From NCBI GenBank assembly GCA_015709595.1, contig CP054178.1, forward strand, positions 3,043,205 through 3,107,204: 64,000 nt of DNA, in the 5' to 3' direction. The notes below the pieces were generated by a model. That model was not told the DNA's origin. It saw only the letters and a list, made by a program, of their open reading frames with translations, and ran no database searches. This stretch comes from Phycisphaeraceae bacterium. GTDB lineage: Bacteria; Planctomycetota; Phycisphaerae; Phycisphaerales; SM1A02. Shown here piece by piece: positions 1-64,000 of the stretch (position 1 is its first letter; each line of letters opens with the position of its first letter). Made by a program: the position numbers and the translations under genes.

Positions 1-22
1 TTGCAACCCGCTGCGGCATGCT

Positions 23-1393
23 TCACTGGTACCGCGCCCACCGGATCAGCTCGATCGGCGAAGGCGGCTTGCCCGACATCAGCACGCCGACGCGGAAGAT
101 CTTGGCCGCCAGCCACACCATGCCCACCACGCACGCGTAGCCCCACACGATGCTGGCGATCACCTGCCACAGGGGCACGTGCTCGTCGGCGCAGAGCCGC
201 AGGATCATCACGAAGGGTGTGGCGGGTGGCACGAAACTGAAGATCGTGGCGATCATCCCGTTGGGTGCCTGGCTGATGGGCATCCACAGCATCAGCGGGA
301 ACATGAGCAGGATCATCACCGGCGTCAGCAGCGAGTTGGCCTCGCGGATGTCGCTCACTGCGCTGCCCACGGCGGCCATCATCGAGGCCACCATGAAGTA
401 CGCCATGAAGAAGAAGACGCCCAGGTACACCAGCTGCGTCCACGGCACCAGCCCGGACTGAGACAGCATGACAAGAGCGAACACTCCCGCCGCGGAATAG
501 ACGCCGAGGATCACCAGCCCCACCGCCGCCTGGCCAAGGATCTTTCCCGCCAGCAGTTGCAGCGGGCTGACGGCGGAGAGCAGCACCTCCATCACCTTGT
601 TCGACTTCTCCTCGATGGTGGAGTTGAGCAGGTGCTGCCCGGTGGAGAAGACCGAGATCCACAGGAGCATCATGAAGGCCATGGGAATGATGAAGCGGCG
701 GATCTCGCGCAGCTTCTCCGTCTCCTGGGCCACCTCGCCCGAGGCCAGCAGGCGGTTGGTGGCGGCGCGGGGGCGCTCCAGCACCGCCCGGGTGCGCGCC
801 AGGTCCATCCCCGCACGCTCGGCGCGCACCCGCACCGCGGCGCGGCCCAGACGCTCCTCGATGAGCGAGGTGTGGGTGCCCTCCAACCCCTCGGCCACGA
901 AGAGATCAAAGGTGGCGCTCGAACCATTGACGGGGATGTCCAGCGCCTGGGGCGGAATGATCGCCGCCGCGAGAATCTCGCCGCCGCGCACCATGGCGCT
1001 GAGCGACTCGGGCGTGGCCCCGTCCGGCGCCGCGGCGACCTCGACCCTGATCTCGCCCCGCTGCATGGGGTTGGCGTTCACGCCACTGGCAAGGTTGCCC
1101 TCGCCCATGATCTGTTCGAGCCCTTGAGCGGCTTCCTTAACCTGCTCGGCGGCGTCACGGTCGATGGACCTGGGGTCGAACTCCAGCGTCGCGGCCTTCA
1201 CCAGTTCGCCAGTCGGGTCGATCACCAGCACCTTGCCGACCAGAGGCGGGGGCTTGTGCGTGGCGAGGATCACCCCGGCCACCGCGCCCACGGCCACGAC
1301 GAGCACCGGCACGCCCAGCACCGCCAGGAAGAACGCCAAGGTCAGCGCCGTGGATTTGAAGTCGCGCCAGGCGACGATGAGCACCTTATTCAC
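23..1393 (-). CDS. ABC-2 type exporter permease, NatB-like
   Basis: This is the membrane half of an ABC exporter. One hydrophobic segment lies at residues 10-40, then a large predicted extracytoplasmic domain to about residue 235, then five or six helices to the C-terminus. That is the plan of the ABC-2 NatB/YhaP group, known as sodium or drug exporters; the substrate here is unknown. The start is GTG with a GGGAGGAG ribosome site about 8 bases upstream. The gene overlaps the 3' end of the ATPase gene by 8 bases, so the pair should be translationally coupled. At 456 residues it is a usual family length. Confidence 0.9.
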   Translation of the reverse strand: MNKVLIVAWRDFKSTALTLAFFLAVLGVPVLVVAVGAVAGVILATHKPPPLVGKVLVIDPTGELVKAATLEFDPRSIDRDAAEQVKEAAQGLEQIMGEGNLASGVNANPMQRGEIRVEVAAAPDGATPESLSAMVRGGEILAAAIIPPQALDIPVNGSSATFDLFVAEGLEGTHTSLIEERLGRAAVRVRAERAGMDLARTRAVLERPRAATNRLLASGEVAQETEKLREIRRFIIPMAFMMLLWISVFSTGQHLLNSTIEEKSNKVMEVLLSAVSPLQLLAGKILGQAAVGLVILGVYSAAGVFALVMLSQSGLVPWTQLVYLGVFFFMAYFMVASMMAAVGSAVSDIREANSLLTPVMILLMFPLMLWMPISQAPNGMIATIFSFVPPATPFVMILRLCADEHVPLWQVIASIVWGYACVVGMVWLAAKIFRVGVLMSGKPPSPIELIRWARYQ

Positions 1394-2339
1394 GGCTGAG
1401 CTCCTCCCTGGCCGTCCGGGCGGCCTCGGCGCCGCGATCGGCCATCACGAGGCGGATGAACACCTCCTCCATCGTCAGCCGACGGAGCTCGACGGATCGC
1501 ACGGAGCACCGGGCCACGATGTGCCGCAGCACGTCCTGCCGGTCGGCGTTTCCCTCCAGCTCCAGCTCCCACGCGCCGGTCTCCGGCATCGGTTCGGCTC
1601 GGACGACGCCGGGAATGGAGGCGAAGTCCGCCGCCCCGTTGAGCGGCTCGGCGACGATGGTGCGCGGGTCAAACCTGGCCCGGATCTCCGCCAGCGTGGC
1701 GTCCAGCAGCTTGACGCCCTTGTTGATGAGAAAGAAACGGTCGCAGATCAGCTCCGCCTGGTGAAGCACGTGAGTGGAGAAGATGATGGTTCGGCCAAGA
1801 CCGTGCAACTCGCGGATCAACTGGTTGAGCAGCGCCGAGTTGACAGGGTCCAGCCCCGAGAACGGTTCATCCAGAATGATGAGGTCCGGCTCGTGGATGA
1901 CCGCGGCCAGGAACTGCACCTTCTGCTGCATGCCCTTCGAGAGCTCCTGGCACTTCTTGCGGTTCACGCCGGGCAGTTGAATCTTCTCCAGCCAGTCGGC
2001 GACGCGGCGCTTCGCCTCAGGTGCGTCAATGCCCTTGAGCCGGGCGATGTAGTGCAGGTAGTCGGCGACGCGCATCTTGCGGTACAGCCCGCGCTCCTCG
2101 GGCAGGTAGCCGATGCGGTCCTTGTTGTGCAGGGCGTCGGAGCCGAGCACCTCGATCGTTCCGCGATCGGGGTAGATGATCGACATGACCATGCGGATGG
2201 TGGTGCTCTTGCCGGCGCCGTTGGGGCCGAGGAAGCCGCACACGCTGCCGATGGGAACGGTCAGGTCCAGGTCACGCACCGCCTGCGTGGAGCCGTAGGA
2301 CTTGCAGACGCCTCGGATGGCGATGGCGGGATCGGGCAA
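1386..2339 (-). CDS. ABC transporter ATP-binding protein, NatA-like
   Basis: This is the ATPase subunit that energises the downstream permease. Walker A (GPNGAGKST) lies near residue 40, the signature LSKGMQQK near 140, and Walker B (LIILDEPFSGLDP) near 160, followed by the switch histidine in FSTHVLH. A C-terminal extension of about 90 residues resembles the DUF4162 tail of NatA-type subunits. The start codon is TTG; the only nearby ATG is out of frame, and GGAGAGG sits just upstream. The first gene of a two-gene operon reading away from the oxidoreductase at 2610. Confidence 0.92.
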   Translation of the reverse strand: MPDPAIAIRGVCKSYGSTQAVRDLDLTVPIGSVCGFLGPNGAGKSTTIRMVMSIIYPDRGTIEVLGSDALHNKDRIGYLPEERGLYRKMRVADYLHYIARLKGIDAPEAKRRVADWLEKIQLPGVNRKKCQELSKGMQQKVQFLAAVIHEPDLIILDEPFSGLDPVNSALLNQLIRELHGLGRTIIFSTHVLHQAELICDRFFLINKGVKLLDATLAEIRARFDPRTIVAEPLNGAADFASIPGVVRAEPMPETGAWELELEGNADRQDVLRHIVARCSVRSVELRRLTMEEVFIRLVMADRGAEAARTAREELSRE

Positions 2340-2609
2340 TTCATCCTCTCCGTGTGGTCGATTCCGTGCGGCAGGCAGGGTGCAACTGTAGGTCGTGGAG
2401 CACCCGACTTCACGCGGGTTGTTGGGAACCGGTGTGATCCACTTTTGCTCTCCGACGACTCGGCCATCCCCGGGGGCGTCTGATTGACCGTTGCAGGGAG
2501 CCGTTGATCATCAGGCCGCGCTTCCGGCGGGCGGCGTGCTATCTTGTCTCCTTCACACGCGCGGCGTCGCCTGCTCTCATCCCGTTTCGCGGCTCATCAT
2601 TGTTTTCGC

Positions 2610-3740
2610 ATGGGCTTCATCACGCACATTCCCGGCACGAATCCGGTCGTCCAGCCGCCGCGTCACCCGCGGGCGAAGGGGGTGGGCATTGTCGGGCTGC
2701 ACGAGGGCCGCACACTGCTCATCGCGCTCGACACGCGATGCGGGTACGCCTTTCCCGTGGCCGGCTGCGACCTTGATGAGGCCAAGATCGAGGCGGCCAG
2801 GCAGGTGCGCAGCGACCTGGTCTACACCACCGACTACGACGCCATGCTGGCCCGAGAGGACGTGGAGATCGTCGCCATCTACACGCCCGACGCGCTGCAC
2901 GCCGAGCAGATCGTGAAGGCGTTCGACGCGGGCAAGGACGTCATCTGCACCAAGCCGCTGGTGAACTCGGTTGAGGGCGCCCGCGCCGTGCTGGAGGCGG
3001 GTCGGCGGACGGGCCGGAACCTGCTGGTCGGTCAGTCCACGCGATTCTTCGAGCCATTCCTGAGGCAGCGGCGCGATTTCGAGCGGGGGGTGTTCGGCGA
3101 CGTGGAGCTGGCCGATGCTCACTACATTCACCGCATGGACTGGTTCTACGAGAAGTCGAAATGGGCGGTCACCGACACCGACTGGGTGTTCCTGGGGCTG
3201 TCGCATCCCATCGACCTGCTGCGCTGGTACCTGGGACCGATCCGCTCGGTCCACGCCACCGGCGCGACCAGCGCGCTGGGGCGGAAGTACGGGCTCAAGT
3301 CGTTCGACCTGTACACGGTCAACGCGATCGCCACGGACGGGCGACTGGGCCGCGCGATGGGCCACTACGGCGTGCATGAACTGCCGCGGGCGCGGAACTG
3401 CATTGAACTGATGCTGTACGGCTCGAAGGGGTCGTCGCTGGCGCAGTACCACGACATGCGGTACCTTCGCACCGATGCGGACAACACCGAGGTGATGGAG
3501 GACCACCTCTACGCCGGGCGGCACTACTACTTCAACAGCGAAGTGCATGGCATGCATTATGGCGAGTTCGCCAACTACGCCGAGCACTTCGCCAGGGCGA
3601 TCATCGAGAAGGCGCCGCACGCGCCGGGGCTGCGGGAGGGCGTGGAGACGTTCTGCGTGATGGAGGCGGTGCGGCGGTCGGCGCGCACCGGCGAAGTAGT
3701 CCCGGTGGAGCCGATCCTGCGCGAGGTGGGGCTGGTGTGA
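2610..3740 (+). CDS. Gfo/Idh/MocA family NAD(P)-dependent oxidoreductase
   Basis: A predicted sugar or inositol-type dehydrogenase of 376 residues. The N-terminal Rossmann region has the family strand-turn KGVGIVGLHEG, and the hallmark CTKPLVNS carries the conserved Lys-Pro used at the active site. The C-terminal alpha/beta domain follows from about residue 135. ATG 2610 was chosen because the upstream TTG at 2544 adds only an arginine-rich stretch with no family match. It is divergent from the ABC genes. The substrate cannot be read from the sequence. Confidence 0.87.
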   Translation: MGFITHIPGTNPVVQPPRHPRAKGVGIVGLHEGRTLLIALDTRCGYAFPVAGCDLDEAKIEAARQVRSDLVYTTDYDAMLAREDVEIVAIYTPDALHAEQIVKAFDAGKDVICTKPLVNSVEGARAVLEAGRRTGRNLLVGQSTRFFEPFLRQRRDFERGVFGDVELADAHYIHRMDWFYEKSKWAVTDTDWVFLGLSHPIDLLRWYLGPIRSVHATGATSALGRKYGLKSFDLYTVNAIATDGRLGRAMGHYGVHELPRARNCIELMLYGSKGSSLAQYHDMRYLRTDADNTEVMEDHLYAGRHYYFNSEVHGMHYGEFANYAEHFARAIIEKAPHAPGLREGVETFCVMEAVRRSARTGEVVPVEPILREVGLV

Positions 3741-3817
3741 AAGATGACGGTCACGGGAGGGGACGCCCGTGCCACTGATTCAGTCGCATACGGCCCCCCG
3801 CGCCGCTGAACAGCGGG

Positions 3818-5521
3818 TTACCTCGATGAGGTCAGCTTCACATCCGCATCCTTCATGGCCTTGACAAGCCGGGCCTCGATGTTCGGAAGGTAGGCGGCTT
3901 TCTCCTCCCCTTGTGCCTTGAGTGACGCCAGCAGACCCGTCAAGGCCCAGGGGTTCTCCGGGTGGCGGGCCAGATCGTGCCAGTAGACGATCTCCGCCTC
4001 GGCCGGGCGTCCGGCGTCCAGCAGCGCGGCGCCCAAGGCGTGACGAGGCGGGTAGAACCAATCCTCGGGCTCGTTGTAGCGGAGGGCGTCGTAATGCCGC
4101 GTGGCGGCATCAAAGTGCGCGATGGCTTCGGGCAGGTCGCCCGAGGCGCGGGCGATTTCGCCGGCGAGCAGTTGCTCCGCGGTGCGCAGAATGCCGGGGA
4201 TCGACGAGTTGATGAAGATCAGGTCCGATTCGAGATCGGGATCAGTGATCGCCTCCGTCAGGCGCGTCAACTCCTGTTTCGCCTCGTTCACCTTGCCGGT
4301 GCCGGCCAGCGCCATGCCGCGCGCGAAGCGCCAGAAGGCGGTTTCGTAGACGTGATCCACACTCGGGCGCGGCTCGTTCAGGACATCCTGCCACCGGCTG
4401 AAGCGCACCAGCGCCGCCAGCGGCGTGATGAGCATCTGCTGCATGTTCTTCTCCATGCCGGGTGCGACGCGACTCGCCACCTTGCGGGCCGCCTCGAGCG
4501 CCGGGCCGGAGCGGGCGCGGAACGTCTCCGCCGCCCACAGGAAGTGAATGTTGTGCGGGTAGTACGCCGCGGGGTAGATGCCCTGCGCCCGGCACTGCGA
4601 GATATACCCCTCGTCCACCGCCACGGCCCGCACGTTGGCATTGACGGCGTCTTCGTATCGCCCGATGCGCAGGTAGATGTGCGAAGGCATGTGAACGAGG
4701 TGCCCGGCGCCAGGAATGAGCGCGCCCAGCGCATCGGCGCTCCGCTCGCCGCGGAACGGATCGGTCGATGCCTCAACGATGTGGATGTAGGCGTGATGCG
4801 CCCCGGCGTGACGGGGGTTGCGGCTGATCACCGTCTCCAGGACGCGGATCACGTCCTGCGTGCCAGGCCTCTGGCTGCCATCCGGGTTCCAGTAGTCCCA
4901 CGGCATCAGGTTCATCAGCGCGTCGGCGTAGAGGACTGCCGCGTCGTCGTCGTGGGGAAACCGCTCATGCACGCGCTTCATGGCGCCGGCGAAGGCGCGG
5001 TCGAGCGCGGCGCGGTCGGCATCGGGCTTGTCGCTGTAGCGTGCGGCGAGGGCGTCGATGTACGCCTGCTCCAGTTCGCTGGCCTTGGGTCTGAGCGCGA
5101 CGGCCCGCTGCAGCGCTGCCCATGCCTCGGGGATCGCCGCCGGGTCCATGGGCACGTTGATGTTCGGACCCAGCGCGTAGGCCTCGCCCCACGCGGCCAT
5201 GGCGCAGTCCGGGTCGAGCCGGGCCGTCTCGCGGTAGGCGCGGATCGCCTCGGCGTGATTGAACCCGTAGGTGAGCGCCAGCCCCTGGTTGAAGTAGCGC
5301 TGCGCCAACGCTGACCTGGTGGTGACCGTGAACTGGTAGTCGCCCATGCCGTCGAGGAGCGGCGCCAGTCGCCCGTCGCGCGTGGTGGCGGCCAGTCCCT
5401 CATCCTGACGCGCCTCGCCGTGCTGGGCGATCGCGGCTGGCGACACAGTGACGGCGACGGCGATAGCGAAGCCGGAAACGAGAACGCCGCCGCGAATGCC
5501 CAGATCCCGCGTGGTGCTCAT
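3818..5521 (-). CDS. Secreted TPR-repeat protein
   Basis: A 567-residue protein with an N-terminal signal peptide (hydrophobic core GVLVSGFAIAVAVTV, then an AIAQH cleavage region). Tetratricopeptide-like helix pairs follow, the first around RYFNQGLALTYGFNHAEAIRAY. Motifs such as AWGEAYALGPN and HMPSHIYLRIGRYEDA are typical of large uncharacterised TPR proteins in planctomycetes and acidobacteria. ATG 5521 is supported by GGAGGA 8 bases upstream; an in-frame start at 5560 has no such site. It probably acts as an exported binding scaffold; no enzymatic motif was recognised. Confidence 0.85.
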   Translation of the reverse strand: MSTTRDLGIRGGVLVSGFAIAVAVTVSPAAIAQHGEARQDEGLAATTRDGRLAPLLDGMGDYQFTVTTRSALAQRYFNQGLALTYGFNHAEAIRAYRETARLDPDCAMAAWGEAYALGPNINVPMDPAAIPEAWAALQRAVALRPKASELEQAYIDALAARYSDKPDADRAALDRAFAGAMKRVHERFPHDDDAAVLYADALMNLMPWDYWNPDGSQRPGTQDVIRVLETVISRNPRHAGAHHAYIHIVEASTDPFRGERSADALGALIPGAGHLVHMPSHIYLRIGRYEDAVNANVRAVAVDEGYISQCRAQGIYPAAYYPHNIHFLWAAETFRARSGPALEAARKVASRVAPGMEKNMQQMLITPLAALVRFSRWQDVLNEPRPSVDHVYETAFWRFARGMALAGTGKVNEAKQELTRLTEAITDPDLESDLIFINSSIPGILRTAEQLLAGEIARASGDLPEAIAHFDAATRHYDALRYNEPEDWFYPPRHALGAALLDAGRPAEAEIVYWHDLARHPENPWALTGLLASLKAQGEEKAAYLPNIEARLVKAMKDADVKLTSSR

Positions 5522-5607
5522 GGCGTGTTCCTCCGAGATGATTGGAACAAGTATACGCACGGCGATCCGGCCGCAGTACGTGCGGCCGGGCCGGCTCCGT
5601 GGGCGCC

Positions 5608-6624
5608 TCAGACCTCGTCGGTCGCCTGCAATCGCGCCTCGCGCCGGTCGGCGAAGATCGATGCCAGCACACCCACGGTGAGAATGCCGCCGATGATGGA
5701 CAGCGAGAGCACGTCATTGATCTTCATGTCCGGCTCGTCGATGAAGTAGCCGTTCCACATCATCTTCACGCCCACGTAGGCGAGCAGAAAGACCAGCGAC
5801 AGCTTGAGGTAGCGGAACTTGTCGATCAGTCCCGCCAGCGCGAAGTACAGCGACCTCAGCCCGCAGATGGCGAACACGTTGGACGTGAACACGATGAACG
5901 GATCGCTGGTGACGGCGAAGATGGCCGGAATCGAGTCAATGGCGAACATCACGTCGCTGGTCTCGACGAGAATCAGGGCCAGGAACATGGGCGTGATGGC
6001 GGTGCGCAGACCGCCCGATGGATTGGGCACCTTGACGAAGAAGTGGCTGCCCTCCACGTCCGTGCGCACGATCCACAGACGACGCGCGATGCGCACCGCG
6101 AGGTTGCGGTCCGGATGGATGTTCTCCGTCCTGGACAGCAGCATCTTGGCGGCGGTGGCCAGCAGCAGCACCCCGAAGACGTAGACCATCCAGTGAAAAC
6201 GGGCGATCAGAACAGCGCCCAGCGCGATCATGACGCCGCGAAGAATCAGCGCGCCCATGATGCCCCAGAACAGCACCCGGTGCTGCTGGCTCAGCGGCAC
6301 CCGGAAGTACGCGAAGATCGTGGCGATGACGAACATGTTGTCCACCGACAGCGACTGCTCGAGCAGGTAGCCCATGAAGAACTGCAGCGCCGCCGTCTTG
6401 CCCGGCTTGTGATGGGAGTGGTAGTCGTTGAAGTGGAAGAGGTTGTGCTCGTACAGGAAGTAGACGAGCACGTTGAAGGAGAGCGCCAGGGTCACCCACC
6501 CCGCGGTGCGCAGCAGCGCCTCGCGCACGCCGATGACGTGGGCCTTGCGCCCGATCAAACCCAGGTCCAGGGCGATCAGCACGAGGATGACGAGCACGAA
6601 GCCCGCGAAGAAGGCGATCAGCAT
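5608..6624 (-). CDS. TerC family integral membrane protein (Alx-like)
   Basis: A 338-residue polytopic protein with about eight or nine membrane helices. The family acidic signatures inside membrane segments are present: VIALDLGLIGRKAH near the N-terminus, EQSLSVDNMF in the middle, and VETSDVMFAIDSIPAIFAVT later. TerC/Alx proteins export metal ions such as manganese and are linked to exported metalloenzyme maturation and tellurite resistance; the ion here is inferred. The upstream leader was inspected for a yybP-ykoY manganese riboswitch and none was recognised. Confidence 0.9.
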   Translation of the reverse strand: MLIAFFAGFVLVILVLIALDLGLIGRKAHVIGVREALLRTAGWVTLALSFNVLVYFLYEHNLFHFNDYHSHHKPGKTAALQFFMGYLLEQSLSVDNMFVIATIFAYFRVPLSQQHRVLFWGIMGALILRGVMIALGAVLIARFHWMVYVFGVLLLATAAKMLLSRTENIHPDRNLAVRIARRLWIVRTDVEGSHFFVKVPNPSGGLRTAITPMFLALILVETSDVMFAIDSIPAIFAVTSDPFIVFTSNVFAICGLRSLYFALAGLIDKFRYLKLSLVFLLAYVGVKMMWNGYFIDEPDMKINDVLSLSIIGGILTVGVLASIFADRREARLQATDEV

Positions 6625-6827
6625 GGTCCCATCCGGTCCGCGTTGATTCAGGGGATGTTGCGGGCCTCAGTCGGTGCAACGGCTCGGATGATAGCGACAG
6701 GCATGGGCCGGTCCCTGTCGCGTGCGTGTCCTCGCGGGACACGTGAAAGCCGACGCTTCCGCGCCTACCATGTCCGCCCGTCGAGGCGTGCTCCGCACGC
6801 CGGTTGAACGCCGTCAAGGGTCACCAC

Positions 6828-7220
6828 ATGGTCTGGTTTACGCTGATCACCCTGCTGTTCACCATCATCTCGATCGTGATGATTCTGATCATTCTCGTGC
6901 AGCGCCCGCAGGGGGGCGGACTGGCGGGCGCGTTCGGCGGTGCGGGTGGGGGCGGGGCCGACACCGTGTTCGGCGGACGCGTCGGAGACGTGCTGACGTG
7001 GACCACCAGCATTGTCTTCGCGGTCTTCCTGCTGGTGGCGGTGGGGTTGAACTGGCTGGACGATCTGGCTACGGAGCCGCTGACCACTCCTCCGGCGGTG
7101 ACCGGCGCGGACAACGGCGCCACGCCGACGGGCGGGGGAACGGACTCGGGCGCGGCCACGGGCGGGGGAGGCGCTTCCACACCCGGCGGAACAGGGGGCG
7201 GTTCGGGCGGGGGTCAGTAA
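6828..7220 (+). CDS. secG: Preprotein translocase subunit SecG
   Basis: The small accessory subunit of the SecYEG channel, 130 residues. Two membrane helices (residues 2-24 and about 52-72) flank the conserved cytosolic loop LVQRPQGGGLAGAFGG, and the FGGR segment precedes the second helix. The C-terminal tail of about 55 residues is rich in Gly, Thr and Ser and is longer than in most SecG proteins. ATG 6828 begins directly at the first helix. Divergent from the TerC gene and followed after 3 bases by yicC. Confidence 0.9.
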   Translation: MVWFTLITLLFTIISIVMILIILVQRPQGGGLAGAFGGAGGGGADTVFGGRVGDVLTWTTSIVFAVFLLVAVGLNWLDDLATEPLTTPPAVTGADNGATPTGGGTDSGAATGGGGASTPGGTGGGSGGGQ

Positions 7221-7223
7221 CCC

Positions 7224-8114
7224 ATGATCCGCTCCATGACGGGATTCGGGGTCGCCACGGCGGAGGATGCCGGCACCCATTACACCGTCGAAGTGCGATC
7301 GCTCAACAACAAGTACTTCAAGGGCACGCTGCGCCTGCCGGATGAGTTGCAGGCGCTGGAGGCGGAACTGGAGCCCGCGCTGCGACGGCGTCTCAACCGG
7401 GGCAGCGTGGTGCTCACACTGCAGTACTCCGACGTGTCGGAGCAGGCCGGGGCGCACATCAACACCGCCGCGCTGGCCTCGTACCTGAAGCAACTCAACG
7501 GACTGGGTTCAACGCTCGGCGACACGGCGGTGCGCGTTGATGTCGGCTCGCTGCTGGCCCTGCCAGGCGTGGTGGTGCAGCAGCCGCGCGAGGATCGGCT
7601 GGAGGCCGCCCGCTCCGTGGTGCTGCGTCTGGCCGACGAGGCCTGCGACCGGCTGCTGGCCATGCGCGAGCGCGAGGGGCGCATGCTTCACGACGACCTG
7701 CACCGCAACCGGGCCCTGATCGCCGAGCGGCTCGCGGTGGTGGCCCGGCGGGCCCCCGCGGTGGTGGAGGAGTACCAGGCGCGGCTGCGTCAGCGGGTGG
7801 AATCGCTTCTTCGTGACAGCGGCGCCGCCGTGCGCGACGAGGATCTGATCCGCGAGGTCGCCGTGTACGCCGAGCGATCCGACATCGCCGAGGAGATCGC
7901 CCGGCTCACCGCGCACCTCGATCAGTTCGGCGAGATCATCGACGCCACCGACCCCGAGCCGGCGGGACGCACGCTTGACTTCCTGACGCAGGAAATGCTC
8001 CGCGAGGCCAACACCATCGCCAGCAAGTCCAGCGATACCGAGATCAGCCGCGCCATCGTGGAGATCAAGGGGGCCATCGACCGCATCCGCGAACAGGTGC
8101 AGAACGTCGAGTAG
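7224..8114 (+). CDS. yicC: YicC family endoribonuclease
   Basis: A 296-residue protein starting with the diagnostic MIRSMTGFG motif. The C-terminal DUF1732 half carries DPEPAGRTLDFLTQEMLREANTI-type signatures (the TLDFLTQEM and REANT elements are intact), ending in VEIKGAIDRIREQVQNVE. YicC proteins are stress-linked endoribonucleases acting on small RNAs. The gene lies 3 bases after secG, so co-transcription is likely. Length is normal and nothing looks broken. Confidence 0.93.
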   Translation: MIRSMTGFGVATAEDAGTHYTVEVRSLNNKYFKGTLRLPDELQALEAELEPALRRRLNRGSVVLTLQYSDVSEQAGAHINTAALASYLKQLNGLGSTLGDTAVRVDVGSLLALPGVVVQQPREDRLEAARSVVLRLADEACDRLLAMREREGRMLHDDLHRNRALIAERLAVVARRAPAVVEEYQARLRQRVESLLRDSGAAVRDEDLIREVAVYAERSDIAEEIARLTAHLDQFGEIIDATDPEPAGRTLDFLTQEMLREANTIASKSSDTEISRAIVEIKGAIDRIREQVQNVE

Positions 8115-8129
8115 ACCACGGGTACGCCG

Positions 8130-9044
8130 ATGTCCGAAGGGTCCACCCAGCCGGTTTCCGCATCGTCAGCGCCAGTCCGTGCGGACGGGCGCCTGGCGGC
8201 GGGTGCGTTCGTGGGCGTGCTGGCGGCGCTGCTGGTCATCGGCCTTTCGTGGGAGCCGACGCATCTGCGCGGCGTGCGCATGCTCCCGCACACCGTGACC
8301 GGACGTTTTGCATTGCCCGAGGTGGGGGAACCGTCGGGCATCGCCTTTCACCCTGGTCGCCAGTCGCTGTTTGTCGTGGGCGATGGCGGGGGGCTCGCCG
8401 AGGTGTCCCTGAGCGGGGCCGCTTTGCAACGGCGTGACCTGGGTCTGCGAAACCTGGAAGCCGTCACCGTTGATCCCGCCACGGGGCTGATCTACGTCGG
8501 CGTGGAGGAGGCGGAGCAGATTCTCGAGGTTGATCCCCAGACCCTCGACATCGCGCGTCGGTTCGACATCGAGCGCATCTTCGACGGGCGAACCGTTCTG
8601 GCCGAGGGCGGCGCGGAGACCGGGCTGGAAGGGCTGGCCTTCGTGCCCGACGCCGCTCACCCCGAAGGCGGTACGTTCTTCATCCTCAACCAGGCGTTCT
8701 CCGACGATGATCCGAACGACGCCAGCGCGATCCTGGAAGTGGAGGCGCCGCTTCGCTCGTCCACCGAGCGACGAGCGCCGGCCAGGATCATCCGCTTCTG
8801 GCCGGGGGAGATTCCTGACCTTTCCGCCGCGCACTGGGACGCCGTGCGCCGGCGGCTGTGGGTGGCGAGCGATCAACTCAACCTGGTGATGCTCTTCAAC
8901 CCGGAATCGGGCGCGTTTGAGCATCGGTGGCGTCTGCCTGGCGTGGAGCAGGAGGGATTCACGCTGGATGACGCCGGTCATGCATGGATCGCCCAGGATG
9001 TGGGCGGGCTGATCCGGCTGCGGCTTGACCTGCCCGATGAGTGA
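8130..9044 (+). CDS. SdiA-regulated/YjiK-like beta-propeller protein
   Basis: A 304-residue protein with one N-terminal hydrophobic segment (residues 26-41), followed by a repeat-rich domain. The repeats SGIAFHPGRQSLFVVGDGG, NLEAVTVDPATGLIYVGVEE and GLEGLAFVPDA match the strand pattern of YjiK/SdiA-regulated proteins, which form a lipid-anchored or periplasmic beta propeller. Acidic loops suggest metal binding. Function is unknown even in the family. It starts 15 bases after yicC and probably ends the same transcript. Confidence 0.8.
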   Translation: MSEGSTQPVSASSAPVRADGRLAAGAFVGVLAALLVIGLSWEPTHLRGVRMLPHTVTGRFALPEVGEPSGIAFHPGRQSLFVVGDGGGLAEVSLSGAALQRRDLGLRNLEAVTVDPATGLIYVGVEEAEQILEVDPQTLDIARRFDIERIFDGRTVLAEGGAETGLEGLAFVPDAAHPEGGTFFILNQAFSDDDPNDASAILEVEAPLRSSTERRAPARIIRFWPGEIPDLSAAHWDAVRRRLWVASDQLNLVMLFNPESGAFEHRWRLPGVEQEGFTLDDAGHAWIAQDVGGLIRLRLDLPDE

Positions 9045-9143
9045 CCCGTTCGTTCGAAGCATCTCGCGTGTGTTTCGATTCCGGTACGATGATTCCCGGC
9101 ACGTGCGTTCTTCCGCCCATCATGCCAGCGTTCGAGGGGGGCC

Positions 9144-10697
9144 ATGACGAACACTCCTGAACCCGGAGGCCGACTCAACCGCAAGGCGCTCGTCGCGCTG
9201 CTGGAGGCGACGCGCGCCATCACGCTGGAGCGCGCGGTGGACCCCGTTCTGGAGCAGATCACCCGGCAGGCGGCGTCGATCCTCGAAGCCGAGGCGGCCA
9301 GCATCCTGCTGCTGACGGGCGAAGGCAGGGAACTCGAGTTCCGCACCGCGGTCGGCCCGGCCTCGGGGCGGCTGAGGCGCTTCCGCATGCCGGCGGACGC
9401 CGGTATCGCCGGTCAGGTGCTGCGCACGGGTCGGGCGGTCCGGCTTGACGAGGCGCGGGAGAATCGGCACTTCTTCGCCGCGGTGGATGAAGCCACCGAC
9501 ATGCGAACCCGCGGCATGGTGGCGGCGCCGCTCATCGACCAGGGCGAGCCGCAGGGGGTTCTGGAAGTGCTCAACCCGAAGGGTCGGGCGTGTTTCGGCG
9601 AGGAAGACGTTGAACTGCTCCAGCTCTTCGCCAACATCGCCGCCGGAGCGCTGCGCACCGTGCGGGTGCTGGACGCGGCCACCCGTGAGAACCGCGCGCT
9701 GCGGGCGGCGCGCGGGGGTGTTGAAGTGGTGGGGCAATCGCCCGCCCTGGCCGAGGCGATGCGACTCTGTCAACGTGTGGCCGGCGCCACCACCACCGTG
9801 CTGCTGCTGGGAGAGACGGGTACCGGCAAGGAGGTCGCCGCACGCGCCATTCACGCCGCCTCGAGACGGGCGGACAAGCCCTTCGTCGCCGCCAACTGCG
9901 CGGCGTTCAGCGATCACCTGCTCGAGAGCGAGCTCTTCGGCCATGAGAAGGGCGCCTTCACCGGCGCCGATCGGGACCGCGCCGGGCTGTTCGAGCTGGC
10001 CGAGGGCGGCACGCTCTTTCTCGACGAGGTCGGCGAGACCAGCCCCGCCACGCAGGCCAAGCTGCTCCGCGTGCTTCAGGAGCGCGAGTTCACGCGGCTG
10101 GGCGGCTCTACGACCATCCCCTGCGACGTGCGCGTTCTCGCCGCCACCAACCGCGACCTGCACGCCGACGTGGCCGCCGGGCGGTTCCGCGAGGATCTGC
10201 TCTACCGGCTTCACGTCTTTCCCATCCGCATGCCGCCGCTGCGCGAGCGGCGCCAGGACATTCCCCGGCTGGTCGATCACTTCACGCACCGCATCGCCGC
10301 CGACATGGGCGTTTCCGCGCCATCCGTCGCTTCCGGCGTGCTCGATGCGATGATGACCTATCACTGGCCCGGCAACATACGCGAGCTGCGCAACGTCATT
10401 GAGCGATGCGTGCTGCTGGCCGACCCGGATGTGCGGGTGGAGCATCTGCCGCCGGAAGTGACGCGAGGTGGTGCGGCAACCGACCCTGTCGGAACGACGA
10501 CCCGGACAATTGCGGCAGCGTCGCAACCGGCGCCGCGAGCCGCGGACCAGACCTATGCGGCCCAGGAACGGGCGATCATCGCCGCCGCGCTCGATGCCGC
10601 CGACTGGAACCAATCCGAGGCGGCCCGGCGACTCGACGTGACGCGCGACTTTCTGCGTCACCGGATTCGCCTGTACGCGTTGACCCGTCCGGAATGA
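9144..10697 (+). CDS. Sigma-54-dependent regulator: GAF, AAA+ and Fis-type HTH
   Basis: An enhancer-binding activator of 517 residues. A GAF sensor spans about residues 20-175. The AAA+ domain has Walker A GETGTGKE (223-230), the sigma-54-contacting loop GAFTGA (270-275) and Walker [10 protein letters not shown] Fis-type helix-turn-helix closes the protein at about 478-513 ([16 protein letters not shown]). GAFTGA predicts that it acts on sigma-54 promoters, and one good candidate lies 117 bases downstream at 10814. There is no phosphoacceptor domain; the GAF ligand is unknown. GGGGGCC before the ATG is a plausible ribosome site. Confidence 0.95.
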
Positions 10698-10813
10698 GCG
10701 ATCGGGGAGCGGGCCTCGTCGGTTGGGCGTTCACCCCCAGCCGGTGCGGCTGCAGCCCCACCCTTCACCCGCGCACCCCCTCCGGCGCTCCAGAATCGGC
10801 GTCGATTCGGTCT

Positions 10814-10829
10814 GGCACGGTTCCTGCAA
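10814..10829 (+). promoter_or_regulatory. Candidate sigma-54 (-24/-12) promoter
   Basis: TGGCACG, four bases, then CTGCA: GG and GC are exactly ten bases apart, as sigma-54 holoenzyme needs, with one mismatch to the TTGCA half. The predicted start near 10840 gives a leader of about 36 bases ending in AGGAG (10864-10868) before ATG 10876. It lies directly after the sigma-54 activator gene. Confidence 0.6.
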
Positions 10830-10875
10830 TGGTTCATCCGGCTCCTCGCCCTTCCGGGCTTTCAGGAGTCGAACC

Positions 10876-11055
10876 ATGTCACTGCCGACTCGCCCGATCA
10901 TCCCGTTCCATGCAACGCTCACTCTGGCGTGCGGCGTGCTGGCCGCACCGGCCTTCGCGGGCCACTTCAACGGTGACGGCTCCGATGACACCGCGATCGG
11001 CATGCCCGAAACCATCGACACAAACGACTGGTTCGCCATCGTTCGTTCAGCGTGA
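10876..11055 (+). CDS. Short secreted protein, probable truncated FG-GAP gene
   Basis: A 59-residue product: a signal peptide (LTLACGVLAAPAFAG) followed by HFNGDGSDDTAIGMPE, which is the start of an FG-GAP/integrin-alpha-type calcium-binding repeat. It stops about 20 residues later. Intact FG-GAP proteins carry several such repeats, so this looks like the stub of a larger gene cut by deletion or an early stop. AGGAG lies 7 bases upstream of ATG 10876. No continuation in another frame was recognised before the terminator at 11123. Confidence 0.6.
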   Translation: MSLPTRPIIPFHATLTLACGVLAAPAFAGHFNGDGSDDTAIGMPETIDTNDWFAIVRSA

Positions 11056-11122
11056 ACTTGTTCAAGGGAGTTCTCCCCGCCGGAGGGGATGGGGAGCGGC
11101 AGGGGAGGGGAAGGGGAGTGGA

Positions 11123-11153
11123 AGTCCGGGCCGCAAGGCCCGGACTGTTTTTT
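11123..11153 (+). terminator. Rho-independent terminator
   Basis: Perfect 10-base stem AGTCCGGGCC (11123-11132) and GGCCCGGACT (11137-11146), loop GCAA, followed by GTTTTTTT. It would end transcription from the sigma-54 promoter region. The halogenase-like gene converges from the other side. Confidence 0.85.
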
Positions 11154-11185
11154 GTGTTGGCGCGTGCGGGTGTCGGGAGGGTTCA

Positions 11186-12988
11186 TCATCCGGCGGCGGC
11201 GGGACTTGAGCCCGCCCGCGGACGCGGTTGGTCATGCGAGTGAATGATGTCGCCCTCCTCCGGCGTTTCGAGCGACAGTCGCGGCTTCCGCTTGTCGAGT
11301 TTGCCGATGACCCAGCCGTCATTGAGCATCACCTCCAGCGTCTGCATTGCGTGCTGCATGGCCACGCGACGATGCGGCGGCGGCAGCGTGGCGGCGAACT
11401 CGCGCTCCAGCGAAGTGAAGATCTCCCCCACGTTGGAGGTCGTGCCGAGCATCCGGATCAGGCGAGCGTGCATGTCCGCCACCGGCAAACGCAGATGGCC
11501 CTTGATGTAGCAGTCGATCGCCTCGATCCGGCCGTCCTGGTAGAGTGCGATGGGCTGGCGCTCCGCGCCGGTCAGGTTCAGCCGAAGCACGTTGACTTCG
11601 TTGAGTTGCCATGACGCATTGCGCTGCGTGAACATCTGCAACAGCTGCTTGGCCGCGGTCAGGTCGTAGCCGCCGATGCCGACCTGTCCGATGAAGTCGT
11701 TGGAGAACCCGCCTTGGGCCAGCCAGCGCCACGCCGCCTGCGGCGTCAGGCGCAATCCGGACTCGCGCGCGATCTCGGCGCAGTGTGCCTGCAGGTCAGT
11801 GAACTGGGCGTTGGCGGCGTACCAGAAGTCGGCGAATCGGATGTGCTGGCGCACTCGCGCCCGCTGGTTGTGGTCGTACTGGTCGCGCAGCCAGTCCGCG
11901 TTGTGCTCACCGGCGTCAAGGGCGATGATCGTGTACGCAGCTTCCCGCGCGCCGGTGTGCGTCAGCGTCAGCCCGGCCGAGAGAATCGGATCGGCGAATC
12001 CCGCCGCCTCGCCCACCAGCATCCAGTTCTCGCCCACGGTCCGGTCCGCCACGAAGGACCAGTCGCTGGTGGTCTCGAGGCGGCCTCGCGCCGTGGCGTT
12101 GGCCAGCAATCCCCTGAGCCGGTCCTCGCGCGACAGCGCCTCGTCATACAACTGCCGCGCGGTCCTGCCGGATTCCTTGTAGAACTTCGCGGGGCACACC
12201 AGTCCGACGCTGGTTCGCGTCGGACCGAGCGGGATGAACCAGATCCAGCCGAAGCCGACACTGACGACCTGAATGCGCGTGCCGCCCACGCCGATGTGCA
12301 CCGCCCACTCGGCGTTCTCCCAATAGTCCCAGATGGCGATGTTCTGCAGCGCGGTGGGGGCCTGCACCGGAATCCCCAGCGCCCGGCGCATCACCCCGAC
12401 GTGCCCGGATGAATCCACGTAGTGCCGCGCCTCAACGCGTCGTCCATCGGCCAGCGTCAGCCCCGTCACCCGGTCGCCCTCATGCTCCACGCGGCGCACC
12501 TGCGTCTGCTCATGCACCTCGCAGCCGAGCGACTCGGCATGGCGCAGCAGGATGTCGTCGTAGATGGCTCGGTCGACTTGGAAAGCCGTCTGGCGTCGCT
12601 GACCGACGAACTTCGCCGGCCTCGGCTCGTTCTTGAAGTCCTTGAGGGGGAGGAACTCGAAGTCCCACAACTCGCCTCTGCTCCCCCACTTGAAGGTGGC
12701 CCCGACCTTGATGGGAAAGTTCGCCGCTTCCACCTTGTCCCAGCAGCCCATTTCGTCCAGCACCGCGCTGATCGGCGGCAGCTGGCTCTCGCCGATGTGA
12801 TCGCGCGGGAACCGCTCCTTCTCGAAGATGACCACACGCAGCGACGGAGCGTACTTCTTCAGCAGCGCGCCGCAGGTGCTGCCGCCGGGGCCGCCCCCGA
12901 TGATCGCCACGTCACACTCGATTGTCCCGCCGCGCACCTCGTCCACGACCTGCACCCCACACGGCACCCCCGGTCGTGCCCGCATCAC
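11186..12988 (-). CDS. Flavin-dependent halogenase-like oxidoreductase
   Basis: A 600-residue FAD enzyme. The dinucleotide-binding motif GGGPGG is at 31-36, GES at 66-68, and a second flavin motif GEAAGFADPILSAG near 325. Two halogenase marks are present: Lys100 in GATFKWG, placed like the catalytic lysine of tryptophan 7-halogenase, and WIWFIP at 248-253, matching WxWxIP. Known members use FADH2, oxygen and chloride to halogenate tryptophan or carrier-bound aromatics. The C-terminal 200 residues are less familiar. Only 7 bases separate it from the membrane protein gene upstream. Geranylgeranyl-reductase-type enzymes are the main alternative, but they lack the WxWxIP pair. Confidence 0.82.
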   Translation of the reverse strand: MMRARPGVPCGVQVVDEVRGGTIECDVAIIGGGPGGSTCGALLKKYAPSLRVVIFEKERFPRDHIGESQLPPISAVLDEMGCWDKVEAANFPIKVGATFKWGSRGELWDFEFLPLKDFKNEPRPAKFVGQRRQTAFQVDRAIYDDILLRHAESLGCEVHEQTQVRRVEHEGDRVTGLTLADGRRVEARHYVDSSGHVGVMRRALGIPVQAPTALQNIAIWDYWENAEWAVHIGVGGTRIQVVSVGFGWIWFIPLGPTRTSVGLVCPAKFYKESGRTARQLYDEALSREDRLRGLLANATARGRLETTSDWSFVADRTVGENWMLVGEAAGFADPILSAGLTLTHTGAREAAYTIIALDAGEHNADWLRDQYDHNQRARVRQHIRFADFWYAANAQFTDLQAHCAEIARESGLRLTPQAAWRWLAQGGFSNDFIGQVGIGGYDLTAAKQLLQMFTQRNASWQLNEVNVLRLNLTGAERQPIALYQDGRIEAIDCYIKGHLRLPVADMHARLIRMLGTTSNVGEIFTSLEREFAATLPPPHRRVAMQHAMQTLEVMLNDGWVIGKLDKRKPRLSLETPEEGDIIHSHDQPRPRAGSSPAAAG

Positions 12989-12995
12989 GGATCAT

Positions 12996-14057
12996 TCACT
13001 GACCAAGATACCGCGCCTGGCGCACCCTGCCACCCCGAATCTCCACGTGCCACGGCAATTGGATGTGCCATTCGGTTCCGCGCGGCAGCCGCAGGCGGCT
13101 CGCCTCGGGGTACACGTCCACCACCACCGGATACGTGCTCCCGGCAGGCGTGGGCACCTGAATCAGCACCAACGGAATCGACGGCGGCGATTGCGCCAGT
13201 TGACGCAGGTGGGCGGCGCAGTGATGACACGTCTCCATGAAGAACACGATGTCGCAATCACCGGGAATCAGCGAGGGGTCCACCCACGTCGCCAGCACCG
13301 TCTCCCCGACCGGCTGGTCGATCCACGCGCCGGGCTGAAGCACCACGTAGCGGGGAAACCGAGCCGGCAGCCGCCACGAGCTGGAAGGGGTTCCGTCAGG
13401 CGGAGGCGCAACGGGCGGGGTTGAGCCATCGGACGGAGGCGCCTGCGATGCCGAGCCGCCCGTGCCGGACGAACCTGAGTCCAGGGGCGGCTGACGATCA
13501 CCGACGGTCGATCCGGGACTGCGACCATCAGATGGACCATCCACCCTCGCCGCCTGCTGCACCCACAGACCCGCGACGACGGCCGCCGCCGCGCCTGCTC
13601 CGGGCGCCCACCAGCGCCAGGGTTGGCCGGCGAGCGCCGACCACGGACGGCTCAACGCCAGCAATGCCAGCAGCACACCGTCCACCACCATCATCACCCA
13701 GGGCGGCACGGTCAGGGCTGACCCGAAGCATCCGCACGAAGTCGCCCCTTCGGACATCTGCACCCCCAGCATGGCCATGAACGCCGCCAGCGCCGCCATG
13801 ACGATCGGCCACGCCAGGCGCGGGGCGATGATCGCAGTCATGCCGATCAGTGCTTCGACCGCGATCACCAGCACCAGGAGGGCATGATGATCCCAGTACA
13901 TCCAGCGCAGCAGCGCCGCCGGCAGGTCGGAGGGCGTCCCGAACAGCGTCTTGCCCAGCGCGCCCAGCAGGATGTACGCGCCGCCGGCGCGGACCACCAA
14001 GCCAGCGAAACCCGGGGCGTGCGGCGGCCATCGGCATGAACGGGGCGCATCAGTCAT
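12996..14057 (-). CDS. MauE/DoxX-like membrane protein with redox-like C-terminal domain
   Basis: About 353 residues. Four membrane helices in the first 150 residues contain EGATSCGCFGS, a Cys-rich segment typical of the MauE/DoxX redox-associated family, plus a fifth hydrophobic segment near residue 170. A low-complexity Ser/Gly/Pro linker leads to an extracytoplasmic domain with VFFMETCHHCAAHL, a CxxC pair as in thiol-disulfide proteins. ATG 14057 was preferred because ORF extension upstream (to 14162) adds only charged residues before the first helix. Spacing to the halogenase-like gene suggests an operon; a thiol-redox role is inferred. Confidence 0.72.
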   Translation of the reverse strand: MTDAPRSCRWPPHAPGFAGLVVRAGGAYILLGALGKTLFGTPSDLPAALLRWMYWDHHALLVLVIAVEALIGMTAIIAPRLAWPIVMAALAAFMAMLGVQMSEGATSCGCFGSALTVPPWVMMVVDGVLLALLALSRPWSALAGQPWRWWAPGAGAAAAVVAGLWVQQAARVDGPSDGRSPGSTVGDRQPPLDSGSSGTGGSASQAPPSDGSTPPVAPPPDGTPSSSWRLPARFPRYVVLQPGAWIDQPVGETVLATWVDPSLIPGDCDIVFFMETCHHCAAHLRQLAQSPPSIPLVLIQVPTPAGSTYPVVVDVYPEASRLRLPRGTEWHIQLPWHVEIRGGRVRQARYLGQ

Positions 14058-14170
14058 GAGAAAGACCTGCGAGCGGGTCAAGCTCATGGTAGCCGTTGAA
14101 TCGCGCGCTTCGCGATGGAAGCGGTTCCCATCGTCATCGGCGAGGGTGATGTCGTGATGCATCGTCCTGC

Positions 14171-14205
14171 AAAAAAGAAACCGCCCGGCTGTGTGAGCCG
14201 GGCGG
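14171..14205 (-). terminator. Rho-independent terminator, reverse strand
   Basis: On the reverse strand a perfect 10-base stem (14181-14190 with 14196-14205, loop of five) is followed by TTTCTTTTTT. It ends the secreted-protein transcript that starts at 14910. Confidence 0.85.
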
Positions 14206-14247
14206 CTGAAACCTTCAGGATGAAGGATTCACGCGGTCGGGCGTAGT

Positions 14248-14910
14248 TCACGCACGACGACGGCGACGAGCCACGAGGCCGGCCGCGCCGAGCAGCGCCA
14301 GGGCGCCGGGGGCGGGGATCTCGTTCCACGTGATCTCGAGGTGCCAGTAGTCGAGCACGCCGAGGTCGCCGCCAGCACTGTCACCAATGCGCAGCTCCCA
14401 CAGTCCGGCCATGTTCAGGCCGTCGTAGGTGGACAGGTCACCAGGAGCCGCCGCGCCGTGAGAGGGCTGGAAGCTCCTGGCGGGAATGGGATTCCCGAAG
14501 TTGCCCATGTTCTCGGAGGGGCCGCCGGTGCTCTCATCATCGTACGTGATGCGGTTGGCGAAGATGAGGTCGTTCGATGTGCCGCAGCAGCCGGTGCCGT
14601 CATCCGCGGGTTCCGCGAAGCCGGGGCGGCTGACGAGGGTGACGACCTGGCCGCCGGGGCCGACCAGCTTGATGGTCAGGTCGCCGGCCCACGTGTGGCT
14701 CATGCCAATCTGGACGTTGATGTCCTTGATGATGCCTTCCTGCTGAATCAGCAGGCGGTCAACCGCCATCGAGCCGAGCGTGCCGTTGTAGGTGTCGTCC
14801 GGGATCTGCACGTTGAGGCCGGGTCCGCGGCTGAAGATGGTGGTCACGCCCGCGAGGGCCGAGGGGGCGAGCAGCATGGCTGCCGCCGAGATGCCGAGTG
14901 CGAGTTTCAT
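14248..14910 (-). CDS. Secreted P-domain protein with PEP-CTERM-like anchor
   Basis: A 220-residue protein with a signal peptide (MKLALGISAAAMLLAPSALAG). The middle matches a proprotein-convertase P (Homo B) domain: IKDINVQIGMSHTWAGDL, IKLVGPGGQ and LSTYDGLNMAGLWELRI are the usual strands. It ends in IPAPGALALLGAAGLVA plus arginines, a PEP-CTERM-type sorting tail for exosortase-linked export. ATG 14910 has AAGGAGA about 10 bases upstream. It has its own terminator at 14171. The function of the P domain outside proteases is unclear. Confidence 0.88.
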   Translation of the reverse strand: MKLALGISAAAMLLAPSALAGVTTIFSRGPGLNVQIPDDTYNGTLGSMAVDRLLIQQEGIIKDINVQIGMSHTWAGDLTIKLVGPGGQVVTLVSRPGFAEPADDGTGCCGTSNDLIFANRITYDDESTGGPSENMGNFGNPIPARSFQPSHGAAAPGDLSTYDGLNMAGLWELRIGDSAGGDLGVLDYWHLEITWNEIPAPGALALLGAAGLVARRRRRA

Positions 14911-15495
14911 GATGCTTGGTCTCCTTCTCTCACCTGACGTCAGGAACAGGGGAACACACGTGTGCGGCAACGCGCCGCGAATCCGAAATCGCCGCCGACG
15001 AAGCGACGGGTCGGTCCTTGTCTGAGTTCATGGCTGACGCAACCCACGGCTCAGAACGGCCCGCCCCCAAGCGGGCCACCCATCAACCTAGCAGTTTTCT
15101 CGCATCGGGCAAGCGAAAACCGGACGGTTCGAGAGTTTTTCGAGTCGTGGACTCTGGAGGCGCGATGCGTCATCTTGCCAAGCCGCGCGCACGCAGTTTC
15201 TCCATTTTCACACGATGTCCCCGCGAGGACGTTCCTGAGCCAAAAAAAGCCATCGCCATTCGGATTGCCCAGATTGTCCAAGCCGATCAAACGGTGCGGA
15301 TCGGAAAAAAACTTCCGAAGTCCGGATTTGAACCTTGGCATGGAATGAGATGGCTGTAGCATCCACCTCAGTGCCATTTCGCGATTCGGCTCGATGGTCG
15401 AGCCACTCCGGGGTGGCGATCAATAGCACGTTGCTCATGAAGTCGTCACGCTGCGGCGCGGCTGCTTCCGGGGAGCGCGTGAGAGGAGACATCAG
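14911..15495. other. Intergenic region between divergent secreted-protein genes
   Basis: About 585 bases with no supported gene. It is less GC-rich than its surroundings and includes runs such as AAAAAAACTTCC near 15306. It must hold the promoters for the divergent genes at 14910 and 15496. A GAGGAGA ribosome site ends it at about 15482-15488. No clear -35/-10 pair was identified. Confidence 0.5.
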
Positions 15496-16134
15496 ATGAA
15501 GAAGTGTACGTTTCTGGGCGCAGTCGCCTGCGCCGCGGTCGGGTTGTCGGCCCACGCCGGGATCGACTTCGTGACCCAGACGCCCGACGCGGTGAACGGC
15601 TACTTCGCCGACTCCACGGGAAGTTCCCCGGCTCAGCGCATCGCCGACAACTTCGTCAGCCAGGCCTCGTGGAACATCGAGTACATGTCGTTCTGGGGCG
15701 GGTATTTCCCCAACAACACCCCCGTGACCGATGCGTTCACCATCGAGTTCCGGGCTGACAACGGCGGCCTGCCCGGCGCCGTGGTCCACACGACCACGCC
15801 GGCGAGTCTGGTCCGAACCGCCACCGGCATCGTCATCTTCGGCGTGGATGAGTACCGCTACGACGTCGTCCTGGCGGCTCCCGTGTCGCTTGGGGCGGGC
15901 ACGTTCTGGGTCTCCGTGACCAACAGCACCAACTTCGGCTCGTCGTCTTCGTGGTTCTGGGAGACCAGTTCCGCCGGCGGCAACCAGGGGTCGTGGAGCC
16001 CCGACTCGGGCGGCACGTGGAACGGCCTGCCGAACGACCTGTCGATGATTCTGGGCGGTTCCGTCCCCGCTCCCGGCGCGCTGGCTCTGCTCGGCGCCGC
16101 GGGTCTGGTGGCCCGTCGCCGTCGTCGCGCCTGA
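15496..16134 (+). CDS. Secreted protein with PEP-CTERM-like anchor
   Basis: A 212-residue protein with a signal peptide (MKKCTFLGAVACAAVGLSAHAG), a beta-rich middle (FVSQASWNIEYMSFWGGYF, FTIEFRADNGGLPG) and the tail VPAPGALALLGAAGLVA plus arginines. The central region resembles choice-of-anchor domains of planctomycete exported proteins, often seen next to the same tail; no enzyme motif is visible. GAGGAGA precedes the ATG. The last 60 bases are almost identical to those of the gene ending at 17274. Confidence 0.88.
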   Translation: MKKCTFLGAVACAAVGLSAHAGIDFVTQTPDAVNGYFADSTGSSPAQRIADNFVSQASWNIEYMSFWGGYFPNNTPVTDAFTIEFRADNGGLPGAVVHTTTPASLVRTATGIVIFGVDEYRYDVVLAAPVSLGAGTFWVSVTNSTNFGSSSSWFWETSSAGGNQGSWSPDSGGTWNGLPNDLSMILGGSVPAPGALALLGAAGLVARRRRRA

Positions 16135-16192
16135 ACGCGATGACCTCTCCGTCGAGCGCCTGAGCGATCGGGCTCTCCTTGTTCAACAGCCG

Positions 16193-16228
16193 ACCCGGCC
16201 TGCGACTCCCCGCGGGCCGGGTTTTTCG
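16193..16228 (+). terminator. Rho-independent terminator
   Basis: Stem CCCGGCC (16194-16200) with GGCCGGG (16215-16221), then TTTTT. It follows the secreted-protein gene that ends at 16134. Confidence 0.75.
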
Positions 16229-16608
16229 TTGCGGCTTGCACCATGATCAAGCGGCGTCCTGTGGCGCCTTCGGTAAGGATGGATCAGGACGAAGACAAAG
16301 GTTCACGCGCAACCCATCACCCGTTGACATCATGGAACCGATCGAGTTCCCATCATGCCGAATCCCCCCATCTTGACAGGGATGCGGCCCTTTCACGGGG
16401 CAACGTGCATTGACGATGCGCGACCATCCCTTCCCTCCGCAATGTTGGCGGATTTCTTTTGCAACCAGCCGGAGTTGCGGTAGGATCACGATCGGCAACA
16501 ACGTCTGCGGCGCGGCGTTCGTGCCCGCAGGGTTGGTTGAACAAGCGACGCTCCCGATTCGGAAAGCCGCCGTGCAGCGGCTCCGGGGGGCAGCGAGAGG
16601 AGATAGAC
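16229..16608. other. Intergenic region upstream of the third secreted-protein gene
   Basis: About 380 bases between a terminator and the gene at 16609. No credible gene was found. Near 16446 the sequence TTGGCGGATTTCTTTTGCA resembles a sigma-54 site but the GG-GC spacing is wrong. GAGAGGAGA just before 16609 is the ribosome site. Confidence 0.45.
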
Positions 16609-17274
16609 ATGAAGAAGGTTCTTGGTTTTGCAGCGGTGGCTGCCGCGTTTGCTGGCGTGGCTCAGGCCGACGTGCTCTGGCACCAGGCCCCGAATACGGG
16701 CGCTGCCGCGTACGTGGATCAGGAGTTCTCCGACTTCCCGACGTTCAGCACCTACGGCGTCAGCGACGTGACATTCGGCGCCGCGGCGACCATCACCGAT
16801 GTGACGGTGTACTTCTCGGTCAACGCCGGCTGGCCGGGCGTGATCACCCAGGGGCGGCTGAACATCTTCGCCAAGACCGGGTCGCTGCCTGGTGGTGGCG
16901 ATGATCCCGGAACGGGCACTGTGGTCAACGTGGTGGTGACCAACATGGGCACCCACATGACCATCAAGGCGAGCGGCTTGAACATCGGCGTCGGCGCCGG
17001 CTCGTACTGGATCGGTCTGACCCCGATGACCACGTTCGGCACCCACGGGCAGGCCTTCAACATGCAGGCCACCGGCAATGTCGGCGACCCCACCGCCTTC
17101 CGCAACCCCGGCGGCGGCTTCGGTCTCGGCACCGCGTGGGGCACGAACGTTCTGTTCGGTGGTCCGGGCTCGGATCACGCCATCACCATCGAAGGCACCG
17201 CCATTCCCGCCCCTGGCGCGCTGGCTCTGCTCGGCGCTGCGGGTCTGGTGGCCCGTCGTCGTCGTCGCGCCTGA
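16609..17274 (+). CDS. Secreted protein with PEP-CTERM-like anchor
   Basis: A 221-residue relative in plan, though not closely in sequence, of the upstream gene. The signal peptide is MKKVLGFAAVAAAFAGVAQAD, the middle is beta-rich (VTFGAAATITDVTVYFSVNAG, VVVTNMGTHMTIKASGLN), and the tail is PAPGALALLGAAGLVA plus arginines. ATG 16609 has GAGGAGA just upstream; a longer reading from 16459 would bury the signal peptide. It is probably exported and anchored like its neighbours. No catalytic motif was recognised. Confidence 0.88.
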   Translation: MKKVLGFAAVAAAFAGVAQADVLWHQAPNTGAAAYVDQEFSDFPTFSTYGVSDVTFGAAATITDVTVYFSVNAGWPGVITQGRLNIFAKTGSLPGGGDDPGTGTVVNVVVTNMGTHMTIKASGLNIGVGAGSYWIGLTPMTTFGTHGQAFNMQATGNVGDPTAFRNPGGGFGLGTAWGTNVLFGGPGSDHAITIEGTAIPAPGALALLGAAGLVARRRRRA

Positions 17275-17334
17275 ATGCGATGACCGCATCGTGAGCGCCC
17301 GACCAGTCGGTCGCTCCTGAGAGACATCACCCAG

Positions 17335-17368
17335 CCCGGCCCGCCTCGCGCGGGCCGGGTTGCTTTTT
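17335..17368 (+). terminator. Rho-independent terminator
   Basis: Stem CCCGGCCCG (17335-17343) with CGGGCCGGG (17351-17359), then TTGCTTTTT. It closes the transcript of the secreted-protein gene ending at 17274. Confidence 0.8.
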
Positions 17369-17518
17369 GGCGATCTTTCTCCCGGTGTTCGGACGATGCA
17401 GGATTCGGCGTTCCATGATGGCGCGGACAGGAGGTCCGTGATTTCCAACTCCAAGGTGGTCGATGCGGCGTCCACCCTGCGATTATCTGCCTACAGTCAC
17501 CGCACGGAGGATCGTCCG

Positions 17519-18448
17519 ATGGGTGGATCACGAATCGTCGGGGCGGGTCGTGCCGGGGGTTTGTTCCGAGGGCTGACGCGGGGGATGATCGTGTCCGGGT
17601 GGGTTGCCGGCGGGGTGATGCTGGCCGCCATCGCGGGAGGCGGCCTGCTGGGCGGGTGCAGTTCGTTCACGGCGGACTTCGCCGCGTTGACCGAAGACCT
17701 CATGCCGCCCACCCCCAGCGAGGCGGCGGTGATGATGATGGACCAGTACGACGCCGAGAAGCGTCGCCGGGGAACATCCCTCATCGCCAACTCACCCTTC
17801 GGCGGGGCTGATCCCTACGTCAAGTTCTACGCCGACCGGCTCAACCCCGATCACCCGGACCGGGAGACGAACCCGATCGTGATCGCCACGCTCATCCGGG
17901 CGCTGGCGCGTCATGGTCAGCCGCCTCACGCGCTGACCATCGCCACGTATCTCACCCACGAGTCGATCCAGGTGCGGTGGGAGGCGGCCAAGGGCCTGCA
18001 GCGGCTGCACAACCCCGCCGTCACGGGCGCCATCTGCGCCGTGGTGCTCAGCGAAGCCCAGCCGGCTGATGTGCGGGTGGAAGCGGCGGACGCGCTGGGG
18101 CAGTACCCGGAGGATCGGTCGTTCCAGGCGCTGGTGGCGGCCTTGTCGGCGCGGGAACTGATGCTCAACCGCATCGCGGCCCAGTCGCTGGCCACGCTGA
18201 CCGGGCAGGACTTCGGGGAGGACGCCCGCGCCTGGCTGCGCTGGTACAACAACAATCCAGCGCCCTTCGCGGGCAAGCGCGAATACCTCTATCCCACCTA
18301 CCAGCGCGACGACACGCTGTTGGAAAAGGTGGCTTTCTGGAGCAGGAAGACGTGGGAGACGCCTCAGCAGCCCGCGGGACTTCGGCCCAGCGAGCACAAG
18401 TCCACCTATGGCGACGCCGATAACAGGAGCGGCGGGTCGGGCGGCTGA
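17519..18448 (+). CDS. HEAT-repeat lipoprotein
   Basis: A 309-residue protein. A long N-terminal hydrophobic region (GWVAGGVMLAAIAGGGLL) ends in the lipobox LGGC, so Cys is probably lipidated. From about residue 120 the helices follow HEAT/PBS-lyase-like repeats: QVRWEAAKGLQRLHNP, DVRVEAADALGQYPED, LMLNRIAAQSLATLTG. Such proteins act as binding scaffolds. ATG 17519 has GGAGG 9 bases upstream. No enzyme motif is present. Confidence 0.82.
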   Translation: MGGSRIVGAGRAGGLFRGLTRGMIVSGWVAGGVMLAAIAGGGLLGGCSSFTADFAALTEDLMPPTPSEAAVMMMDQYDAEKRRRGTSLIANSPFGGADPYVKFYADRLNPDHPDRETNPIVIATLIRALARHGQPPHALTIATYLTHESIQVRWEAAKGLQRLHNPAVTGAICAVVLSEAQPADVRVEAADALGQYPEDRSFQALVAALSARELMLNRIAAQSLATLTGQDFGEDARAWLRWYNNNPAPFAGKREYLYPTYQRDDTLLEKVAFWSRKTWETPQQPAGLRPSEHKSTYGDADNRSGGSGG

Positions 18449-18610
18449 TGCCCGCTCGCCTCGATGGTCCTGATCCCGGCTTGCCTGGCCCGATTCAGTC
18501 AGGGAGCCGGGGGAGTTGTCATGCCCAGCGCATCCAATGCGACATCCCGGCGCGGTCCACGCAGCGCGGCCGAGGGCCTCACCGCATCGAAGGTCATCGG
18601 AGATGGCGTC

Positions 18611-19591
18611 ATGCGAGCCCTCGTGGCGGAGCGCGGCGCGGCGCGGCTGGAGCGCCGTCATCCGGTGCCCGCGGCGCGAGAGGGTGAGGCGATCCTGCGC
18701 GTGACACGGGCGGCGGCGTCACGGCTCGAGGTCGAGGCGGCGTCCGGATTGTTCGGCTTCACCGGCGTGCCGGGGTGCGATGGCGTGGGCGTGGTGGAAA
18801 CCGGCGGCGGGAGAAAACTGGCGGGCAAGCGGGTGGTGTTCTCACCCGTCGTCTCATGCGGCCGGTGCGCCCTGTGTACGCGCGGGCTGCCCGTCCACTG
18901 CCGCAAGCGCGAGGTGACGGGGCTGCTGGGGCGCGACGGCGTGCTGGCGGAGCGCGTCGCGGTTCCGACGCGCAACCTGGTCGAGGTTCCCGAGAACGTG
19001 GACGACGATCGGGCGGTCTTCGCCCACGCGGTGGGGGCGGCGCTGCAGGCCTCGCGCCAACTGCGCATCGAGGGCAAGCCCTACATCACGGTGCTGGGCG
19101 ATGGTCACCTCGGGCTGATCACGGTGCAGATTCTGGCGCGGCTCAACGCCTCGGTGCGCCTGCTGGGGCGATTCTCGGAAAAGCTCGCCCTGTGCGAGAA
19201 ATGGGGCGTCAAGCATCGGCACATCGACGACGTGGGACGCCGGGCCGATCAGGACATCGTGGTGGACTGCACGGGCGCGCCCGACGGCCTGGAGCTGGCG
19301 ATGCGCCTGGTGCGCCCGCGCGGCAAAATCCTGCTCAAGTCGCTGATGAGCCAGCCGACGCTGCAGGGCGCCGGCGCGGTGGGCGGCGTGGACCTGTCGC
19401 CGCTGGTGGCGTCCGAGGTTGAACTCATCGGCTCCTTCGGCGGCTCCGTGGCGGACGGGTTGCGCCTGATCGAGCAGGGCAGGGTGGACGTGGTGTCGCT
19501 CATCACCCGACGCATGCGACTGGACGACGGTCCGGCCATTCTGCGCGCCGCGGGCAGCCCGGAGAGCATCCGCGTGCTGGTGACCCCGTAG
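18611..19591 (+). CDS. Medium-chain zinc-type alcohol dehydrogenase family protein
   Basis: A 326-residue member of the MDR superfamily. An N-terminal GroES-like fold has PGCDGVGVVE and a cysteine cluster CGRCALCTRGLPVHC that would bind structural zinc. A Rossmann domain follows with VLGDGHLGLITVQILARL. A catalytic-zinc Cys/His pair is less obvious, so activity is uncertain. Two starts are possible: ATG 18611, where family similarity begins (MRALV), and ATG 18521, which has the stronger site GGGGGAG but adds 30 non-conserved residues. Confidence 0.82.
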   Translation: MRALVAERGAARLERRHPVPAAREGEAILRVTRAAASRLEVEAASGLFGFTGVPGCDGVGVVETGGGRKLAGKRVVFSPVVSCGRCALCTRGLPVHCRKREVTGLLGRDGVLAERVAVPTRNLVEVPENVDDDRAVFAHAVGAALQASRQLRIEGKPYITVLGDGHLGLITVQILARLNASVRLLGRFSEKLALCEKWGVKHRHIDDVGRRADQDIVVDCTGAPDGLELAMRLVRPRGKILLKSLMSQPTLQGAGAVGGVDLSPLVASEVELIGSFGGSVADGLRLIEQGRVDVVSLITRRMRLDDGPAILRAAGSPESIRVLVTP

Positions 19592-19608
19592 CGAACCTAT
19601 CCTCGGTC

Positions 19609-20268
19609 ATGCGCATTCTTCTGACCGGGTTCGAACCGTTTGGCGGTTCATCGGTGAATCCCTCGCGCGAAGCGGTGCTGGATCTGGCCGCCGGCTGGGC
19701 CGCGGGCGGCGCAACCGAAGTGGAGCTGCACGCGCTGATTCTGCCCGTGGTGGGGGGCGTCGCACCGCGGCGCGTGTGTGAGGCGATCGACCGGCTGCGA
19801 CCGCACGCGGTGGCGTCGGTGGGTGAGTCATCGCGGGCGAGCGCCATCACGTTCGAGCGGCTGTTCATCAACGTGCGCGACTACCGCATCCCAGACAACG
19901 CGGGGCGAACGGCGCGCGAGCGACCGATCGTGCCCGGGGGACCGCTGGTGCTGGAATCATCACTGCCGATCGACGCCATGCGTCGCGCCGTGCGGAAGGC
20001 GGGCGTGGCGGAGGCGGCGTCGTACCACGCGGGCACGTTTCTCTGCAACGAAATCGCATACGCGACGCAGGCGCACCTGAGAGCATCGAGGTCGCGCGGA
20101 CGCATCCCCGCCGGGTTCATTCACGTGCCGCGATTGCCGGCGCAGTTGGCGGGCTCGCCAGCGGGCGAGGCCGCTGCGCCGTCGATGCCGCTGGAGGACA
20201 TCGTGCGCGGACTCGATGCGGCGCTGCGGGCGCTCATCCGGTCGTTGAGAGGTGCTCACACGCCATGA
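19609..20268 (+). CDS. pcp: Pyroglutamyl-peptidase I
   Basis: A cysteine peptidase of family C15 that removes N-terminal pyroglutamate. It opens with ILLTGFEPFGGSSVNPS, the family N-terminus. The catalytic Cys lies in YHAGTFLCNEIAY and the catalytic His in GFIHVPRLP; the Glu is probably in VGESSRAS. At 219 residues the length is normal. It starts 17 bases after the dehydrogenase gene. Its last 35 bases overlap the 3' end of the convergent D-amino-acid oxidase gene. Confidence 0.9.
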   Translation: MRILLTGFEPFGGSSVNPSREAVLDLAAGWAAGGATEVELHALILPVVGGVAPRRVCEAIDRLRPHAVASVGESSRASAITFERLFINVRDYRIPDNAGRTARERPIVPGGPLVLESSLPIDAMRRAVRKAGVAEAASYHAGTFLCNEIAYATQAHLRASRSRGRIPAGFIHVPRLPAQLAGSPAGEAAAPSMPLEDIVRGLDAALRALIRSLRGAHTP

Positions 20269-21235
20269 CCAGGTCGCGGACCTCATCAGCGCAGCCCCAC
20301 GACAGCGTGAAGCCCGCGCCGCCGTGCCCGTAGTTGTGGATGACGTGGCAGCCGTCGCCGAGCGGCCGGCGCTCCAGTCGAACGGCGTCACGACCGGGCC
20401 GCAGTCCGACGCGCACGCCCAGCACACGGGCGTCGGCAAGCCGGGGTTCGAGTCGGCGGCAGGCGTCAAGGATGCTCCGCGTGACCGATTCATCCGGCTC
20501 GACAGTCCACTCGCCTTTCCGCGACGTGCCGCCGAGGATGCAGTCGTGCGTGCGCGGAATGAGGTAGGTCACGCCTCGCGGGTGGTGATCGTCGGAGAAG
20601 CCGCGCGTGATGCCGGGGGGGCGCTCGACGCGGACGACCTGCCCCTGGATGGGGTACACGGCGTCGTCGCCGACCAGTTCCCGTGCGCCCAGCCCCGTAC
20701 AGTTGACGATGATGCGGCGCGGGGCGCGCAGTTCATCGAGCGACGTCACATCGCGCTGTTCGATCACGGCGCCGAGCGCCGAGGCGCGATCCATCAGCCA
20801 GGGCATGTAGACCGAGGTGTCGGTCACGGGAGCGTCGATGACCCATCCGGCGCGGTAGCCCGTGGGCAGTTCGTGCGCCGCAGCCGGACGGGCACCGGGG
20901 ATCATCGTGGCCCACCACGGCGTGGCGTTCGCGTCCTCGCCGCCGCCCGGTTGGATGAGTTCGACATACGGGATGACGGAGACGCCCGGTACCCCCGCGC
21001 GGGCCATGTCATGCAGGGTGCGGTACGTCGCCGCGCCCCACGCGGTGACCTTGTCGCGCGGGCCGGCCATGTAGGGGTACCACACGGCGGCCGCCACGCT
21101 GGAGGTGATGTGGGGCGCGACGGCCCGGGCGAGGAGCCGCACGGAGAAGCTCGCTTCGAGCAGCCGGATGGCGCACGACAGCCCGGAGACGCCCGCTCCG
21201 ATCACGACGATCTCGTTGGTCCGCGCCGATCCCAT
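20234..21235 (-). CDS. D-amino-acid oxidase-like FAD enzyme
   Basis: A 333-residue FAD oxidoreductase. The N-terminus has IVVIGAGVSGLSCAIRL for FAD binding. The middle has NCTGLGARELVGD and PIQGQVVRV, and the C-terminus has VIHNYGHGGAGFTLSWGCA, the classic D-amino-acid oxidase signature. The reaction is oxidative deamination of D-amino acids to keto acids with peroxide formation. ATG 21235 begins just before the Rossmann strand; the upstream extension to 21352 is not conserved in type. Divergent from the MATE gene. Confidence 0.88.
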   Translation of the reverse strand: MGSARTNEIVVIGAGVSGLSCAIRLLEASFSVRLLARAVAPHITSSVAAAVWYPYMAGPRDKVTAWGAATYRTLHDMARAGVPGVSVIPYVELIQPGGGEDANATPWWATMIPGARPAAAHELPTGYRAGWVIDAPVTDTSVYMPWLMDRASALGAVIEQRDVTSLDELRAPRRIIVNCTGLGARELVGDDAVYPIQGQVVRVERPPGITRGFSDDHHPRGVTYLIPRTHDCILGGTSRKGEWTVEPDESVTRSILDACRRLEPRLADARVLGVRVGLRPGRDAVRLERRPLGDGCHVIHNYGHGGAGFTLSWGCADEVRDLVMACEHLSTTG

Positions 21236-21360
21236 GAGCGGCGATTGTACGACCGGGCCGGCATCCGTCGCAGGGGCGGTCGAATGCCCCCGTTTCGGGT
21301 TCCCATCACCGCCCGCTACAATCGCCGGCTTTGAACGATGATCGTTCGACAACCGGCGGC

Positions 21361-22887
21361 ATGGATGAGCCAGCGGTGGAGGTCTCGACCCCCCTGAACC
21401 CCGATGCCCCGCCCAGCGGCCAGGCGGTGGTGGAGGAAACCGAGGCCCTTGGGCAGACCGAGGGCGTCATCCGCTCCGGCAAACTGGCGGGCAGGACGCT
21501 GTGGTCGGCGGTGTGGATTCTCGCCCTGCCGATCATGCTCCAGCAGACCATGCAGGCGTGCGTGGGGCTGTTCGACAAGATCATCGCCGGCTCGCTGCCG
21601 GGCGACATGGTGGTGCCCGCCATCGACGGCTTGGGCGTCGGGGCCTACGTCGGCTGGTTCACGGGCATCGCCATGGCGGGGCTGGGCATCGGCGGGCAGG
21701 CGATCATCGCACGGGGCATCGGTGGGGGCGACACGACGCTGTCCGCCCAGGCGCTGGGACAGTCGATCTCGCTGAGCGTCATCTGGGGCGCGCTGGTGGG
21801 CGTGACGCTGTGGTACGCCGTCACCCCGCTGGCGGCGGTGTGCGAGCTGACGCCCGCCGCCACCATGTACGCCGAGCAGTACGTGCGCGTGATTGCGGTG
21901 GTGATGCCCTTCACGGGCATCATGATGGTGGGGGGGATGTGTCTGCACGGGGCGGGCGAGACAGCCAAGCCGTCGATCATCGCGCTGGCGGTGAACGTGG
22001 TGAACATCCTGGCCTCGTGGACGCTGTCGGGCGTGGATGTCAGCGTGGGTGGAAGCGTCGTCGAAAACCCATTCCCGTTCGACCTGCACGTCTATGGCAT
22101 CGCGGGCGGTACGGCGGCGGCGTACGTGGTCGGGGCCATGATGACCCTGCACGTGCTCATCCGCGGTGTGCGCGACCTGCGTCTGGAGGCGCCGCGGCTG
22201 GCCCCGGATCGTTCGATGACCTGGCGCATCGTACGCATCGGCGTTCCGGGCTTCGCCGAGGGCATCTCGATGTGGCTGGTGAACCTGTTCGTGCTGCGCT
22301 TCATCGGCGAGATCGCCCTGCGCGAGGCGCAGCGCGGCGGATCGGGCGAGGGGCTTCAAGGAGCGCACATCATCGCGGTGCAGTGGGAGGCGTTCAGCTT
22401 CCTGCCCGGCTTCGCCATCGGCACCGCGGCTGGGGCGCTGGCGGGGCAGTACCTCGGCGCGGGCAATCCGCGCATGGCCCGCAAGGCCATTCTGGTGTGT
22501 TTCGCCGTCGCCGCGTCAATCATGGGGGTGCTGGGATTCGTCTACATGTTCGCGGGTGAGTTCCTCACCGCGATCGTCAGCACCGCGCCGGTGCACCTGG
22601 AGAACGTGCCGCCCGTGCTCTTCATCTGCGGGCTGGTGCAGGTCTTTTTCGCGGGCGTGCTGGTCATCAGGCAGGGGCTGCGCGGGGCGGGTGACTCCAC
22701 CTGGGCGTTCATCATCACCTCGGTGTCGTGCTATGGCGTTCGGCTGCCTGCGGCGTACATCCTCGGGGTGACGTACGACCTGGGTCTGCCGGGCGTGTGG
22801 ATCGCCCTGTGCGGCGAACTCATCGTGCGCTCACTGCTCTTCGGCGGGCGCTTCCTGCACGGCGGGTGGGCGAGGATTCGCGTGTGA
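21361..22887 (+). CDS. MATE family efflux transporter
   Basis: About 508 residues with twelve predicted membrane helices after a soluble N-terminus of about 45 residues. The first helix region LWILALPIMLQQTMQ-like segment (IMLQQTMQACVGLFD) and the seventh (RIGVPGFAEGISMWL) show the MATE two-fold repeat. MATE pumps export drugs or toxins with sodium or protons; the substrate is unknown. The start is uncertain: ATG 21361 is the first in-frame ATG, and TTG 21331 extends it slightly. Neither has a strong ribosome site. Confidence 0.87.
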   Translation: MDEPAVEVSTPLNPDAPPSGQAVVEETEALGQTEGVIRSGKLAGRTLWSAVWILALPIMLQQTMQACVGLFDKIIAGSLPGDMVVPAIDGLGVGAYVGWFTGIAMAGLGIGGQAIIARGIGGGDTTLSAQALGQSISLSVIWGALVGVTLWYAVTPLAAVCELTPAATMYAEQYVRVIAVVMPFTGIMMVGGMCLHGAGETAKPSIIALAVNVVNILASWTLSGVDVSVGGSVVENPFPFDLHVYGIAGGTAAAYVVGAMMTLHVLIRGVRDLRLEAPRLAPDRSMTWRIVRIGVPGFAEGISMWLVNLFVLRFIGEIALREAQRGGSGEGLQGAHIIAVQWEAFSFLPGFAIGTAAGALAGQYLGAGNPRMARKAILVCFAVAASIMGVLGFVYMFAGEFLTAIVSTAPVHLENVPPVLFICGLVQVFFAGVLVIRQGLRGAGDSTWAFIITSVSCYGVRLPAAYILGVTYDLGLPGVWIALCGELIVRSLLFGGRFLHGGWARIRV

Positions 22888-22955
22888 CCGCGACCGGGCG
22901 CTTTGACTGGAACGCAAGGTCGAGACGATCAGAAGAAACGGCGATGGCGGCGTCA

Positions 22956-23720
22956 TCACGCCCCGAGCGCCAGCCGCTCCGCCAGGATCGACGGCAGGCC
23001 CGCCGCATGGGTGGCGTCCTGCGCGGCGTCGATGTCGTACATCACGCGTCGGATGGTGAATGTCCAGCGGCGCGTGTTGAGCACGCCGAAACTCGCCCGT
23101 GGGTCGTTGTCACGCGGCTGGCCCACCGAGCCGGGGTTGCAGATGTAACGGCGTCCGGATTTGAGGGCGAGCGACTGTCCGTCCAGCAGCGGGAATGATG
23201 CAATCTCGGCGGGCTTGAAGTAGTCCTCGACGTTGGCGCTCGGCGCCTCGAATACCGCGGGCACGTGGGTGTGACCGACCAGGCACACTCGAACATCCAC
23301 GCCTCGAAACGCGCGGGCCGCCATGCCCGCGTCGTGGATGTAGTCGTTCGGCCCCGGCACCGGGCAATTGTGGATGCACATCACGTCGTTCTCGACGTAG
23401 GTGACTTCTGGCAGCAATCGAAGCATGTCGAGCTGATCCGCCCGCATGGCCTCGCGCGTCCAACGGATGGCTCGAAGGGCGTTGCCGTTGAAGGTGGCGG
23501 CTGCGGCGAGGTTGAAGGCCGCCTCGTCGTGATTGCCGCGCACCGAGTGGCGGCAGCGCGCCATCACGAGATCGAGGCACTCGCCCGGGAATGGGCCGTA
23601 CCCGACGATGTCGCCCAGGCAGATGATCTCGCGCAGCCGCAGGCGGCGGATTTCCGCCAGCACGGCCTCGAGGGCGTGCAGGTTGCCATGGATGTCCGAG
23701 ATGACCGCGATGCTGGTCAT
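22956..23720 (-). CDS. Calcineurin-like metallophosphoesterase
   Basis: A 254-residue YfcE/MJ0936-type phosphodiesterase. All metal-binding blocks are present: ISDIHGNLHAL near the N-terminus, GDIVGYGPFP, GNHDEA, and the C-terminal CLVGHTHVP. The natural substrate is unknown. GGGAG lies about 9 bases upstream of the ATG. It is convergent with the MATE gene and divergent from the mrp gene. Confidence 0.9.
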   Translation of the reverse strand: MTSIAVISDIHGNLHALEAVLAEIRRLRLREIICLGDIVGYGPFPGECLDLVMARCRHSVRGNHDEAAFNLAAAATFNGNALRAIRWTREAMRADQLDMLRLLPEVTYVENDVMCIHNCPVPGPNDYIHDAGMAARAFRGVDVRVCLVGHTHVPAVFEAPSANVEDYFKPAEIASFPLLDGQSLALKSGRRYICNPGSVGQPRDNDPRASFGVLNTRRWTFTIRRVMYDIDAAQDATHAAGLPSILAERLALGA

Positions 23721-23944
23721 GCGTCTCCCGTTTATCGGGTGGATCGGGGGAGAATGTCAGTGAAACGCAGGAGGAAGGCGTCAAGGGATCAGGGCATCGA
23801 GACCTTGGAACGTGCAGCGATCCAAGCCGCTCGGAACCGGGCACCCGGGACTCGCGGCGAGGCGCGATCTGGCGCAAGTTCTGCGCGTCGTGCCCAAAGG
23901 CGCTTCAACCCTACACTTGTGTGTACCGTCCGCAAGGAGTTCCG

Positions 23945-25045
23945 ATGCCTCTGTCGTCCGAGCAGATTCTCGATGCCCTTCGTACCGTGCAGGATCCCGA
24001 CCTGAAGCGCGACCTCGTCACGCTGAACATGGTCAAACAAGCCGAATCGCGCGGCAGCACGGTGGCGGTGACGATCGAGCTCACCACGCCCGCCTGCCCC
24101 ATGAAGGATCGCATCCGCGCTGACGTGGAGCAGGCGATCCGGGCGAAGAGTGCGTCGGCTGGCCAGCCAGTTGATGGTGTTGACGTGACATTTACCGCCA
24201 ACGTGCGCACGCCGCAGGACCAGTTTCAGGGTCGTTCTTCCCCGCTGCCGGATGTGCGGCACGTCATCGCCGTGGGCGCCGGCAAGGGAGGCGTGGGCAA
24301 GTCCACGGTGTCGGTGAACCTCGCCGTCGGGCTGGCGAGACAGGGGGCGTCGGTCGGGCTGCTCGATGCCGACATCTACGGCCCCAGCGCGCCCACCCTG
24401 CTGGGGCTGGAAGGTCATCGCGTGCGTCTGAAGACGGAGCAGATCCTCCTGCCCATCGAAGTGCATGGCATCAAGGTCATGACCATCGGCAAACTGGTCG
24501 ATCCCGACAAGGCGCTCATCTGGCGCGGGCCGAAGGCGCATGGGGCGTTCAACCAGCTGGCGATGCAGACGGAATGGGGTGAACTGGATTACCTGATCGT
24601 GGATCTGCCGCCCGGCACCGGCGACGTGCCACTCTCGCTGGCGCAGCTGCTGCCGCTCAGTGGAGCCGTGATCGTGTGTACGCCGCAGAAGGTGGCGCAG
24701 GATGACGCGCGGCGGGCGGTGCGTATGTTCCAGCAGTTGGGCGTGGAGATTCTCGGCATCGTCGAGAACATGAGCTACTTCGTGGGCGATGACGGCAGGA
24801 CATACGACCTGTTCGGGCGCGGCGGCGCGCAGATGATGGCGACGGATCTGTCGCTGCCTTTTCTGGGCGCGATGCCGATCCACATGGACCTGCGGGTCAA
24901 CAGCGACGCGGGCACGCCGCTCAGGAACTGGGGCAACCCCGTGCTGGCGCGAGAGATCGACCACGTGTGCGGCGAAGTGGCGCGGCAGGTCGCCATGCGG
25001 GCGATGGCCGGCAAGTTCGTTCAGCCGACGCTGTCGATCCGGTAG
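23945..25045 (+). CDS. apbC: Mrp/ApbC family iron-sulfur cluster carrier ATPase
   Basis: A 366-residue Fe-S cluster carrier. An N-terminal MIP18/DUF59 domain (ILDALRTVQDPDLKRDLVTL, and TTPACPMKD with its Cys) is followed by a P-loop ATPase. The deviant Walker A is GKGGVGKST, then DADIYGPSAPTLLG and DLPPGTGDVPLS. The usual C-terminal CxxC that bridges clusters between subunits is not evident: the expected segment reads IVENMSYFVGDDGRTY. That absence is odd and could alter cluster binding. AAGGAG precedes ATG 23945. Confidence 0.9.
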   Translation: MPLSSEQILDALRTVQDPDLKRDLVTLNMVKQAESRGSTVAVTIELTTPACPMKDRIRADVEQAIRAKSASAGQPVDGVDVTFTANVRTPQDQFQGRSSPLPDVRHVIAVGAGKGGVGKSTVSVNLAVGLARQGASVGLLDADIYGPSAPTLLGLEGHRVRLKTEQILLPIEVHGIKVMTIGKLVDPDKALIWRGPKAHGAFNQLAMQTEWGELDYLIVDLPPGTGDVPLSLAQLLPLSGAVIVCTPQKVAQDDARRAVRMFQQLGVEILGIVENMSYFVGDDGRTYDLFGRGGAQMMATDLSLPFLGAMPIHMDLRVNSDAGTPLRNWGNPVLAREIDHVCGEVARQVAMRAMAGKFVQPTLSIR

Positions 25046-25057
25046 CGTCCGGGTGAA

Positions 25058-25837
25058 TCATGCCCGGATGCGAGGATCGACCGTGGCGCGTGTCGCCGCG
25101 CGTGTTTCATCGCTGAACCCCTGGCGCAGTCGCTGCCACACGCTCACGGTTGCCTTCCGGGCGGCGGGCAGGCCGCGATGCCAGACGGCGTGAGCCGAAT
25201 CGCGGACGGCGTTCGTGGTGGTTTCACTGGCTCGGTTCAGTCGATCGCGCCAGCCCGGAACGGCGGTTGCGGATGAGCGGGAGGCGCTGGCGTCGCTTGC
25301 ATCGGCATGGGACGATGGGGGCGCGGGGAACGACTTCGCCGGATCGGCGCCGGACGAAGCAGGGGCATGACCGGCATCGCGCGACATCCACGCGCGAGCG
25401 ATCGTGCAGCCCAGGAGACACGTCATCAGCAGGCCTTGCAGTCCGAAGCCGACGGGTGAGATGGAGGCAAGATATAGCGTGCCCAGCGTCCACCACGACG
25501 CCCAGCCGATGAGGACCGCGTGACCGAGGCGCCGGAAACGGCGGACGGGCAGCAGCGTCATCACCGTCGCGGTGATGACGGCGGCGATCTGCGTCCACAG
25601 CAGGGCCGTTCCCAGCCAGCCGGCATAGGTCAGCCCCCACACGGTGTGATCGACGCCCGCGGACTCCAGCCCGAAGACGCGGCCCTGGCCGCCGCTCAGG
25701 GCGATCCAGACCAGCCCAAAGATGCTGGCGCCAATGAAGAACCACGAGCCGCCCAAAGCCCACTGGCGACGCGTGAAGCCAGGGTTCGCGGCCTGCGCGA
25801 CCCGGCGAACGGCGGCGGGGGGGTTCCAACCAGGCAT
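25058..25837 (-). CDS. Uncharacterised membrane protein
   Basis: A 259-residue protein of unknown function. Four hydrophobic segments occupy about residues 25-150 (WFFIGASIFGLVWIAL, TYAGWLGTALLWTQIAAVI, a third and a fourth). A charged Ala/Ser-rich cytosolic tail of about 100 residues ends in ATVDPRIRA. ATG 25837 has GGGAG 9 bases upstream. It converges with the mrp gene 12 bases away. Confidence 0.68.
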   Translation of the reverse strand: MPGWNPPAAVRRVAQAANPGFTRRQWALGGSWFFIGASIFGLVWIALSGGQGRVFGLESAGVDHTVWGLTYAGWLGTALLWTQIAAVITATVMTLLPVRRFRRLGHAVLIGWASWWTLGTLYLASISPVGFGLQGLLMTCLLGCTIARAWMSRDAGHAPASSGADPAKSFPAPPSSHADASDASASRSSATAVPGWRDRLNRASETTTNAVRDSAHAVWHRGLPAARKATVSVWQRLRQGFSDETRAATRATVDPRIRA

Positions 25838-25899
25838 GATGCGTCTCCCAACGGCGGGTTGCCATTCGGTGATTGGGAGAGCGGGGGGTCGGGTTTCAT

Positions 25900-26559
25900 T
25901 CAACCGAGAGAGAGCAGAAACGTGACGAAGCGGTACTGGACGACCGACGAGGCGATGAACAGCACGAAGAAGGACGCCAGCCGCCACGGGGCGGCGATGA
26001 TGGAGCGAGCGCGGGATGAACTGTCGCCGGGATCAACGCCGCATTCGGAGCACACGCCTCGCGGCTGGCCGCGCCGGTCGTAGCCGCAGTTGGGACAGAG
26101 GTGCGGGGTGACCGGCCGGCGGATTCGGAGTCCCATGACCGCGACCGGCAGCAGCATGAAGTGAATCGCCGGTAGTTGAGTGAAGAAAAACGTCTCATCC
26201 ATGCCGAAGAGTCGGACCCCGGCGGCGACGAGCCCCAGACTGAGGGGAGGAAGCGTCACCAGCGGGGTGGTGAAACGAATCGACAGACCCCACCCCGCGA
26301 GGCAGAACGGCGGCGAGAGAATTAGGCCGCACAGTCCCCCGATCACCAGACGCATCAAGCCCGGCTGAGAGAACAGCCCCTGGTGGGCCGCCATCGGCGC
26401 TGCGTTGATGAGGCCAACGGCGATCGACGTTCCCACCAGCAGGCCGATTCGCAGGACCGTTGTCCCTCGGGGGGCTTTCGTGACATGTGCAACACGGTCG
26501 CCCGCGATCGTATTTCCACCCGTCTGTTCCGATGGGTCTGAATCCGTCACGGGCGCCAT
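25900..26559 (-). CDS. Membrane protein with zinc ribbon
   Basis: A 219-residue protein. Four or five membrane helices surround LCPNCGYDRRGQPRGVCSECG, a four-cysteine ribbon commonly found in uncharacterised planctomycete membrane proteins. The role is unknown. ATG 26559 is the first ATG after a non-conserved stretch and has no strong ribosome site, so the start is tentative. It precedes the other membrane protein gene on the same strand by 62 bases. Confidence 0.65.
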   Translation of the reverse strand: MAPVTDSDPSEQTGGNTIAGDRVAHVTKAPRGTTVLRIGLLVGTSIAVGLINAAPMAAHQGLFSQPGLMRLVIGGLCGLILSPPFCLAGWGLSIRFTTPLVTLPPLSLGLVAAGVRLFGMDETFFFTQLPAIHFMLLPVAVMGLRIRRPVTPHLCPNCGYDRRGQPRGVCSECGVDPGDSSSRARSIIAAPWRLASFFVLFIASSVVQYRFVTFLLSLG

Positions 26560-26822
26560 GCTAGCACAGGGCTCACGCGATGGCGGCGACGGGCGAGGGT
26601 TTGACACGCCTTCTCCGGGCGATACGCTGCCCGTATGGACCGCGGAGATCACGTCCAACACAGCATTCGCACGGTTGGTCCCGTGATTCGCGCCGACCTT
26701 GGCCGCCGCAGCACGCCCAACCCCGCCGACGATGCCGGGATTGCGGCGCTGGCTTTTCAGCACGATCTGGTCCTGTTGATGCGAGATCGTCTCTTCGAGT
26801 CCGTCCCGCGGGCGCCGCGGCG

Positions 26823-27695
26823 ATGACCCGACCCCGCTACGACCTGCTCGCGATCGACCTCGATGGCACGCTGCTGGGGCGCGACGGCGGCGTGTCTTCG
26901 GCCAATCGCCGCGCGCTGCAAGCCGCCCGCGATGCCGGCATCGAGGTCATCATCGCCACGGGCCGTGCATGGGTCGAATCGCGACATGTCCTCCACGACA
27001 TCAGGCACGAGGGGGTGTTCATCGGCGCGGGCGGGGCCACCCTCAATCGGTCCGAGGACGGCGCCACCCTGCGGCGTCACGTGATGGACCCCACGCTCAC
27101 CGTCCGCATCGCGAGGTCGTTGATTCGTCACGGCCACCTCGCCCACCTGCTCAAGGACGGCCCCCGATCGGGCTACGACTACTTCATCGTGGGCGAGGGC
27201 GAACTCGACCCGGCCACACAGTGGTGGTTTCGCTCCTTTCCCGTGCGGGCCAGATTCGCCGAGTCTGTGGAACTCGATGACCACCCTGACGAGACGCTGC
27301 GCTGCGGCACAGTGGCGGTGTCGGGTTCGCTGCAGCGCGTGGTGGACGAACTGCGCGAGGACCTGGGCGACCAGGTCTTCATGCAACACTGGGCCGCCGT
27401 CACAGAATCGCAGGCGGTCGGCGCCGCCACGCACCTGCTGGAGGTGTTCAACCCGCGCGTGGACAAGTGGACCATGCTTGCGGAGTACGCCGCCCAGCGG
27501 GGCGTGCCGCCCGAGCGCATCGCGGCCATCGGCGACGGGCTGAATGATGTGCGCATGGTTCGGCAGGCGGGACTGGGCGTCGCCATGGGCAACGCCGACC
27601 CGCGCGTGCGCGACGCGGCCGACCGTCACGCGCCGGATCACGACCGCGACGGCGTGGCCTACGCCATCGAGCGTCTCTTGCACGGCGCGTGGTAA
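26823..27695 (+). CDS. HAD superfamily Cof-type phosphatase
   Basis: A 290-residue hydrolase. Motif I is LLAIDLDGTLLG with the nucleophile Asp and the acid/base Asp, a Cof-type cap domain lies in the middle, and motif IV is IGDGLNDVRMVRQAG. The C-terminal VAMGNADPRVRDAAD is typical of Cof/YbiV sugar-phosphate phosphatases. The substrate is unknown. ATG 26823 overlaps the stop of a doubtful 63-codon frame upstream. Confidence 0.88.
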   Translation: MTRPRYDLLAIDLDGTLLGRDGGVSSANRRALQAARDAGIEVIIATGRAWVESRHVLHDIRHEGVFIGAGGATLNRSEDGATLRRHVMDPTLTVRIARSLIRHGHLAHLLKDGPRSGYDYFIVGEGELDPATQWWFRSFPVRARFAESVELDDHPDETLRCGTVAVSGSLQRVVDELREDLGDQVFMQHWAAVTESQAVGAATHLLEVFNPRVDKWTMLAEYAAQRGVPPERIAAIGDGLNDVRMVRQAGLGVAMGNADPRVRDAADRHAPDHDRDGVAYAIERLLHGAW

Positions 27696-27706
27696 TCCGC
27701 ATTCTC

Positions 27707-27979
27707 TCAACCAGTGGGCCGCTCGATCCAGCGCGTGAAGCAGCGGTTGCACAGGGTCAGCCGCACGTGCCGGTGAACCTGATCCATCAGCTCCCGCTCC
27801 GACAGATCGCGCATCGACTCCACGAGCGAGGCGATGCCGTCCCCTTCGTCCTCCGCCGGATCATCCCCGTCTGGCGGCGAGGGGTCGGCGACCGCGTCGA
27901 TGGCGACCACCCAGAACTCGCCGCGCCCCGTCCGAAGCAGCGCGCCGCAGCGGTGACAGAGTGACGGATCGGCCTCCAC
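27707..27979 (-). CDS. Small protein with two CxxC pairs
   Basis: About 90 residues if translation starts at GTG 27979, just before the first cysteine pair (SLCHRCGALL). The second pair is LTLCNRCFTRWIE near the C-terminus, so four Cys could bind one zinc. The acidic middle (DGDDPAEDEGDG) is low complexity. An ATG at 28078 would add an Arg/Pro-rich leader that looks non-coding. Neither start has a clear ribosome site. The function is unknown. Confidence 0.55.
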   Translation of the reverse strand: MEADPSLCHRCGALLRTGRGEFWVVAIDAVADPSPPDGDDPAEDEGDGIASLVESMRDLSERELMDQVHRHVRLTLCNRCFTRWIERPTG

Positions 27980-28095
27980 GGCGGATGATAGGGGTCGAGC
28001 GCGCGTTTGACGGAATGCGCCCTGATCCTCACGAGGATATGTCCGCCCCCTCCCGCACGGCCGACACGGCCGTGGCATGCGGCGAGCGTCTCGCG

Positions 28096-28503
28096 TCAGA
28101 CCTCGAATCGCATCTGATCGCGATCGCGGATGAAACGAAGCTCCAGGTATCGAGCCACGTAGTCGAGAATGCTCGTCGTCTCGGGAATCGAGGGATTGCT
28201 CGTCGGCCCCATCGGCTCGAAGCGCATGCCGCGGAAGCGGTCGCAGGCGTCCTGCAGGGGCAGGCCGTACTGCAGGGCGATGGAAAAGGCCCGGCAGAAT
28301 CCCTGGATCAGGCCGGAGAGCGTGGAGCCCTCCTTGCTCATCTTGATGAAGATCTCACCCGGCTGGCCGTTCTCGAACAGCCCGACTGTCAGGTATCCCT
28401 CGTGTCCGGCGATGGCGAACTTGTGCGTGACGGACCGGCGCGTGGTCGGCAGCACGCTGCGTCGGTTGGCGGTAAGCATGGGTGGTTGCACCTCGTCGGC
28501 CAT
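28096..28503 (-). CDS. Free-standing TSCPD domain protein (class II ribonucleotide reductase C-terminal-like)
   Basis: A 135-residue protein matching the C-terminal TSCPD region of adenosylcobalamin-dependent ribonucleotide reductases: GYLTVGLFENGQPGEIFI, KMSKEGSTLSGL, ALQYGLPLQ and MRFEPMGPTSNPSIP. In NrdJ/NrdZ this region follows the catalytic barrel; in split enzymes it is a separate subunit. No catalytic reductase gene lies within the window. The Cys residues of the usual C-terminal redox tail are not visible, so a regulatory or binding role is possible. Confidence 0.8.
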   Translation of the reverse strand: MADEVQPPMLTANRRSVLPTTRRSVTHKFAIAGHEGYLTVGLFENGQPGEIFIKMSKEGSTLSGLIQGFCRAFSIALQYGLPLQDACDRFRGMRFEPMGPTSNPSIPETTSILDYVARYLELRFIRDRDQMRFEV

Positions 28504-28603
28504 GAAGACACTGTAGGTCGCAGACGCGGCGCGTCGATGACGCTGATCCGTCTGGCGTCCCGCGGTTGAAGATATCGGTCTGCCCGCCGCGTTCTGTGCA
28601 TAT

Positions 28604-29551
28604 TCAGGTCGGCGTGGCGCTCAGACGCCAACCGATCAGTGCGCCGCCAGTGACCAGTGCGGCGAGGCCCAGCACGATCCGCGGCGCTCCCCGCAGGTGA
28701 GTCGCTCCAGCCACCCCGAGCGCCGCCAGAATCAGCAGCGACCCTTCGATGGCAAGGTGGGCGAAGCCGGTCGCCACGCCGAACGAGGCGGCCTGCAGGA
28801 TCCGGTCGTCACCGTCGGACCCGCCTGCGGAGAACCACGTCGCCCGCACCAGCCGGGCCACGGACACCATGCCCACGCACAGCATCGCGCCGTAGACGGC
28901 CGCCCATGCGCCGATCGAGAGCGTCGCCAGCGGGCTGTGCCTGGCGAGGATGCCCAGCGTCATCGCCCCTTGCAGGACGACGACGCCCGTGGCGAGTCGG
29001 AGCGGTTCGTCAGTCCGCATCAGAGCCGTCAGGGCGGCCTGCGCGGCTGAGAGGATCAGAATCACCAGCAGTCCGCCGGGCACGTGCGGCTCAGACCCGT
29101 GGGGCGGCACGCGGGGGGTGTTGACCCACAGCAGCACCACCGCGGAGGCGAAGAGCGTCTGCCCGACGCCGATCGACAGCCGGTTGGCCGATGCCAGCAG
29201 CAGCGTCACCGCGCCGACGAGCGCGAGCATGAGCAGGGGGAAGAGCGCCCCGCGCAGCGACAGCCGCCGCGAGACGCCCAATGCAACCGCCCCGACCGCC
29301 AGCAGGGCGAACCCGACGGCTGGCGCGACGGTACGACCGCTCCACCACGGTACATCTGCCACGGGCCGTGCGGCCAGGGCGATCAACGGACCGATCAGCA
29401 CGATCGGTAGCCACAGGTCGGTCATCAGCCCTCTGGCCGATCCGTGCGACATCGCCGGGCTCGCCAAAGCGGGCGCGACCGAGCGGATCACCGTTCGCAC
29501 CAGCAGGGCGGCGGCAACGGCGTGGATAGCGAGAAGCAGCCAGTCAACCAT
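28604..29551 (-). CDS. Uncharacterised polytopic membrane protein
   Basis: A 315-residue protein that is mostly hydrophobic, with about nine predicted membrane helices (for example LLLAIHAVAAALLV, AVGFALLAVGAVALGV, LILAALGVAGATHL). No family motif was recognised. ATG 29551 starts right at the first helix; upstream sequence to 29692 reads as Arg-rich and non-conserved. Divergent from the rsmA gene with 85 bases between. Confidence 0.68.
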   Translation of the reverse strand: MVDWLLLAIHAVAAALLVRTVIRSVAPALASPAMSHGSARGLMTDLWLPIVLIGPLIALAARPVADVPWWSGRTVAPAVGFALLAVGAVALGVSRRLSLRGALFPLLMLALVGAVTLLLASANRLSIGVGQTLFASAVVLLWVNTPRVPPHGSEPHVPGGLLVILILSAAQAALTALMRTDEPLRLATGVVVLQGAMTLGILARHSPLATLSIGAWAAVYGAMLCVGMVSVARLVRATWFSAGGSDGDDRILQAASFGVATGFAHLAIEGSLLILAALGVAGATHLRGAPRIVLGLAALVTGGALIGWRLSATPT

Positions 29552-29636
29552 GCGGGAGGCAGTGTAGCGATGCCGCGCGACCACCGTCCGGGCGCGACTG
29601 CCGTCCGCGTGGCGATACGCCCGTATGCTTGCCCGG

Positions 29637-30512
29637 ATGCAGACGCTCTCCGACATCCGGGCCATGCTGGCGGCCAGGGGCATCACGCCCAAGCATCGGC
29701 TCGGGCAGAACTTTCTGCACGATCAGAATCTCATCCGCAAGTTGATTGACGCGGCGGGCGTCGCGGCGGGCGAACTCGTGCTCGAGGTCGGCCCCGGCAC
29801 GGGCGCGCTCACCGAGGCGATGCTGGAGCGCGGTCTGACGGTTGTCGCCGTGGAACTCGACGCCGACATGGTCGCGATCATCCGCGAGCGGCTGGCGCGG
29901 CATCTCGGCGGCTCGCTCACGCTCATCGAGGGCGACTGCCTCGACGGCAAGTACGCGCTCAACCCCGCGATCGCCGCCGCCCTTGCCGGGCGATCCTTCA
30001 CCCTTGTCGCCAATCTGCCCTACAACGCCGCGACACCGCTGATGATGAACCTGCTGGTGGATCACCCGGAATGCCGCGCGTTGTTCATAACGATCCAGAA
30101 GGAAGTCGCCGAGCGGCTGGTCGCGAAGCCGGGCACGAAGCAGTACGGGCCGCTCGCCATCATGGCCCAGATGCTGGCGGCGGTGGAGGTGATCGCCACG
30201 CTGCCGCCTACCTGCTTCTGGCCCGCGCCCGAGGTGACAAGCGCGATGGTGGGGGTGAGGCGGAGGGGAGAAGAGAAGCCGTCAGCCGTCAGCCATCAGC
30301 CGCCGGTGGAACCGGGAGCGACGCTCACGCCGGATGAAGCGCGGTCGCTGTCGAAGTTCGTGACAGGTCTGTTCACCAAGCGGCGCAAGCAGTTGGGCAC
30401 GATCCTCGGGCGCGATCGTGCCGACTGGCCGGAGGGCGTCACGCCCGACCTGCGTCCGGAGGCGCTGACGCCGGCCCAGGCGGTGGCGTTGTGGCGGGTC
30501 GTGGCCCGTTGA
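29637..30512 (+). CDS. rsmA: 16S rRNA dimethyladenosine transferase RsmA/KsgA
   Basis: The enzyme that dimethylates two adjacent adenines near the 3' end of 16S rRNA, 291 residues. It has PKHRLGQNFLHD, the SAM motif LEVGPGTGALTEAM, and the catalytic NLPY in VANLPYNAATP. The insert between the SAM fold and the C-terminal domain is short and charged. ATG 29637 is preferred; ATG 29625 adds four residues. It starts divergently from the membrane protein gene. Confidence 0.93.
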   Translation: MQTLSDIRAMLAARGITPKHRLGQNFLHDQNLIRKLIDAAGVAAGELVLEVGPGTGALTEAMLERGLTVVAVELDADMVAIIRERLARHLGGSLTLIEGDCLDGKYALNPAIAAALAGRSFTLVANLPYNAATPLMMNLLVDHPECRALFITIQKEVAERLVAKPGTKQYGPLAIMAQMLAAVEVIATLPPTCFWPAPEVTSAMVGVRRRGEEKPSAVSHQPPVEPGATLTPDEARSLSKFVTGLFTKRRKQLGTILGRDRADWPEGVTPDLRPEALTPAQAVALWRVVAR

Positions 30513-30542
30513 TATCCATGTCCATCCGTGTTCATCCGTGGT
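30513..30542 (+). repeat. 10-base tandem repeat, three units
   Basis: Three successive 10-base units, TATCCATGTC, CATCCGTGTT and CATCCGTGGT, lie between the rsmA stop codon and the ATG at 30555. The last two units share CATCCGTG exactly. No coding or terminator role is evident. Confidence 0.6.
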
Positions 30543-30554
30543 TACACTTCGACC

Positions 30555-31448
30555 ATGACCCAGGATCTCCGAATCGGCATCATCGGCGGCAGCGGGCTGG
30601 GCGAGGCCCTGCTGGGCGGCGTCGAGGCCCGCGTGACCGGTGAGCACTTTCCCGACACGCCCTTCGGCAAGCCCAGCGGGGTCATCACGCTCGGATCGTT
30701 CGGCGAGGCGCCCGTCGCTCTTCTCGCGCGGCATGGCGCCGGTCACATCATCAACCCCGCTGCCGTGCCGTCGCGGGCCAACATCTTCGCGCTCAAGCAA
30801 CTGGGGTGTACGCACATCATCGCGTCGGGGGCGACCGGCTCATTGCGCGAGGCGATCGAGCCCGGGCACCTGGTGCTGTGCGACCAGCTAATCGACCGCA
30901 CCAACGGGCGAGCACGCACGTTCTACGAGCGGGCGGCGGTTCACGTGGAATTCGCCGATCCCTTCTGCCACGTGATGCGGGCGTGGCTCAAGGAGGCCGC
31001 CCAGTCGCTCGACGACGTGACCGTGCATGACCGGGGCACCTATGTGTGCATGGAGGGACCGGCATTCTCCACGCGGGCGGAGTCGAACATGCACCGGCTG
31101 TGGGGGGCGGATGTGGTGGGCATGACCGCCCTGCCCGAAGCCCGGCTGGCGCGCGAGGCGGAAATGGCCTACGCCCTCATCGCTCTGCCCACCGACTACG
31201 ACTGCTGGCGACCCCGCGGCGACCACGCGGGGGGGTCGCTGCTGGAGGAGATCATCGGCAACCTCCGCCGAGCCGTGGATGCGTCCATCGCGCTCATCCG
31301 TGCGGCGTTGAGCGACGTGACAATCCTGCGGGAGCGTCCCAGCGCGGCCCACGACGCGCTGCGGCTGGCGATCTGGTCGGACAAGGCGAAGATCCCCCGC
31401 GAGGAAGTCGAGCGTCTGCGGCCGCTCTGGGGGCGGTATGTTCCGTGA
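30555..31448 (+). CDS. mtnP: S-methyl-5'-thioadenosine phosphorylase
   Basis: A 297-residue purine-nucleoside-phosphorylase fold enzyme that splits methylthioadenosine into adenine and methylthioribose-1-phosphate in methionine salvage. Motifs are IGIIGGSGLGE, ARHGAGH for phosphate, ASGATGSL, and YVCMEGPAFSTRAESN-type segments (CMEGPAFSTRAE). MTALPEARLAREAEM replaces the usual MTNVPE pattern but keeps the Met and Glu contacts. The segment TDYDCW suits adenine rather than guanine. ATG 30555 follows the rsmA gene by 42 bases. Confidence 0.9.
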   Translation: MTQDLRIGIIGGSGLGEALLGGVEARVTGEHFPDTPFGKPSGVITLGSFGEAPVALLARHGAGHIINPAAVPSRANIFALKQLGCTHIIASGATGSLREAIEPGHLVLCDQLIDRTNGRARTFYERAAVHVEFADPFCHVMRAWLKEAAQSLDDVTVHDRGTYVCMEGPAFSTRAESNMHRLWGADVVGMTALPEARLAREAEMAYALIALPTDYDCWRPRGDHAGGSLLEEIIGNLRRAVDASIALIRAALSDVTILRERPSAAHDALRLAIWSDKAKIPREEVERLRPLWGRYVP

Positions 31449-31758
31449 CGAATGGGCTGCTCGGTTGGAATCTCGGAGCAGATTCCGCTCTCACCGGGAG
31501 AGGGCCGGGGGTCGTTTGATCGCGTTCGATGTCGTCGGCGGCCGCCTTCTCCCAGCGGGAGAGAGTCGGGGTGAGGGCGTTTCTTGGCCGGAAACGATGC
31601 ATGAGGACTCCGATCAAAGTACGGCGAGATGCTCCAGGGGTTCCGCTTGTCGATGCCGCCGCCTCTTTCGAAACCCTCCGGTGTCGTTGGATCGTGATCC
31701 GGAGTGTTCGGGATTCGGGATTGGGGGTGCGACCGCCCGGTAGACGCCCCATCCTCCC
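31449..31758. other. Intergenic region with repeat-like GGGAGAG segments
   Basis: About 310 bases without a supported gene. Two similar segments, CTCACCGGGAGAGGGCCGGG (31491) and CCCAGCGGGAGAGAGTCGGG (31551), lie 60 bases apart, like short intergenic repeats seen in many high-GC genomes. Their origin and copy number cannot be judged from one window. Confidence 0.4.
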
Positions 31759-31786
31759 TTGACCTTCCGATCGACCGGGCTACATT
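31759..31786 (+). promoter_or_regulatory. Candidate promoter for tRNA-Asp
   Basis: TTGACC (31759-31764) and TACATT (31781-31786) with a 16-base spacer. That is 5 of 6 and 4 of 6 matches to the sigma-70-type boxes. The tRNA begins about 60 bases downstream. Confidence 0.45.
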
Positions 31787-31847
31787 GTTCACACCTCGCC
31801 GGCACGTCCGACGTGGCGTACAATCGACCGCTGATTCAGCACATCTC

Positions 31848-31921
<74 letters not shown>

Positions 31922-31940
31922 CTTCGATAAACCTTGCTGA

Positions 31941-31957
31941 ACCCGTAGGTTACGGGT
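31941..31957. repeat. Inverted repeat between tRNA and integrase
   Basis: Perfect 7-base arms ACCCGTA and TACGGGT around GGT, 19 bases past the tRNA. It is directly followed by a second hairpin. Possible integrase or excisionase site. Confidence 0.6.
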
Positions 31958-31959
31958 AC

Positions 31960-31976
31960 CCCCCGAAGGTCGGGGG
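31960..31976. repeat. Inverted repeat between tRNA and integrase
   Basis: Perfect 7-base arms CCCCCGA and TCGGGGG around AGG. There is no T run, so it is unlikely to be a standard terminator. Part of a three-hairpin block before the integrase gene. Confidence 0.6.
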
Positions 31977-31996
31977 CGCAGCTCGAAACGATTTCC

Positions 31997-32016
31997 GCGC
32001 GGTGCGCGCACCGCGC
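31997..32016. promoter_or_regulatory. Perfect 20-base palindrome upstream of integrase
   Basis: GCGCGGTGCGCGCACCGCGC reads identically on both strands. It is flanked by CGAAAC (31984) and GTTTCG (32021), which extend the symmetry. It ends 22 bases before the integrase start codon, a position suited to an operator or an autoregulatory site. Confidence 0.6.
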
Positions 32017-32038
32017 TGGAGTTTCGGGAGGTGCCCCC

Positions 32039-33394
32039 GTGCCGAAGACCCCGGGCTATCGCAAGCGCCACGACCGCAACCAGGCCATCGTCACCCTGAC
32101 CGACGCCGGGACCAAACGGCGGCGGGATTACTGGCTGGGCGAGTACGGCTCGCCCGAGAGCCGCGAGCTGTACCACCGCGTCGTCGCCGAGTGGGAGGCC
32201 AACGCCCGCCGCCTGATCGACCCTGACTTCGAGAAGCCCGCTGCTGGCGGGCCGGGCGGCGACGACGGGGCGGACGGCTCGGGCGGCATTACCATCTCCG
32301 AGCTGTGCGCCCGCTTCTGGCGGATGCGTGCACCGCAGTTCAACGCGAACGAGCAGGGTCACTTCAAGGCCCTCATCCGGCTCCTTCGGCGCTCGTACGG
32401 CTCGACGCCCGCTTCCGCGTTCGGGCCGCGGCGGCTACAGCGGCTCCGCGACGAGATGATCCGCGACGACGAGGAGAGCGGCCGTCGGGGCTGGGGCGTC
32501 ACCTACACCAACGCGCAGGTGCGGCGACTGTGCCGGCTCTTCAAGTGGGCGGCGTCGCAGGAGATCGTCTCCGCGAGCGTGAGAGTGGAGCTGCTGGCGG
32601 TGGACCCGCTCAAGCCCGGGCGCTGCGGGGCGCGGGCTGGGCGGGTCGTCAAGCCCGTCCCGGTCGAGGTGGTCGAGAAGACGCTGCCGTACATGGCCAG
32701 CCCGGTCGCCGCGGCTGTGCGGTTGCAGTTGCTCACCGGAGCCCGGCCCGACGAGGTGCTCAGTCTGCGGCTGTGCGACATCGACACATCGAGCGGCGAC
32801 GGGGTCTGGGTGGTCCGCCCCGAACGGCACAAGACGCAGTACATGGGGCACGACCGAGTGCTCTTCCTCGGCCCCAAGGCGCAGGCCGTGCTGGAGCGGT
32901 TCATGGACCGCCCGCCGGGCGCGTACCTCTTCTGCCCCGCGGAGGCGGACGCCGAACGCCGCGCGTCCCGGGCGGCGGCCCGCACGACGCCCCTCTCGTG
33001 CGGCAACCGTGCCGGGACGAACCGCAAGGACGAGCCGAAGAAGGCGGCGGGTGAGCGCTACGACGCGCGGGCGTACTACCGGGCGGTGCAGTACGCTTGC
33101 GACGTAGCCTTCCCGCCGCCACCGCCGCTGGCCAAGCGGGACGACGAGACGAGGGAGGCGTGGCGGAAGCGCCTGTTGGAGACGGGACTGAAGGCCGACC
33201 TCGACGCCTGGCGCAAGGAGCACCGGTGGTTCCCGTACCAGCTCCGCCACACGGCCGCGACCCTCTACCGGCGGGAGCACGGCTTGGAGGCGTCGGCCCT
33301 CGTGCTCGGGCACGCGAGCGCCCGCGTCACGGATGCGGTGTATGCCGAGCGCGATCAGTCGAAGGTGGCCGAGATCATGCGGCGGGTGGGATAG
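32039..33394 (+). CDS. int: Tyrosine recombinase (phage-type integrase)
   Basis: A 451-residue site-specific recombinase. Box I arginine lies in LLTGARPDEVLSLRL, box II in FPYQLRHTAATL, and the C-terminal HASARVTDAVYAE provides the His and the nucleophile Tyr. The usual first His of box II is Tyr here (PYQLRH), a known variation. An N-terminal SAM-like DNA-binding domain precedes it. The start is GTG with GGGAGGTG upstream. A 55-residue charged insertion sits between box I and box II. It probably integrates the element into the adjacent tRNA-Asp. Confidence 0.92.
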   Translation: MPKTPGYRKRHDRNQAIVTLTDAGTKRRRDYWLGEYGSPESRELYHRVVAEWEANARRLIDPDFEKPAAGGPGGDDGADGSGGITISELCARFWRMRAPQFNANEQGHFKALIRLLRRSYGSTPASAFGPRRLQRLRDEMIRDDEESGRRGWGVTYTNAQVRRLCRLFKWAASQEIVSASVRVELLAVDPLKPGRCGARAGRVVKPVPVEVVEKTLPYMASPVAAAVRLQLLTGARPDEVLSLRLCDIDTSSGDGVWVVRPERHKTQYMGHDRVLFLGPKAQAVLERFMDRPPGAYLFCPAEADAERRASRAAARTTPLSCGNRAGTNRKDEPKKAAGERYDARAYYRAVQYACDVAFPPPPPLAKRDDETREAWRKRLLETGLKADLDAWRKEHRWFPYQLRHTAATLYRREHGLEASALVLGHASARVTDAVYAERDQSKVAEIMRRVG

Positions 33395-33417
33395 AGCGAT
33401 CCGCAGTAGTATTCAGC

Positions 33418-34335
33418 ATGCCGACTCGGGAGATCACCGCGCACCATGAGGACTTGATCTACTCTGCGTTGCTCGCCTCGTTCTGGCGAAAGCGGGCGCT
33501 TGCGAAGTTCCTTCGGAGCTGCGGGATCTCCGAGAACTTCGTCGCCTCCTGGCATCAGGAGGAGTCGAAGCGGGACTTTCTCGATCGACTCTTTGAGCGA
33601 CTCCGGTCGACCGACAAGGGGCCGGCGGTCCTTCGTCAACTGGGACGAGAGCTGGCTGAGCAGGTCACATTCCCGGACCTGCAGGGATGGGAGGATACCG
33701 AACAGAAGACCAGACAGGCGGTAGAAGCGGTCAATGCCTTGCGTCACTATCAGACGGACGAGGCCGAGCGCGTTCGCCAGGAGAGGCAGCGAATTGAAGC
33801 CCGGGAGCGATACGCCGCCGAACGCGCTCGGGCGGCTCGTTCACAGCAGTCCCTTGCGAAGTTGAAGCAGCGGCTGGACGAGCTGACGGGCAGTCTTGGC
33901 ACGCAGAAGTCCGGTTACGACTTTGAGGACTGGTTCTTTGACCTTGTTCAGTTCTCAGAGGTTGATGCCCGACGCCCGTACAAGCACGAGGATCGACAGA
34001 TCGACGGGTCGCTCTCGCACAACGGCACCACATATCTTGTCGAGCTCAAGTTCACGATGGAACAAGCGGGCGCGCCGGATGTTGACGTCTTCCGCCGAAA
34101 GGTCGAGACGAAGGCCGACAACACGATGGGCATCATGATTTCAATGGCTGGGTACTCCTCGGCCGCGATCTCGGCAGGCTCGGGTCCGCGAACACCGTTG
34201 TTGCTGCTCGACCACGCACACATCTACGCGGTGCTAGGCGGCGCGTCTGACCTGCGGTCGGTCATTGAGCGAGTGCGACGTCATGCCTCTCAGACTGGTG
34301 AGGCATTCTTGCCCTTTGCGAAGTTCAATGGCTAA
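33418..34335 (+). CDS. Putative PD-(D/E)XK nuclease, probable cargo gene
   Basis: A 305-residue protein. The N-terminal half is helical and charged, with a coiled coil near residues 100-155 (Glu/Arg-rich). The C-terminal domain fits a PD-(D/E)XK restriction-like nuclease: FEDWFFDLV supplies an acidic helix, IDGSL the Asp, and YLVELKF the ExK. Mrr-like and other anti-phage endonucleases share this layout. Its base composition looks less GC-rich than the neighbours. It lies between integrase and the early operon and is followed by a strong hairpin, as expected for a self-contained cargo gene. The target is unknown. Confidence 0.7.
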   Translation: MPTREITAHHEDLIYSALLASFWRKRALAKFLRSCGISENFVASWHQEESKRDFLDRLFERLRSTDKGPAVLRQLGRELAEQVTFPDLQGWEDTEQKTRQAVEAVNALRHYQTDEAERVRQERQRIEARERYAAERARAARSQQSLAKLKQRLDELTGSLGTQKSGYDFEDWFFDLVQFSEVDARRPYKHEDRQIDGSLSHNGTTYLVELKFTMEQAGAPDVDVFRRKVETKADNTMGIMISMAGYSSAAISAGSGPRTPLLLLDHAHIYAVLGGASDLRSVIERVRRHASQTGEAFLPFAKFNG

Positions 34336-34357
34336 GGGCACTCGCTCCGTCGCATCC

Positions 34358-34471
34358 CGAGTTACCCACAACGGAATCTCGGAGGAATTCTGATTGTCGT
34401 GAACGGCCCTCCCATCGCGGGAGGGCCGTTGTCGTTGGTGGGCCGCGCGGTAACTCGAGTTACCGAGTTAC
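34358..34471. promoter_or_regulatory. Iteron-like cluster of CGAGTTAC
   Basis: Four copies of CGAGTTAC occur: forward at 34358-34365, reverse at 34450-34457, forward at 34456-34463 and forward at 34464-34471. The middle two form the perfect palindrome GGTAACTCGAGTTACC (34449-34464). The cluster lies 85 bases before the first gene of the early operon, a place for an operator or a replication-protein site. Confidence 0.55.
34402..34430 (+). terminator. Strong hairpin after the nuclease gene
   Basis: Perfect 12-base stem AACGGCCCTCCC (34402-34413) and GGGAGGGCCGTT (34419-34430), loop ATCGC. The downstream sequence GTCGTTGG has few Ts, so it may terminate weakly or act from both sides. Confidence 0.6.
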
Positions 34472-34555
34472 GGCCGCAAAACAGCGTGGATTCTTCCCCC
34501 GTCGCAAGCAGCCCGAGCCCCGTGAGGGCCGGGTCAGACGAGCGAGGAGTTCCAC

Positions 34556-34969
34556 GTGTTCCAGCAAGACTCAATCGGTAAGGCGACGGACGGGAACGAT
34601 GAGGCACCTGCTGCGGAAGAGCATATCACGCTCTCGCAGGCGGCGAAACTCGCCCCGGGCCGACCTTCGCCCAACTGCGTGTGGCGGTGGTGCCGCGAGG
34701 GCGTCAAGGCTGCGTCCGGCCAGCGCGTGCGGCTCAAGCACGTGCGCTTCGGCTCCCGCATCTACACCACGCGCCAATGGCTGAGCGCCTTTGGCCTCGC
34801 ACTTGCCGAGGCGGACGCTGCCCACTTCGAGCGTGGCGAACAGGCCACGGAGGTCAGTGCTCCTCCCACATCGCCCCGCCGTAGCGGGCGTTCACGCGGA
34901 ACCGCGCGCGATGAGGCCCGCCGTCGCCACGACCAGGCAGAGCGAGAACTCGAGGAGGCGGGCCTGTGA
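34556..34969 (+). CDS. DUF1580-type DNA-binding protein
   Basis: A 137-residue protein. Residues about 20-80 read ITLSQAAKLAP, SPNCVWRWCREGVKA and RLKHVRFGSRIYTTRQWLSAF, the helix-turn-helix plan of DUF1580, known mainly from planctomycetes. The C-terminal tail is highly charged. Start GTG 34556 has GAGGAGT upstream. It is the first gene of the early operon and lies just after the CGAGTTAC cluster, so it may bind there; that is inference. Confidence 0.7.
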   Translation: MFQQDSIGKATDGNDEAPAAEEHITLSQAAKLAPGRPSPNCVWRWCREGVKAASGQRVRLKHVRFGSRIYTTRQWLSAFGLALAEADAAHFERGEQATEVSAPPTSPRRSGRSRGTARDEARRRHDQAERELEEAGL

Positions 34970-35073
34970 GCACCACGTTTCCTCTCTCGACCGGCCCGCC
35001 GCTCGTGCGGCTCGGCCAAGGCGATTACGTCCGCGACATCTTTCCGCAAGACCTCATTCCTGATGGAGACCAC

Positions 35074-35898
35074 ATGACCACGAACACCCTGATGAACCAA
35101 ATCACCAAGGGTCGCAGGCCCAAGCCCCGCCGTGTGATGCTGTACGGCACGCATGGGATCGGCAAGAGCACGTTCGGCGCGATGGCCGAGAATCCGATCT
35201 TCATCCCGACCGAGGACGGCCTCGGCGACATCGACTGCGAGTCGTTCCCGTTGGCCAAGTCGCTCGGCGATGTGATGGCCGCGCTCGAGTCCCTGTACTC
35301 CGGCGAGCACGGATACAGAACTGTCGTCATCGACTCGCTGGACTGGCTCGAACGGCTCATCTGGCAGGAGGTCTGCGAGGACGAGCAGGCCGAGAGCATC
35401 GAGAAGATCGGGTACGCGAAGGGGTACGCCTTTGCCATCGAGAAGTGGCGGACGGTGCTCGGCGCGCTCGACGCCCTCCGCAGTGACCGTGGCATGACGG
35501 TGATCGTCATCGCGCACGCCAAGATTGAAAAGTTCGAGAACCCCGAGACGGTTCCCTACGACCGCTACTCGCCCCGGCTGCACAAACTCGCGTCAGCGCT
35601 CGTGCAGGAATGGGCCGATGAGGTGCTCTTCGCCACGTACAAGGTTCTCACCGTCAAGGTGGACGAGGCGTTCAACAAGGCCAAGCACAACGGCGTCGGC
35701 ACGGGGGAGCGGATCATCCGCACCGTCGAGCGGCCGGCGCACGTCGCCAAGAACCGCCTGAACCTGCCCGAGGAGTTGCCGCTCGACTACCGCGTCTTTG
35801 CGGAGCACGTCGCCGCCTCGCGCGGTGAGGCCGCCCCGATCACCCCCACCCAGAACACCGACGCCGCGCCCAGCGAGGGCGCGGTCGCAACCAACTGA
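35074..35898 (+). CDS. Sak4/RecA-like phage ATPase (AAA_24)
   Basis: A 274-residue P-loop ATPase. It has MLYGTHGIGKST (Walker A), TVVIDSLDWLE (Walker B) and a long middle typical of AAA_24 phage proteins, which include Sak4 single-strand-annealing recombinases. It probably acts with the DUF669 protein encoded next to it. ATG 35074 has GGAG 8 bases upstream; GTG 34966, overlapping the previous stop, would add 36 residues and cannot be excluded. Confidence 0.8.
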   Translation: MTTNTLMNQITKGRRPKPRRVMLYGTHGIGKSTFGAMAENPIFIPTEDGLGDIDCESFPLAKSLGDVMAALESLYSGEHGYRTVVIDSLDWLERLIWQEVCEDEQAESIEKIGYAKGYAFAIEKWRTVLGALDALRSDRGMTVIVIAHAKIEKFENPETVPYDRYSPRLHKLASALVQEWADEVLFATYKVLTVKVDEAFNKAKHNGVGTGERIIRTVERPAHVAKNRLNLPEELPLDYRVFAEHVAASRGEAAPITPTQNTDAAPSEGAVATN

Positions 35899-35912
35899 AA
35901 GGACTCTGACCC

Positions 35913-36389
35913 ATGGCGAACCTGAACAACTTCGACGCGAACAACGTGGACCCCTCCGTCGCCCTCGACCCGATCCCCGCGGGCAAGTACATCGCCGTCA
36001 TCACCGAGACGGAGATGAAGCCGACCAAGGCCGGCGGCGGGAAGTACCTCCAGCTGACCTTCCAGATCGTCGACGGCGATCACAAGGGCCGCCTGGTCTG
36101 GGCGCGGCTCAACCTGGAGAACAAGAGCGAGATGACGGTGAAGATCGCGCGGGGCGAACTGTCCGCGATCTGCCGCGCCGTCGGCGTCATGGCCCCGAAG
36201 GACTCGGTCGAACTCCACAACATCCCGCTGGAGATCAACGTCGGGCTGAAGAAGCGCGACGACAACGGCGAGTTCACCAATGTGATCAAGGGATACGCCA
36301 AGAAGGGCGGGAACGGGGGCGGGGGCGCTGCGGGCGCTCGCGTGCCCGCAGGCGTCGGCCCGGGGAGCACGCCGCCGTGGAAACGTTGA
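35913..36389 (+). CDS. DUF669 phage protein, likely single-strand DNA-binding partner
   Basis: A 158-residue protein matching DUF669: IPAGKYIAVITETEMKPTKA, GGGKYLQLTFQIVDGDHKG and RLVWARLNLENKSEM. These proteins accompany phage recombinases and are thought to bind single-stranded DNA. A Gly/Ala-rich tail of about 25 residues ends the protein, as in many SSB proteins. The gene follows the ATPase by 14 bases and overlaps the rusA gene by 13. Confidence 0.8.
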   Translation: MANLNNFDANNVDPSVALDPIPAGKYIAVITETEMKPTKAGGGKYLQLTFQIVDGDHKGRLVWARLNLENKSEMTVKIARGELSAICRAVGVMAPKDSVELHNIPLEINVGLKKRDDNGEFTNVIKGYAKKGGNGGGGAAGARVPAGVGPGSTPPWKR

Positions 36390-36766
36390 GCGCAAGTGGC
36401 CGCGTCCTCGTGCTCCCGTACCCGCCGAGTGTGAACCACATCTGGCGGCGCGTGGGGCCGAGGACCGTCATCAGCCGCGAGGGCCGGCGCTACCGCAAGG
36501 ACGTGTGCGCCGCCCTCGCGGCGATGAAGGTCGAGCGGATGAACGGTCGGCTCGCGGTGAGGGTCACCGTCTGCCCGCCCGATCACCGCCGGCGCGACCT
36601 GGACAACGTGCAGAAGGCGCTGCTCGACGCGCTGGCGAAGGGCGGTGCGTACCGCGACGACTCGCAGATCGACCGGTTGGTTGTTGAACGCGGCCCGGTG
36701 ACGCCGGGCGGCAAGGTGCTGGTGGCCATCGCGCAGATGTCCGGCAAAACAGGAGCACACGCATGA
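36377..36766 (+). CDS. rusA: RusA family Holliday-junction resolvase
   Basis: A 129-residue endonuclease. The N-terminus LPYPPSVNHIWRRV and the acidic motif RRDLDNVQKALLDAL followed by YRDDSQID supply the catalytic aspartates known in RusA. It resolves four-way junctions during phage recombination. Start GTG 36377 overlaps the DUF669 gene by 13 bases with GGGGAG upstream. Its stop overlaps the next start (ATGA). Confidence 0.88.
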   Translation: METLSASGRVLVLPYPPSVNHIWRRVGPRTVISREGRRYRKDVCAALAAMKVERMNGRLAVRVTVCPPDHRRRDLDNVQKALLDALAKGGAYRDDSQIDRLVVERGPVTPGGKVLVAIAQMSGKTGAHA

Positions 36767-37041
36767 ACACGCGGACTGACAGGTGGCGTCGAGTCACGAT
36801 TGAGTTTGGCGAAGAGCAGGTGACCACGGTCGGATCGCTCAAGACCGAGGGCCCGGAGAGCGACGGCCTCGCGAGCGGGATTGCGTTCTGTCTGTCGTGC
36901 GTGCTCCGGCAGCTCGATCTGTCCGAGGTCGAGGTCGCCGCGCACCTGCTCAGTAACGCGAACGCCAGGAACGTCAACGAGGAGACCCTTGCGCAGGCCG
37001 GCGGTCGCTTCCTTCGCCGCCGAGCGGGATCGGGCGCGTGA
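36763..37041 (+). CDS. Small phage protein of unknown function
   Basis: A 92-residue protein with an N-terminal beta-like segment (WRRVTIEFGEEQVTTVG) and a helical C-terminus (VEVAAHLLSNANARNVNEE). No family was recognised. It overlaps rusA by 4 bases and the helicase start by one base (TGATG), so it is translated as part of the operon. Confidence 0.65.
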   Translation: MNTRTDRWRRVTIEFGEEQVTTVGSLKTEGPESDGLASGIAFCLSCVLRQLDLSEVEVAAHLLSNANARNVNEETLAQAGGRFLRRRAGSGA

Positions 37042-38726
37042 TGCAACTGCGTCCCTACCAATCCGAAGCCGTGGCCGCGGTGTACGAGCACCTGCGGACC
37101 CGCGACGACAACCCCTGCGTGGTGATTCCCACCGGGGGCGGCAAGACGCCCGTCATCGCCACCATCTGCCGCGACGCGGTCGGGCCGTGGACCGGGCGCG
37201 TGGTCATCCTGGCCCACGTCAAGGAGCTCCTGGAGCAGGCGGCGGACAAGCTCAGCACCATCGCGCCCGACGTGCCCGTGGGCATCTACTCAGCTGGCCT
37301 GAAGCGCAAGGACCTCGGCTACGCCGTCACTATCGCCGGCATCCAGTCCATCTACCAGCGGGCGTGCGACCTCGGGCCGGTGGACCTGCTCATCGTGGAC
37401 GAAGCGCACCTGATCCCGCCCGATGGCGAGGGGATGTACCGCCAGTTCATCGCCGACGCCAAGGTCGTGAACCCGCTCGCGCGGGTGATCGGCCTGACGG
37501 CGACGCCGTTCCGCATGAAGTCGGGGCCGATCTGCGAGCCGGGCAACATCCTCAACCACGTCTGCTACGAGGTCGGCGTTCGCGAGCTGATCGTGCAGGG
37601 CTTCCTGTCGCCGCTGCGCACCAAGGCGGGACTCCAGAAAGTCAGCACCGAGGACCTGCACGTTCGCGCCGGCGAGTTCGTCGCCAGCGAGGTCGAGGAC
37701 CTCATGGACAGCGACGCCCTGGTCGAGGGCGCGTGCGCCGAGATCGTCGAGCACACCAAAAGCCGTTCCGCCACGCTGATCTTCTCGTCGGGCATCCGGC
37801 ACGGGCAGCACATCGTGGAGGTGCTGAAATCCAAGCACGGAGTCGAGTGCGGGTTCGTGTCCGGTGACACACCCGCGGGCGTGCGGAGCAGCATCCTCGA
37901 CCGGTTCCGCTCGGGGGCGCTGAAGTACCTCTGCAACGTCAACGTGCTCACCACCGGCTTCGACGCGCCGCACATCGACTGTGTGGCGCTGGTGCGGCCG
38001 ACCATGTCGCCCGGGCTGTACTACCAGATGGTCGGGCGCGGCTTCCGCCTGCACCCCGGCAAGGCCGACTGCCTCGTGCTCGACTTCGGCGGCAACGTGC
38101 TCCGGCACGGCCCGGTGGACGCGATCCGCATCGCCACCGACGACCGTGGCGAGGGCGAAGCGCCGGCGAAGGAGTGCCCGCAGTGTCACGCGCTCATCGC
38201 GGCGGGCTACCAGACGTGCCCGGAGTGCGGACACCAGTTTCCCGAGCCCAACAAGCAGAAGCACGAGGCGCAGGCCAGCACCGAGGGCATCCTCAGCGGC
38301 CAGACCACGCGCGAGGAGCACCACGTCAGCGAGACGACGTACCACGTTCACATCAAGCGCGGGGACCCCGACGCGCCGCTGACGATGCGTGTCGAGTACC
38401 GCGTCGGCTTCAACCGCTACTTCCGCGAGTGGGTCTGCTTCAACCACACCGGGTACGCGCGGACGAAGGCCGAAGCGTGGTGGCGGGCGCGGTCGGTCGA
38501 GCCCGTTCCCGGCGGCACCGAGGAGGCGGTCGAGCTCGCGCGGGCCGGGGCGCTCGCCTCGACGCTCTCCATCACCGTCGAGAAGAAGGCGGGCGAGCAG
38601 TTCGAGCGGGTGGTGGCGCACCGCCTCGGCGATAAGCCGCCTCGGCTTGAGGGCGACGAAGGCCTGCCCGAGTACGCGCCCGCTAGCACCACGTACGGCA
38701 TCCCAGACGACGAAATCCCCTTCTGA
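37041..38726 (+). CDS. DEAD/DEAH superfamily 2 helicase, phage type
   Basis: A 561-residue helicase. Motif I TGGGKT is at about 31-36, motif II DEAH at 120-123, and motif III TATPF at 153-157. The second RecA domain has TTGFDAPHID and the motif VI QMVGRGFRLH. After it comes a four-cysteine ribbon (CPQC, CPEC) near residue 380-400 and a C-terminal domain of about 150 residues. It probably remodels DNA in replication or recombination. The start overlaps the preceding stop. Confidence 0.9.
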   Translation: MQLRPYQSEAVAAVYEHLRTRDDNPCVVIPTGGGKTPVIATICRDAVGPWTGRVVILAHVKELLEQAADKLSTIAPDVPVGIYSAGLKRKDLGYAVTIAGIQSIYQRACDLGPVDLLIVDEAHLIPPDGEGMYRQFIADAKVVNPLARVIGLTATPFRMKSGPICEPGNILNHVCYEVGVRELIVQGFLSPLRTKAGLQKVSTEDLHVRAGEFVASEVEDLMDSDALVEGACAEIVEHTKSRSATLIFSSGIRHGQHIVEVLKSKHGVECGFVSGDTPAGVRSSILDRFRSGALKYLCNVNVLTTGFDAPHIDCVALVRPTMSPGLYYQMVGRGFRLHPGKADCLVLDFGGNVLRHGPVDAIRIATDDRGEGEAPAKECPQCHALIAAGYQTCPECGHQFPEPNKQKHEAQASTEGILSGQTTREEHHVSETTYHVHIKRGDPDAPLTMRVEYRVGFNRYFREWVCFNHTGYARTKAEAWWRARSVEPVPGGTEEAVELARAGALASTLSITVEKKAGEQFERVVAHRLGDKPPRLEGDEGLPEYAPASTTYGIPDDEIPF

Positions 38727-38739
38727 ACAGGAGCACACG

Positions 38740-39132
38740 ATGATCACGATCACGATCGAAGAGACGGATAGGGACGGCCACGTGGTGGGCCGGCACGTGG
38801 CTTCGGCCCCCATCGACAAGACTGACGCCAAGGGCGTCGGGTCGCTGCTGGCCCGCAGCGTCGGCGGGCTGATGTACCACGGCCAGACTCGGGCGGAGGT
38901 CCCGCTGCTGCTCGCGGCGGCGGGCACGCACCGGTCGAGCCGCTGCACGCAGGCGATCGCCCACGCGATCGGGCTGGCGAAGTACGACTACAGCTTCGAC
39001 TACGCAGTGAAGCCCGTCGTGGACCTCGACCGGCTCCTCGACTACCGCGCGAGCAAGAAGGACCGCGAGCACGCGGCACAGATGCTCAAGATCATGGGCG
39101 CCAGCGTCAAGACGAAGGGGGATGACGAGTAA
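38740..39132 (+). CDS. Hypothetical phage protein
   Basis: A 130-residue protein of unknown function. It begins MITITIEETDRDGHVVGRHV, then a helical region (GVGSLLARSVGGLMYHGQ, TQAIAHAIGLAKYDYSF) and a charged end. AGGAG lies 7 bases before ATG 38740. It overlaps the prim-pol gene by 11 bases, so it belongs to the early operon. Confidence 0.65.
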   Translation: MITITIEETDRDGHVVGRHVASAPIDKTDAKGVGSLLARSVGGLMYHGQTRAEVPLLLAAAGTHRSSRCTQAIAHAIGLAKYDYSFDYAVKPVVDLDRLLDYRASKKDREHAAQMLKIMGASVKTKGDDE

Positions 39133-41374
39133 ACCGATGAGCAACGGCCCGTCCAATCTTCTCGACGCGGCGCGGTGGTACCTCGCGCGCGGCTTCGCCC
39201 CGATCCCCGTTCCCGCGGGGTCGAAGGTGCCGGTGCTCAAGGGCTGGACCGATATGCGCCTCGCAGAGGCCGACCTGCCCCGGCACTTCAACGGCACCGG
39301 GAACATCGGCGTTTTGCTCGGGGAGCCGAGCGGTTGGCTCGTGGATGTGGACCTGGACTGCGAGGAAGCGGTGGCGCTCGCCCCGGCGTTCCTGCCCCCG
39401 ACGGGTGCGAAGTCGGGCCGGCCCGGCAAGCCGTTGTCGCACTGGTGGTACGTCTGCGAGGGGGCGAAGACCCGCAAGCACCAGGACCCGGCGTCGAAGA
39501 AGATGATCGTCGAGCTACGAAGCACCGGGGCGCAGACGGTGGTCGGCCCGAGCGTGCATCCCAGCGGGGAGTTGTACGACCCGCTCGAGGGCGAGCCCGC
39601 CGTGGTTGATGCCGAGGAGCTTGCCGCTGCTGTTGCGGCTCTTGCTGAGGCCGTGGTCGGCGGGCGACGCCAGGGGGCGGGAAAGGCGGCGGGCGCGGAA
39701 TCCGCGCGGAAATCCACGCCCATCCATGTGGCAGGAACGCCATCCGCGCCGGAAGCCGCGCATCCGCGCACCGTGTTCGCCGGGTGTCCCGCCGGGGATG
39801 CGCTGGTTCGAAGGGCTGGTGCCTACCTCGACAGCATCCCGCCGGCGATCTCAGGCTCGGGCGGGCACAGCCAGACGTACGCGGCCGCGACGGCGATGGT
39901 GCACGGGTTCGGCCTCGACCCGGAGGCGGCGTTCTCGCTGCTGTGGGACCGGTACAACCCGCGGTGCGAGCCGCCGTGGTCGGAGAAGGAACTGCGGCAC
40001 AAGGTCAGCGACGCCGCGAGCAAGCCGCACGATCGCCCGCACGGGTGGCTGCGCGATGCGGGCCCGGTCGAGGCCACCGACGTGGATCTCTCCGGGTTCG
40101 ATCCGGAGCGACGGCGCGGCGCGCCCGAGCGTCCACGCTCTGAGAGGCCGCCTGACCCAGGGCCGTTCCCCGAGCACCTCCTCCGCGTCCCCGGCTTCAT
40201 CGAGCAGGTCGTGGCGCACAATCTGGCGACGGCCACACGGCCGCAGCCCGTGCTGGCGCTGGCGGCCGCGATCTGCCTCCAGGCCGTGCTGGCGGCGAGG
40301 AAGGTCCGCGACGAGCGAGGCAACCGGACCAACGTCTACTGCGTCGGCGTCGCCCCCTCCGGCGCGGGCAAGGACAACGCCCGCAAGGTGAACAAAAACA
40401 TCCTCTTCGCCGCCGACATGGTCGAGCACGAGGGTAACGAGGACCTTGCGTCCGACGCCGGTCTCATCACGGCCGTCGAGGCCGAGCCGGCGATCCTGTT
40501 CCAGATCGACGAGTTCGGCCGCTTCCTTCGCACCATCGGCGACCCGAAGAAGGCCCCCCACCTGTTCAACGTGCTGACAGCGCTCATGAAGCTCTACAGC
40601 AGCGCCGACACAGTCTTCCGGGGCAAGGCCTACGCCGACAAGAAGCGGAACAAGGTGGTCGATCAGCCGTGCGTGAGCGTTTACGGAACGACCGTCCCGG
40701 AGCACTTCTTCGAGTCGCTCACCGCCGACAGCCTCAGCGACGGGTTCATCGCCCGGTTGCTGGTGTTCGAGGCGGCGGAGACGCCGGCGCGGCAGCGCGC
40801 CAAGGCGACGGGCGTCCCCGACGCGATCAAGCAGGCCGCTGAGTGGTGGGGATCGTTCAAGCCCGGCGGCAACCTCGCCCCCGAGCACCCCCAGCCGATC
40901 GTGGTCGAGGCCACGCCGGAGGCGGGCGCGGTGTTCGATGCGCTCGCCGCGATGGTGGACGCCGAGTTCGGGAAGCCGGATGAGACGGGAAGGTCGCTGT
41001 GGGCCCGTGCCGAGGAGAAGGCGTGCCGCCTCGCGCTGATCTACGCCTGCTCTGCGAACGCCCAGAAGCCGGTCATCGACGAGGACGCCGCCCGCTGGGC
41101 GTGCGACCTGTCGGAGTACCTGACCCGCCGGATGCTCTACATCGCCCACGAGTGGGTCGCCGACGGCGTGTTCGACGCCCGGCAGAAGCGCGTGGTGCGG
41201 GTGGTGCGCAAGGCGGGCGGAAAGATCTCCCGCAGCGAACTCTGCCGCAAGACACAGTGGTTGACCCAGCGGGAGCGGCAGGAAGTGATCGACAACCTCC
41301 TGGAAACGCAGCAGTTGCGGCAGGAGGAGGAATCGACGGCAACCCGGCCGAGGGTCTGGTATGTGCTGGCATGA
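39122..41374 (+). CDS. Bifunctional DNA primase/polymerase with DUF3987 helicase-like domain
   Basis: A 750-residue replication protein. Residues 1-175 form an archaeo-eukaryotic prim-pol: ARWYLARGFAPIPVP, GNIGVLLGEPSGWLVDVDLD and VVGPSVHPSGELY. A linker and a PriCT-like segment follow (about 220-300). The C-terminal half is DUF3987-like with VGVAPSGAGKDNARK as its P-loop. It probably primes and unwinds the element's DNA at its origin. It is the last gene of the early operon. Confidence 0.85.
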   Translation: MTSKPMSNGPSNLLDAARWYLARGFAPIPVPAGSKVPVLKGWTDMRLAEADLPRHFNGTGNIGVLLGEPSGWLVDVDLDCEEAVALAPAFLPPTGAKSGRPGKPLSHWWYVCEGAKTRKHQDPASKKMIVELRSTGAQTVVGPSVHPSGELYDPLEGEPAVVDAEELAAAVAALAEAVVGGRRQGAGKAAGAESARKSTPIHVAGTPSAPEAAHPRTVFAGCPAGDALVRRAGAYLDSIPPAISGSGGHSQTYAAATAMVHGFGLDPEAAFSLLWDRYNPRCEPPWSEKELRHKVSDAASKPHDRPHGWLRDAGPVEATDVDLSGFDPERRRGAPERPRSERPPDPGPFPEHLLRVPGFIEQVVAHNLATATRPQPVLALAAAICLQAVLAARKVRDERGNRTNVYCVGVAPSGAGKDNARKVNKNILFAADMVEHEGNEDLASDAGLITAVEAEPAILFQIDEFGRFLRTIGDPKKAPHLFNVLTALMKLYSSADTVFRGKAYADKKRNKVVDQPCVSVYGTTVPEHFFESLTADSLSDGFIARLLVFEAAETPARQRAKATGVPDAIKQAAEWWGSFKPGGNLAPEHPQPIVVEATPEAGAVFDALAAMVDAEFGKPDETGRSLWARAEEKACRLALIYACSANAQKPVIDEDAARWACDLSEYLTRRMLYIAHEWVADGVFDARQKRVVRVVRKAGGKISRSELCRKTQWLTQRERQEVIDNLLETQQLRQEEESTATRPRVWYVLA

Positions 41375-41914
41375 GCCGAAAAGTTCAATCATTCATCCAT
41401 TCACCGCGCGCGCACGCGGGTCGCGTACGCGCGGGCACGGACATGGGCGTAAGGGAGGTATTGAAAGATTGAAGAATCTCTCTCTTTCATCATGTACTCC
41501 CCTGACCCCTGACCGGGCCGCGCCTACCGAGAGCCAAACGGCGCGCGGGGTGGTTGCGAATGGTTCCTTCCCGCCAGAAACCGCCAAGCAGCGCCGCCGG
41601 GAACAGCCGCAAGGGGAGACTGAGTTTGTTTGCGCTGTCCGACCGGGGGCGGGTGGGGCGGGCTTGGGGTACGCCGCCCCGCCAGGAACGCGACGTGGGC
41701 CAACGTGGGCCGTCCCGCGGCCAACGGGCGTCGGGGGGTGGGCGGCCCGTAGTGGGCGGGATTCGGGGCGCTGAACGCCCCCGGACGGGCCCGTAGCCCG
41801 AGCGATCCATCCAACCAGCGATCCAGCCATCCCCGGACCTGCCGCATGTGCGGCGGCCCACCACGACGCCCCACGCGCTGGCGCTTGGCGCCGCGCGTCC
41901 GAACGGAGATCGCT
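41375..41914. other. Long intergenic region with hairpin after prim-pol
   Basis: About 540 bases with no convincing gene. A near-perfect stem (41407-41418 with 41422-41433, 11 of 12 pairs) lies shortly after the prim-pol stop. A second weaker hairpin occurs around 41460-41493. The rest is GC-rich. It may hold the methyltransferase promoter or an origin; neither can be assigned. Confidence 0.45.
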
Positions 41915-43300
41915 GTGAACATCGAGACGCTTTCCATCGACGCCGTCAAGGAGTACGACCGCAACCCTCGCACCATCAGCGACGCCGCCATCGACGCGGT
42001 CGCCAAGAGCATCGAGGCCTTCGGCTTCAAGATCCCGATCCTGATCGACGCCGACGGCGTCATCATCGCCGGGCACACCCGCCTCCGCGCCGCGCGGAAA
42101 CTCGGGCTGAAGGAGGTGCCGACGATCCGGGCGTCCGACCTGACGCCCGACCAGGTCAAGGCCCTGCGGATCGCGGACAACAAGCTCCATGAGCTCTCCG
42201 CGTGGGACATGGAGCTCCTGCCGATCGAACTCGCCGACCTCAAGGGCGTGGACTTCGATCTGGCGGTGCTCGGTTTCAGCGCCGACGACCTCGCGGCGAT
42301 CATGGCCCCCGCAGGGAATGATGGCCTCACCGACCCGGACGATGTGCCCGCACCACCGGACGCAGCGACGACGGTGCCCGGTGACATCTGGGTGCTCGGC
42401 AACCACCGGCTCATGTGCGGCGACTCGTCGAAGCCCGAGGACCTGGACCGCCTGCTCGACGGGCAGCCGATCCATCTCGTGAACACGGACCCGCCGTACA
42501 ACGTGAAGGTCGAGCCGCGCAGCAACAACGCGATCGCCGCGGGCATCACGTCCTTCTCGCGGCGCGAGGACCTGCAGTGCGAGCGTTCGCAGAGCGAGCG
42601 CGGCAAGAAGGACCGCGAGCGCCTGGCCCGCAAGAACACCCACCACCAGTCGATGGACCTGGCCCGGCACCCCGAGAAGGCCCAGCCGACGACCAGGAAG
42701 ATGCGCGCCAAGGACCGGCCGCTGGCCAACGACTTCGTCTCCGACGACGAGTTCGATCGGCTGCTCGCGGCGTGGTTCGGCAACATCGCCCGCGTGCTGA
42801 TCCCGGGCGGTGGGTTCTACATCTGGGGCGGTTACGCCAACTGCGCCAACTACCCGCCGGTCCTGAAGGCGATGGAGTTGTACTTCAGCCAGGCGATCAT
42901 CTGGATCAAGGAGCACCCGGTCCTCACGCGCAAGGACTTCATGGGCAATCACGAGTGGTGCTTCTACGGCTGGCGCGAGGGCGCTGCGCACCGTTTCTTC
43001 GGCCCCAACAACGTGCCGGACACATGGTCCATCAAGAAGGTGAACCCCAACGCGATGGTCCATCTGACCGAGAAGCCGGTCGAGCTCGCTCGACGGGCGA
43101 TGGAGTACTCCTCGCGCCCGGGCGAGAACGTGCTGGACCTCTTCGGCGGCAGCGGCTCGACGCTCATCGCGGCGGAGATGACGGGGCGGCGGGCGTACCT
43201 GATGGAACTCGACCCGCTCTACTGCGATGTCATCGTGCAGCGCTGGGAGAAGTTCGCGGGCCGCAAGGCGGAGCGGCTGACCGCGGAGGCGCGGTCGTGA
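41915..43300 (+). CDS. ParB-domain DNA methyltransferase
   Basis: A 461-residue protein. A ParB/Srx N-terminal domain (about 1-95, with IAGHTRLRAARKLG) is fused to a beta-class N6-adenine or N4-cytosine methyltransferase. The catalytic DPPY is at 192-195 and the SAM loop LDLFGGSGST at 407-416. A helical charged insertion follows DPPY. Phage orphan methylases of this kind protect their DNA from host nucleases; the recognition sequence is unknown. Start GTG 41915 has GGAG upstream. It converges with doc, 8 bases apart. Confidence 0.88.
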   Translation: MNIETLSIDAVKEYDRNPRTISDAAIDAVAKSIEAFGFKIPILIDADGVIIAGHTRLRAARKLGLKEVPTIRASDLTPDQVKALRIADNKLHELSAWDMELLPIELADLKGVDFDLAVLGFSADDLAAIMAPAGNDGLTDPDDVPAPPDAATTVPGDIWVLGNHRLMCGDSSKPEDLDRLLDGQPIHLVNTDPPYNVKVEPRSNNAIAAGITSFSRREDLQCERSQSERGKKDRERLARKNTHHQSMDLARHPEKAQPTTRKMRAKDRPLANDFVSDDEFDRLLAAWFGNIARVLIPGGGFYIWGGYANCANYPPVLKAMELYFSQAIIWIKEHPVLTRKDFMGNHEWCFYGWREGAAHRFFGPNNVPDTWSIKKVNPNAMVHLTEKPVELARRAMEYSSRPGENVLDLFGGSGSTLIAAEMTGRRAYLMELDPLYCDVIVQRWEKFAGRKAERLTAEARS

Positions 43301-43308
43301 TTCACGAC

Positions 43309-43698
43309 TCAACCTACTGCGTGCTTCCTCAGGAAGGCGGCGACATCGGACTTGGGGACGCGACCCTGGGCGACCTCGATCACGTAGTCGGCCAATGCGT
43401 CGTCATCGATCGCGATCTCGATTCCGTTGAGATCGAGGAACACCAGTGCCGCAGCGGTGCCGGTCCGCTTGTTCCCATCCACGAACGGATGATTCTGCAC
43501 GATGTGGTAGAGATACGCCGCCGCCATCTCGAAGAGGTCCCCGTGCAGGTACCTCCCGTCGAACATGGCGCGCGGCGTGTCCACGGCGGAGGTCAGCAGC
43601 CCAGGATCGCGCAGGTCCGGGCTGCCGCCGTACCGCTCGATTTGGTCCTGGTGAATCGTCAGGACGTCATCAACGCCGAGGAATATGGGCTGGTCCAC
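43309..43698 (-). CDS. doc: Doc family toxin
   Basis: A 129-residue Fic-fold protein. The active motif HPFVDGNKRTG is at 70-80, the form typical of Doc toxins, which phosphorylate elongation factor Tu and stop translation. The GTG start lies 3 bases after the antitoxin gene stop. The pair would stabilise the integrated element. All motif residues are intact. Confidence 0.9.
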   Translation of the reverse strand: MDQPIFLGVDDVLTIHQDQIERYGGSPDLRDPGLLTSAVDTPRAMFDGRYLHGDLFEMAAAYLYHIVQNHPFVDGNKRTGTAAALVFLDLNGIEIAIDDDALADYVIEVAQGRVPKSDVAAFLRKHAVG

Positions 43699-43701
43699 GC
43701 G

Positions 43702-43929
43702 TCACTCCGCGAGCTTGCGGAGGGCCTTGCCGTGCCGGGCGTTGATCCTGGCGAGCGACTTGCCGACCCGGGCGCCGCGGCTCTCGGGGCTCACGGGCGT
43801 GATCGTGAGGACCTTCCCGTCCGTGCTCACCTCCAGTGGCGAGTCCGGCTCGATCCGGAGGAGTTCGAGGATGGGCTTGTCGATGATCAGGGCGTAACTG
43901 TTGCCGTGCTTGGTGAGCGTCTTGACCAT
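43702..43929 (-). CDS. AbrB/MazE-type antitoxin
   Basis: A 75-residue SpoVT/AbrB-domain protein. The DNA-binding swapped-hairpin region is KTLTKHGNSYALIIDKPILEL and VSTDGKVLTITP-like (both within residues 3-50). The tail (LARINARHGKALRKLAE) would bind the toxin. It precedes the doc gene by 3 bases, and an inverted repeat lies 19 bases upstream. Confidence 0.87.
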   Translation of the reverse strand: MVKTLTKHGNSYALIIDKPILELLRIEPDSPLEVSTDGKVLTITPVSPESRGARVGKSLARINARHGKALRKLAE

Positions 43930-43947
43930 GCGGGCCTCCGTGGCGTG

Positions 43948-43972
43948 ATACTACGATGTATGTACGAAGTAT
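43948..43972 (-). promoter_or_regulatory. Operator-like inverted repeat of the toxin-antitoxin operon
   Basis: Arms ATACTACG and CGAAGTAT around nine bases match at 7 of 8 positions. It is AT-rich in a GC-rich surround and lies 19 bases upstream of the antitoxin start. Autoregulation by the antitoxin-toxin complex is usual in such operons. Confidence 0.55.
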
Positions 43973-44076
43973 ATCCATCGGCGGTTCAGGGACAAGGCTT
44001 GAGGCGGGTGGATACGCCGCAGAAACGCCCCGGCAACGGGCCGGGGCGGGAGCATTCTCGGACTGACGCTGGGGGG

Positions 44077-44643
44077 TCAGTTCGCCTTGCCCGCGACGAA
44101 GACGCCGCGCTCGTGCTTCTTGAAGCGGGCCTTGTCTCCCTTCGCAGCGATCTCGCGGATGATGGCGGCGTAGAGCGTGGCCTCGGGGGTCTTGCCGCCG
44201 GGCGAGCGCCACAGGCCCTTGGCCTCCATCGCGGCGATCATCTCCTTGGCCCGCATCGGCACCTCGCTGGCGGCGAGCACCTGGGCGGCGGCGTCGAGCG
44301 CGCTGACGCGCTTGGGCTTGACGGGCTTCGGAGCCTTCAGCACCTTCGGCGTCGTCGCTGCATTCGCCTTGGACTTCGGGGCCGTCGAAGCCTTCGCGGC
44401 CTTGTCGCTCTTGGGTGCCTTGCTCTTCGCCTTCGCGTGGGGCGCGTCCGGGGCGGGGCCGAGCACCGCCGGGCCGAAGACCGCGACCGCCGCCCGCTCG
44501 GCGAGGCGGTGGGCCTCCTCGCGCGTCGGCGGGGTCGTGTCGTCGGGCGTCGCGGTTGCCTTCGTGGCCTTGCGGGCCTTCCACGCCGCGCTTATCTCGC
44601 GCTGGACCTTGCCCATGTTCCTGACCGATCCCTTGCGTGCCAT
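44077..44643 (-). CDS. HARE-HTH domain protein with basic linker
   Basis: A 188-residue protein. The N-terminal 110 residues are Lys/Ala/Pro-rich and disordered. The C-terminal domain (about 113-185) reads [37 protein letters not shown] and [14 protein letters not shown], the HARE-HTH pattern known from bacterial RNA polymerase delta and eukaryotic ASXL proteins. It should bind DNA or chromatin-like complexes. AAGGAG precedes the ATG. It is the last of four small reverse-strand genes. Confidence 0.72.
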
Positions 44644-44745
44644 GTCGGACTCCTTCTGTCGGGTGCGAATGCCCGCCGCACGCTGCGGCGGGTCGTGGGG
44701 GGAAGCGTGGCGGACGCGGCTCCCCGCGTCGCCGCGCGGCGGGGG

Positions 44746-45009
44746 TCACTCGGCGTCGCGCAGGAACTCCTCGATGCGCTCGCGCTCCATCCCGCTGAGG
44801 AAGCCGACCAGGTAGATCAGGTCGCTGCGGACCTTGCCGAGGTTGCCGGGCAGGCCCCAGTTGCGCGGGTCGGCCTTGGCTCGCTCGTCGTGCTTGTCGA
44901 GCTCCATCTCGAGCACGTCGAGCAGGCGGGCGATGTCGCTGCGGCGGGCGGCGTAGATCTCGGCGGCGGTGGGTTCGGTCTTCGTGGTCTTGGGGGTGCG
45001 CTTGGTCAT
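44746..45009 (-). CDS. Small hypothetical phage protein
   Basis: An 87-residue protein, highly charged, with helices around residues 17-40 (EIYAARRSDIARLLDVLE) and a conserved-looking end (GLPGNLGKVRSDLIYLVGFLSGMERERIEEF). No family was recognised. AAGGAG precedes the ATG. It is part of a reverse-strand block of four small genes with the same strong ribosome site. Confidence 0.6.
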   Translation of the reverse strand: MTKRTPKTTKTEPTAAEIYAARRSDIARLLDVLEMELDKHDERAKADPRNWGLPGNLGKVRSDLIYLVGFLSGMERERIEEFLRDAE

Positions 45010-45078
45010 GGTCGTGCTCCTTGGGGTTCGAGGTGCTGGTGGTCTCCGGTAAACACCGAAGCCCGCGTGACGCGGGCT

Positions 45079-45387
45079 TCAGGTCGTCGGGTCGGTTGGG
45101 AGTTCGGGGTTTCGCGGCCCCGCCGGGGCTTCCCGCCCGGTCGCTTCGCGGGCCGCGTCGGTTCGTCCCTGGCGGTAGCCGGTGTGCAGCCCCTCGCGGT
45201 AGCCGCTCTCGAAGGCGTGGCGGACCAGGTCGCGGATCGACCAGACCGGGATCTCGTGGATGTCGAGGCAGTCGCGCTTGCGCGTCTCCAGCGTCTCGAG
45301 CAGCAGTTCGACCTTGGCCCATTCCATCTCGGCGTCGAGGGCCTTCTGCTTGGTGATCGCGTCGATGTTGGTGCGCTTGGTGCTCAC
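45079..45387 (-). CDS. Small hypothetical phage protein
   Basis: A 102-residue protein with a helical, charged N-terminus (ALDAEMEWAKVELLLETLETR) and a mixed C-terminus ending in a Pro-rich tail. Start GTG 45387 has AAAGGA upstream. No motif was recognised. Neighbours on both sides are similar small genes on the same strand. Confidence 0.58.
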   Translation of the reverse strand: MSTKRTNIDAITKQKALDAEMEWAKVELLLETLETRKRDCLDIHEIPVWSIRDLVRHAFESGYREGLHTGYRQGRTDAAREATGREAPAGPRNPELPTDPTT

Positions 45388-45399
45388 GGCGGCGTCCTT

Positions 45400-45738
45400 T
45401 CAGCGGTTGGTGGTGATCGAGGCGAGGAGGGCGGCGATCGCGTGGGCGACGTTCAGCACCGCCGCGGTGGTGCGGACCTCGTCGGGCGTGCCGAGTCGGA
45501 AGGACGCGCTCGAAACAGTGACCTCCCACACCGACCCGTAGGCGACGTGGGCGTTGATGCAGATCGGGCTGCCGCCGGGCGTGGGCAGGTCGATGCTGAC
45601 CTCCGGGTTCGCCGTCCCCCCCGCGTCGCTGTGCGCCACCTTGGCAAAGCCGAAGGGCGTGGTGTTGGCGAGCGCCCGCAGGGCGGGGAGCATCGCGTCG
45701 AGGTCGGCCTTGGTCGGGATGGTGTTCTTCGTGTTCAT
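45400..45738 (-). CDS. Small hypothetical phage protein
   Basis: A 112-residue protein with no recognised family. Beta-like stretches (EVSIDLPTPGGSPICINAHVAYGS, in two parts, and VWEVTVSSASFRLG) precede a C-terminal helix rich in Ala. ATG 45738 has AAGGAG 9 bases upstream. It begins the reverse-strand block and is divergent from the terminase genes. Confidence 0.58.
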   Translation of the reverse strand: MNTKNTIPTKADLDAMLPALRALANTTPFGFAKVAHSDAGGTANPEVSIDLPTPGGSPICINAHVAYGSVWEVTVSSASFRLGTPDEVRTTAAVLNVAHAIAALLASITTNR

Positions 45739-45822
45739 CGCTGCGCTCTCCTTCGTGGGGGTCGCGGGGTTCCGGCCCGCGTTGTGACACATGAAGCCGT
45801 GACATCGCGCGGACATCAAGGC

Positions 45823-45847
45823 GATTCGGCGAGGATTCGCCGAGAAT
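45823..45847. promoter_or_regulatory. Imperfect inverted repeat between divergent operons
   Basis: GATTCGGCGA followed by TTCGCCGAGAATC forms an imperfect hairpin in the 180-base gap between the reverse-strand block and the terminase genes. Its position suits an operator for both, but no protein can be assigned. Confidence 0.35.
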
Positions 45848-45917
45848 CTGCGGCTTGTGGGCAAACATGCCGACACGGGGCCACCCGGGCGGGAGTTCCA
45901 ACGCCGGGAGGTCCGGG

Positions 45918-46178
45918 ATGACTCCCGAACACGCGCCTAGTGCCGGCCCCTCTCCCGCCGCACAGGGAATGTCCCGGCTGAATCCGGGCGCGCTGTCGGT
46001 GGCCGACGCCGCCCGCGTGCTGTCGCGCCTCGGCGGCAAGTCCGTCACGGAGGAGATGCTCCGCGCCGACATCGACGCCGGCGCGCCAACGAACGCGAAC
46101 GGCACCATCAACCTCGTGCATTACGCGGCGTGGCTGGTGAAGGAGATGGCGGCTTCCGGAGGTGGTGGTGGCGATTGA
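45918..46178 (+). CDS. Candidate small terminase subunit or terminase-linked DNA-binding protein
   Basis: An 86-residue protein. Its pattern LSVADAARVLSRLGG...EEMLRADIDAGAP...INLVHYAAWLVKE closely resembles the N-terminus of the large terminase that follows (LRPGELARLLN...ERQLHRHRTRAGF...VDLFRYVAWLV). Position before the large subunit and an HTH-like make-up suggest a DNA-recognition role; the size is short for TerS. ATG 45918 has GGGAGG upstream. It overlaps the next gene by 17 bases. Confidence 0.62.
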   Translation: MTPEHAPSAGPSPAAQGMSRLNPGALSVADAARVLSRLGGKSVTEEMLRADIDAGAPTNANGTINLVHYAAWLVKEMAASGGGGGD

Positions 46179-48465
46179 CCCGCGCCAACTCAGGCCCGGC
46201 GAACTCGCGCGGTTGCTGAACAGCACACCGCTGGGCGAGGTGATCAGCGAGCGGCAGCTCCACCGTCACCGCACGCGCGCGGGGTTCCGCGTCGTGGCGG
46301 ATGGCGACGCGGGGAAGGTGGATCTGTTCCGGTACGTCGCGTGGCTCGTCACGACCCGGCACGAGGCGCTCGCGGAGGCGGCCCGCCAGCCGGAGGGGCT
46401 GACAGGCTACGAGGCGATGAAGGAGCGGGCGCGGCAGCGCAACGCCATGCTCTCGCTCTCGGGGAGGGACATCGGCGACCTGCCTGAGGTGGCAGACCCC
46501 AAGCGGAAGGAGAGGGCGGCACGCGACTTCCGGTACTTCTGCGAGGCGTACTTCCCGCAGACGTTCCACCTCAAGTGGTCGGACGATCACCTGAAGGTCA
46601 TCGCCAAGATCGAGCAGGCGGTGCTGGAGGGCGGGCTGTTCGCGATGGCTATGCCGCGCGGCAGCGGCAAGACCAGCCTGTGCGAGACCGCCTGCCTCTG
46701 GGCGCTCGTGTGCGGGCACCGGGAGTTTGTGGCGCTCGTCGGCTCGGACGAAGAGCACGCGGCGGGGATGCTCGAGTCGATCAAGGCGGAGCTGGAGAAC
46801 AGCGAGGTCCTCGGGGCCGACTTCCCGGAGGTCTGCCATCCCATCCGCTCGCTGGAGGGCATCCACCAGCGTGCGTCGGGACAGTTGTACCAGGGCAGGC
46901 AGACGCACATCGGGTGGACGGCGCGCGAGATCGTGCTGCCGACCATCCCGGGTTCGGCGGCGTCGGGGTCCATCATCCGCGTCGCGGGGATCACCGGGCG
47001 CATCCGTGGCATGAAGCACAAGCGCGTCGATGGCGTGAGCGTTCGCCCGTCGCTCGTGCTGATCGACGATCCGCAGACCGACGAGAGCGCGCGGTCCCCG
47101 TCGCAGTGCGCCAACCGCGAGCGAATCCTCGCCGGCGCGATCCTGGGCCTGGCTGGGCCGGGGAAGAAGATCGCGGGGCTGATGACGCTGACGGTGGTCC
47201 GCCCGGACGACCTGGCCGATCGCATCCTCGATCGGGACAAGCACCCGCAGTGGCAGGGCGAGCGGACGAAGATGGTGTACGCCTTCCCGGCGCGGGAGGC
47301 GCTGTGGCAGCGGTACGCGGAGATCCGGGCCGAGGGGCTGCGCAGCGACCGGGGCATCAAGGCGGCCACGGAGTTTTACAAGCAGCACCGGATCGCGATG
47401 GACGAGGGTGCGGTGGTCGCCTGGCCCGAGCGATTCAACCACGACGAGATCTCCGCCCTCCAGCACGCGATGAACCTGAAGCTCCAGAACGAGGCGGCGT
47501 TCTTCGCGGAGTACCAGAACGAGCCGCTGCCGGAGGTGCAGGCGACTGACGACCTGCTCAGCGCCGACCAGATCGCGGCGAAGTTGAGCGGGCACCCGCG
47601 CGGAGAGGTGCCCCTGGGCTGCACGCGCCTGACGATGTTCGTGGACGTGCAGGGCAAGGCGCTGTTCTACCTGGTGGCCGCGTGGGAGAACGACTTTACG
47701 GGCTACGTCATCGACTACGGCACCGAACCCGACCAGAAGGCCCCCCACGGGTACTTCACGCTCCGCGACCTGCGGCGGACGCTGGCGACGGCCGCGCCCC
47801 GTGCCGGTGTCGAGGGAGCGATCTACGCCGGGCTGGAGCGGTTGATCGGCGCGACCGTTGCCCGCGAGTGGCGGCGCGACGACGGCGCGATGGTGCGCAT
47901 CGACCGCTGCCTGATCGATGCCAACTGGGGCTCGTCCACGGACGTGGTGTACCAGTTCTGCCGCCAGTCCCCGCACGCGGGCGTGCTCATGCCCAGCCAC
48001 GGGCGGTACGTCGGGGCGTCGAGCGTCCCGTTCTCGGATTACAAGCGCAAGCGCGGCGAGCGCGTCGGGCTCAACTGGCGCGTGCCCGTGGTGACGGGCA
48101 AGCGCGCCGTGCGGCACGTCGTCTTCGACACGAACTACTGGAAATCGTTCGTGCACGCACGCCTGGCGGTGCCGATGGGCGACCCTGGCTGTCTGTCTCT
48201 CTTCGGCAGCAAGCCGGAGGCGCACCGGCTCATCGCCGAGCACCTGACCAGCGAGTACCGCGTGAAGACCGAGGGTCGGGGCCGCACAGTCGATGAGTGG
48301 AAGCTCCGCGTCGACGGGCTCGACAACCACTGGCTCGACTGCCTTGTCGGCGCGGCGGTGGCGGCGTCGATGCATGGGGTGGTGCTTTTCGGAACGGACG
48401 CCGAGGCAACGCCGCGCCGGCGGCTGCGGCTGTCGGCGCTGCAGCACGGGAGAAAGACATGGTGA
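46162..48465 (+). CDS. terL: Phage terminase large subunit
   Basis: A 767-residue packaging motor. An N-terminal HTH-like extension (about 1-70) is followed by the ATPase domain with Walker A MPRGSGKTS at 164-172 and Walker B VLIDDPQTDE. The C-terminal nuclease region has TMFVDVQG, LIDANWGSSTD and a late NHWLDCLVGAAVAA segment typical of RNase H-like terminase nucleases. Start GTG 46162 lies in a GTG triplet after GGAGG. The extra N-terminal domain repeats the small protein encoded just before. Confidence 0.9.
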   Translation: MVVAIDPRQLRPGELARLLNSTPLGEVISERQLHRHRTRAGFRVVADGDAGKVDLFRYVAWLVTTRHEALAEAARQPEGLTGYEAMKERARQRNAMLSLSGRDIGDLPEVADPKRKERAARDFRYFCEAYFPQTFHLKWSDDHLKVIAKIEQAVLEGGLFAMAMPRGSGKTSLCETACLWALVCGHREFVALVGSDEEHAAGMLESIKAELENSEVLGADFPEVCHPIRSLEGIHQRASGQLYQGRQTHIGWTAREIVLPTIPGSAASGSIIRVAGITGRIRGMKHKRVDGVSVRPSLVLIDDPQTDESARSPSQCANRERILAGAILGLAGPGKKIAGLMTLTVVRPDDLADRILDRDKHPQWQGERTKMVYAFPAREALWQRYAEIRAEGLRSDRGIKAATEFYKQHRIAMDEGAVVAWPERFNHDEISALQHAMNLKLQNEAAFFAEYQNEPLPEVQATDDLLSADQIAAKLSGHPRGEVPLGCTRLTMFVDVQGKALFYLVAAWENDFTGYVIDYGTEPDQKAPHGYFTLRDLRRTLATAAPRAGVEGAIYAGLERLIGATVAREWRRDDGAMVRIDRCLIDANWGSSTDVVYQFCRQSPHAGVLMPSHGRYVGASSVPFSDYKRKRGERVGLNWRVPVVTGKRAVRHVVFDTNYWKSFVHARLAVPMGDPGCLSLFGSKPEAHRLIAEHLTSEYRVKTEGRGRTVDEWKLRVDGLDNHWLDCLVGAAVAASMHGVVLFGTDAEATPRRRLRLSALQHGRKTW

Positions 48466-48638
48466 AGGACTCACCGGCTGTCAACCCGAGTGCGCGCGAG
48501 GCACGCGGCCTGCGATGCCCCAAGTGCGGGTGCGGCCACCTTCCGGTGCGGTACACGCGGCAGCAGAACGGCCACATCATGCGGGTAAGACGGTGCCGCC
48601 ACTGCGGGCACCGCGTCGTCACCCGCGAGCGTCCGTAG
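48459..48638 (+). CDS. Small zinc-ribbon protein, NrdR-like ribbon
   Basis: A 59-residue protein. CPKCGCGHLPVRYTRQQNG and then RVRRCRHCGHRVVTRER give four cysteines in an NrdR-type ribbon (the RRRRCxxCGxRxxTxER pattern). NrdR's ATP-cone is missing, so it cannot be the full regulator. It overlaps the terminase stop by 7 bases. Phage Ogr/Delta-type late activators are also small zinc proteins, a possible alternative. Confidence 0.68.
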   Translation: MVKDSPAVNPSAREARGLRCPKCGCGHLPVRYTRQQNGHIMRVRRCRHCGHRVVTRERP

Positions 48639-48730
48639 CGCCGCCCCCCCCCTGGTACACATCTGTACGAACCTGCTGCGCCGAGGAGTCTCCGCGAGGT
48701 TTTGACGCGGCGGCGCGTCGGAATGGGTGG

Positions 48731-48982
48731 ATGATCACGCACATCCCACCCATGACCGACGCGCGCACCGCAGCCAAACTCAAGCTCGAACTGCGGCTGA
48801 CACCCGGTGTCGACCGCGAGGACGCGGCGCAGGAGGCATGGCTCGCGCACATGGAGGGACGCAATCCTGCCCGCGCCGTCAACACCTTCGCGCAGCGCGA
48901 GCGGCGGTACCGTCGCAGGCAGCGTGCCGTAGGCGGGCGTGCCGAAGTGCTCGGCGCGACGGAGCACTGCCATGCCCGGTGA
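48731..48982 (+). CDS. Small hypothetical protein
   Basis: An 83-residue, Arg/Ala-rich protein (TAAKLKLELRLTPGV, DREDAAQEAWLAHMEG, RRYRRRQRAVGG). The helical acidic segment faintly recalls a sigma-factor region 2, but the rest does not support that. ATG 48731 or 48752 may be used. It overlaps the next gene by 11 bases, typical of the late operon. Confidence 0.5.
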   Translation: MITHIPPMTDARTAAKLKLELRLTPGVDREDAAQEAWLAHMEGRNPARAVNTFAQRERRYRRRQRAVGGRAEVLGATEHCHAR

Positions 48983-49193
48983 TCCCCAAGCCACGCCCGG
49001 TCTTGACCACACCATCCGCGACAACGCGTCTCAGCCCGCGAAGGCGTCGGTGGACGGCCAGACTGTCGAGCAGCATTCGCTGAAGGACCAGATCGAGGCG
49101 GATCGGTACCTCGCGTCGAAGCAGGCCGCGCGGACGCCAAGGAATGCCCTGCGGCTGACGCGACTGGTTCCGCCCGGGGCGGAGGGGGGCTGA
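48972..49193 (+). CDS. Small protein before portal, gpW-like position
   Basis: A 73-residue protein ending in HSLKDQIEADRYLASKQAA and LRLTRLVPPGAEGG. Small proteins with this end occur directly before portal genes in tailed phages, where gpW-type connectors lie; homology to gpW is not shown by sequence. GGAG precedes ATG 48972. Its stop overlaps the portal start (TGATG). Confidence 0.62.
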   Translation: MPGDPQATPGLDHTIRDNASQPAKASVDGQTVEQHSLKDQIEADRYLASKQAARTPRNALRLTRLVPPGAEGG

Positions 49194-50689
49194 TGCTCGG
49201 ACTCTTCAAACTCCGTTCGAGCACCCCCCACGCTCCCGCTCCGCCGAGGGGTCGCTCGGCCCACAAGGGCGGCTTCCTGCGTCGGCTCGTCGTGGGCACC
49301 GCGCTCCGCGCCGGGTTCGACTCGGCCGTCACCAACGACCTCAACCGCAAGCATTGGGCCAACGCCGACGGCCTGAGCGCCGATGCGGCCGCTTCGCCCG
49401 AGGTTCGGCGGACGCTCCGCAACCGCGCCCGCTACGAGACGGCGAACAACGCCTACGCGAAGGGCATCGTGCTGACCCTCGCCAACGACGTGGTGGGCAC
49501 CGGCCCGCGCCTGCAGCTGCTCACCGAGGACGACGACGCCAACGAGCGGATCGAACAAGCGTTCATGTCGTGGACGAAGGCGATCGGGCTGCCGGAGAAG
49601 CTGCGCACCATGCGGGCCTCCCGCGCCACTGATGGTGAAGTGTTCGCGGTTCTCGTGAGCAATCCCCGACTGCCGACGCCCGTCAAACTCGACATCCGGC
49701 TCGTCGAGGCCGACCAGGTCACGACGCCGGACCTCTGGCCCGTGGACGACAACGCGGTGGACGGCATTGTCTTCGACGCCTTCGGCAACCCGGTCGAGTA
49801 CCACGTCCTCAAGGGGCACCCGGGCGACACACGCACCGGATTCCTTGGGATCGAGTACGACCGCCTGCCCGCCGAGTCGGTGCTGCATTACTTCCGGGTC
49901 GATCGCGCCGGACAGAGCCGCGGCGTCCCGGACATCACGCCGGCGCTGCCGCTCTTCGCGCAGTTGCGCCGGTTCACGCTGGCGGTGCTGGGCGCGGCGG
50001 AGACCGCCGCCGACTTTGCGGGCATTCTCTACACCGACGCCCCCGCCAACGGCGAGGCCGAGGCGGTCGAGCCGATGGACGCCATCGAGCTCGAGGCCCG
50101 CTCGCTCCTGACCATGCCCGGCGGCTGGAAGATGGCGCAGGTGCAGGCCGAACAGCCCTCGACCACCTACGCCGAGTTCAAGCGTGAGATCCTCAACGAG
50201 ATCGCCCGCTGCCTGAACATGCCCTTCAACGTCGCGGCGTGCAACTCGTCGGGGTACAACTACGCCAGCGGTCGCCTCGACCACCAGACGTACTTCAAGA
50301 GCATCCGCGTCGAGCAGGAGCACCTGGCTTGCGTCGTGCTCGACCGGCTCCTCGACGCGTGGCTGCGCGAGGCGGTGCTGATCTCGGATCTGCTGCCGCT
50401 CCCGGTGCGCACGCTGGTCGCCGGCGGTCAGAGTCTCCCGCACCAGTGGTTCTGGGATGGCAACGAGCACGTGGACCCGGCCAAGGAGGCGACGGCGCAG
50501 GCGACGCGTCTGGCGTCGCACACCACCACGCTCGCAGCGGAGTACGCCAAGCAGGGACGCGACTGGGAGAACGAACTCCGCCAGCGGGCCAAGGAATTCT
50601 CGCTGATGAAGGAGCTGGGGCTCGCGCCCGAGCAGGCCGAGTCGCTCGCTCCTGTCGGTACGGGCAAGGAGGACGACGATGCCGAGTGA
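49193..50689 (+). CDS. Phage portal protein, lambda family
   Basis: A 498-residue portal. The N-terminal part has LRNRARYETANNAYAKGIV, typical of lambda gpB-type portals, and the middle has HYFRVDRAGQSRGVPDITP. The C-terminus has ASGRLDHQTYFKSI and KEATAQATRLASHTTTL, the clip and wing segments. Portals form the dodecameric DNA channel in the capsid vertex. It overlaps the next gene by 11 bases. Confidence 0.92.
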   Translation: MLGLFKLRSSTPHAPAPPRGRSAHKGGFLRRLVVGTALRAGFDSAVTNDLNRKHWANADGLSADAAASPEVRRTLRNRARYETANNAYAKGIVLTLANDVVGTGPRLQLLTEDDDANERIEQAFMSWTKAIGLPEKLRTMRASRATDGEVFAVLVSNPRLPTPVKLDIRLVEADQVTTPDLWPVDDNAVDGIVFDAFGNPVEYHVLKGHPGDTRTGFLGIEYDRLPAESVLHYFRVDRAGQSRGVPDITPALPLFAQLRRFTLAVLGAAETAADFAGILYTDAPANGEAEAVEPMDAIELEARSLLTMPGGWKMAQVQAEQPSTTYAEFKREILNEIARCLNMPFNVAACNSSGYNYASGRLDHQTYFKSIRVEQEHLACVVLDRLLDAWLREAVLISDLLPLPVRTLVAGGQSLPHQWFWDGNEHVDPAKEATAQATRLASHTTTLAAEYAKQGRDWENELRQRAKEFSLMKELGLAPEQAESLAPVGTGKEDDDAE

Positions 50690-52808
50690 ACGGCTGCTGA
50701 ACCTGTGCGCACCCGTCGAGGGTTGGATCGAAGCCGCCCCTGCGACGGGCGATGGGCAGGCCGCGAGCCTTCGCCGGTTCTCGATGGTGGCCTACACCGG
50801 CGGGCCGATGGTCCTGGCGGGCTGGCCGCACCCCGTAGTCGTCGACCTCGCGGGGCTGCAGGTCGCCGGCGGCGGCTTGAAGAGTCGCCCGATCCTCAAG
50901 GACCACAATCGCTCCCTCATCGTCGGGCACACCGATTCGGTCCGCATCGAGGGCTCGCAACTGCTCGTCTCGGGAGTGATCTCCGGGGCCGGGCCTGTGG
51001 CGCGAGAGATTGTCGAGAGCAGCCGGAACGGCTTCCCGTGGCAGGCGTCGCTGGGCGCGATCGCCGGGCAGATGGAGTACGTGCCCAAGGGCAAGAAGGC
51101 CTCGGCCAACGGACGCGAGTTCGAGGGCCCCGTGCTGATCGCACGCAAGAGCACGCTGGGCGAGGTGAGTTTCGTGGCGCTGGGCGCGGACGACAACACG
51201 AGCGCGGCGGTCGCCGCCGGCGCTGTGCGGCCACCCACATCAGGCAAGGAGGACGACATGACGTTCGAGCAGTGGCTTGAGGCCAAGGGCTTTGACCCCG
51301 CTTGCCTCACCGACACGCAGAAGACCAACCTCGAGGCCCTGTTCAACGCCGAGTCCCAAGCCCCCCAGGGGGCGGGCGGCATGGATGCCGATCCCGACGG
51401 GGACGGCGAAGCGGGCGAGAGCACGGACGCCACCCCGCCGATCGCCCGCCTCCGCGCCGAGGTGGCCGCCGAGTCCAGGCGGATCGCCGAGGTCCGGCGG
51501 ATCTGCGCTGTCGGCGGCGGGAAGCACGCCGAGATCGAGGCCAGGGCCATCGCCGAGGGTTGGGACGCGAACAAGACCGAGCTCGCGGTGCTCCGCGCCG
51601 AGCGCCCGTCGCTGGTCGGGGGCGGCGTTCGTGGCGACAAGGACCCCGCTCAGGCGGGCCTCGCCCTGGAGGCCGCGCTGTGCCTCTCGGCGGGTCTGCC
51701 CGAGAAGCAGGTGGGCGAGTGGTACGACGATCGCACCATGAACGCCGCGTTGGCACGCGATCTGCGCGGGGCGGGGCTGCACTCGCTCATGTACGAGGTC
51801 ATCCGCGCGGGCGGCGAGCACGCGCGCCCGGGGCGCGTGGACAACGACACCATCCGGACCGCCTTCAACGCCGAGCGGCGGCTCATCCAGGCGGCGGGCG
51901 GGGGTGGGGGTTTCACCACGATCTCGCTCTCGGGCATCCTGTCCAACGTCGCCAACAAGACCATGCTCGCGGCGTACACCGCCGTCGAGAGCGTCGTGGG
52001 CCACTTCTGCGCCGAGACGGACGTGAACGACTTCAAGGAGGTCACGCGCTACCGGCTCACCGGCAACGGCGTCTTCGAGAAGGTCGGCCCCGACGGAGAG
52101 CTCAAGCACGCGGGGCTCAGCGAGCAGGCGTACACCAACAAGGTCGAGACGTTCGGGCGGATGATCGCGCTCACGCGGCAGATGATGATCAACGACGACC
52201 TGGGGGCGTTCCTCCAGATCCCGCGCATCATCGGGCGCATGTCCGCCCTCAAGCGCGAGGAGGCGGTCTTCGAGCTGCTCCTGGCCAACCCGGCCAACTT
52301 CTTCGGCGTCGGCAACAAGAACTTCTTCTCGGGCGCGGACACGGCCCTGTCGATCGATGCCCTGACCAAGGGCGAGCAGATGTTCCTCGACCAGACCGAC
52401 ACGGACGGCAAGCCGATCCTGCTAGCCCCCGCCGTGCTGCTCGTGCCGTCGTCCCTCAAGGTCGCGGCCCAGGTCCTGATGACCGAGACGCGGATCAACG
52501 AGACGACCACCACCGACAAGGGCAAGCCCAGCGTCAACCCGCACGCGGGCAAGTGGAAGCCGGTCGCCAGCCCCTACCTCAACGCGCAGGGCATCTCGGG
52601 CGGAAGCGCCAAGGCGTGGTACCTCTTCGCCAACCCGGCGGACGTGGCGGCTATCGAGATCGCGTACCTGCGCGGCAAGCGCACGCCGACCATCGAGAGC
52701 GGCGAGACGGACTTCAACACGCTGGGGATGCAGTGGCGCGGCTACTTCGACTTCGGCGTCGCCATGCAGGACTTCCGCGCGGCGGTCAAGAGCAAGGGCG
52801 AGGCGTAA
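50679..52808 (+). CDS. Fused prohead protease and major capsid protein
   Basis: A 709-residue fusion. Residues 1-185 look like a prohead protease: LKDHNRSLIVGH (73-84), PWQASLGA with the candidate Ser (120-127), and LGEVSFVALGADDNT (160-174). A charged, Ala-rich scaffold-like linker covers about 190-330. The C-terminal part (about 330-709) matches Mu gpT-type major capsid proteins, with NNVANKTMLAAYTA-like and FETLGMQWRGYFDFGVA-like segments. Self-cleavage would release the capsid protein. No frameshift is needed; the reading frame is open throughout. Confidence 0.85.
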   Translation: MPSERLLNLCAPVEGWIEAAPATGDGQAASLRRFSMVAYTGGPMVLAGWPHPVVVDLAGLQVAGGGLKSRPILKDHNRSLIVGHTDSVRIEGSQLLVSGVISGAGPVAREIVESSRNGFPWQASLGAIAGQMEYVPKGKKASANGREFEGPVLIARKSTLGEVSFVALGADDNTSAAVAAGAVRPPTSGKEDDMTFEQWLEAKGFDPACLTDTQKTNLEALFNAESQAPQGAGGMDADPDGDGEAGESTDATPPIARLRAEVAAESRRIAEVRRICAVGGGKHAEIEARAIAEGWDANKTELAVLRAERPSLVGGGVRGDKDPAQAGLALEAALCLSAGLPEKQVGEWYDDRTMNAALARDLRGAGLHSLMYEVIRAGGEHARPGRVDNDTIRTAFNAERRLIQAAGGGGGFTTISLSGILSNVANKTMLAAYTAVESVVGHFCAETDVNDFKEVTRYRLTGNGVFEKVGPDGELKHAGLSEQAYTNKVETFGRMIALTRQMMINDDLGAFLQIPRIIGRMSALKREEAVFELLLANPANFFGVGNKNFFSGADTALSIDALTKGEQMFLDQTDTDGKPILLAPAVLLVPSSLKVAAQVLMTETRINETTTTDKGKPSVNPHAGKWKPVASPYLNAQGISGGSAKAWYLFANPADVAAIEIAYLRGKRTPTIESGETDFNTLGMQWRGYFDFGVAMQDFRAAVKSKGEA

Positions 52809-52892
52809 CCCCCCATGGGCGACTCGATCCCGATCGGAGGCGAAGGCGGCGATGGCGAGCCGGGCGGCGAGCCCGGCTCCGGAGGATCACAA

Positions 52893-53228
52893 ATGTCCAC
52901 GACGAAGTTCGTACACGAAGGCGCGGCGATCGACTACACCCCCGGGGCCGATATCCCCGCGGGCACGGTCGTCGTGCAGGGCGAGTTGGTCGGCACCACG
53001 CGCGTCGACCTCAAGGCCAATCAACTCGGCTCGCTGGCGGTGCAGGGAGTCTTCGACTTTCCCAAGGCCGCCGGCGCAGGCACGGCGTTCACCGTCGGCA
53101 CGCTGGCGTACTGGGACGCGATCGCCAAGGTCGCCACCAAGACCGCCGCCGGCAACAAGGTGATCGGCAAGGCCGTGCGTGCCGCGGCGGATGCCGACAC
53201 CACGGTGCGCATTCGCATGTCGCAGTAA
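52893..53228 (+). CDS. DUF2190 capsid decoration protein
   Basis: A 111-residue protein matching DUF2190 (YTPGADIPAGTVVVQGEL, VFDFPKAAGAGTAFTVG), which decorates and stabilises phage capsids. ATG 52893 has GGAGG 7 bases upstream. An upstream ATG 52815 would add a Gly/Glu-rich leader of 26 residues. It follows the capsid gene. Confidence 0.75.
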   Translation: MSTTKFVHEGAAIDYTPGADIPAGTVVVQGELVGTTRVDLKANQLGSLAVQGVFDFPKAAGAGTAFTVGTLAYWDAIAKVATKTAAGNKVIGKAVRAAADADTTVRIRMSQ

Positions 53229-53250
53229 CCCCGGCGAGAGGAGGCTCGGC

Positions 53251-53631
53251 ATGGGTGACCTGCTCGAACAGGGCGCAGCGTTCCTCGACGACCAGCGGCA
53301 TCGGCACATGAGCCGCACCGTGGTCTACAGGCGCGGGGCAGACGAGAAGGAAGTCCAGGCCACCATCGGCCGCACGGAGTTCGAGCAGGCGGACGAGGCG
53401 GGCCTGATCCACCGCGTCGAGTCGCGGGACTTCCTCGTGCGGACGGCGGATCTGGATCTGGGCGCTGGTCCGATCCTCCCGCGGGCGGGCGACCAGGTGC
53501 GAGAGACGGTTGGTACGAGCGTGTTCGTGTACGAGGTCAACGCCCCCGGCGGGCAGCCGCCCTGGCGATTCAGCGACCCGTACCGGCGAGTGATGCGGGT
53601 TCACACGAAGTTCGTGGGCACGGAGGCGTGA
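53251..53631 (+). CDS. Head-tail joining-type protein
   Basis: A 126-residue protein. The beta-rich body (RTVVYRRGADEKEVQATIGRT in two stretches, DFLVRTADLDLGAGPILPRAGD) ends RRVMRVHTKFVG. The shape and position between the decoration gene and the tail genes match phage head-tail joining or stopper proteins of the gpFII/gp15 group. ATG 53251 has GAGGAGG upstream. Exact family uncertain. Confidence 0.6.
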   Translation: MGDLLEQGAAFLDDQRHRHMSRTVVYRRGADEKEVQATIGRTEFEQADEAGLIHRVESRDFLVRTADLDLGAGPILPRAGDQVRETVGTSVFVYEVNAPGGQPPWRFSDPYRRVMRVHTKFVGTEA

Positions 53632-53894
53632 TGACGGGAGCAAACGCACAGAACGGCACCAACGGCGGCAAGGCGTCGCTGCGCGTGCAGTGGGCGGGGA
53701 TCGTCGTCATGATCCTGTTTGCGGCGGGCGCGATGACGGTCCAGTGGGGCGTCGTCACCGCCAAGCTCCAGCAGGTCGAGAAGCGCCTGGACGAACTGAT
53801 CGTCGAGGCCCGGGCCCTGCGCACCGAGTACCAGGCGATCGAGCGGCGGGTGTCGTACCTCGAAGGGCGGCTGAATGGGAGGCCGGGGCAGTGA
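53631..53894 (+). CDS. Small single-helix membrane protein with coiled coil, holin candidate
   Basis: An 87-residue protein. One membrane helix (WAGIVVMILFAAGAMTVQW, about 22-41) is followed by a coiled coil (KLQQVEKRLDELIVEARALR). It resembles DUF-type phage proteins with a TM plus coil that act as holins, spanins or structural partners; a lysis role is a guess. It overlaps both neighbours (TGATG and GTGA). Confidence 0.55.
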   Translation: MTGANAQNGTNGGKASLRVQWAGIVVMILFAAGAMTVQWGVVTAKLQQVEKRLDELIVEARALRTEYQAIERRVSYLEGRLNGRPGQ

Positions 53895-54328
53895 GCACTA
53901 TCGCAGCCATTGCCGACGCCGTCGCCGCGCACATCAACGCCGGGACGTACTCGCGCCCGGTGAGCGCCAAGCGGATGTACCAGCCCGCCTTCACGCTGGA
54001 GGACCTCAAGGACCTGCGCGTGTCGGTCGTGCCGCGGACGGTCGGCATCTCCGCCGCCAGCCGTGACAGCAGCACCTTCGAGTGCATCATCGACGTGGGC
54101 GTGCAGCAGAAGCTGCCGGCCCCCCACGAGGGCGAGCAGGCCGAGATCGACGCTCTGCTCGACCTCGTCGAAGAGATCGCCGACCGCCTGCGGCTGGCGA
54201 GGCTCCCCGGCGCACCCGAGGCCGCGTGGGCTGGCATCGCCCACGAGCCGGTGGTGGCGAGCGAGTCGCTGGAGCAGCACCTGGTGTTCACCAGCGTCCT
54301 GAGCGTCACCTACCGGGTGCGGGGGTAG
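53891..54328 (+). CDS. Tail-completion-type phage protein
   Basis: A 145-residue protein. A mixed fold with TIAAIADAVAAHINAGTYS, RVSVVPRTVGISAASR and VFTSVLSVTYRVRG suggests a tail terminator or completion protein, judged mainly by position before the tail tube gene. GTG 53891 overlaps the preceding stop. No firm family match. Confidence 0.55.
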   Translation: MSTIAAIADAVAAHINAGTYSRPVSAKRMYQPAFTLEDLKDLRVSVVPRTVGISAASRDSSTFECIIDVGVQQKLPAPHEGEQAEIDALLDLVEEIADRLRLARLPGAPEAAWAGIAHEPVVASESLEQHLVFTSVLSVTYRVRG

Positions 54329-54331
54329 CCA

Positions 54332-54586
54332 ATGAGGAACTTCATCGCGCTGAAGATCGACCTGGACAGCACCTACGTATCGCTCTCGGCGACGCCGCTG
54401 GTGGCGACGTGCACGCTGACGTTCGCGCACACCAACACGCAGGACGCCACGCTCAAGGGGACCGACGGCAAGGAACTGCTGATCCCGCCGGGCGCGCAGT
54501 ATCGCCTGGAGCGCGTGGACCTGTCGCAGATCCAGATCAAGAGCAAGGCGGGCGAGTGCGCGTACGTGGTCGGGCACGGCGGCTGA
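54332..54586 (+). CDS. Small hypothetical tail-region protein
   Basis: An 84-residue, beta-rich protein (FIALKIDLDSTYVSLSATP, ELLIPPGAQYRLERVDLSQI). No known family. It starts 3 bases after the previous stop within the late operon and may be a structural accessory. Confidence 0.58.
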   Translation: MRNFIALKIDLDSTYVSLSATPLVATCTLTFAHTNTQDATLKGTDGKELLIPPGAQYRLERVDLSQIQIKSKAGECAYVVGHGG

Positions 54587-54625
54587 GCCCCCACCTCACC
54601 CCCACGAGAGGCAAGGAGACCGGCA

Positions 54626-55054
54626 ATGGCGATCAAACTGGGCATGGAGGCGGTCCTCAAGTACAAGGTCGGCGGGCAGGCCGGCGGCGGCGCGTGGACG
54701 GCCCTTGGCAACGTCAAGGACGTGACGCTCAACCTTGAAACCGGCGAGGCCGACGTGACCACCCGCGCCAACGCGGGCTGGCGGGCCACCGTCGGCACGC
54801 TCAAGGAAGCCAGCGTCGAGTTCGAGATGGTGTGGGACACTGGCGATGCGGGGTTCACCGCCATCAAGAACGCCTTCTTCAACAACGCCGTCATCGGCCT
54901 TCAGGTCCTCGACGGGACCAGCGGCCAGGGCCTTCAGGCGGACTTCTCGATCACCAACTTCTCGCGCAGCGAGGCACTCGAGGAGGCCATCACCGTCTCG
55001 GTCACCGCCAAGGTGACGTACTCGGCCACGGCGCCCTCATGGATCGGCGGCTAA
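54626..55054 (+). CDS. Phage tail tube protein
   Basis: A 142-residue protein of the siphovirus tail tube type. LGNVKDVTLNLETGEADVTTR and TLKEASVEFEMVWDT are the usual strands, and SATAPSWIGG-like ends recur in tube proteins. A ribosome site GAGGCAAGGAG lies before the ATG. With no sheath gene near, the tail should be non-contractile. Confidence 0.82.
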   Translation: MAIKLGMEAVLKYKVGGQAGGGAWTALGNVKDVTLNLETGEADVTTRANAGWRATVGTLKEASVEFEMVWDTGDAGFTAIKNAFFNNAVIGLQVLDGTSGQGLQADFSITNFSRSEALEEAITVSVTAKVTYSATAPSWIGG

Positions 55055-55083
55055 CTCACACGGCAATCAGTCAGGAGGCACGG

Positions 55084-55605
55084 ATGCGGGCATTTACCGA
55101 CAACGCGGGCAGGCAGTGGCAGGTCGAGATCAACGTCGCGGCCCTCAAACGGGTGCGCGGCCTCGTGCGCGTGGACCTCATGCAGCCCATCGAGGGCACG
55201 GGCGGGCTGCTGGAGCGGCTCGTCCGCGACCCGGTGCTGCTGTGCGATGTGGTCTACGCCCTCTGCAAGCCCGAGGCCGACACGCGCGGCGTCAGCGACG
55301 AGGACTTCGGCCGGGCGATGGCGGGCGACGCCATCGAGCACGCCACCGCGGCGGTGCTGGAGGAGCTCGTGTCTTTCTGCCCGAGCCCGAGGGACCGGGC
55401 CAACCTCGGGCGGGTGCTCCAGGCCACGCGGGAGGTGATGGACAAGGCGCGCGACCTGGCGACGCGGCGGATCGATCACCTGATCCAGAGCGGGGAACTG
55501 GATCGCCTGGCGGAGAGCGCGCTGGGCGAGGACCCACAGCCGCCGACGCCTGGCGGCACGTCTGGTACTGCGCCGGAGCCGTCGGCGTCGATCCCGGCCC
55601 ACTGA
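55084..55605 (+). CDS. Tail assembly chaperone, gpG-like
   Basis: A 173-residue protein between the tail tube and tape measure genes, the fixed position of tail assembly chaperones. VRVDLMQPIEGTGGLLERL and AVLEELVSFCPSPRDRANLG are helical. The end is Pro/Gly/Ser-rich. A second frame (-1) overlaps its 3' end and carries a conserved-looking continuation, so a frameshifted longer product is likely, as in lambda gpG-gpGT. CAGGAGG precedes ATG 55084. Confidence 0.72.
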   Translation: MRAFTDNAGRQWQVEINVAALKRVRGLVRVDLMQPIEGTGGLLERLVRDPVLLCDVVYALCKPEADTRGVSDEDFGRAMAGDAIEHATAAVLEELVSFCPSPRDRANLGRVLQATREVMDKARDLATRRIDHLIQSGELDRLAESALGEDPQPPTPGGTSGTAPEPSASIPAH

Positions 55606-55865
55606 CGCTCCGCGAGTTGATGGAGATGCTCGAAGGGCGGCAGCGACACGACTGGTCCATCGCTTCCTCGTGCCTCTCGGTCATCGCAAACCTGCACCGC
55701 GATCCCAGGCGCACGCGATCGTTCAAGCCCAGCGACTTCGACCCGTTCGCCGCCCACGCACGCCAACGCCCAGTCACGGTGCCCGTCTCGGTCCTCAAGG
55801 ACGTGTTCATCGACGGCAGGCTCCCCGCAATCACCCCCGCACCGACCAAGGAGGATCACAGATGA
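55530..55865 (+). CDS. Tail chaperone frameshift extension (gpT-like)
   Basis: A reading frame at -1 relative to the chaperone gene. It reads ADAWRHVWYCAGAVGVDPGP then LTLRELMEMLEGRQRHDW and RSFKPSDFDPFAAH, matching the second product of tail chaperone pairs. No ATG, GTG or TTG start occurs before ATG 55620, and that start would lose the conserved beginning; hence ribosomal frameshift in 55503-55605 is the best reading. No canonical slippery heptamer was recognised. The coordinates mark the conserved extent. Confidence 0.6.
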   Translation, partial: GPTAADAWRHVWYCAGAVGVDPGPLTLRELMEMLEGRQRHDWSIASSCLSVIANLHRDPRRTRSFKPSDFDPFAAHARQRPVTVPVSVLKDVFIDGRLPAITPAPTKEDHR

Positions 55866-56311
55866 CCACCCGCCACTATGTCTACCTCGCCGGCCTGGCG
55901 CTCCTCACGCTCGTGCTCGCGTCGTGCGCCGGGATCGACTTGGGCGACCTCGTCAAGGTCAAGACGCCCAACGCCATCCAGCAGACCACCGGCCTGCGCG
56001 CGACGCTCTCACTGAACGAGGCAGAGGCCGAGTACCAGAACTGGTTCAACCAGACGCAGGCCACCGGCGCGCAGTGGAAGGGCAACATCGAACGGGCCGG
56101 CGAGGTCCGCGGGCTGCTCGGGCAACTGACGCTCTCGGCCCTCGACACCGTGGGCCCGACCGTCGCGGGCCTGCCCGTGCTCGGGCCGGCCCTGCCCGCG
56201 CTCACCGGCATCGTCGGTCTGTTCATCGGATCGGGCCGTCTCCGCAAGGAGAAGGAGGCGTCGTTCAACAAAGGCCTGGAGAAAGGCCGCGGCCTGACGG
56301 GCGAGGCCTGA
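55862..56311 (+). CDS. Small lipoprotein-like phage protein
   Basis: A 149-residue protein. Residues 8-22 are hydrophobic and lead to LASC, a lipobox. The C-terminal segment VLGPALPALTGIVGLFIGSG is a second hydrophobic stretch, before a basic end (RLRKEKEASFNKGLEKGRG). A membrane-linked accessory (holin partner or superinfection protein) is possible. ATG overlaps the preceding stop and AAGGAGG lies upstream. Confidence 0.58.
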   Translation: MTTRHYVYLAGLALLTLVLASCAGIDLGDLVKVKTPNAIQQTTGLRATLSLNEAEAEYQNWFNQTQATGAQWKGNIERAGEVRGLLGQLTLSALDTVGPTVAGLPVLGPALPALTGIVGLFIGSGRLRKEKEASFNKGLEKGRGLTGEA

Positions 56312-56360
56312 TCGGTTCCCGGTCCCGGTTCCCCCCGCTCCAGCGAGCAAGGAGGCTCCC

Positions 56361-56606
56361 ATGCAGATCGTCCCCGGCAAGTTCATCCGCGTCCCCAACA
56401 AGCCGCCGTACCAGCACCCCGCCGCCAGCCCCGACTACTTCGCCACGCGGGGCGAGGTGGTGTGTGGCGGGCGGCGCGCGGATCTCGACCTGCTCTTCAC
56501 GCCCACGGAACTGCGCCGGGCCGCGCACCGGGCGCAGAAGAACCGCGAGGACATCCCGCCGGCGAAGCGGCGCACGCTCCTGGCCCTGATCCAGCGGCTG
56601 CTGTGA
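56361..56606 (+). CDS. Small hypothetical tail-region protein
   Basis: An 81-residue protein: GKFIRVPNKPPYQHPAASP then a charged helical end (PTELRRAAHRAQKNREDIPP). No family recognised. A ribosome site AAGGAGG lies before the ATG. Part of the tail operon, between the lipoprotein and gp10-like genes. Confidence 0.55.
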   Translation: MQIVPGKFIRVPNKPPYQHPAASPDYFATRGEVVCGGRRADLDLLFTPTELRRAAHRAQKNREDIPPAKRRTLLALIQRLL

Positions 56607-56635
56607 GGCGACTCGTGGGGGGCGGCGTGATCACC

Positions 56636-57067
56636 ATGCGGATCAAGGACGTGTTCTTCGACCGGCACGTCGTGATACGGGCGATGGACTCGGACAAGCG
56701 AAAGGTGCTCAGCCAGGCCGGGGCCTTCATCCGCACGGCGGCCCGCACGAGCATCCGCAAACGCAAGGGGACCGCCCCGCCGGGCAAGCCGCCGCACTCG
56801 CACGAGGGAAGCCTGCGGCGGCTGATCCTCTTCGGGTACGACAAGTCGAGTGATTCGGTCGTGGTCGGTCCCGTGGGGTTCGCCAAGAGCACCGCGCCCA
56901 AGGCGCTCGAGCACGGCGGCGAGACAGTCGTTCATCAACGCCGCCGGGGGCGGCTCGTGTCGCGGAAGGTGAAGATCGCCGCGCGGCCGTTCATGGTCCC
57001 GGCGCTGGAGAAGGAGCGGCCGAAGTTGCCGCTGCTGTGGCGCAACTCCATCCGGAAGGGAGGCTGA
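56636..57067 (+). CDS. HK97 gp10-like tail component
   Basis: A 143-residue protein. AFIRTAARTSIRKRKGTAP, PPGKPPHSHEGSLRRLILFG and ALEHGGETVVHQRR are typical of HK97 gp10-type minor tail or tail-completion proteins, where the conserved part is the GKPPHSHTG turn. ATG 56636 lies after a G-rich tract; GTG 56627 would add three residues. It ends 3 bases before the tape measure. Confidence 0.68.
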   Translation: MRIKDVFFDRHVVIRAMDSDKRKVLSQAGAFIRTAARTSIRKRKGTAPPGKPPHSHEGSLRRLILFGYDKSSDSVVVGPVGFAKSTAPKALEHGGETVVHQRRRGRLVSRKVKIAARPFMVPALEKERPKLPLLWRNSIRKGG

Positions 57068-57070
57068 TCG

Positions 57071-59065
57071 GTGGCGGACACGCGGGGCATCCGGGCCGGA
57101 CGGGCGTTTGTCGAACTCGGTGTGAGCGACAAGCTCAGCGCCGGGCTCCGCCGCGCCCAGAAGCGCCTGGAGGCCTTCGGCCAGGGGCTGCGCAGCGCCG
57201 GCACACGCCTGGCGGGCCTCAGCGCGGCGGCGGTCACGGCCCTGCTCGGGAGTGTGAAGGTCTTCTCCGGCATGGGCGACGCCCTCGACAAGATGATCCT
57301 GCGCACCGGCGTCAGCGTCGAGACCCTCAGCGAACTGGGCTTCGCCGCCGAGCAGGCTGGGGCGGACATGGAGACGCTGGAGAACGGCCTGAAGTTCATG
57401 CAGCGGTCGCTCGTGGACGCGGCGAAGGGCTCGGCGACCGCACAACAGGCGCTCTCGCTACTCGGCCTGTCCGTGGCCGACCTCGCGGGCCTCTCGCCGG
57501 ACCAGCAGTTCAAGCGCCTGGCCGATCGATTGTCGCAGGTCACCGACCCCGCGTTGCGCACCGCTCTGGCGATGGAGATCTTCGGGCGGGCTGGGACGAA
57601 GTTGCTCCCCCTGCTCTCCTCCGGCGCGGCGGGGATCGAAGAGTTGCAGGCCCAGGCCCGCAGCCTCGGCCTGACGGTGAGCACGCAGACGGCCAGGGAC
57701 GCCGCGGAACTCAACGACACGCTGAACATCCTCTGGCGCGTGGTCAAGCAGGGCGTCTTCGCCATCGGCGGGACGCTCGCGCCCACGATCAAGGAACTGT
57801 CGCAGCGGATCACCCGCGTCATCGTCGCCGCCACCGACTGGATCAAGCGGAACAGGGAAGTCGTCGTCTGGGCCCTCAAGGTCGCGGCGGGGGTCGTGGT
57901 GGTCGGGGCCGCCCTCATCGGCTTGGGCGTGGCCATCACCGGCATCGGCGCGGCGATGGGCGTGCTGGCGACCGTCGTCTCGGGCATCGGCGCGGCGTTC
58001 GGGCTGGTCGGAGCGGTGCTGGGCGCGCTGCTCAGCCCTATCGGCCTGATCGTCGCCGCCGTGGTTGGGCTGGGCGCTGCGCTCGTGGTCACCAGCGGCG
58101 CGGGCGGGGCGGCACTCGAGTGGCTCGGGGAGCAGTTCACACGCCTGCGCGACTGGGCCACCAAGGTCATCGGCGGCATCTCCGATGCCCTGGCCGCCGG
58201 CGACATCGCGCTCGCCGCCGAGATCCTGTGGCTGAGCCTGAAGGTCGCCTGGCAGCAGGGCATCGCGGCACTCAACAAGGTCTGGCTCCAGGCCAAGCAG
58301 TTCTTCGTCGGCACGGCCCAGTCCATGTGGTACGGGGCGCTGGCCGCCGCCGAGATCGGCTTCCACGCCATCGAGGTCGCGTGGATCGAGACGACCGCGT
58401 TCCTCTCCAAGACGTGGACCAACTTCGCCACCGGCTTCCAGAGGGTCTGGGAGCAGGCCTCGTCGTGGGTCGCCAAGCGGATGCTGGAGATCCAGGGGCT
58501 GTTCGACTCCGGGCTGGACGTGGACGCCGCGAAGAAGGCGGTGGACCAGCAACTCGAGTCCCGGCTCGTGGAACTCGAGGACGCCGCCCAGCGCGACGTG
58601 GCCGCGCGCGAGCGCCGCCGCGCCGCCGAGCGCGAGCAGGCGGCCGCCATCCACGAGGCCACGCTCGCGGCGATCGGCCAGGACTTCGAGAACGCGCAGG
58701 ACGCGCTCCGCAAGGACACGGAGGCGGGCCTTGCCGAGTCGCGTGCCGCCCTGGACGCCGCCAAGGAGCGCCTGGCCGCCGCGATCGAGGAGGCCCGGCG
58801 CAAGCGCGAGGCGGCGGACGCGGAGCGTGGTCCTTCCAGGTCTCCCCGCGACCTCATGGCCGAGTTCGAGGACCGCGTAGCCGGCCTGGGCGACCTGCTC
58901 GCCAAGGGGATCAGCGTGCGCGGCACATTCAACGCCAAGGCCGCGCAGGGACTCGCCGCGGGCAGCGACGCCGCCGAGCGCACGGCCCGGGCGACGGAGC
59001 AGACGGCCCGGCACACCAAGCGACTGGCCGATGCGGCGGGGACGGGCGGATTGTCTTTCGGTTGA
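57071..59065 (+). CDS. Tail tape measure protein
   Basis: A 664-residue protein that sets tail length. The N-terminal region has RAFVELGVSDKLSAGLRRAQ and GLRSAGTRLAGLSAAAVTALLG, the known tape measure start. Hydrophobic segments lie about 270-330 (VAAGVVVVGAALIGLGV, LLSPIGLIVAAVVGLGAAL). The C-terminal part is a long coiled coil (about 480-590, Glu/Ala/Arg-rich). Start GTG 57071. At the usual rate of about 0.15 nm per residue the tail would be near 100 nm. Confidence 0.87.
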   Translation: MADTRGIRAGRAFVELGVSDKLSAGLRRAQKRLEAFGQGLRSAGTRLAGLSAAAVTALLGSVKVFSGMGDALDKMILRTGVSVETLSELGFAAEQAGADMETLENGLKFMQRSLVDAAKGSATAQQALSLLGLSVADLAGLSPDQQFKRLADRLSQVTDPALRTALAMEIFGRAGTKLLPLLSSGAAGIEELQAQARSLGLTVSTQTARDAAELNDTLNILWRVVKQGVFAIGGTLAPTIKELSQRITRVIVAATDWIKRNREVVVWALKVAAGVVVVGAALIGLGVAITGIGAAMGVLATVVSGIGAAFGLVGAVLGALLSPIGLIVAAVVGLGAALVVTSGAGGAALEWLGEQFTRLRDWATKVIGGISDALAAGDIALAAEILWLSLKVAWQQGIAALNKVWLQAKQFFVGTAQSMWYGALAAAEIGFHAIEVAWIETTAFLSKTWTNFATGFQRVWEQASSWVAKRMLEIQGLFDSGLDVDAAKKAVDQQLESRLVELEDAAQRDVAARERRRAAEREQAAAIHEATLAAIGQDFENAQDALRKDTEAGLAESRAALDAAKERLAAAIEEARRKREAADAERGPSRSPRDLMAEFEDRVAGLGDLLAKGISVRGTFNAKAAQGLAAGSDAAERTARATEQTARHTKRLADAAGTGGLSFG

Positions 59066-59077
59066 ACGGAGTAGCGG

Positions 59078-59905
59078 ATGCCGATCGAGGTGCGAGAAAA
59101 GTTCGAGTCCCGCCGCCTGGTGAAGGCCGCCAACGGCGCCAACTCCTCGGCGGAGCTGGCGTACATCGTGCTCGGCACGGACAACGACATCGCCGCGCGC
59201 GACGCCCTCGAGGCCGAGGCCCCGACCAACTACGCCACGCTGCCCCGCCAGAGCGTGCAGATCGAGCCGCTGGGCCCGGGCCTGTGGGACGGCGTGGTCC
59301 GGTACGCCCTCGCGGGGGGCGGCGGCGGGGGCGGCCTGCCCACCGGCGAGTCGTCATTCCAGTTCGACACCGGCGGGGGCACGCAGCACATCACCCAGTC
59401 GCTGGCCACCGTGCAGCGCATCCCCGCGCCGGGCATGGTCGCGCCCGACTTCCAGGGGGCCATCGGCGTCAGCGCTGACGGCGTCGAGGGGATCGACATC
59501 ACCGTCCCCGTCTACCACTTCGCCGAGACGCACTACAAGCCCGACGTCCAGATCACGGGCGCGTACAAGGGCGTCCTCTTCAACCTCACCGGCAAGGTCA
59601 ACGGCGACTCCTTCCGCGGCTTTGCCCCCGGCGAGGTGCTCTTTATGGGCGCGAGCGGCTCGAAGCGCGGCAGCGGCACCGAGGCCGACTGGGAGATCAC
59701 GTACCGCTTCGCCGCCAGCCCCAACGTGACGGGGCTGTCGATCGGCCCGATCAACGGCATCAACAAGAAGGGGTGGGAGTACCTGTGGGTGCGGTACAGC
59801 GACCAGGAGGACACCGCCGCCAAGGCGCTGGTGAAGCGCCCCATCGCGGCCTACGTCGAGCGCGTGTACGAGAGCGGGAGTTTCGCGGCATTGCAGTTGG
59901 GATGA
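59078..59905 (+). CDS. Tail or tail-tip protein
   Basis: A 275-residue protein. A beta-rich start (REKFESRRLVKAANGANSS, AYIVLGTDNDIAARDAL) is followed by a Gly run (GGGGGGG), then a beta region (ITVPVYHFAETHYKPDVQIT) and WEYLWVRYSDQED. Position after the tape measure suggests a baseplate or distal-tail role. The Gly run foreshadows the low-complexity tracts of the last tail gene. No firm family. Confidence 0.62.
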   Translation: MPIEVREKFESRRLVKAANGANSSAELAYIVLGTDNDIAARDALEAEAPTNYATLPRQSVQIEPLGPGLWDGVVRYALAGGGGGGGLPTGESSFQFDTGGGTQHITQSLATVQRIPAPGMVAPDFQGAIGVSADGVEGIDITVPVYHFAETHYKPDVQITGAYKGVLFNLTGKVNGDSFRGFAPGEVLFMGASGSKRGSGTEADWEITYRFAASPNVTGLSIGPINGINKKGWEYLWVRYSDQEDTAAKALVKRPIAAYVERVYESGSFAALQLG

Positions 59906-59920
59906 CCCCCACGAGAAGAC

Positions 59921-60955
59921 ATGGGTGACGACCTCCGCAAAGTCCGGCCCGGCGATCCGCTCCGCATCCCCGCGCGGGCGTACAACGCCTTCGTCGATGC
60001 GGCGCTGGAGTCGAGGCGTCGCCAGCAGGACCGCCGCGCCGGTGAACTGTGGGACGGCGGGCGCTCCTTCATCGGCGGGGGCGTCGTGGCCGTGCGCAAC
60101 GACAGCGGCGCGGACCTGGAGCGCTACCACGCCCTGGCCATCGACAGGCCGCTCTTTCTTCCCGGCGAGGACGGCCCGGAGAAGTCCTTCCAGAACCGCC
60201 TGGCCTTCAAGGGCATCACGCCCACCGACGCGACGCGCCCGGGCTCCTTCGCCATCGCCCGCGAGCCGATCCCGCAGGGCCAGGTCGGCCTGTGCGTCGT
60301 CCACGGCGTCACGCCCGCGCGGGTGCTCATCGAGGACGAGGAGCACGCCTTCGCCGAGGTCGCCCCCGACGAGACGGTACTCACCTCCGCGGGCTCGGGC
60401 GGCACCGTCATCCTCTGGAAGGAGGAAGGCGTCGGCGAGAAATGGGCGCTGGTCGAGGTGGGACGGCCTCGTGGGGGCCGGATCGTCGCCATTCTCGGCG
60501 AGGCCCGCGAGATCGAGGGCGAGCGCTTCCGCTGGCGCTACCCGTGGACCGAGGCCGCCATCGACGGCGACCCCGGCAGCGACACCTTCGGTCGGTACAT
60601 CGCGCTGGAGGAAGGGCTGTCCTCCAAGGGCCCCGGCGGCGAGGAGGACCCGGCGCGCTGGGCGGTCAACAGGTTCGAGAGCCACCACAGCGAGGTGCCC
60701 GAGGAAGAACCCGAAGGCACCGACGGCTTCGGTGGCGTGCGCTCCCTCTTCGTGCCCGGGCAACTCGACCCGCAGGACCCCGCGGGCTACTGCCCGCGCA
60801 AGGCCGCGGTGCCGATGCTGCGCCCCATCCTCAAGGGCGTCGCGGTCGAGATGTTCGCCGAGCGCGACACGCGCGGCAAGACGGTCTGGGCGTTCCAGGC
60901 CCTCAACGGAATGGAGCTGGTCGAGTTCGATGTCCCGGTGTGGCTCTATGTCTGA
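59921..60955 (+). CDS. Uncharacterised tail-tip protein
   Basis: A 344-residue protein of unknown function. It begins LRKVRPGDPLRIPARAYNAF and has an acidic middle (EDEEHAFAEVAPDET) and a tail ending VEFDVPVWLYV. The mixture of charged loops and short strands suits a structural particle protein. It overlaps the methyltransferase gene by 8 bases. Confidence 0.6.
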   Translation: MGDDLRKVRPGDPLRIPARAYNAFVDAALESRRRQQDRRAGELWDGGRSFIGGGVVAVRNDSGADLERYHALAIDRPLFLPGEDGPEKSFQNRLAFKGITPTDATRPGSFAIAREPIPQGQVGLCVVHGVTPARVLIEDEEHAFAEVAPDETVLTSAGSGGTVILWKEEGVGEKWALVEVGRPRGGRIVAILGEAREIEGERFRWRYPWTEAAIDGDPGSDTFGRYIALEEGLSSKGPGGEEDPARWAVNRFESHHSEVPEEEPEGTDGFGGVRSLFVPGQLDPQDPAGYCPRKAAVPMLRPILKGVAVEMFAERDTRGKTVWAFQALNGMELVEFDVPVWLYV

Positions 60956-61520
60956 CCCCCACGAGGTTATCCCGGTTGACCTGGAAGCCCGCCGAGAGCA
61001 CGAGCGGAGGAAGTACGTCGCGCTCATGCCCACCGGCTACGGCTCGACCAATCACGGGCGGCTCGCGTACCGGCTCGTCCAGGGATTCAAGCCCCGGTTC
61101 GTCGTGGATTTCGGCTGTGGCCGGAACCTCTTCATCCAGCACCTGCGGCGGCTGGGGATCGACGGGCTCGGCATCGACTTCGCCTTCCCGGAGGCGGACA
61201 TCGTCGCGCCCATGCACCGCGTGCCGGTCTCCGCGGGCATCGCCGACGCGGTGACGTCCTTCGACGCCCTCGAGCACGTGCTCCCCGAGGAGGTGGACGA
61301 GGTCCTCGACGAGATGCGGCGGATCGCGGTGCCCGGCGGTCGGTTCGTATTCTCGATCTGCACGCGTGAGAGCAAGACGAAGGTCAACGGCGAGGGCCTG
61401 CACCCGACGGTGCGGCCTCTCAAGTGGTGGCTCGACCGGATCGGCCGCGTCGGCACGGTGCGCCAGGGACTGGGTGCGCCTCGTGGGGGGTACATCGCAG
61501 GGGTGTTCAACCATGCATGA
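60948..61520 (+). CDS. Class I SAM-dependent methyltransferase
   Basis: A 190-residue methyltransferase. Motif I is VVDFGCGRNLFIQHL, followed by GLGIDFAF (motif II) and VTSFDALEHVLPEE and EMRRIAVPGGRFVFSI (motifs IV-V). The fold matches small-molecule, sugar or protein methylation rather than DNA methylases, as DPPY is absent. It lies among tail genes, next to a DUF115-like gene, so a sugar or particle protein target is inferred. Confidence 0.85.
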   Translation: MSDPHEVIPVDLEARREHERRKYVALMPTGYGSTNHGRLAYRLVQGFKPRFVVDFGCGRNLFIQHLRRLGIDGLGIDFAFPEADIVAPMHRVPVSAGIADAVTSFDALEHVLPEEVDEVLDEMRRIAVPGGRFVFSICTRESKTKVNGEGLHPTVRPLKWWLDRIGRVGTVRQGLGAPRGGYIAGVFNHA

Positions 61521-61529
61521 GGGCTTCTC

Positions 61530-62435
61530 ATGAGAGAGAACGGGGGCGACATCGCGGCGTTGCAGTCGGGGCTCAAGCAGCGCAGGCCGGCGCGGAGCGG
61601 CGTGCGCCTCTACACCGCCGACTTCGATTCTGTCTCCCTCTGCGACTTCTATCGGAGTCGCTCGGCGTTCCTGATCCTCTCGGGACCGTCGCTCGCCCAA
61701 CTCGACCTGTCGCGGCTCAACCAGCGCGGCATCGTCACGATGGCCGTCAACAACGCCTGGGCCGTGCATCGTCCGACGCTGTGGACGTGCGTGGACGACC
61801 CCGGCCGCTTCATCGACACGGGCTGGAAGGACCCCGGCATCCTGAAGATCGTGCCCGTCTCGCACTTCGACAAGCGACTGCGCGTGCAGAACCCCGATGG
61901 CTCGTTCCGTGCGAGCGCGTTCAAGGTGCGGCAGATGCCGGGCGTGCTCTTCTACCGCCGCAGCGACCACTTCGACCACAGCCGATTCCTCAAGGCCGAC
62001 ACCATCAACTGGGGCCAGGACGGCGAGCACACGGACTCGCTGGGGATCAAGGGCAAGCGGAGCGTCATGCTCGCCGCGCTGCACCTGCTCCATTACCTGG
62101 GCTTCCGCACGGTCTACCTGCTCGGCTGCGACTTCAAGATGGCCCGCGACCGGCGCTACGCCTTCGACGAGCACCGCAGCAAGGACGCGATCCGCCACAA
62201 CAACATCCTGTACGAGAGCCTCCAGAAGCGCTTCGAGGCCCTGAAGCCGCACTTCGAGCAGCACCGCTTCCGCGTGCTCAACTGCGCGCCCGACCCCGAG
62301 TCGTGCGCCCTGAAAGCGTTCGAGTTCGTGCCCTTCGAGCGGGCCGTGGCGGACGCGGCCGCCGAGTGCTCGAAACCCATCAGCACCGCCGGGTGGTATC
62401 AGCCCGCCAACCCAACGCAGGAGAACCAGGGATGA
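61530..62435 (+). CDS. DUF115/MptE-like glycan-related protein
   Basis: A 301-residue protein. FLILSGPSLAQLDLSRLNQRG, VTMAVNNAWAVHRPTLWTC and VYLLGCDFKMARDRRYAF match the DUF115/6-hydroxymethylpterin-kinase-like family, whose members (such as Maf flagellin-glycosylation proteins and sialyltransferase-like enzymes) act on sugars. A role in modifying phage tail or lipopolysaccharide sugars is likely but not proven. It overlaps the next gene (ATGA). Confidence 0.68.
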   Translation: MRENGGDIAALQSGLKQRRPARSGVRLYTADFDSVSLCDFYRSRSAFLILSGPSLAQLDLSRLNQRGIVTMAVNNAWAVHRPTLWTCVDDPGRFIDTGWKDPGILKIVPVSHFDKRLRVQNPDGSFRASAFKVRQMPGVLFYRRSDHFDHSRFLKADTINWGQDGEHTDSLGIKGKRSVMLAALHLLHYLGFRTVYLLGCDFKMARDRRYAFDEHRSKDAIRHNNILYESLQKRFEALKPHFEQHRFRVLNCAPDPESCALKAFEFVPFERAVADAAAECSKPISTAGWYQPANPTQENQG

Positions 62436-63577
62436 GCGACGAGCCACGCCGGTACTTCCTCTACATCCCCGTGTGGGCCTCCACCGGCGGCCCCGGCGGC
62501 TCGGGTTCGGGCTCCGGCTCGTCGGGCAGTTCGGAGAGTTCCTCGTCGGGCTCGTCCTCGTCCAGCGGGAGCAGTTCGTCGGGTTCGTCAAGCGGGTCAT
62601 CCAGCAGCGGCTCGGGCTCGTCGAGCGGCTCGTCCGGCGCTTCGAGCGGCGCGAGCAGCGGGGCCAGCAGCGGTGCGTCGAGCGGCGCATCGGGCAGTTC
62701 CGGTGCGGGCAGCAGCGGCGCGTCCAGCGGTGGCGGCGGCAGTTCGGGCGCATCGGGCGGCTCCGCCAGCGGCGGGTCTGGGAGCGGCGGATCGGGCAGC
62801 GGCGGCTCCGGAGGCGGAGGCTCGGGCGGAGGAGGATCGGGGGGCGGGGGCGGCGGAGGAGGAGGTGGCGGTGGCGGCGGAGGCGGGGGTGGCGGTTCGA
62901 ACTGCCTGCTCTTCGGCACGCTCGTCCGCCTGGCCGACGGCCGCGTCACCACGATCGAGAACCTCAAGCCCGGCGACAGCGTCGCCACCATCAAGGTCCC
63001 CGGCCTCGAGGTCGACGTCCCCTACCGCGCCCAGTACCAGTGGCTCTCTCACCACGGTATGCGCGGCACGATCCCGACCGTCGGGCGCGTGGCCAGCGTG
63101 AAACTCGGCGAGCACACCGGCTTCGTGGTCATTAACCGCCGGATCAAGGCCACGCCTGAACACCCGTTCCTGATGCGCCGCGGCGATGAGTGGGGATTCA
63201 CGTCGGCCGAGCTGCTCAAGAGGGGCGACTACCTGATCGGCGAGCGACTCGCCGAGGAACTCGTCGAGACCATCGAGCGGATCGACGCGCCAACCCGCAC
63301 CGTGGCCATCCACATCCCCGGCACGAACACGTTCTCGGCCGAGGGCGTCTGGGTCCACAACGACATGCCCGCGACGGCCCACTCCTCTGGCTCCGGCTCG
63401 AGTTCCAGCGGCTCGGGCTCCGGTTCCGGCAGCGGCTCGTCGGCCAGCAGCAGCGGCTCGTCGGCCAGCAAGTCCAGCGGCTCGTCGATGTCGTCGAGCT
63501 CCTCCTCCGGCTCCGCCAGCGGCAGCGGCTCCAGCAGCCAGTCCAGCGGCGGACCGGGAGGGACTTACTCGATCTGA
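62432..63577 (+). CDS. Ser/Gly-repeat protein with bacterial intein-like Hint domain
   Basis: A 381-residue protein. After MSDEPRRYFLYIPVWAST, residues about 20-157 are almost only Ser and Gly, ending in a poly-Gly tract. A Hint domain spans 158-310: it starts at Cys158 (CLLFGTLVRLADG), has TPEHPF at 241-246 and ends GVWVHN (305-310), followed by Asp311 instead of Cys, Ser or Thr. That is the type A bacterial intein-like pattern, expected to cleave itself rather than splice cleanly. A second Ser/Gly tail of about 65 residues follows. ATG 62432 overlaps the DUF115-like stop. Confidence 0.85.
   Translation: MSDEPRRYFLYIPVWASTGGPGGSGSGSGSSGSSESSSSGSSSSSGSSSSGSSSGSSSSGSGSSSGSSGASSGASSGASSGASSGASGSSGAGSSGASSGGGGSSGASGGSASGGSGSGGSGSGGSGGGGSGGGGSGGGGGGGGGGGGGGGGGGGSNCLLFGTLVRLADGRVTTIENLKPGDSVATIKVPGLEVDVPYRAQYQWLSHHGMRGTIPTVGRVASVKLGEHTGFVVINRRIKATPEHPFLMRRGDEWGFTSAELLKRGDYLIGERLAEELVETIERIDAPTRTVAIHIPGTNTFSAEGVWVHNDMPATAHSSGSGSSSSGSGSGSGSGSSASSSGSSASKSSGSSMSSSSSSGSASGSGSSSQSSGGPGGTYSI
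62490..62900 (+). repeat. Ser/Gly low-complexity coding repeat
   Basis: GGCTCG, AGCGGC and similar units repeat for about 410 bases, ending in a GGN tract. It encodes Ser/Gly linkers before the Hint domain. A second short tract lies at 63388-63550. Confidence 0.8.
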
Positions 63578-63706
63578 AGTTGAACGGATACGAGCACGGG
63601 GCCTCAAACGCACGCGATTCCGTCCCTTCCGGGATTGAATCTCGGCAATTCCCGTCCAAATACCGATCGATGTGGGTATCTCGTTTTAGACCATCGGGTG
63701 ATCGGA
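63578..63706. other. AT-richer gap after the last tail gene
   Basis: About 130 bases with no gene and no terminator. The composition is visibly less GC-rich than the tail operon (for example TCGTTTTAGA near 63681). It separates the particle genes from the HTH gene. Confidence 0.5.
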
Positions 63707-63734
63707 TTGACATGGCTATCGCACATGTTATACT
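63707..63734 (+). promoter_or_regulatory. Near-consensus sigma-70-type promoter, leaderless
   Basis: TTGACA (63707-63712), 16 bases, then TATACT (63729-63734), 11 of 12 consensus matches. The ATG begins 8 bases after the -10 box, so the expected transcript start falls on or next to the start codon. No Shine-Dalgarno site is present. Confidence 0.7.
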
Positions 63735-63741
63735 GATGGCC

Positions 63742-64000
63742 ATGACGAGCAGGCGTTCGCCGGAAATCCCGAGTGACTACCCGACTCGCGTGAGGAGACT
63801 GCGGGACCGCCTGGGCCTCACGCAGGTCGAACTCGCGAGCCGACTCGGTGTGGCCTTTGCAACCGTGAACCGGTGGGAGAACGGCCAGACCTCCCCGTCG
63901 CCGCTCTCCTGGCAGCAGCTCGTCCGGATGGACGAGGGGAACGCTGAGGAGCAGTCGTCAGTTACCACCGCCGTTGCTGCCCCCTCGCTCGACTTTACTG
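63742..64000 (+). CDS. XRE-type HTH protein, N-terminal part only
   Basis: The visible 86 residues begin MTSRRSPEIPSDYPTRVRRL and contain a clear helix-turn-helix: DRLGLTQVELASRLGVAFA then TVNRWENGQTSPSPLSWQQL. The frame is open to the end of the window. N-terminal XRE domains of this exact form also occur fused to helicases in defence loci, so this may be the start of a larger protein or a plain repressor. Its own promoter and the AT-richer gap before it suggest a unit separate from the tail operon. Confidence 0.75.
   Translation, partial: MTSRRSPEIPSDYPTRVRRLRDRLGLTQVELASRLGVAFATVNRWENGQTSPSPLSWQQLVRMDEGNAEEQSSVTTAVAAPSLDFT

Follow-up and report, generated by a model that had tools for sequence, protein, structure and literature searches.

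Intact central Hint domains and a conserved lysine motif in Ser/Gly-rich prophage proteins of Phycisphaerales suggest domain excision and arm joining

Little is understood about why type A bacterial intein-like (BIL) domains persist in bacteria and phages. A prophage gene of a Phycisphaeraceae bacterium (GenBank assembly GCA_015709595.1, contig CP054178.1) poses this question in a specific form, as its product carries a Hint domain between two Ser/Gly arms: what becomes of the arms when such a domain acts? Here, we report an analysis of the gene, its homologues, and its surroundings, in which "the window" denotes the whole 64,000-nucleotide stretch analyzed. In Phycisphaerales prophages, the intact central Hint domain and the conserved lysine that accompanies it suggest, on sequence grounds, that the domain is excised and the arms are joined without an outside enzyme.

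Translation of the window gave an open reading frame on the plus strand (62432-63577) of 381 amino acids with no internal stop. The gene starts within an ATGA (62432-62435) shared with the stop of the upstream gene, an overlap that suggests translational coupling, and the protein begins with MSDEPRR, followed by the anchor YFLYIPVWA. The features of the gene and protein are as follows.

62432..63577 (+): Hint protein coding sequence (P0001), 381 amino acids, supported by homologues; its start codon shares bases with the stop of the preceding gene
62453..62479 (+): N-terminal anchor YFLYIPVWA, residues 8-16; [FY]LY[IL]P[VI]WA in 116/116 anchored Hint proteins
62480..62902 (+): N-terminal Ser/Gly arm, residues 17-157, lysine-free, with Asn157 at −1 (116 homologues compared)
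62903..63361 (+): Hint (BIL-like) domain, residues 158-310, 153 residues (AF2 model, Foldseek/VIA, profile match)
62903..62905 (+): Cys158, catalytic residue 1 (121/121)
63152..63163 (+): block B, Thr241-Pro-Glu-His244 (T, E, and H each 121/121)
63356..63364 (+): His309-Asn310 and +1 Asp311 (His 121/121, Asn 120/121, Asp 115/121)
63362..63574 (+): C-terminal Ser/Gly arm, residues 311-381 (translation)
63470..63490 (+): lysine motif KSSGSSM, residues 347-353 (Lys347), proposed acceptor (homologue conservation)

A preliminary description had placed C158, TPEHPF (241-246), GVWVHN (305-310), and D311 in this protein, with Ser/Gly tracts on both sides of the Hint domain (about 17-156 and 312-381), and the translation bears out each of these positions. 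It had missed the conserved N-terminal anchor, the −1 Asn (118/121), and KSSGSSM at 347-353; comparison of the C-arms, in which this last motif is conserved, also revises its picture of the arms as plain Ser/Gly.

That the gene is real follows from the ATGA overlap, from two further Hint gene copies in the same 3.84-Mb single-contig genome (Hint identity, 96% and 55%), from the more than 100 homologues found in Phycisphaerales genomes and viral contigs by profile search with the Hint domain, and from the Hint dN/dS (median, 0.37; 10-90% range, 0.09-0.55). A chance low-complexity reading frame of GC-rich DNA was ruled out by the homologues and by the mixed serine codons of the arms (TCG, 36; AGC, 31; TCC, 22; others, 10). 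Of 400 genomes of the order, 50 matched a degenerate DNA pattern for the anchor, as did 60 viral stretches; the reversed pattern, used as a control, was found in none of the 400 genomes. Searches of PHROGs, NCBIfam, and PADLOC returned no confident family for the Hint protein. Many viral contigs (e.g., L171, L184, L185, and L191) break off within the Ser/Gly repeats or just ahead of them, so that assemblies probably underrepresent such proteins. Irregular copies also occur: the Hint gene of L031 is frameshifted, and L034 and L117 carry a recombinant, armless Hint fragment, through assembly error or decay.

The gene lies in a complete prophage of 45.9 kb. Its second repeat copy is at about contig position 3120966, and the window ends inside the element.

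31880..31924 (no strand): attL, a 45-bp direct repeat at tRNA-Asp; attR lies 45.9 kb on, beyond the window
32039..33394 (+): prophage integrase (PHROG 1, E 6e-27)
46162..52808 (+): terminase large subunit, portal, and protease/major head (PHROGs)
54626..55054 (+): major tail protein (PHROG 1407, E 1e-15)
57071..59065 (+): tape measure protein (PHROG 8462, E 4e-44)
59078..59905 (+): conserved tail-module gene (related prophages)
59921..60955 (+): gene 59921, whose N-terminal domain stands in for the anchor at six distant Hint loci
60948..61520 (+): SAM-dependent methyltransferase (PF13489, 1e-11; in 94/110 loci)
61530..62435 (+): putative glycosyltransferase, MptE/MAF-like and sialyltransferase-like (PHROG 4603, E 1e-8; PF01973 subthreshold)

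Prophage genes run in the order integrase, recombination, replication, terminase, portal, head, major tail protein, and tape measure, and the late block continues from the tape measure gene through two conserved genes, the methyltransferase, and the putative glycosyltransferase to the Hint gene, which closes it. This late-block order, Hint gene included, recurs in related prophages, and the glycosyltransferase is found upstream of the Hint gene in 101/113 loci, mostly 0-33 bases away. The earlier attribution to a phage is thus upheld by the position in a prophage late module behind the tape measure gene. A nucleotide search of named phages with the tail module gave no match.

The slot after the Hint gene varies (L004, L005, L066, L083, L093, and others), with cargo named by eye as copper-type P-ATPase, RND efflux pump, ABC permease, and serine recombinase. 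At L006 (395-12718, right of the window), this cargo comprises an HTH-SNF2 helicase, a DUF1156 methylase, and a DUF499 ATPase, which match the HmaABC defense system (PADLOC), with a ClpP-like protease gene in between. In one clade, comprising L003 (2331-2954) and about 27 loci, the Hint gene is directly followed by a sugar-transferase gene (PF04488) or by two of them. Elsewhere in the window, a gene pair on the minus strand (43309-43929) resembles a Doc-type toxin and an AbrB-like antitoxin, by eye only. Near-identical or related prophages at L042, L055, L078, and L094 lie in bins named Rhizobiaceae, Leptolyngbya, Cyanobacteria, and Nevskiales, probably through misbinning.

Six distant loci (L084, L094, L098, L104, L114, and L156) carry the N-terminal domain of gene 59921 in place of the anchor, with 37-45% identity to a portion of 150-179 residues of gene 59921, and have neither the methyltransferase nor the glycosyltransferase gene; three of these loci (L084, L114, and L156) have tandem Hint genes, the first one fused to the gene-59921 domain. 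Here a different late phage protein carries the Hint module, in support of a role in the virion. Encoded in the late structural module, the Hint protein is probably a virion protein, of head or tail, as judged from the fusions and from its syntenic place after the tape measure gene. An AF2 model of gene 59921, of low confidence (pLDDT 70), gave weak matches to phage capsid-decorating proteins. The anchor probably holds the protein to the phage particle; it is replaced in the fused homologues, and a single anchor function is thus not universal. The arms may form a surface fiber.

By every testable feature, in sequence and in predicted structure, the domain is a type-A-BIL-like Hint. Its AF2 model (alignment of 28 loci; pLDDT, 90.1; pTM, 0.85) found its best PDB match with Foldseek/VIA in BIL2 of Tetrahymena BUBL1 (Z 20.6; rmsd, 1.8; 139 aligned); the Clostridium thermocellum BIL (Z 19.1; rmsd, 1.3; 131 aligned) and mini-inteins lay within 2 Z units of BIL2, and other inteins and Hedgehog came next. 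The best PDB match by sequence profile was the C. thermocellum BIL 2lwy (E 8.7e-8). Comparison with Pfam Hint families, a check proposed in the preliminary description, gave matches in the window protein that fell below the families' own cutoffs (PF07591, 27.2 bits versus 27.7).

The alignment of 121 Hint sequences showed no change at Cys1, at the T, E, or H of TxEH, or at the His of HN, and Asn was kept in 120; at this level of conservation, the motif positions are not a product of chance. The sole Asn replacement in the alignment is that of L081 (HH for HN), and a further natural variant, L439, reads HDN; Cys1 and the lysine motif are retained in both. Random replacement of Cys or HN in homologues, which would have spoken against a self-cleaving Hint domain, was not seen (Cys changes, 0/121; Asn, 1/121, plus the HDN of L439). 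The +1 residue was D in 115, T in 3, Q in 2, and Y in 1 of the aligned sequences (Asp, about 95%), and D in 110, T in 5, and Y in 1 of the 116 anchored Hint proteins. Asn stood at −1 in 118/121 aligned and 113/116 anchored sequences, within an arm that is otherwise nearly all Ser/Gly. Fold and strict catalytic-residue conservation together support the earlier assignment to a Hint of the type A BIL kind without Cys, Ser, or Thr at +1. By analogy with its family, the domain is very likely to be active as a self-processing domain in some form. A fold need not be active, and loss of the domain in some phages marks it as dispensable there, so it could instead be structural or inert, a folded bead within a Ser/Gly fiber; with Cys1, T, H, and HN invariant while other positions vary, and with the domain under purifying selection, this is the least probable of the explanations considered.

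The C-arm holds one generally conserved lysine, Lys347. K-x-S-G-S-S was present in the C-arm of 113/116 anchored Hint proteins, and the remaining three carry relaxed forms (KSSSSS, KSNGSS, and KSSGAG). It was present as well in 12/12 fused or other nonanchored Hint proteins checked, and it was found in 0/9 of the distinct Hint-less homologues in which it was sought. No lysine occurred among the 20,636 N-arm residues of the 116 anchored Hint proteins whose arms could be separated. The motif lies 21-58 residues after HN (+6 in the shortest arm, L159) and is encoded by 71 nucleotide versions; its coding pattern occurs three times in this genome, once per Hint gene, and nowhere else. Since the fused forms have the motif and lack the glycosyltransferase and methyltransferase genes, it is tied to the Hint domain and not to those genes. 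Serine glycosylation by the adjoining glycosyltransferase was rejected as the reason for the motif, because fused forms without that gene keep it; glycosylation of the arms is possible.

In studied type A BILs, an N-terminal thioester is made and cleavage occurs at the C-terminal Asn; attack by the freed amine can ligate, and these domains are reported to splice as well as cleave, though cleavage products dominate (PMC4031507). For BIL2, ATP-independent attachment of the upstream partner to a lysine through an isopeptide bond has been reported (PMC8616854). In the course of processing proposed here, Cys158 would attack the Asn157 carbonyl (N-S acyl shift), and the anchor arm would be held as a thioester. 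Cyclization of Asn310 at His309-Asn310 could free the C-arm, and Lys347 (K-S-S-G-S-S) would capture the thioester, either within the chain or from a neighboring copy. The arms would end up joined via an isopeptide bond, with the Hint domain removed. Transfer of the N-arm to Lys347 as acceptor is our preferred reading, at a probability of about 0.4, given the conserved lysine, the lysine-free N-arms, the motif-free Hint-less proteins, the motif kept in fused forms, the single-chain Hint-less relatives (below), and the isopeptide bond to lysine formed by BIL2, the best structural match. Against it, the thioester could just be hydrolyzed, and the motif could serve to bind something else. Since BIL2 could conjugate its partner to other substrates (PMC8616854), the thioester might also be captured by a lysine or other nucleophile on another protein or surface, such as a virion neighbor or the host, and the N-arm grafted there; this is improbable, the protein's own conserved lysine being a simpler acceptor and no candidate external acceptor having been identified.

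The Hint-less relatives bear on what the finished protein might look like. Five viral contigs with the same neighboring genes encode proteins with the same anchor and without the Hint domain. All five keep the C-terminal end FIEGGxEGVPPAxWQ, common to one Hint-bearing class, and thus have anchor and C-terminal end on one chain. L424 and L425 form a second Hint-less class, with an acidic end. The trees made for the glycosyltransferase and for gene 59921 (midpoint root) nest the phages of the five contigs among Hint phages, which indicates that the domain was probably lost. The Hint-less proteins show no clean empty site; a short, different segment occupies the Hint position. Because Hint domain and motif are adjacent, one deletion could remove both without any functional link, and as few independent losses (about two) are known, their joint loss weighs little.

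The preliminary description had foreseen an anchor-plus-arm product and a free Ser/Gly tail. In its broader form, the Hint domain would cut one or both ends, leaving anchor and N-arm on the particle and releasing the Hint domain and the C-arm. Most homologues lack Cys, Ser, or Thr at +1, the dominance of cleavage products in studied type A BILs (PMC4031507) fits such an outcome, and the −1 Asn could, as a matter of chemical inference, promote N-terminal cleavage. However, most Hint-less relatives hold FIEGGxEGVPPAxWQ and the anchor on one chain, and a released C-arm would leave the conserved lysine motif, found only with the Hint domain, without a reason; both points favor joining over release, and cleavage alone is a close but less probable rival of capture by Lys347. 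A single chain of this kind is what BIL-type splicing, the mechanism proposed for type A BILs (PMC4031507), would produce: Asn310 would cyclize first, the alpha-amine of Asp311 would attack the thioester, and the arms would be peptide bonded as the Hint domain leaves. The Hint-less homologues resemble the expected spliced chain, but this route does not explain the conserved lysine, and the altered-HN homologues L081 (HH) and L439 (HDN) keep Cys1 and the lysine motif; splicing is a close rival too, somewhat less probable than cleavage alone.

Capture by Lys347 thus remains the preferred reading. A fuller form of it, tentatively held and less probable, is an ATP-independent isopeptide system of phages in which a self-discarding Hint domain would transfer the upstream arm to the lysine of K-S-S-G-S-S-F/M in the downstream arm, of its own chain or of another copy, and so yield joined or cross-linked Ser/Gly fibers on the virion. 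The role of a BIL is directly testable in this family, which combines strictly conserved residues with relatives that serve as natural controls without Hint and with only one candidate lysine acceptor. If the lysine is the acceptor, the reaction would be a bacterial counterpart of that of the ciliate BIL2 and might open a way to protein fibers that self-assemble or are cross-linked. A role would then also suggest itself for the Hint domains that annotations place in the tail proteins of other phages.

Among known systems, several more distant ones were set aside. PT-HINT polymorphic toxins (PF07591) show a subthreshold Pfam likeness, but no toxin domain follows the phage Hint: the C-arm is low-complexity Ser/Gly, with no Pfam domain behind the Hint. 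Class 1 inteins share the fold and splicing blocks, but the phage domain lacks Cys, Ser, or Thr at +1 in about 95%, has no endonuclease, and is not hosted by a conserved enzyme; a classical intein was ruled out by the +1 residue, Asp in the window protein and Thr in few homologues. A Hedgehog Hog domain was rejected, as the phage Hint ends in HN and a Ser/Gly arm and not in a sterol-recognition region.

Hint domains also occur in tail proteins of the large phages NCTB, Erwinia pEa_SNUABM and Yoloswag, and Alcaligenes Afa-NA1, annotated as tail, virion structural, or intein-domain proteins, with the Hint mostly behind collagen-like repeats. Among predicted viral structures, three NCTB-sized entries matched best (query TM, 0.81-0.89). 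These domains share 25-32% identity with the present family and lack Ser/Gly arms, and they sit at the very C terminus, with about 5-13 residues after HN, whereas the Hint domain described here is central. All the large-phage C-tails read after HN hold a lysine, which is not evidence by itself, as any ten residues will often include one. No study of Hint processing in tail fibers or tail proteins was found in the open-access literature.

The closest likenesses are to BILs. BIL2 of Tetrahymena BUBL1 (6y75 and 6tmm), the best structural match to the phage Hint model, has ubiquitin-like flanks in a eukaryote, whereas the phage Hint, known from sequence and model, has disordered Ser/Gly arms; the conserved lysine downstream of the phage Hint is a candidate for a BUBL-type acceptor. 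The type A BIL of C. thermocellum (2lwy) shares the Hint fold, Cys1, TxxH, the C-terminal HN, and the lack of an obligatory +1 nucleophile; in contrast, the phage domain belongs to a prophage late protein, lies between Ser/Gly arms, and is accompanied by a conserved −1 Asn and a downstream lysine motif. A Hint domain in the middle of the protein, flanked by Ser/Gly arms and combined with an anchor and the lysine peptide, sets the present family apart from the large-phage tail proteins.
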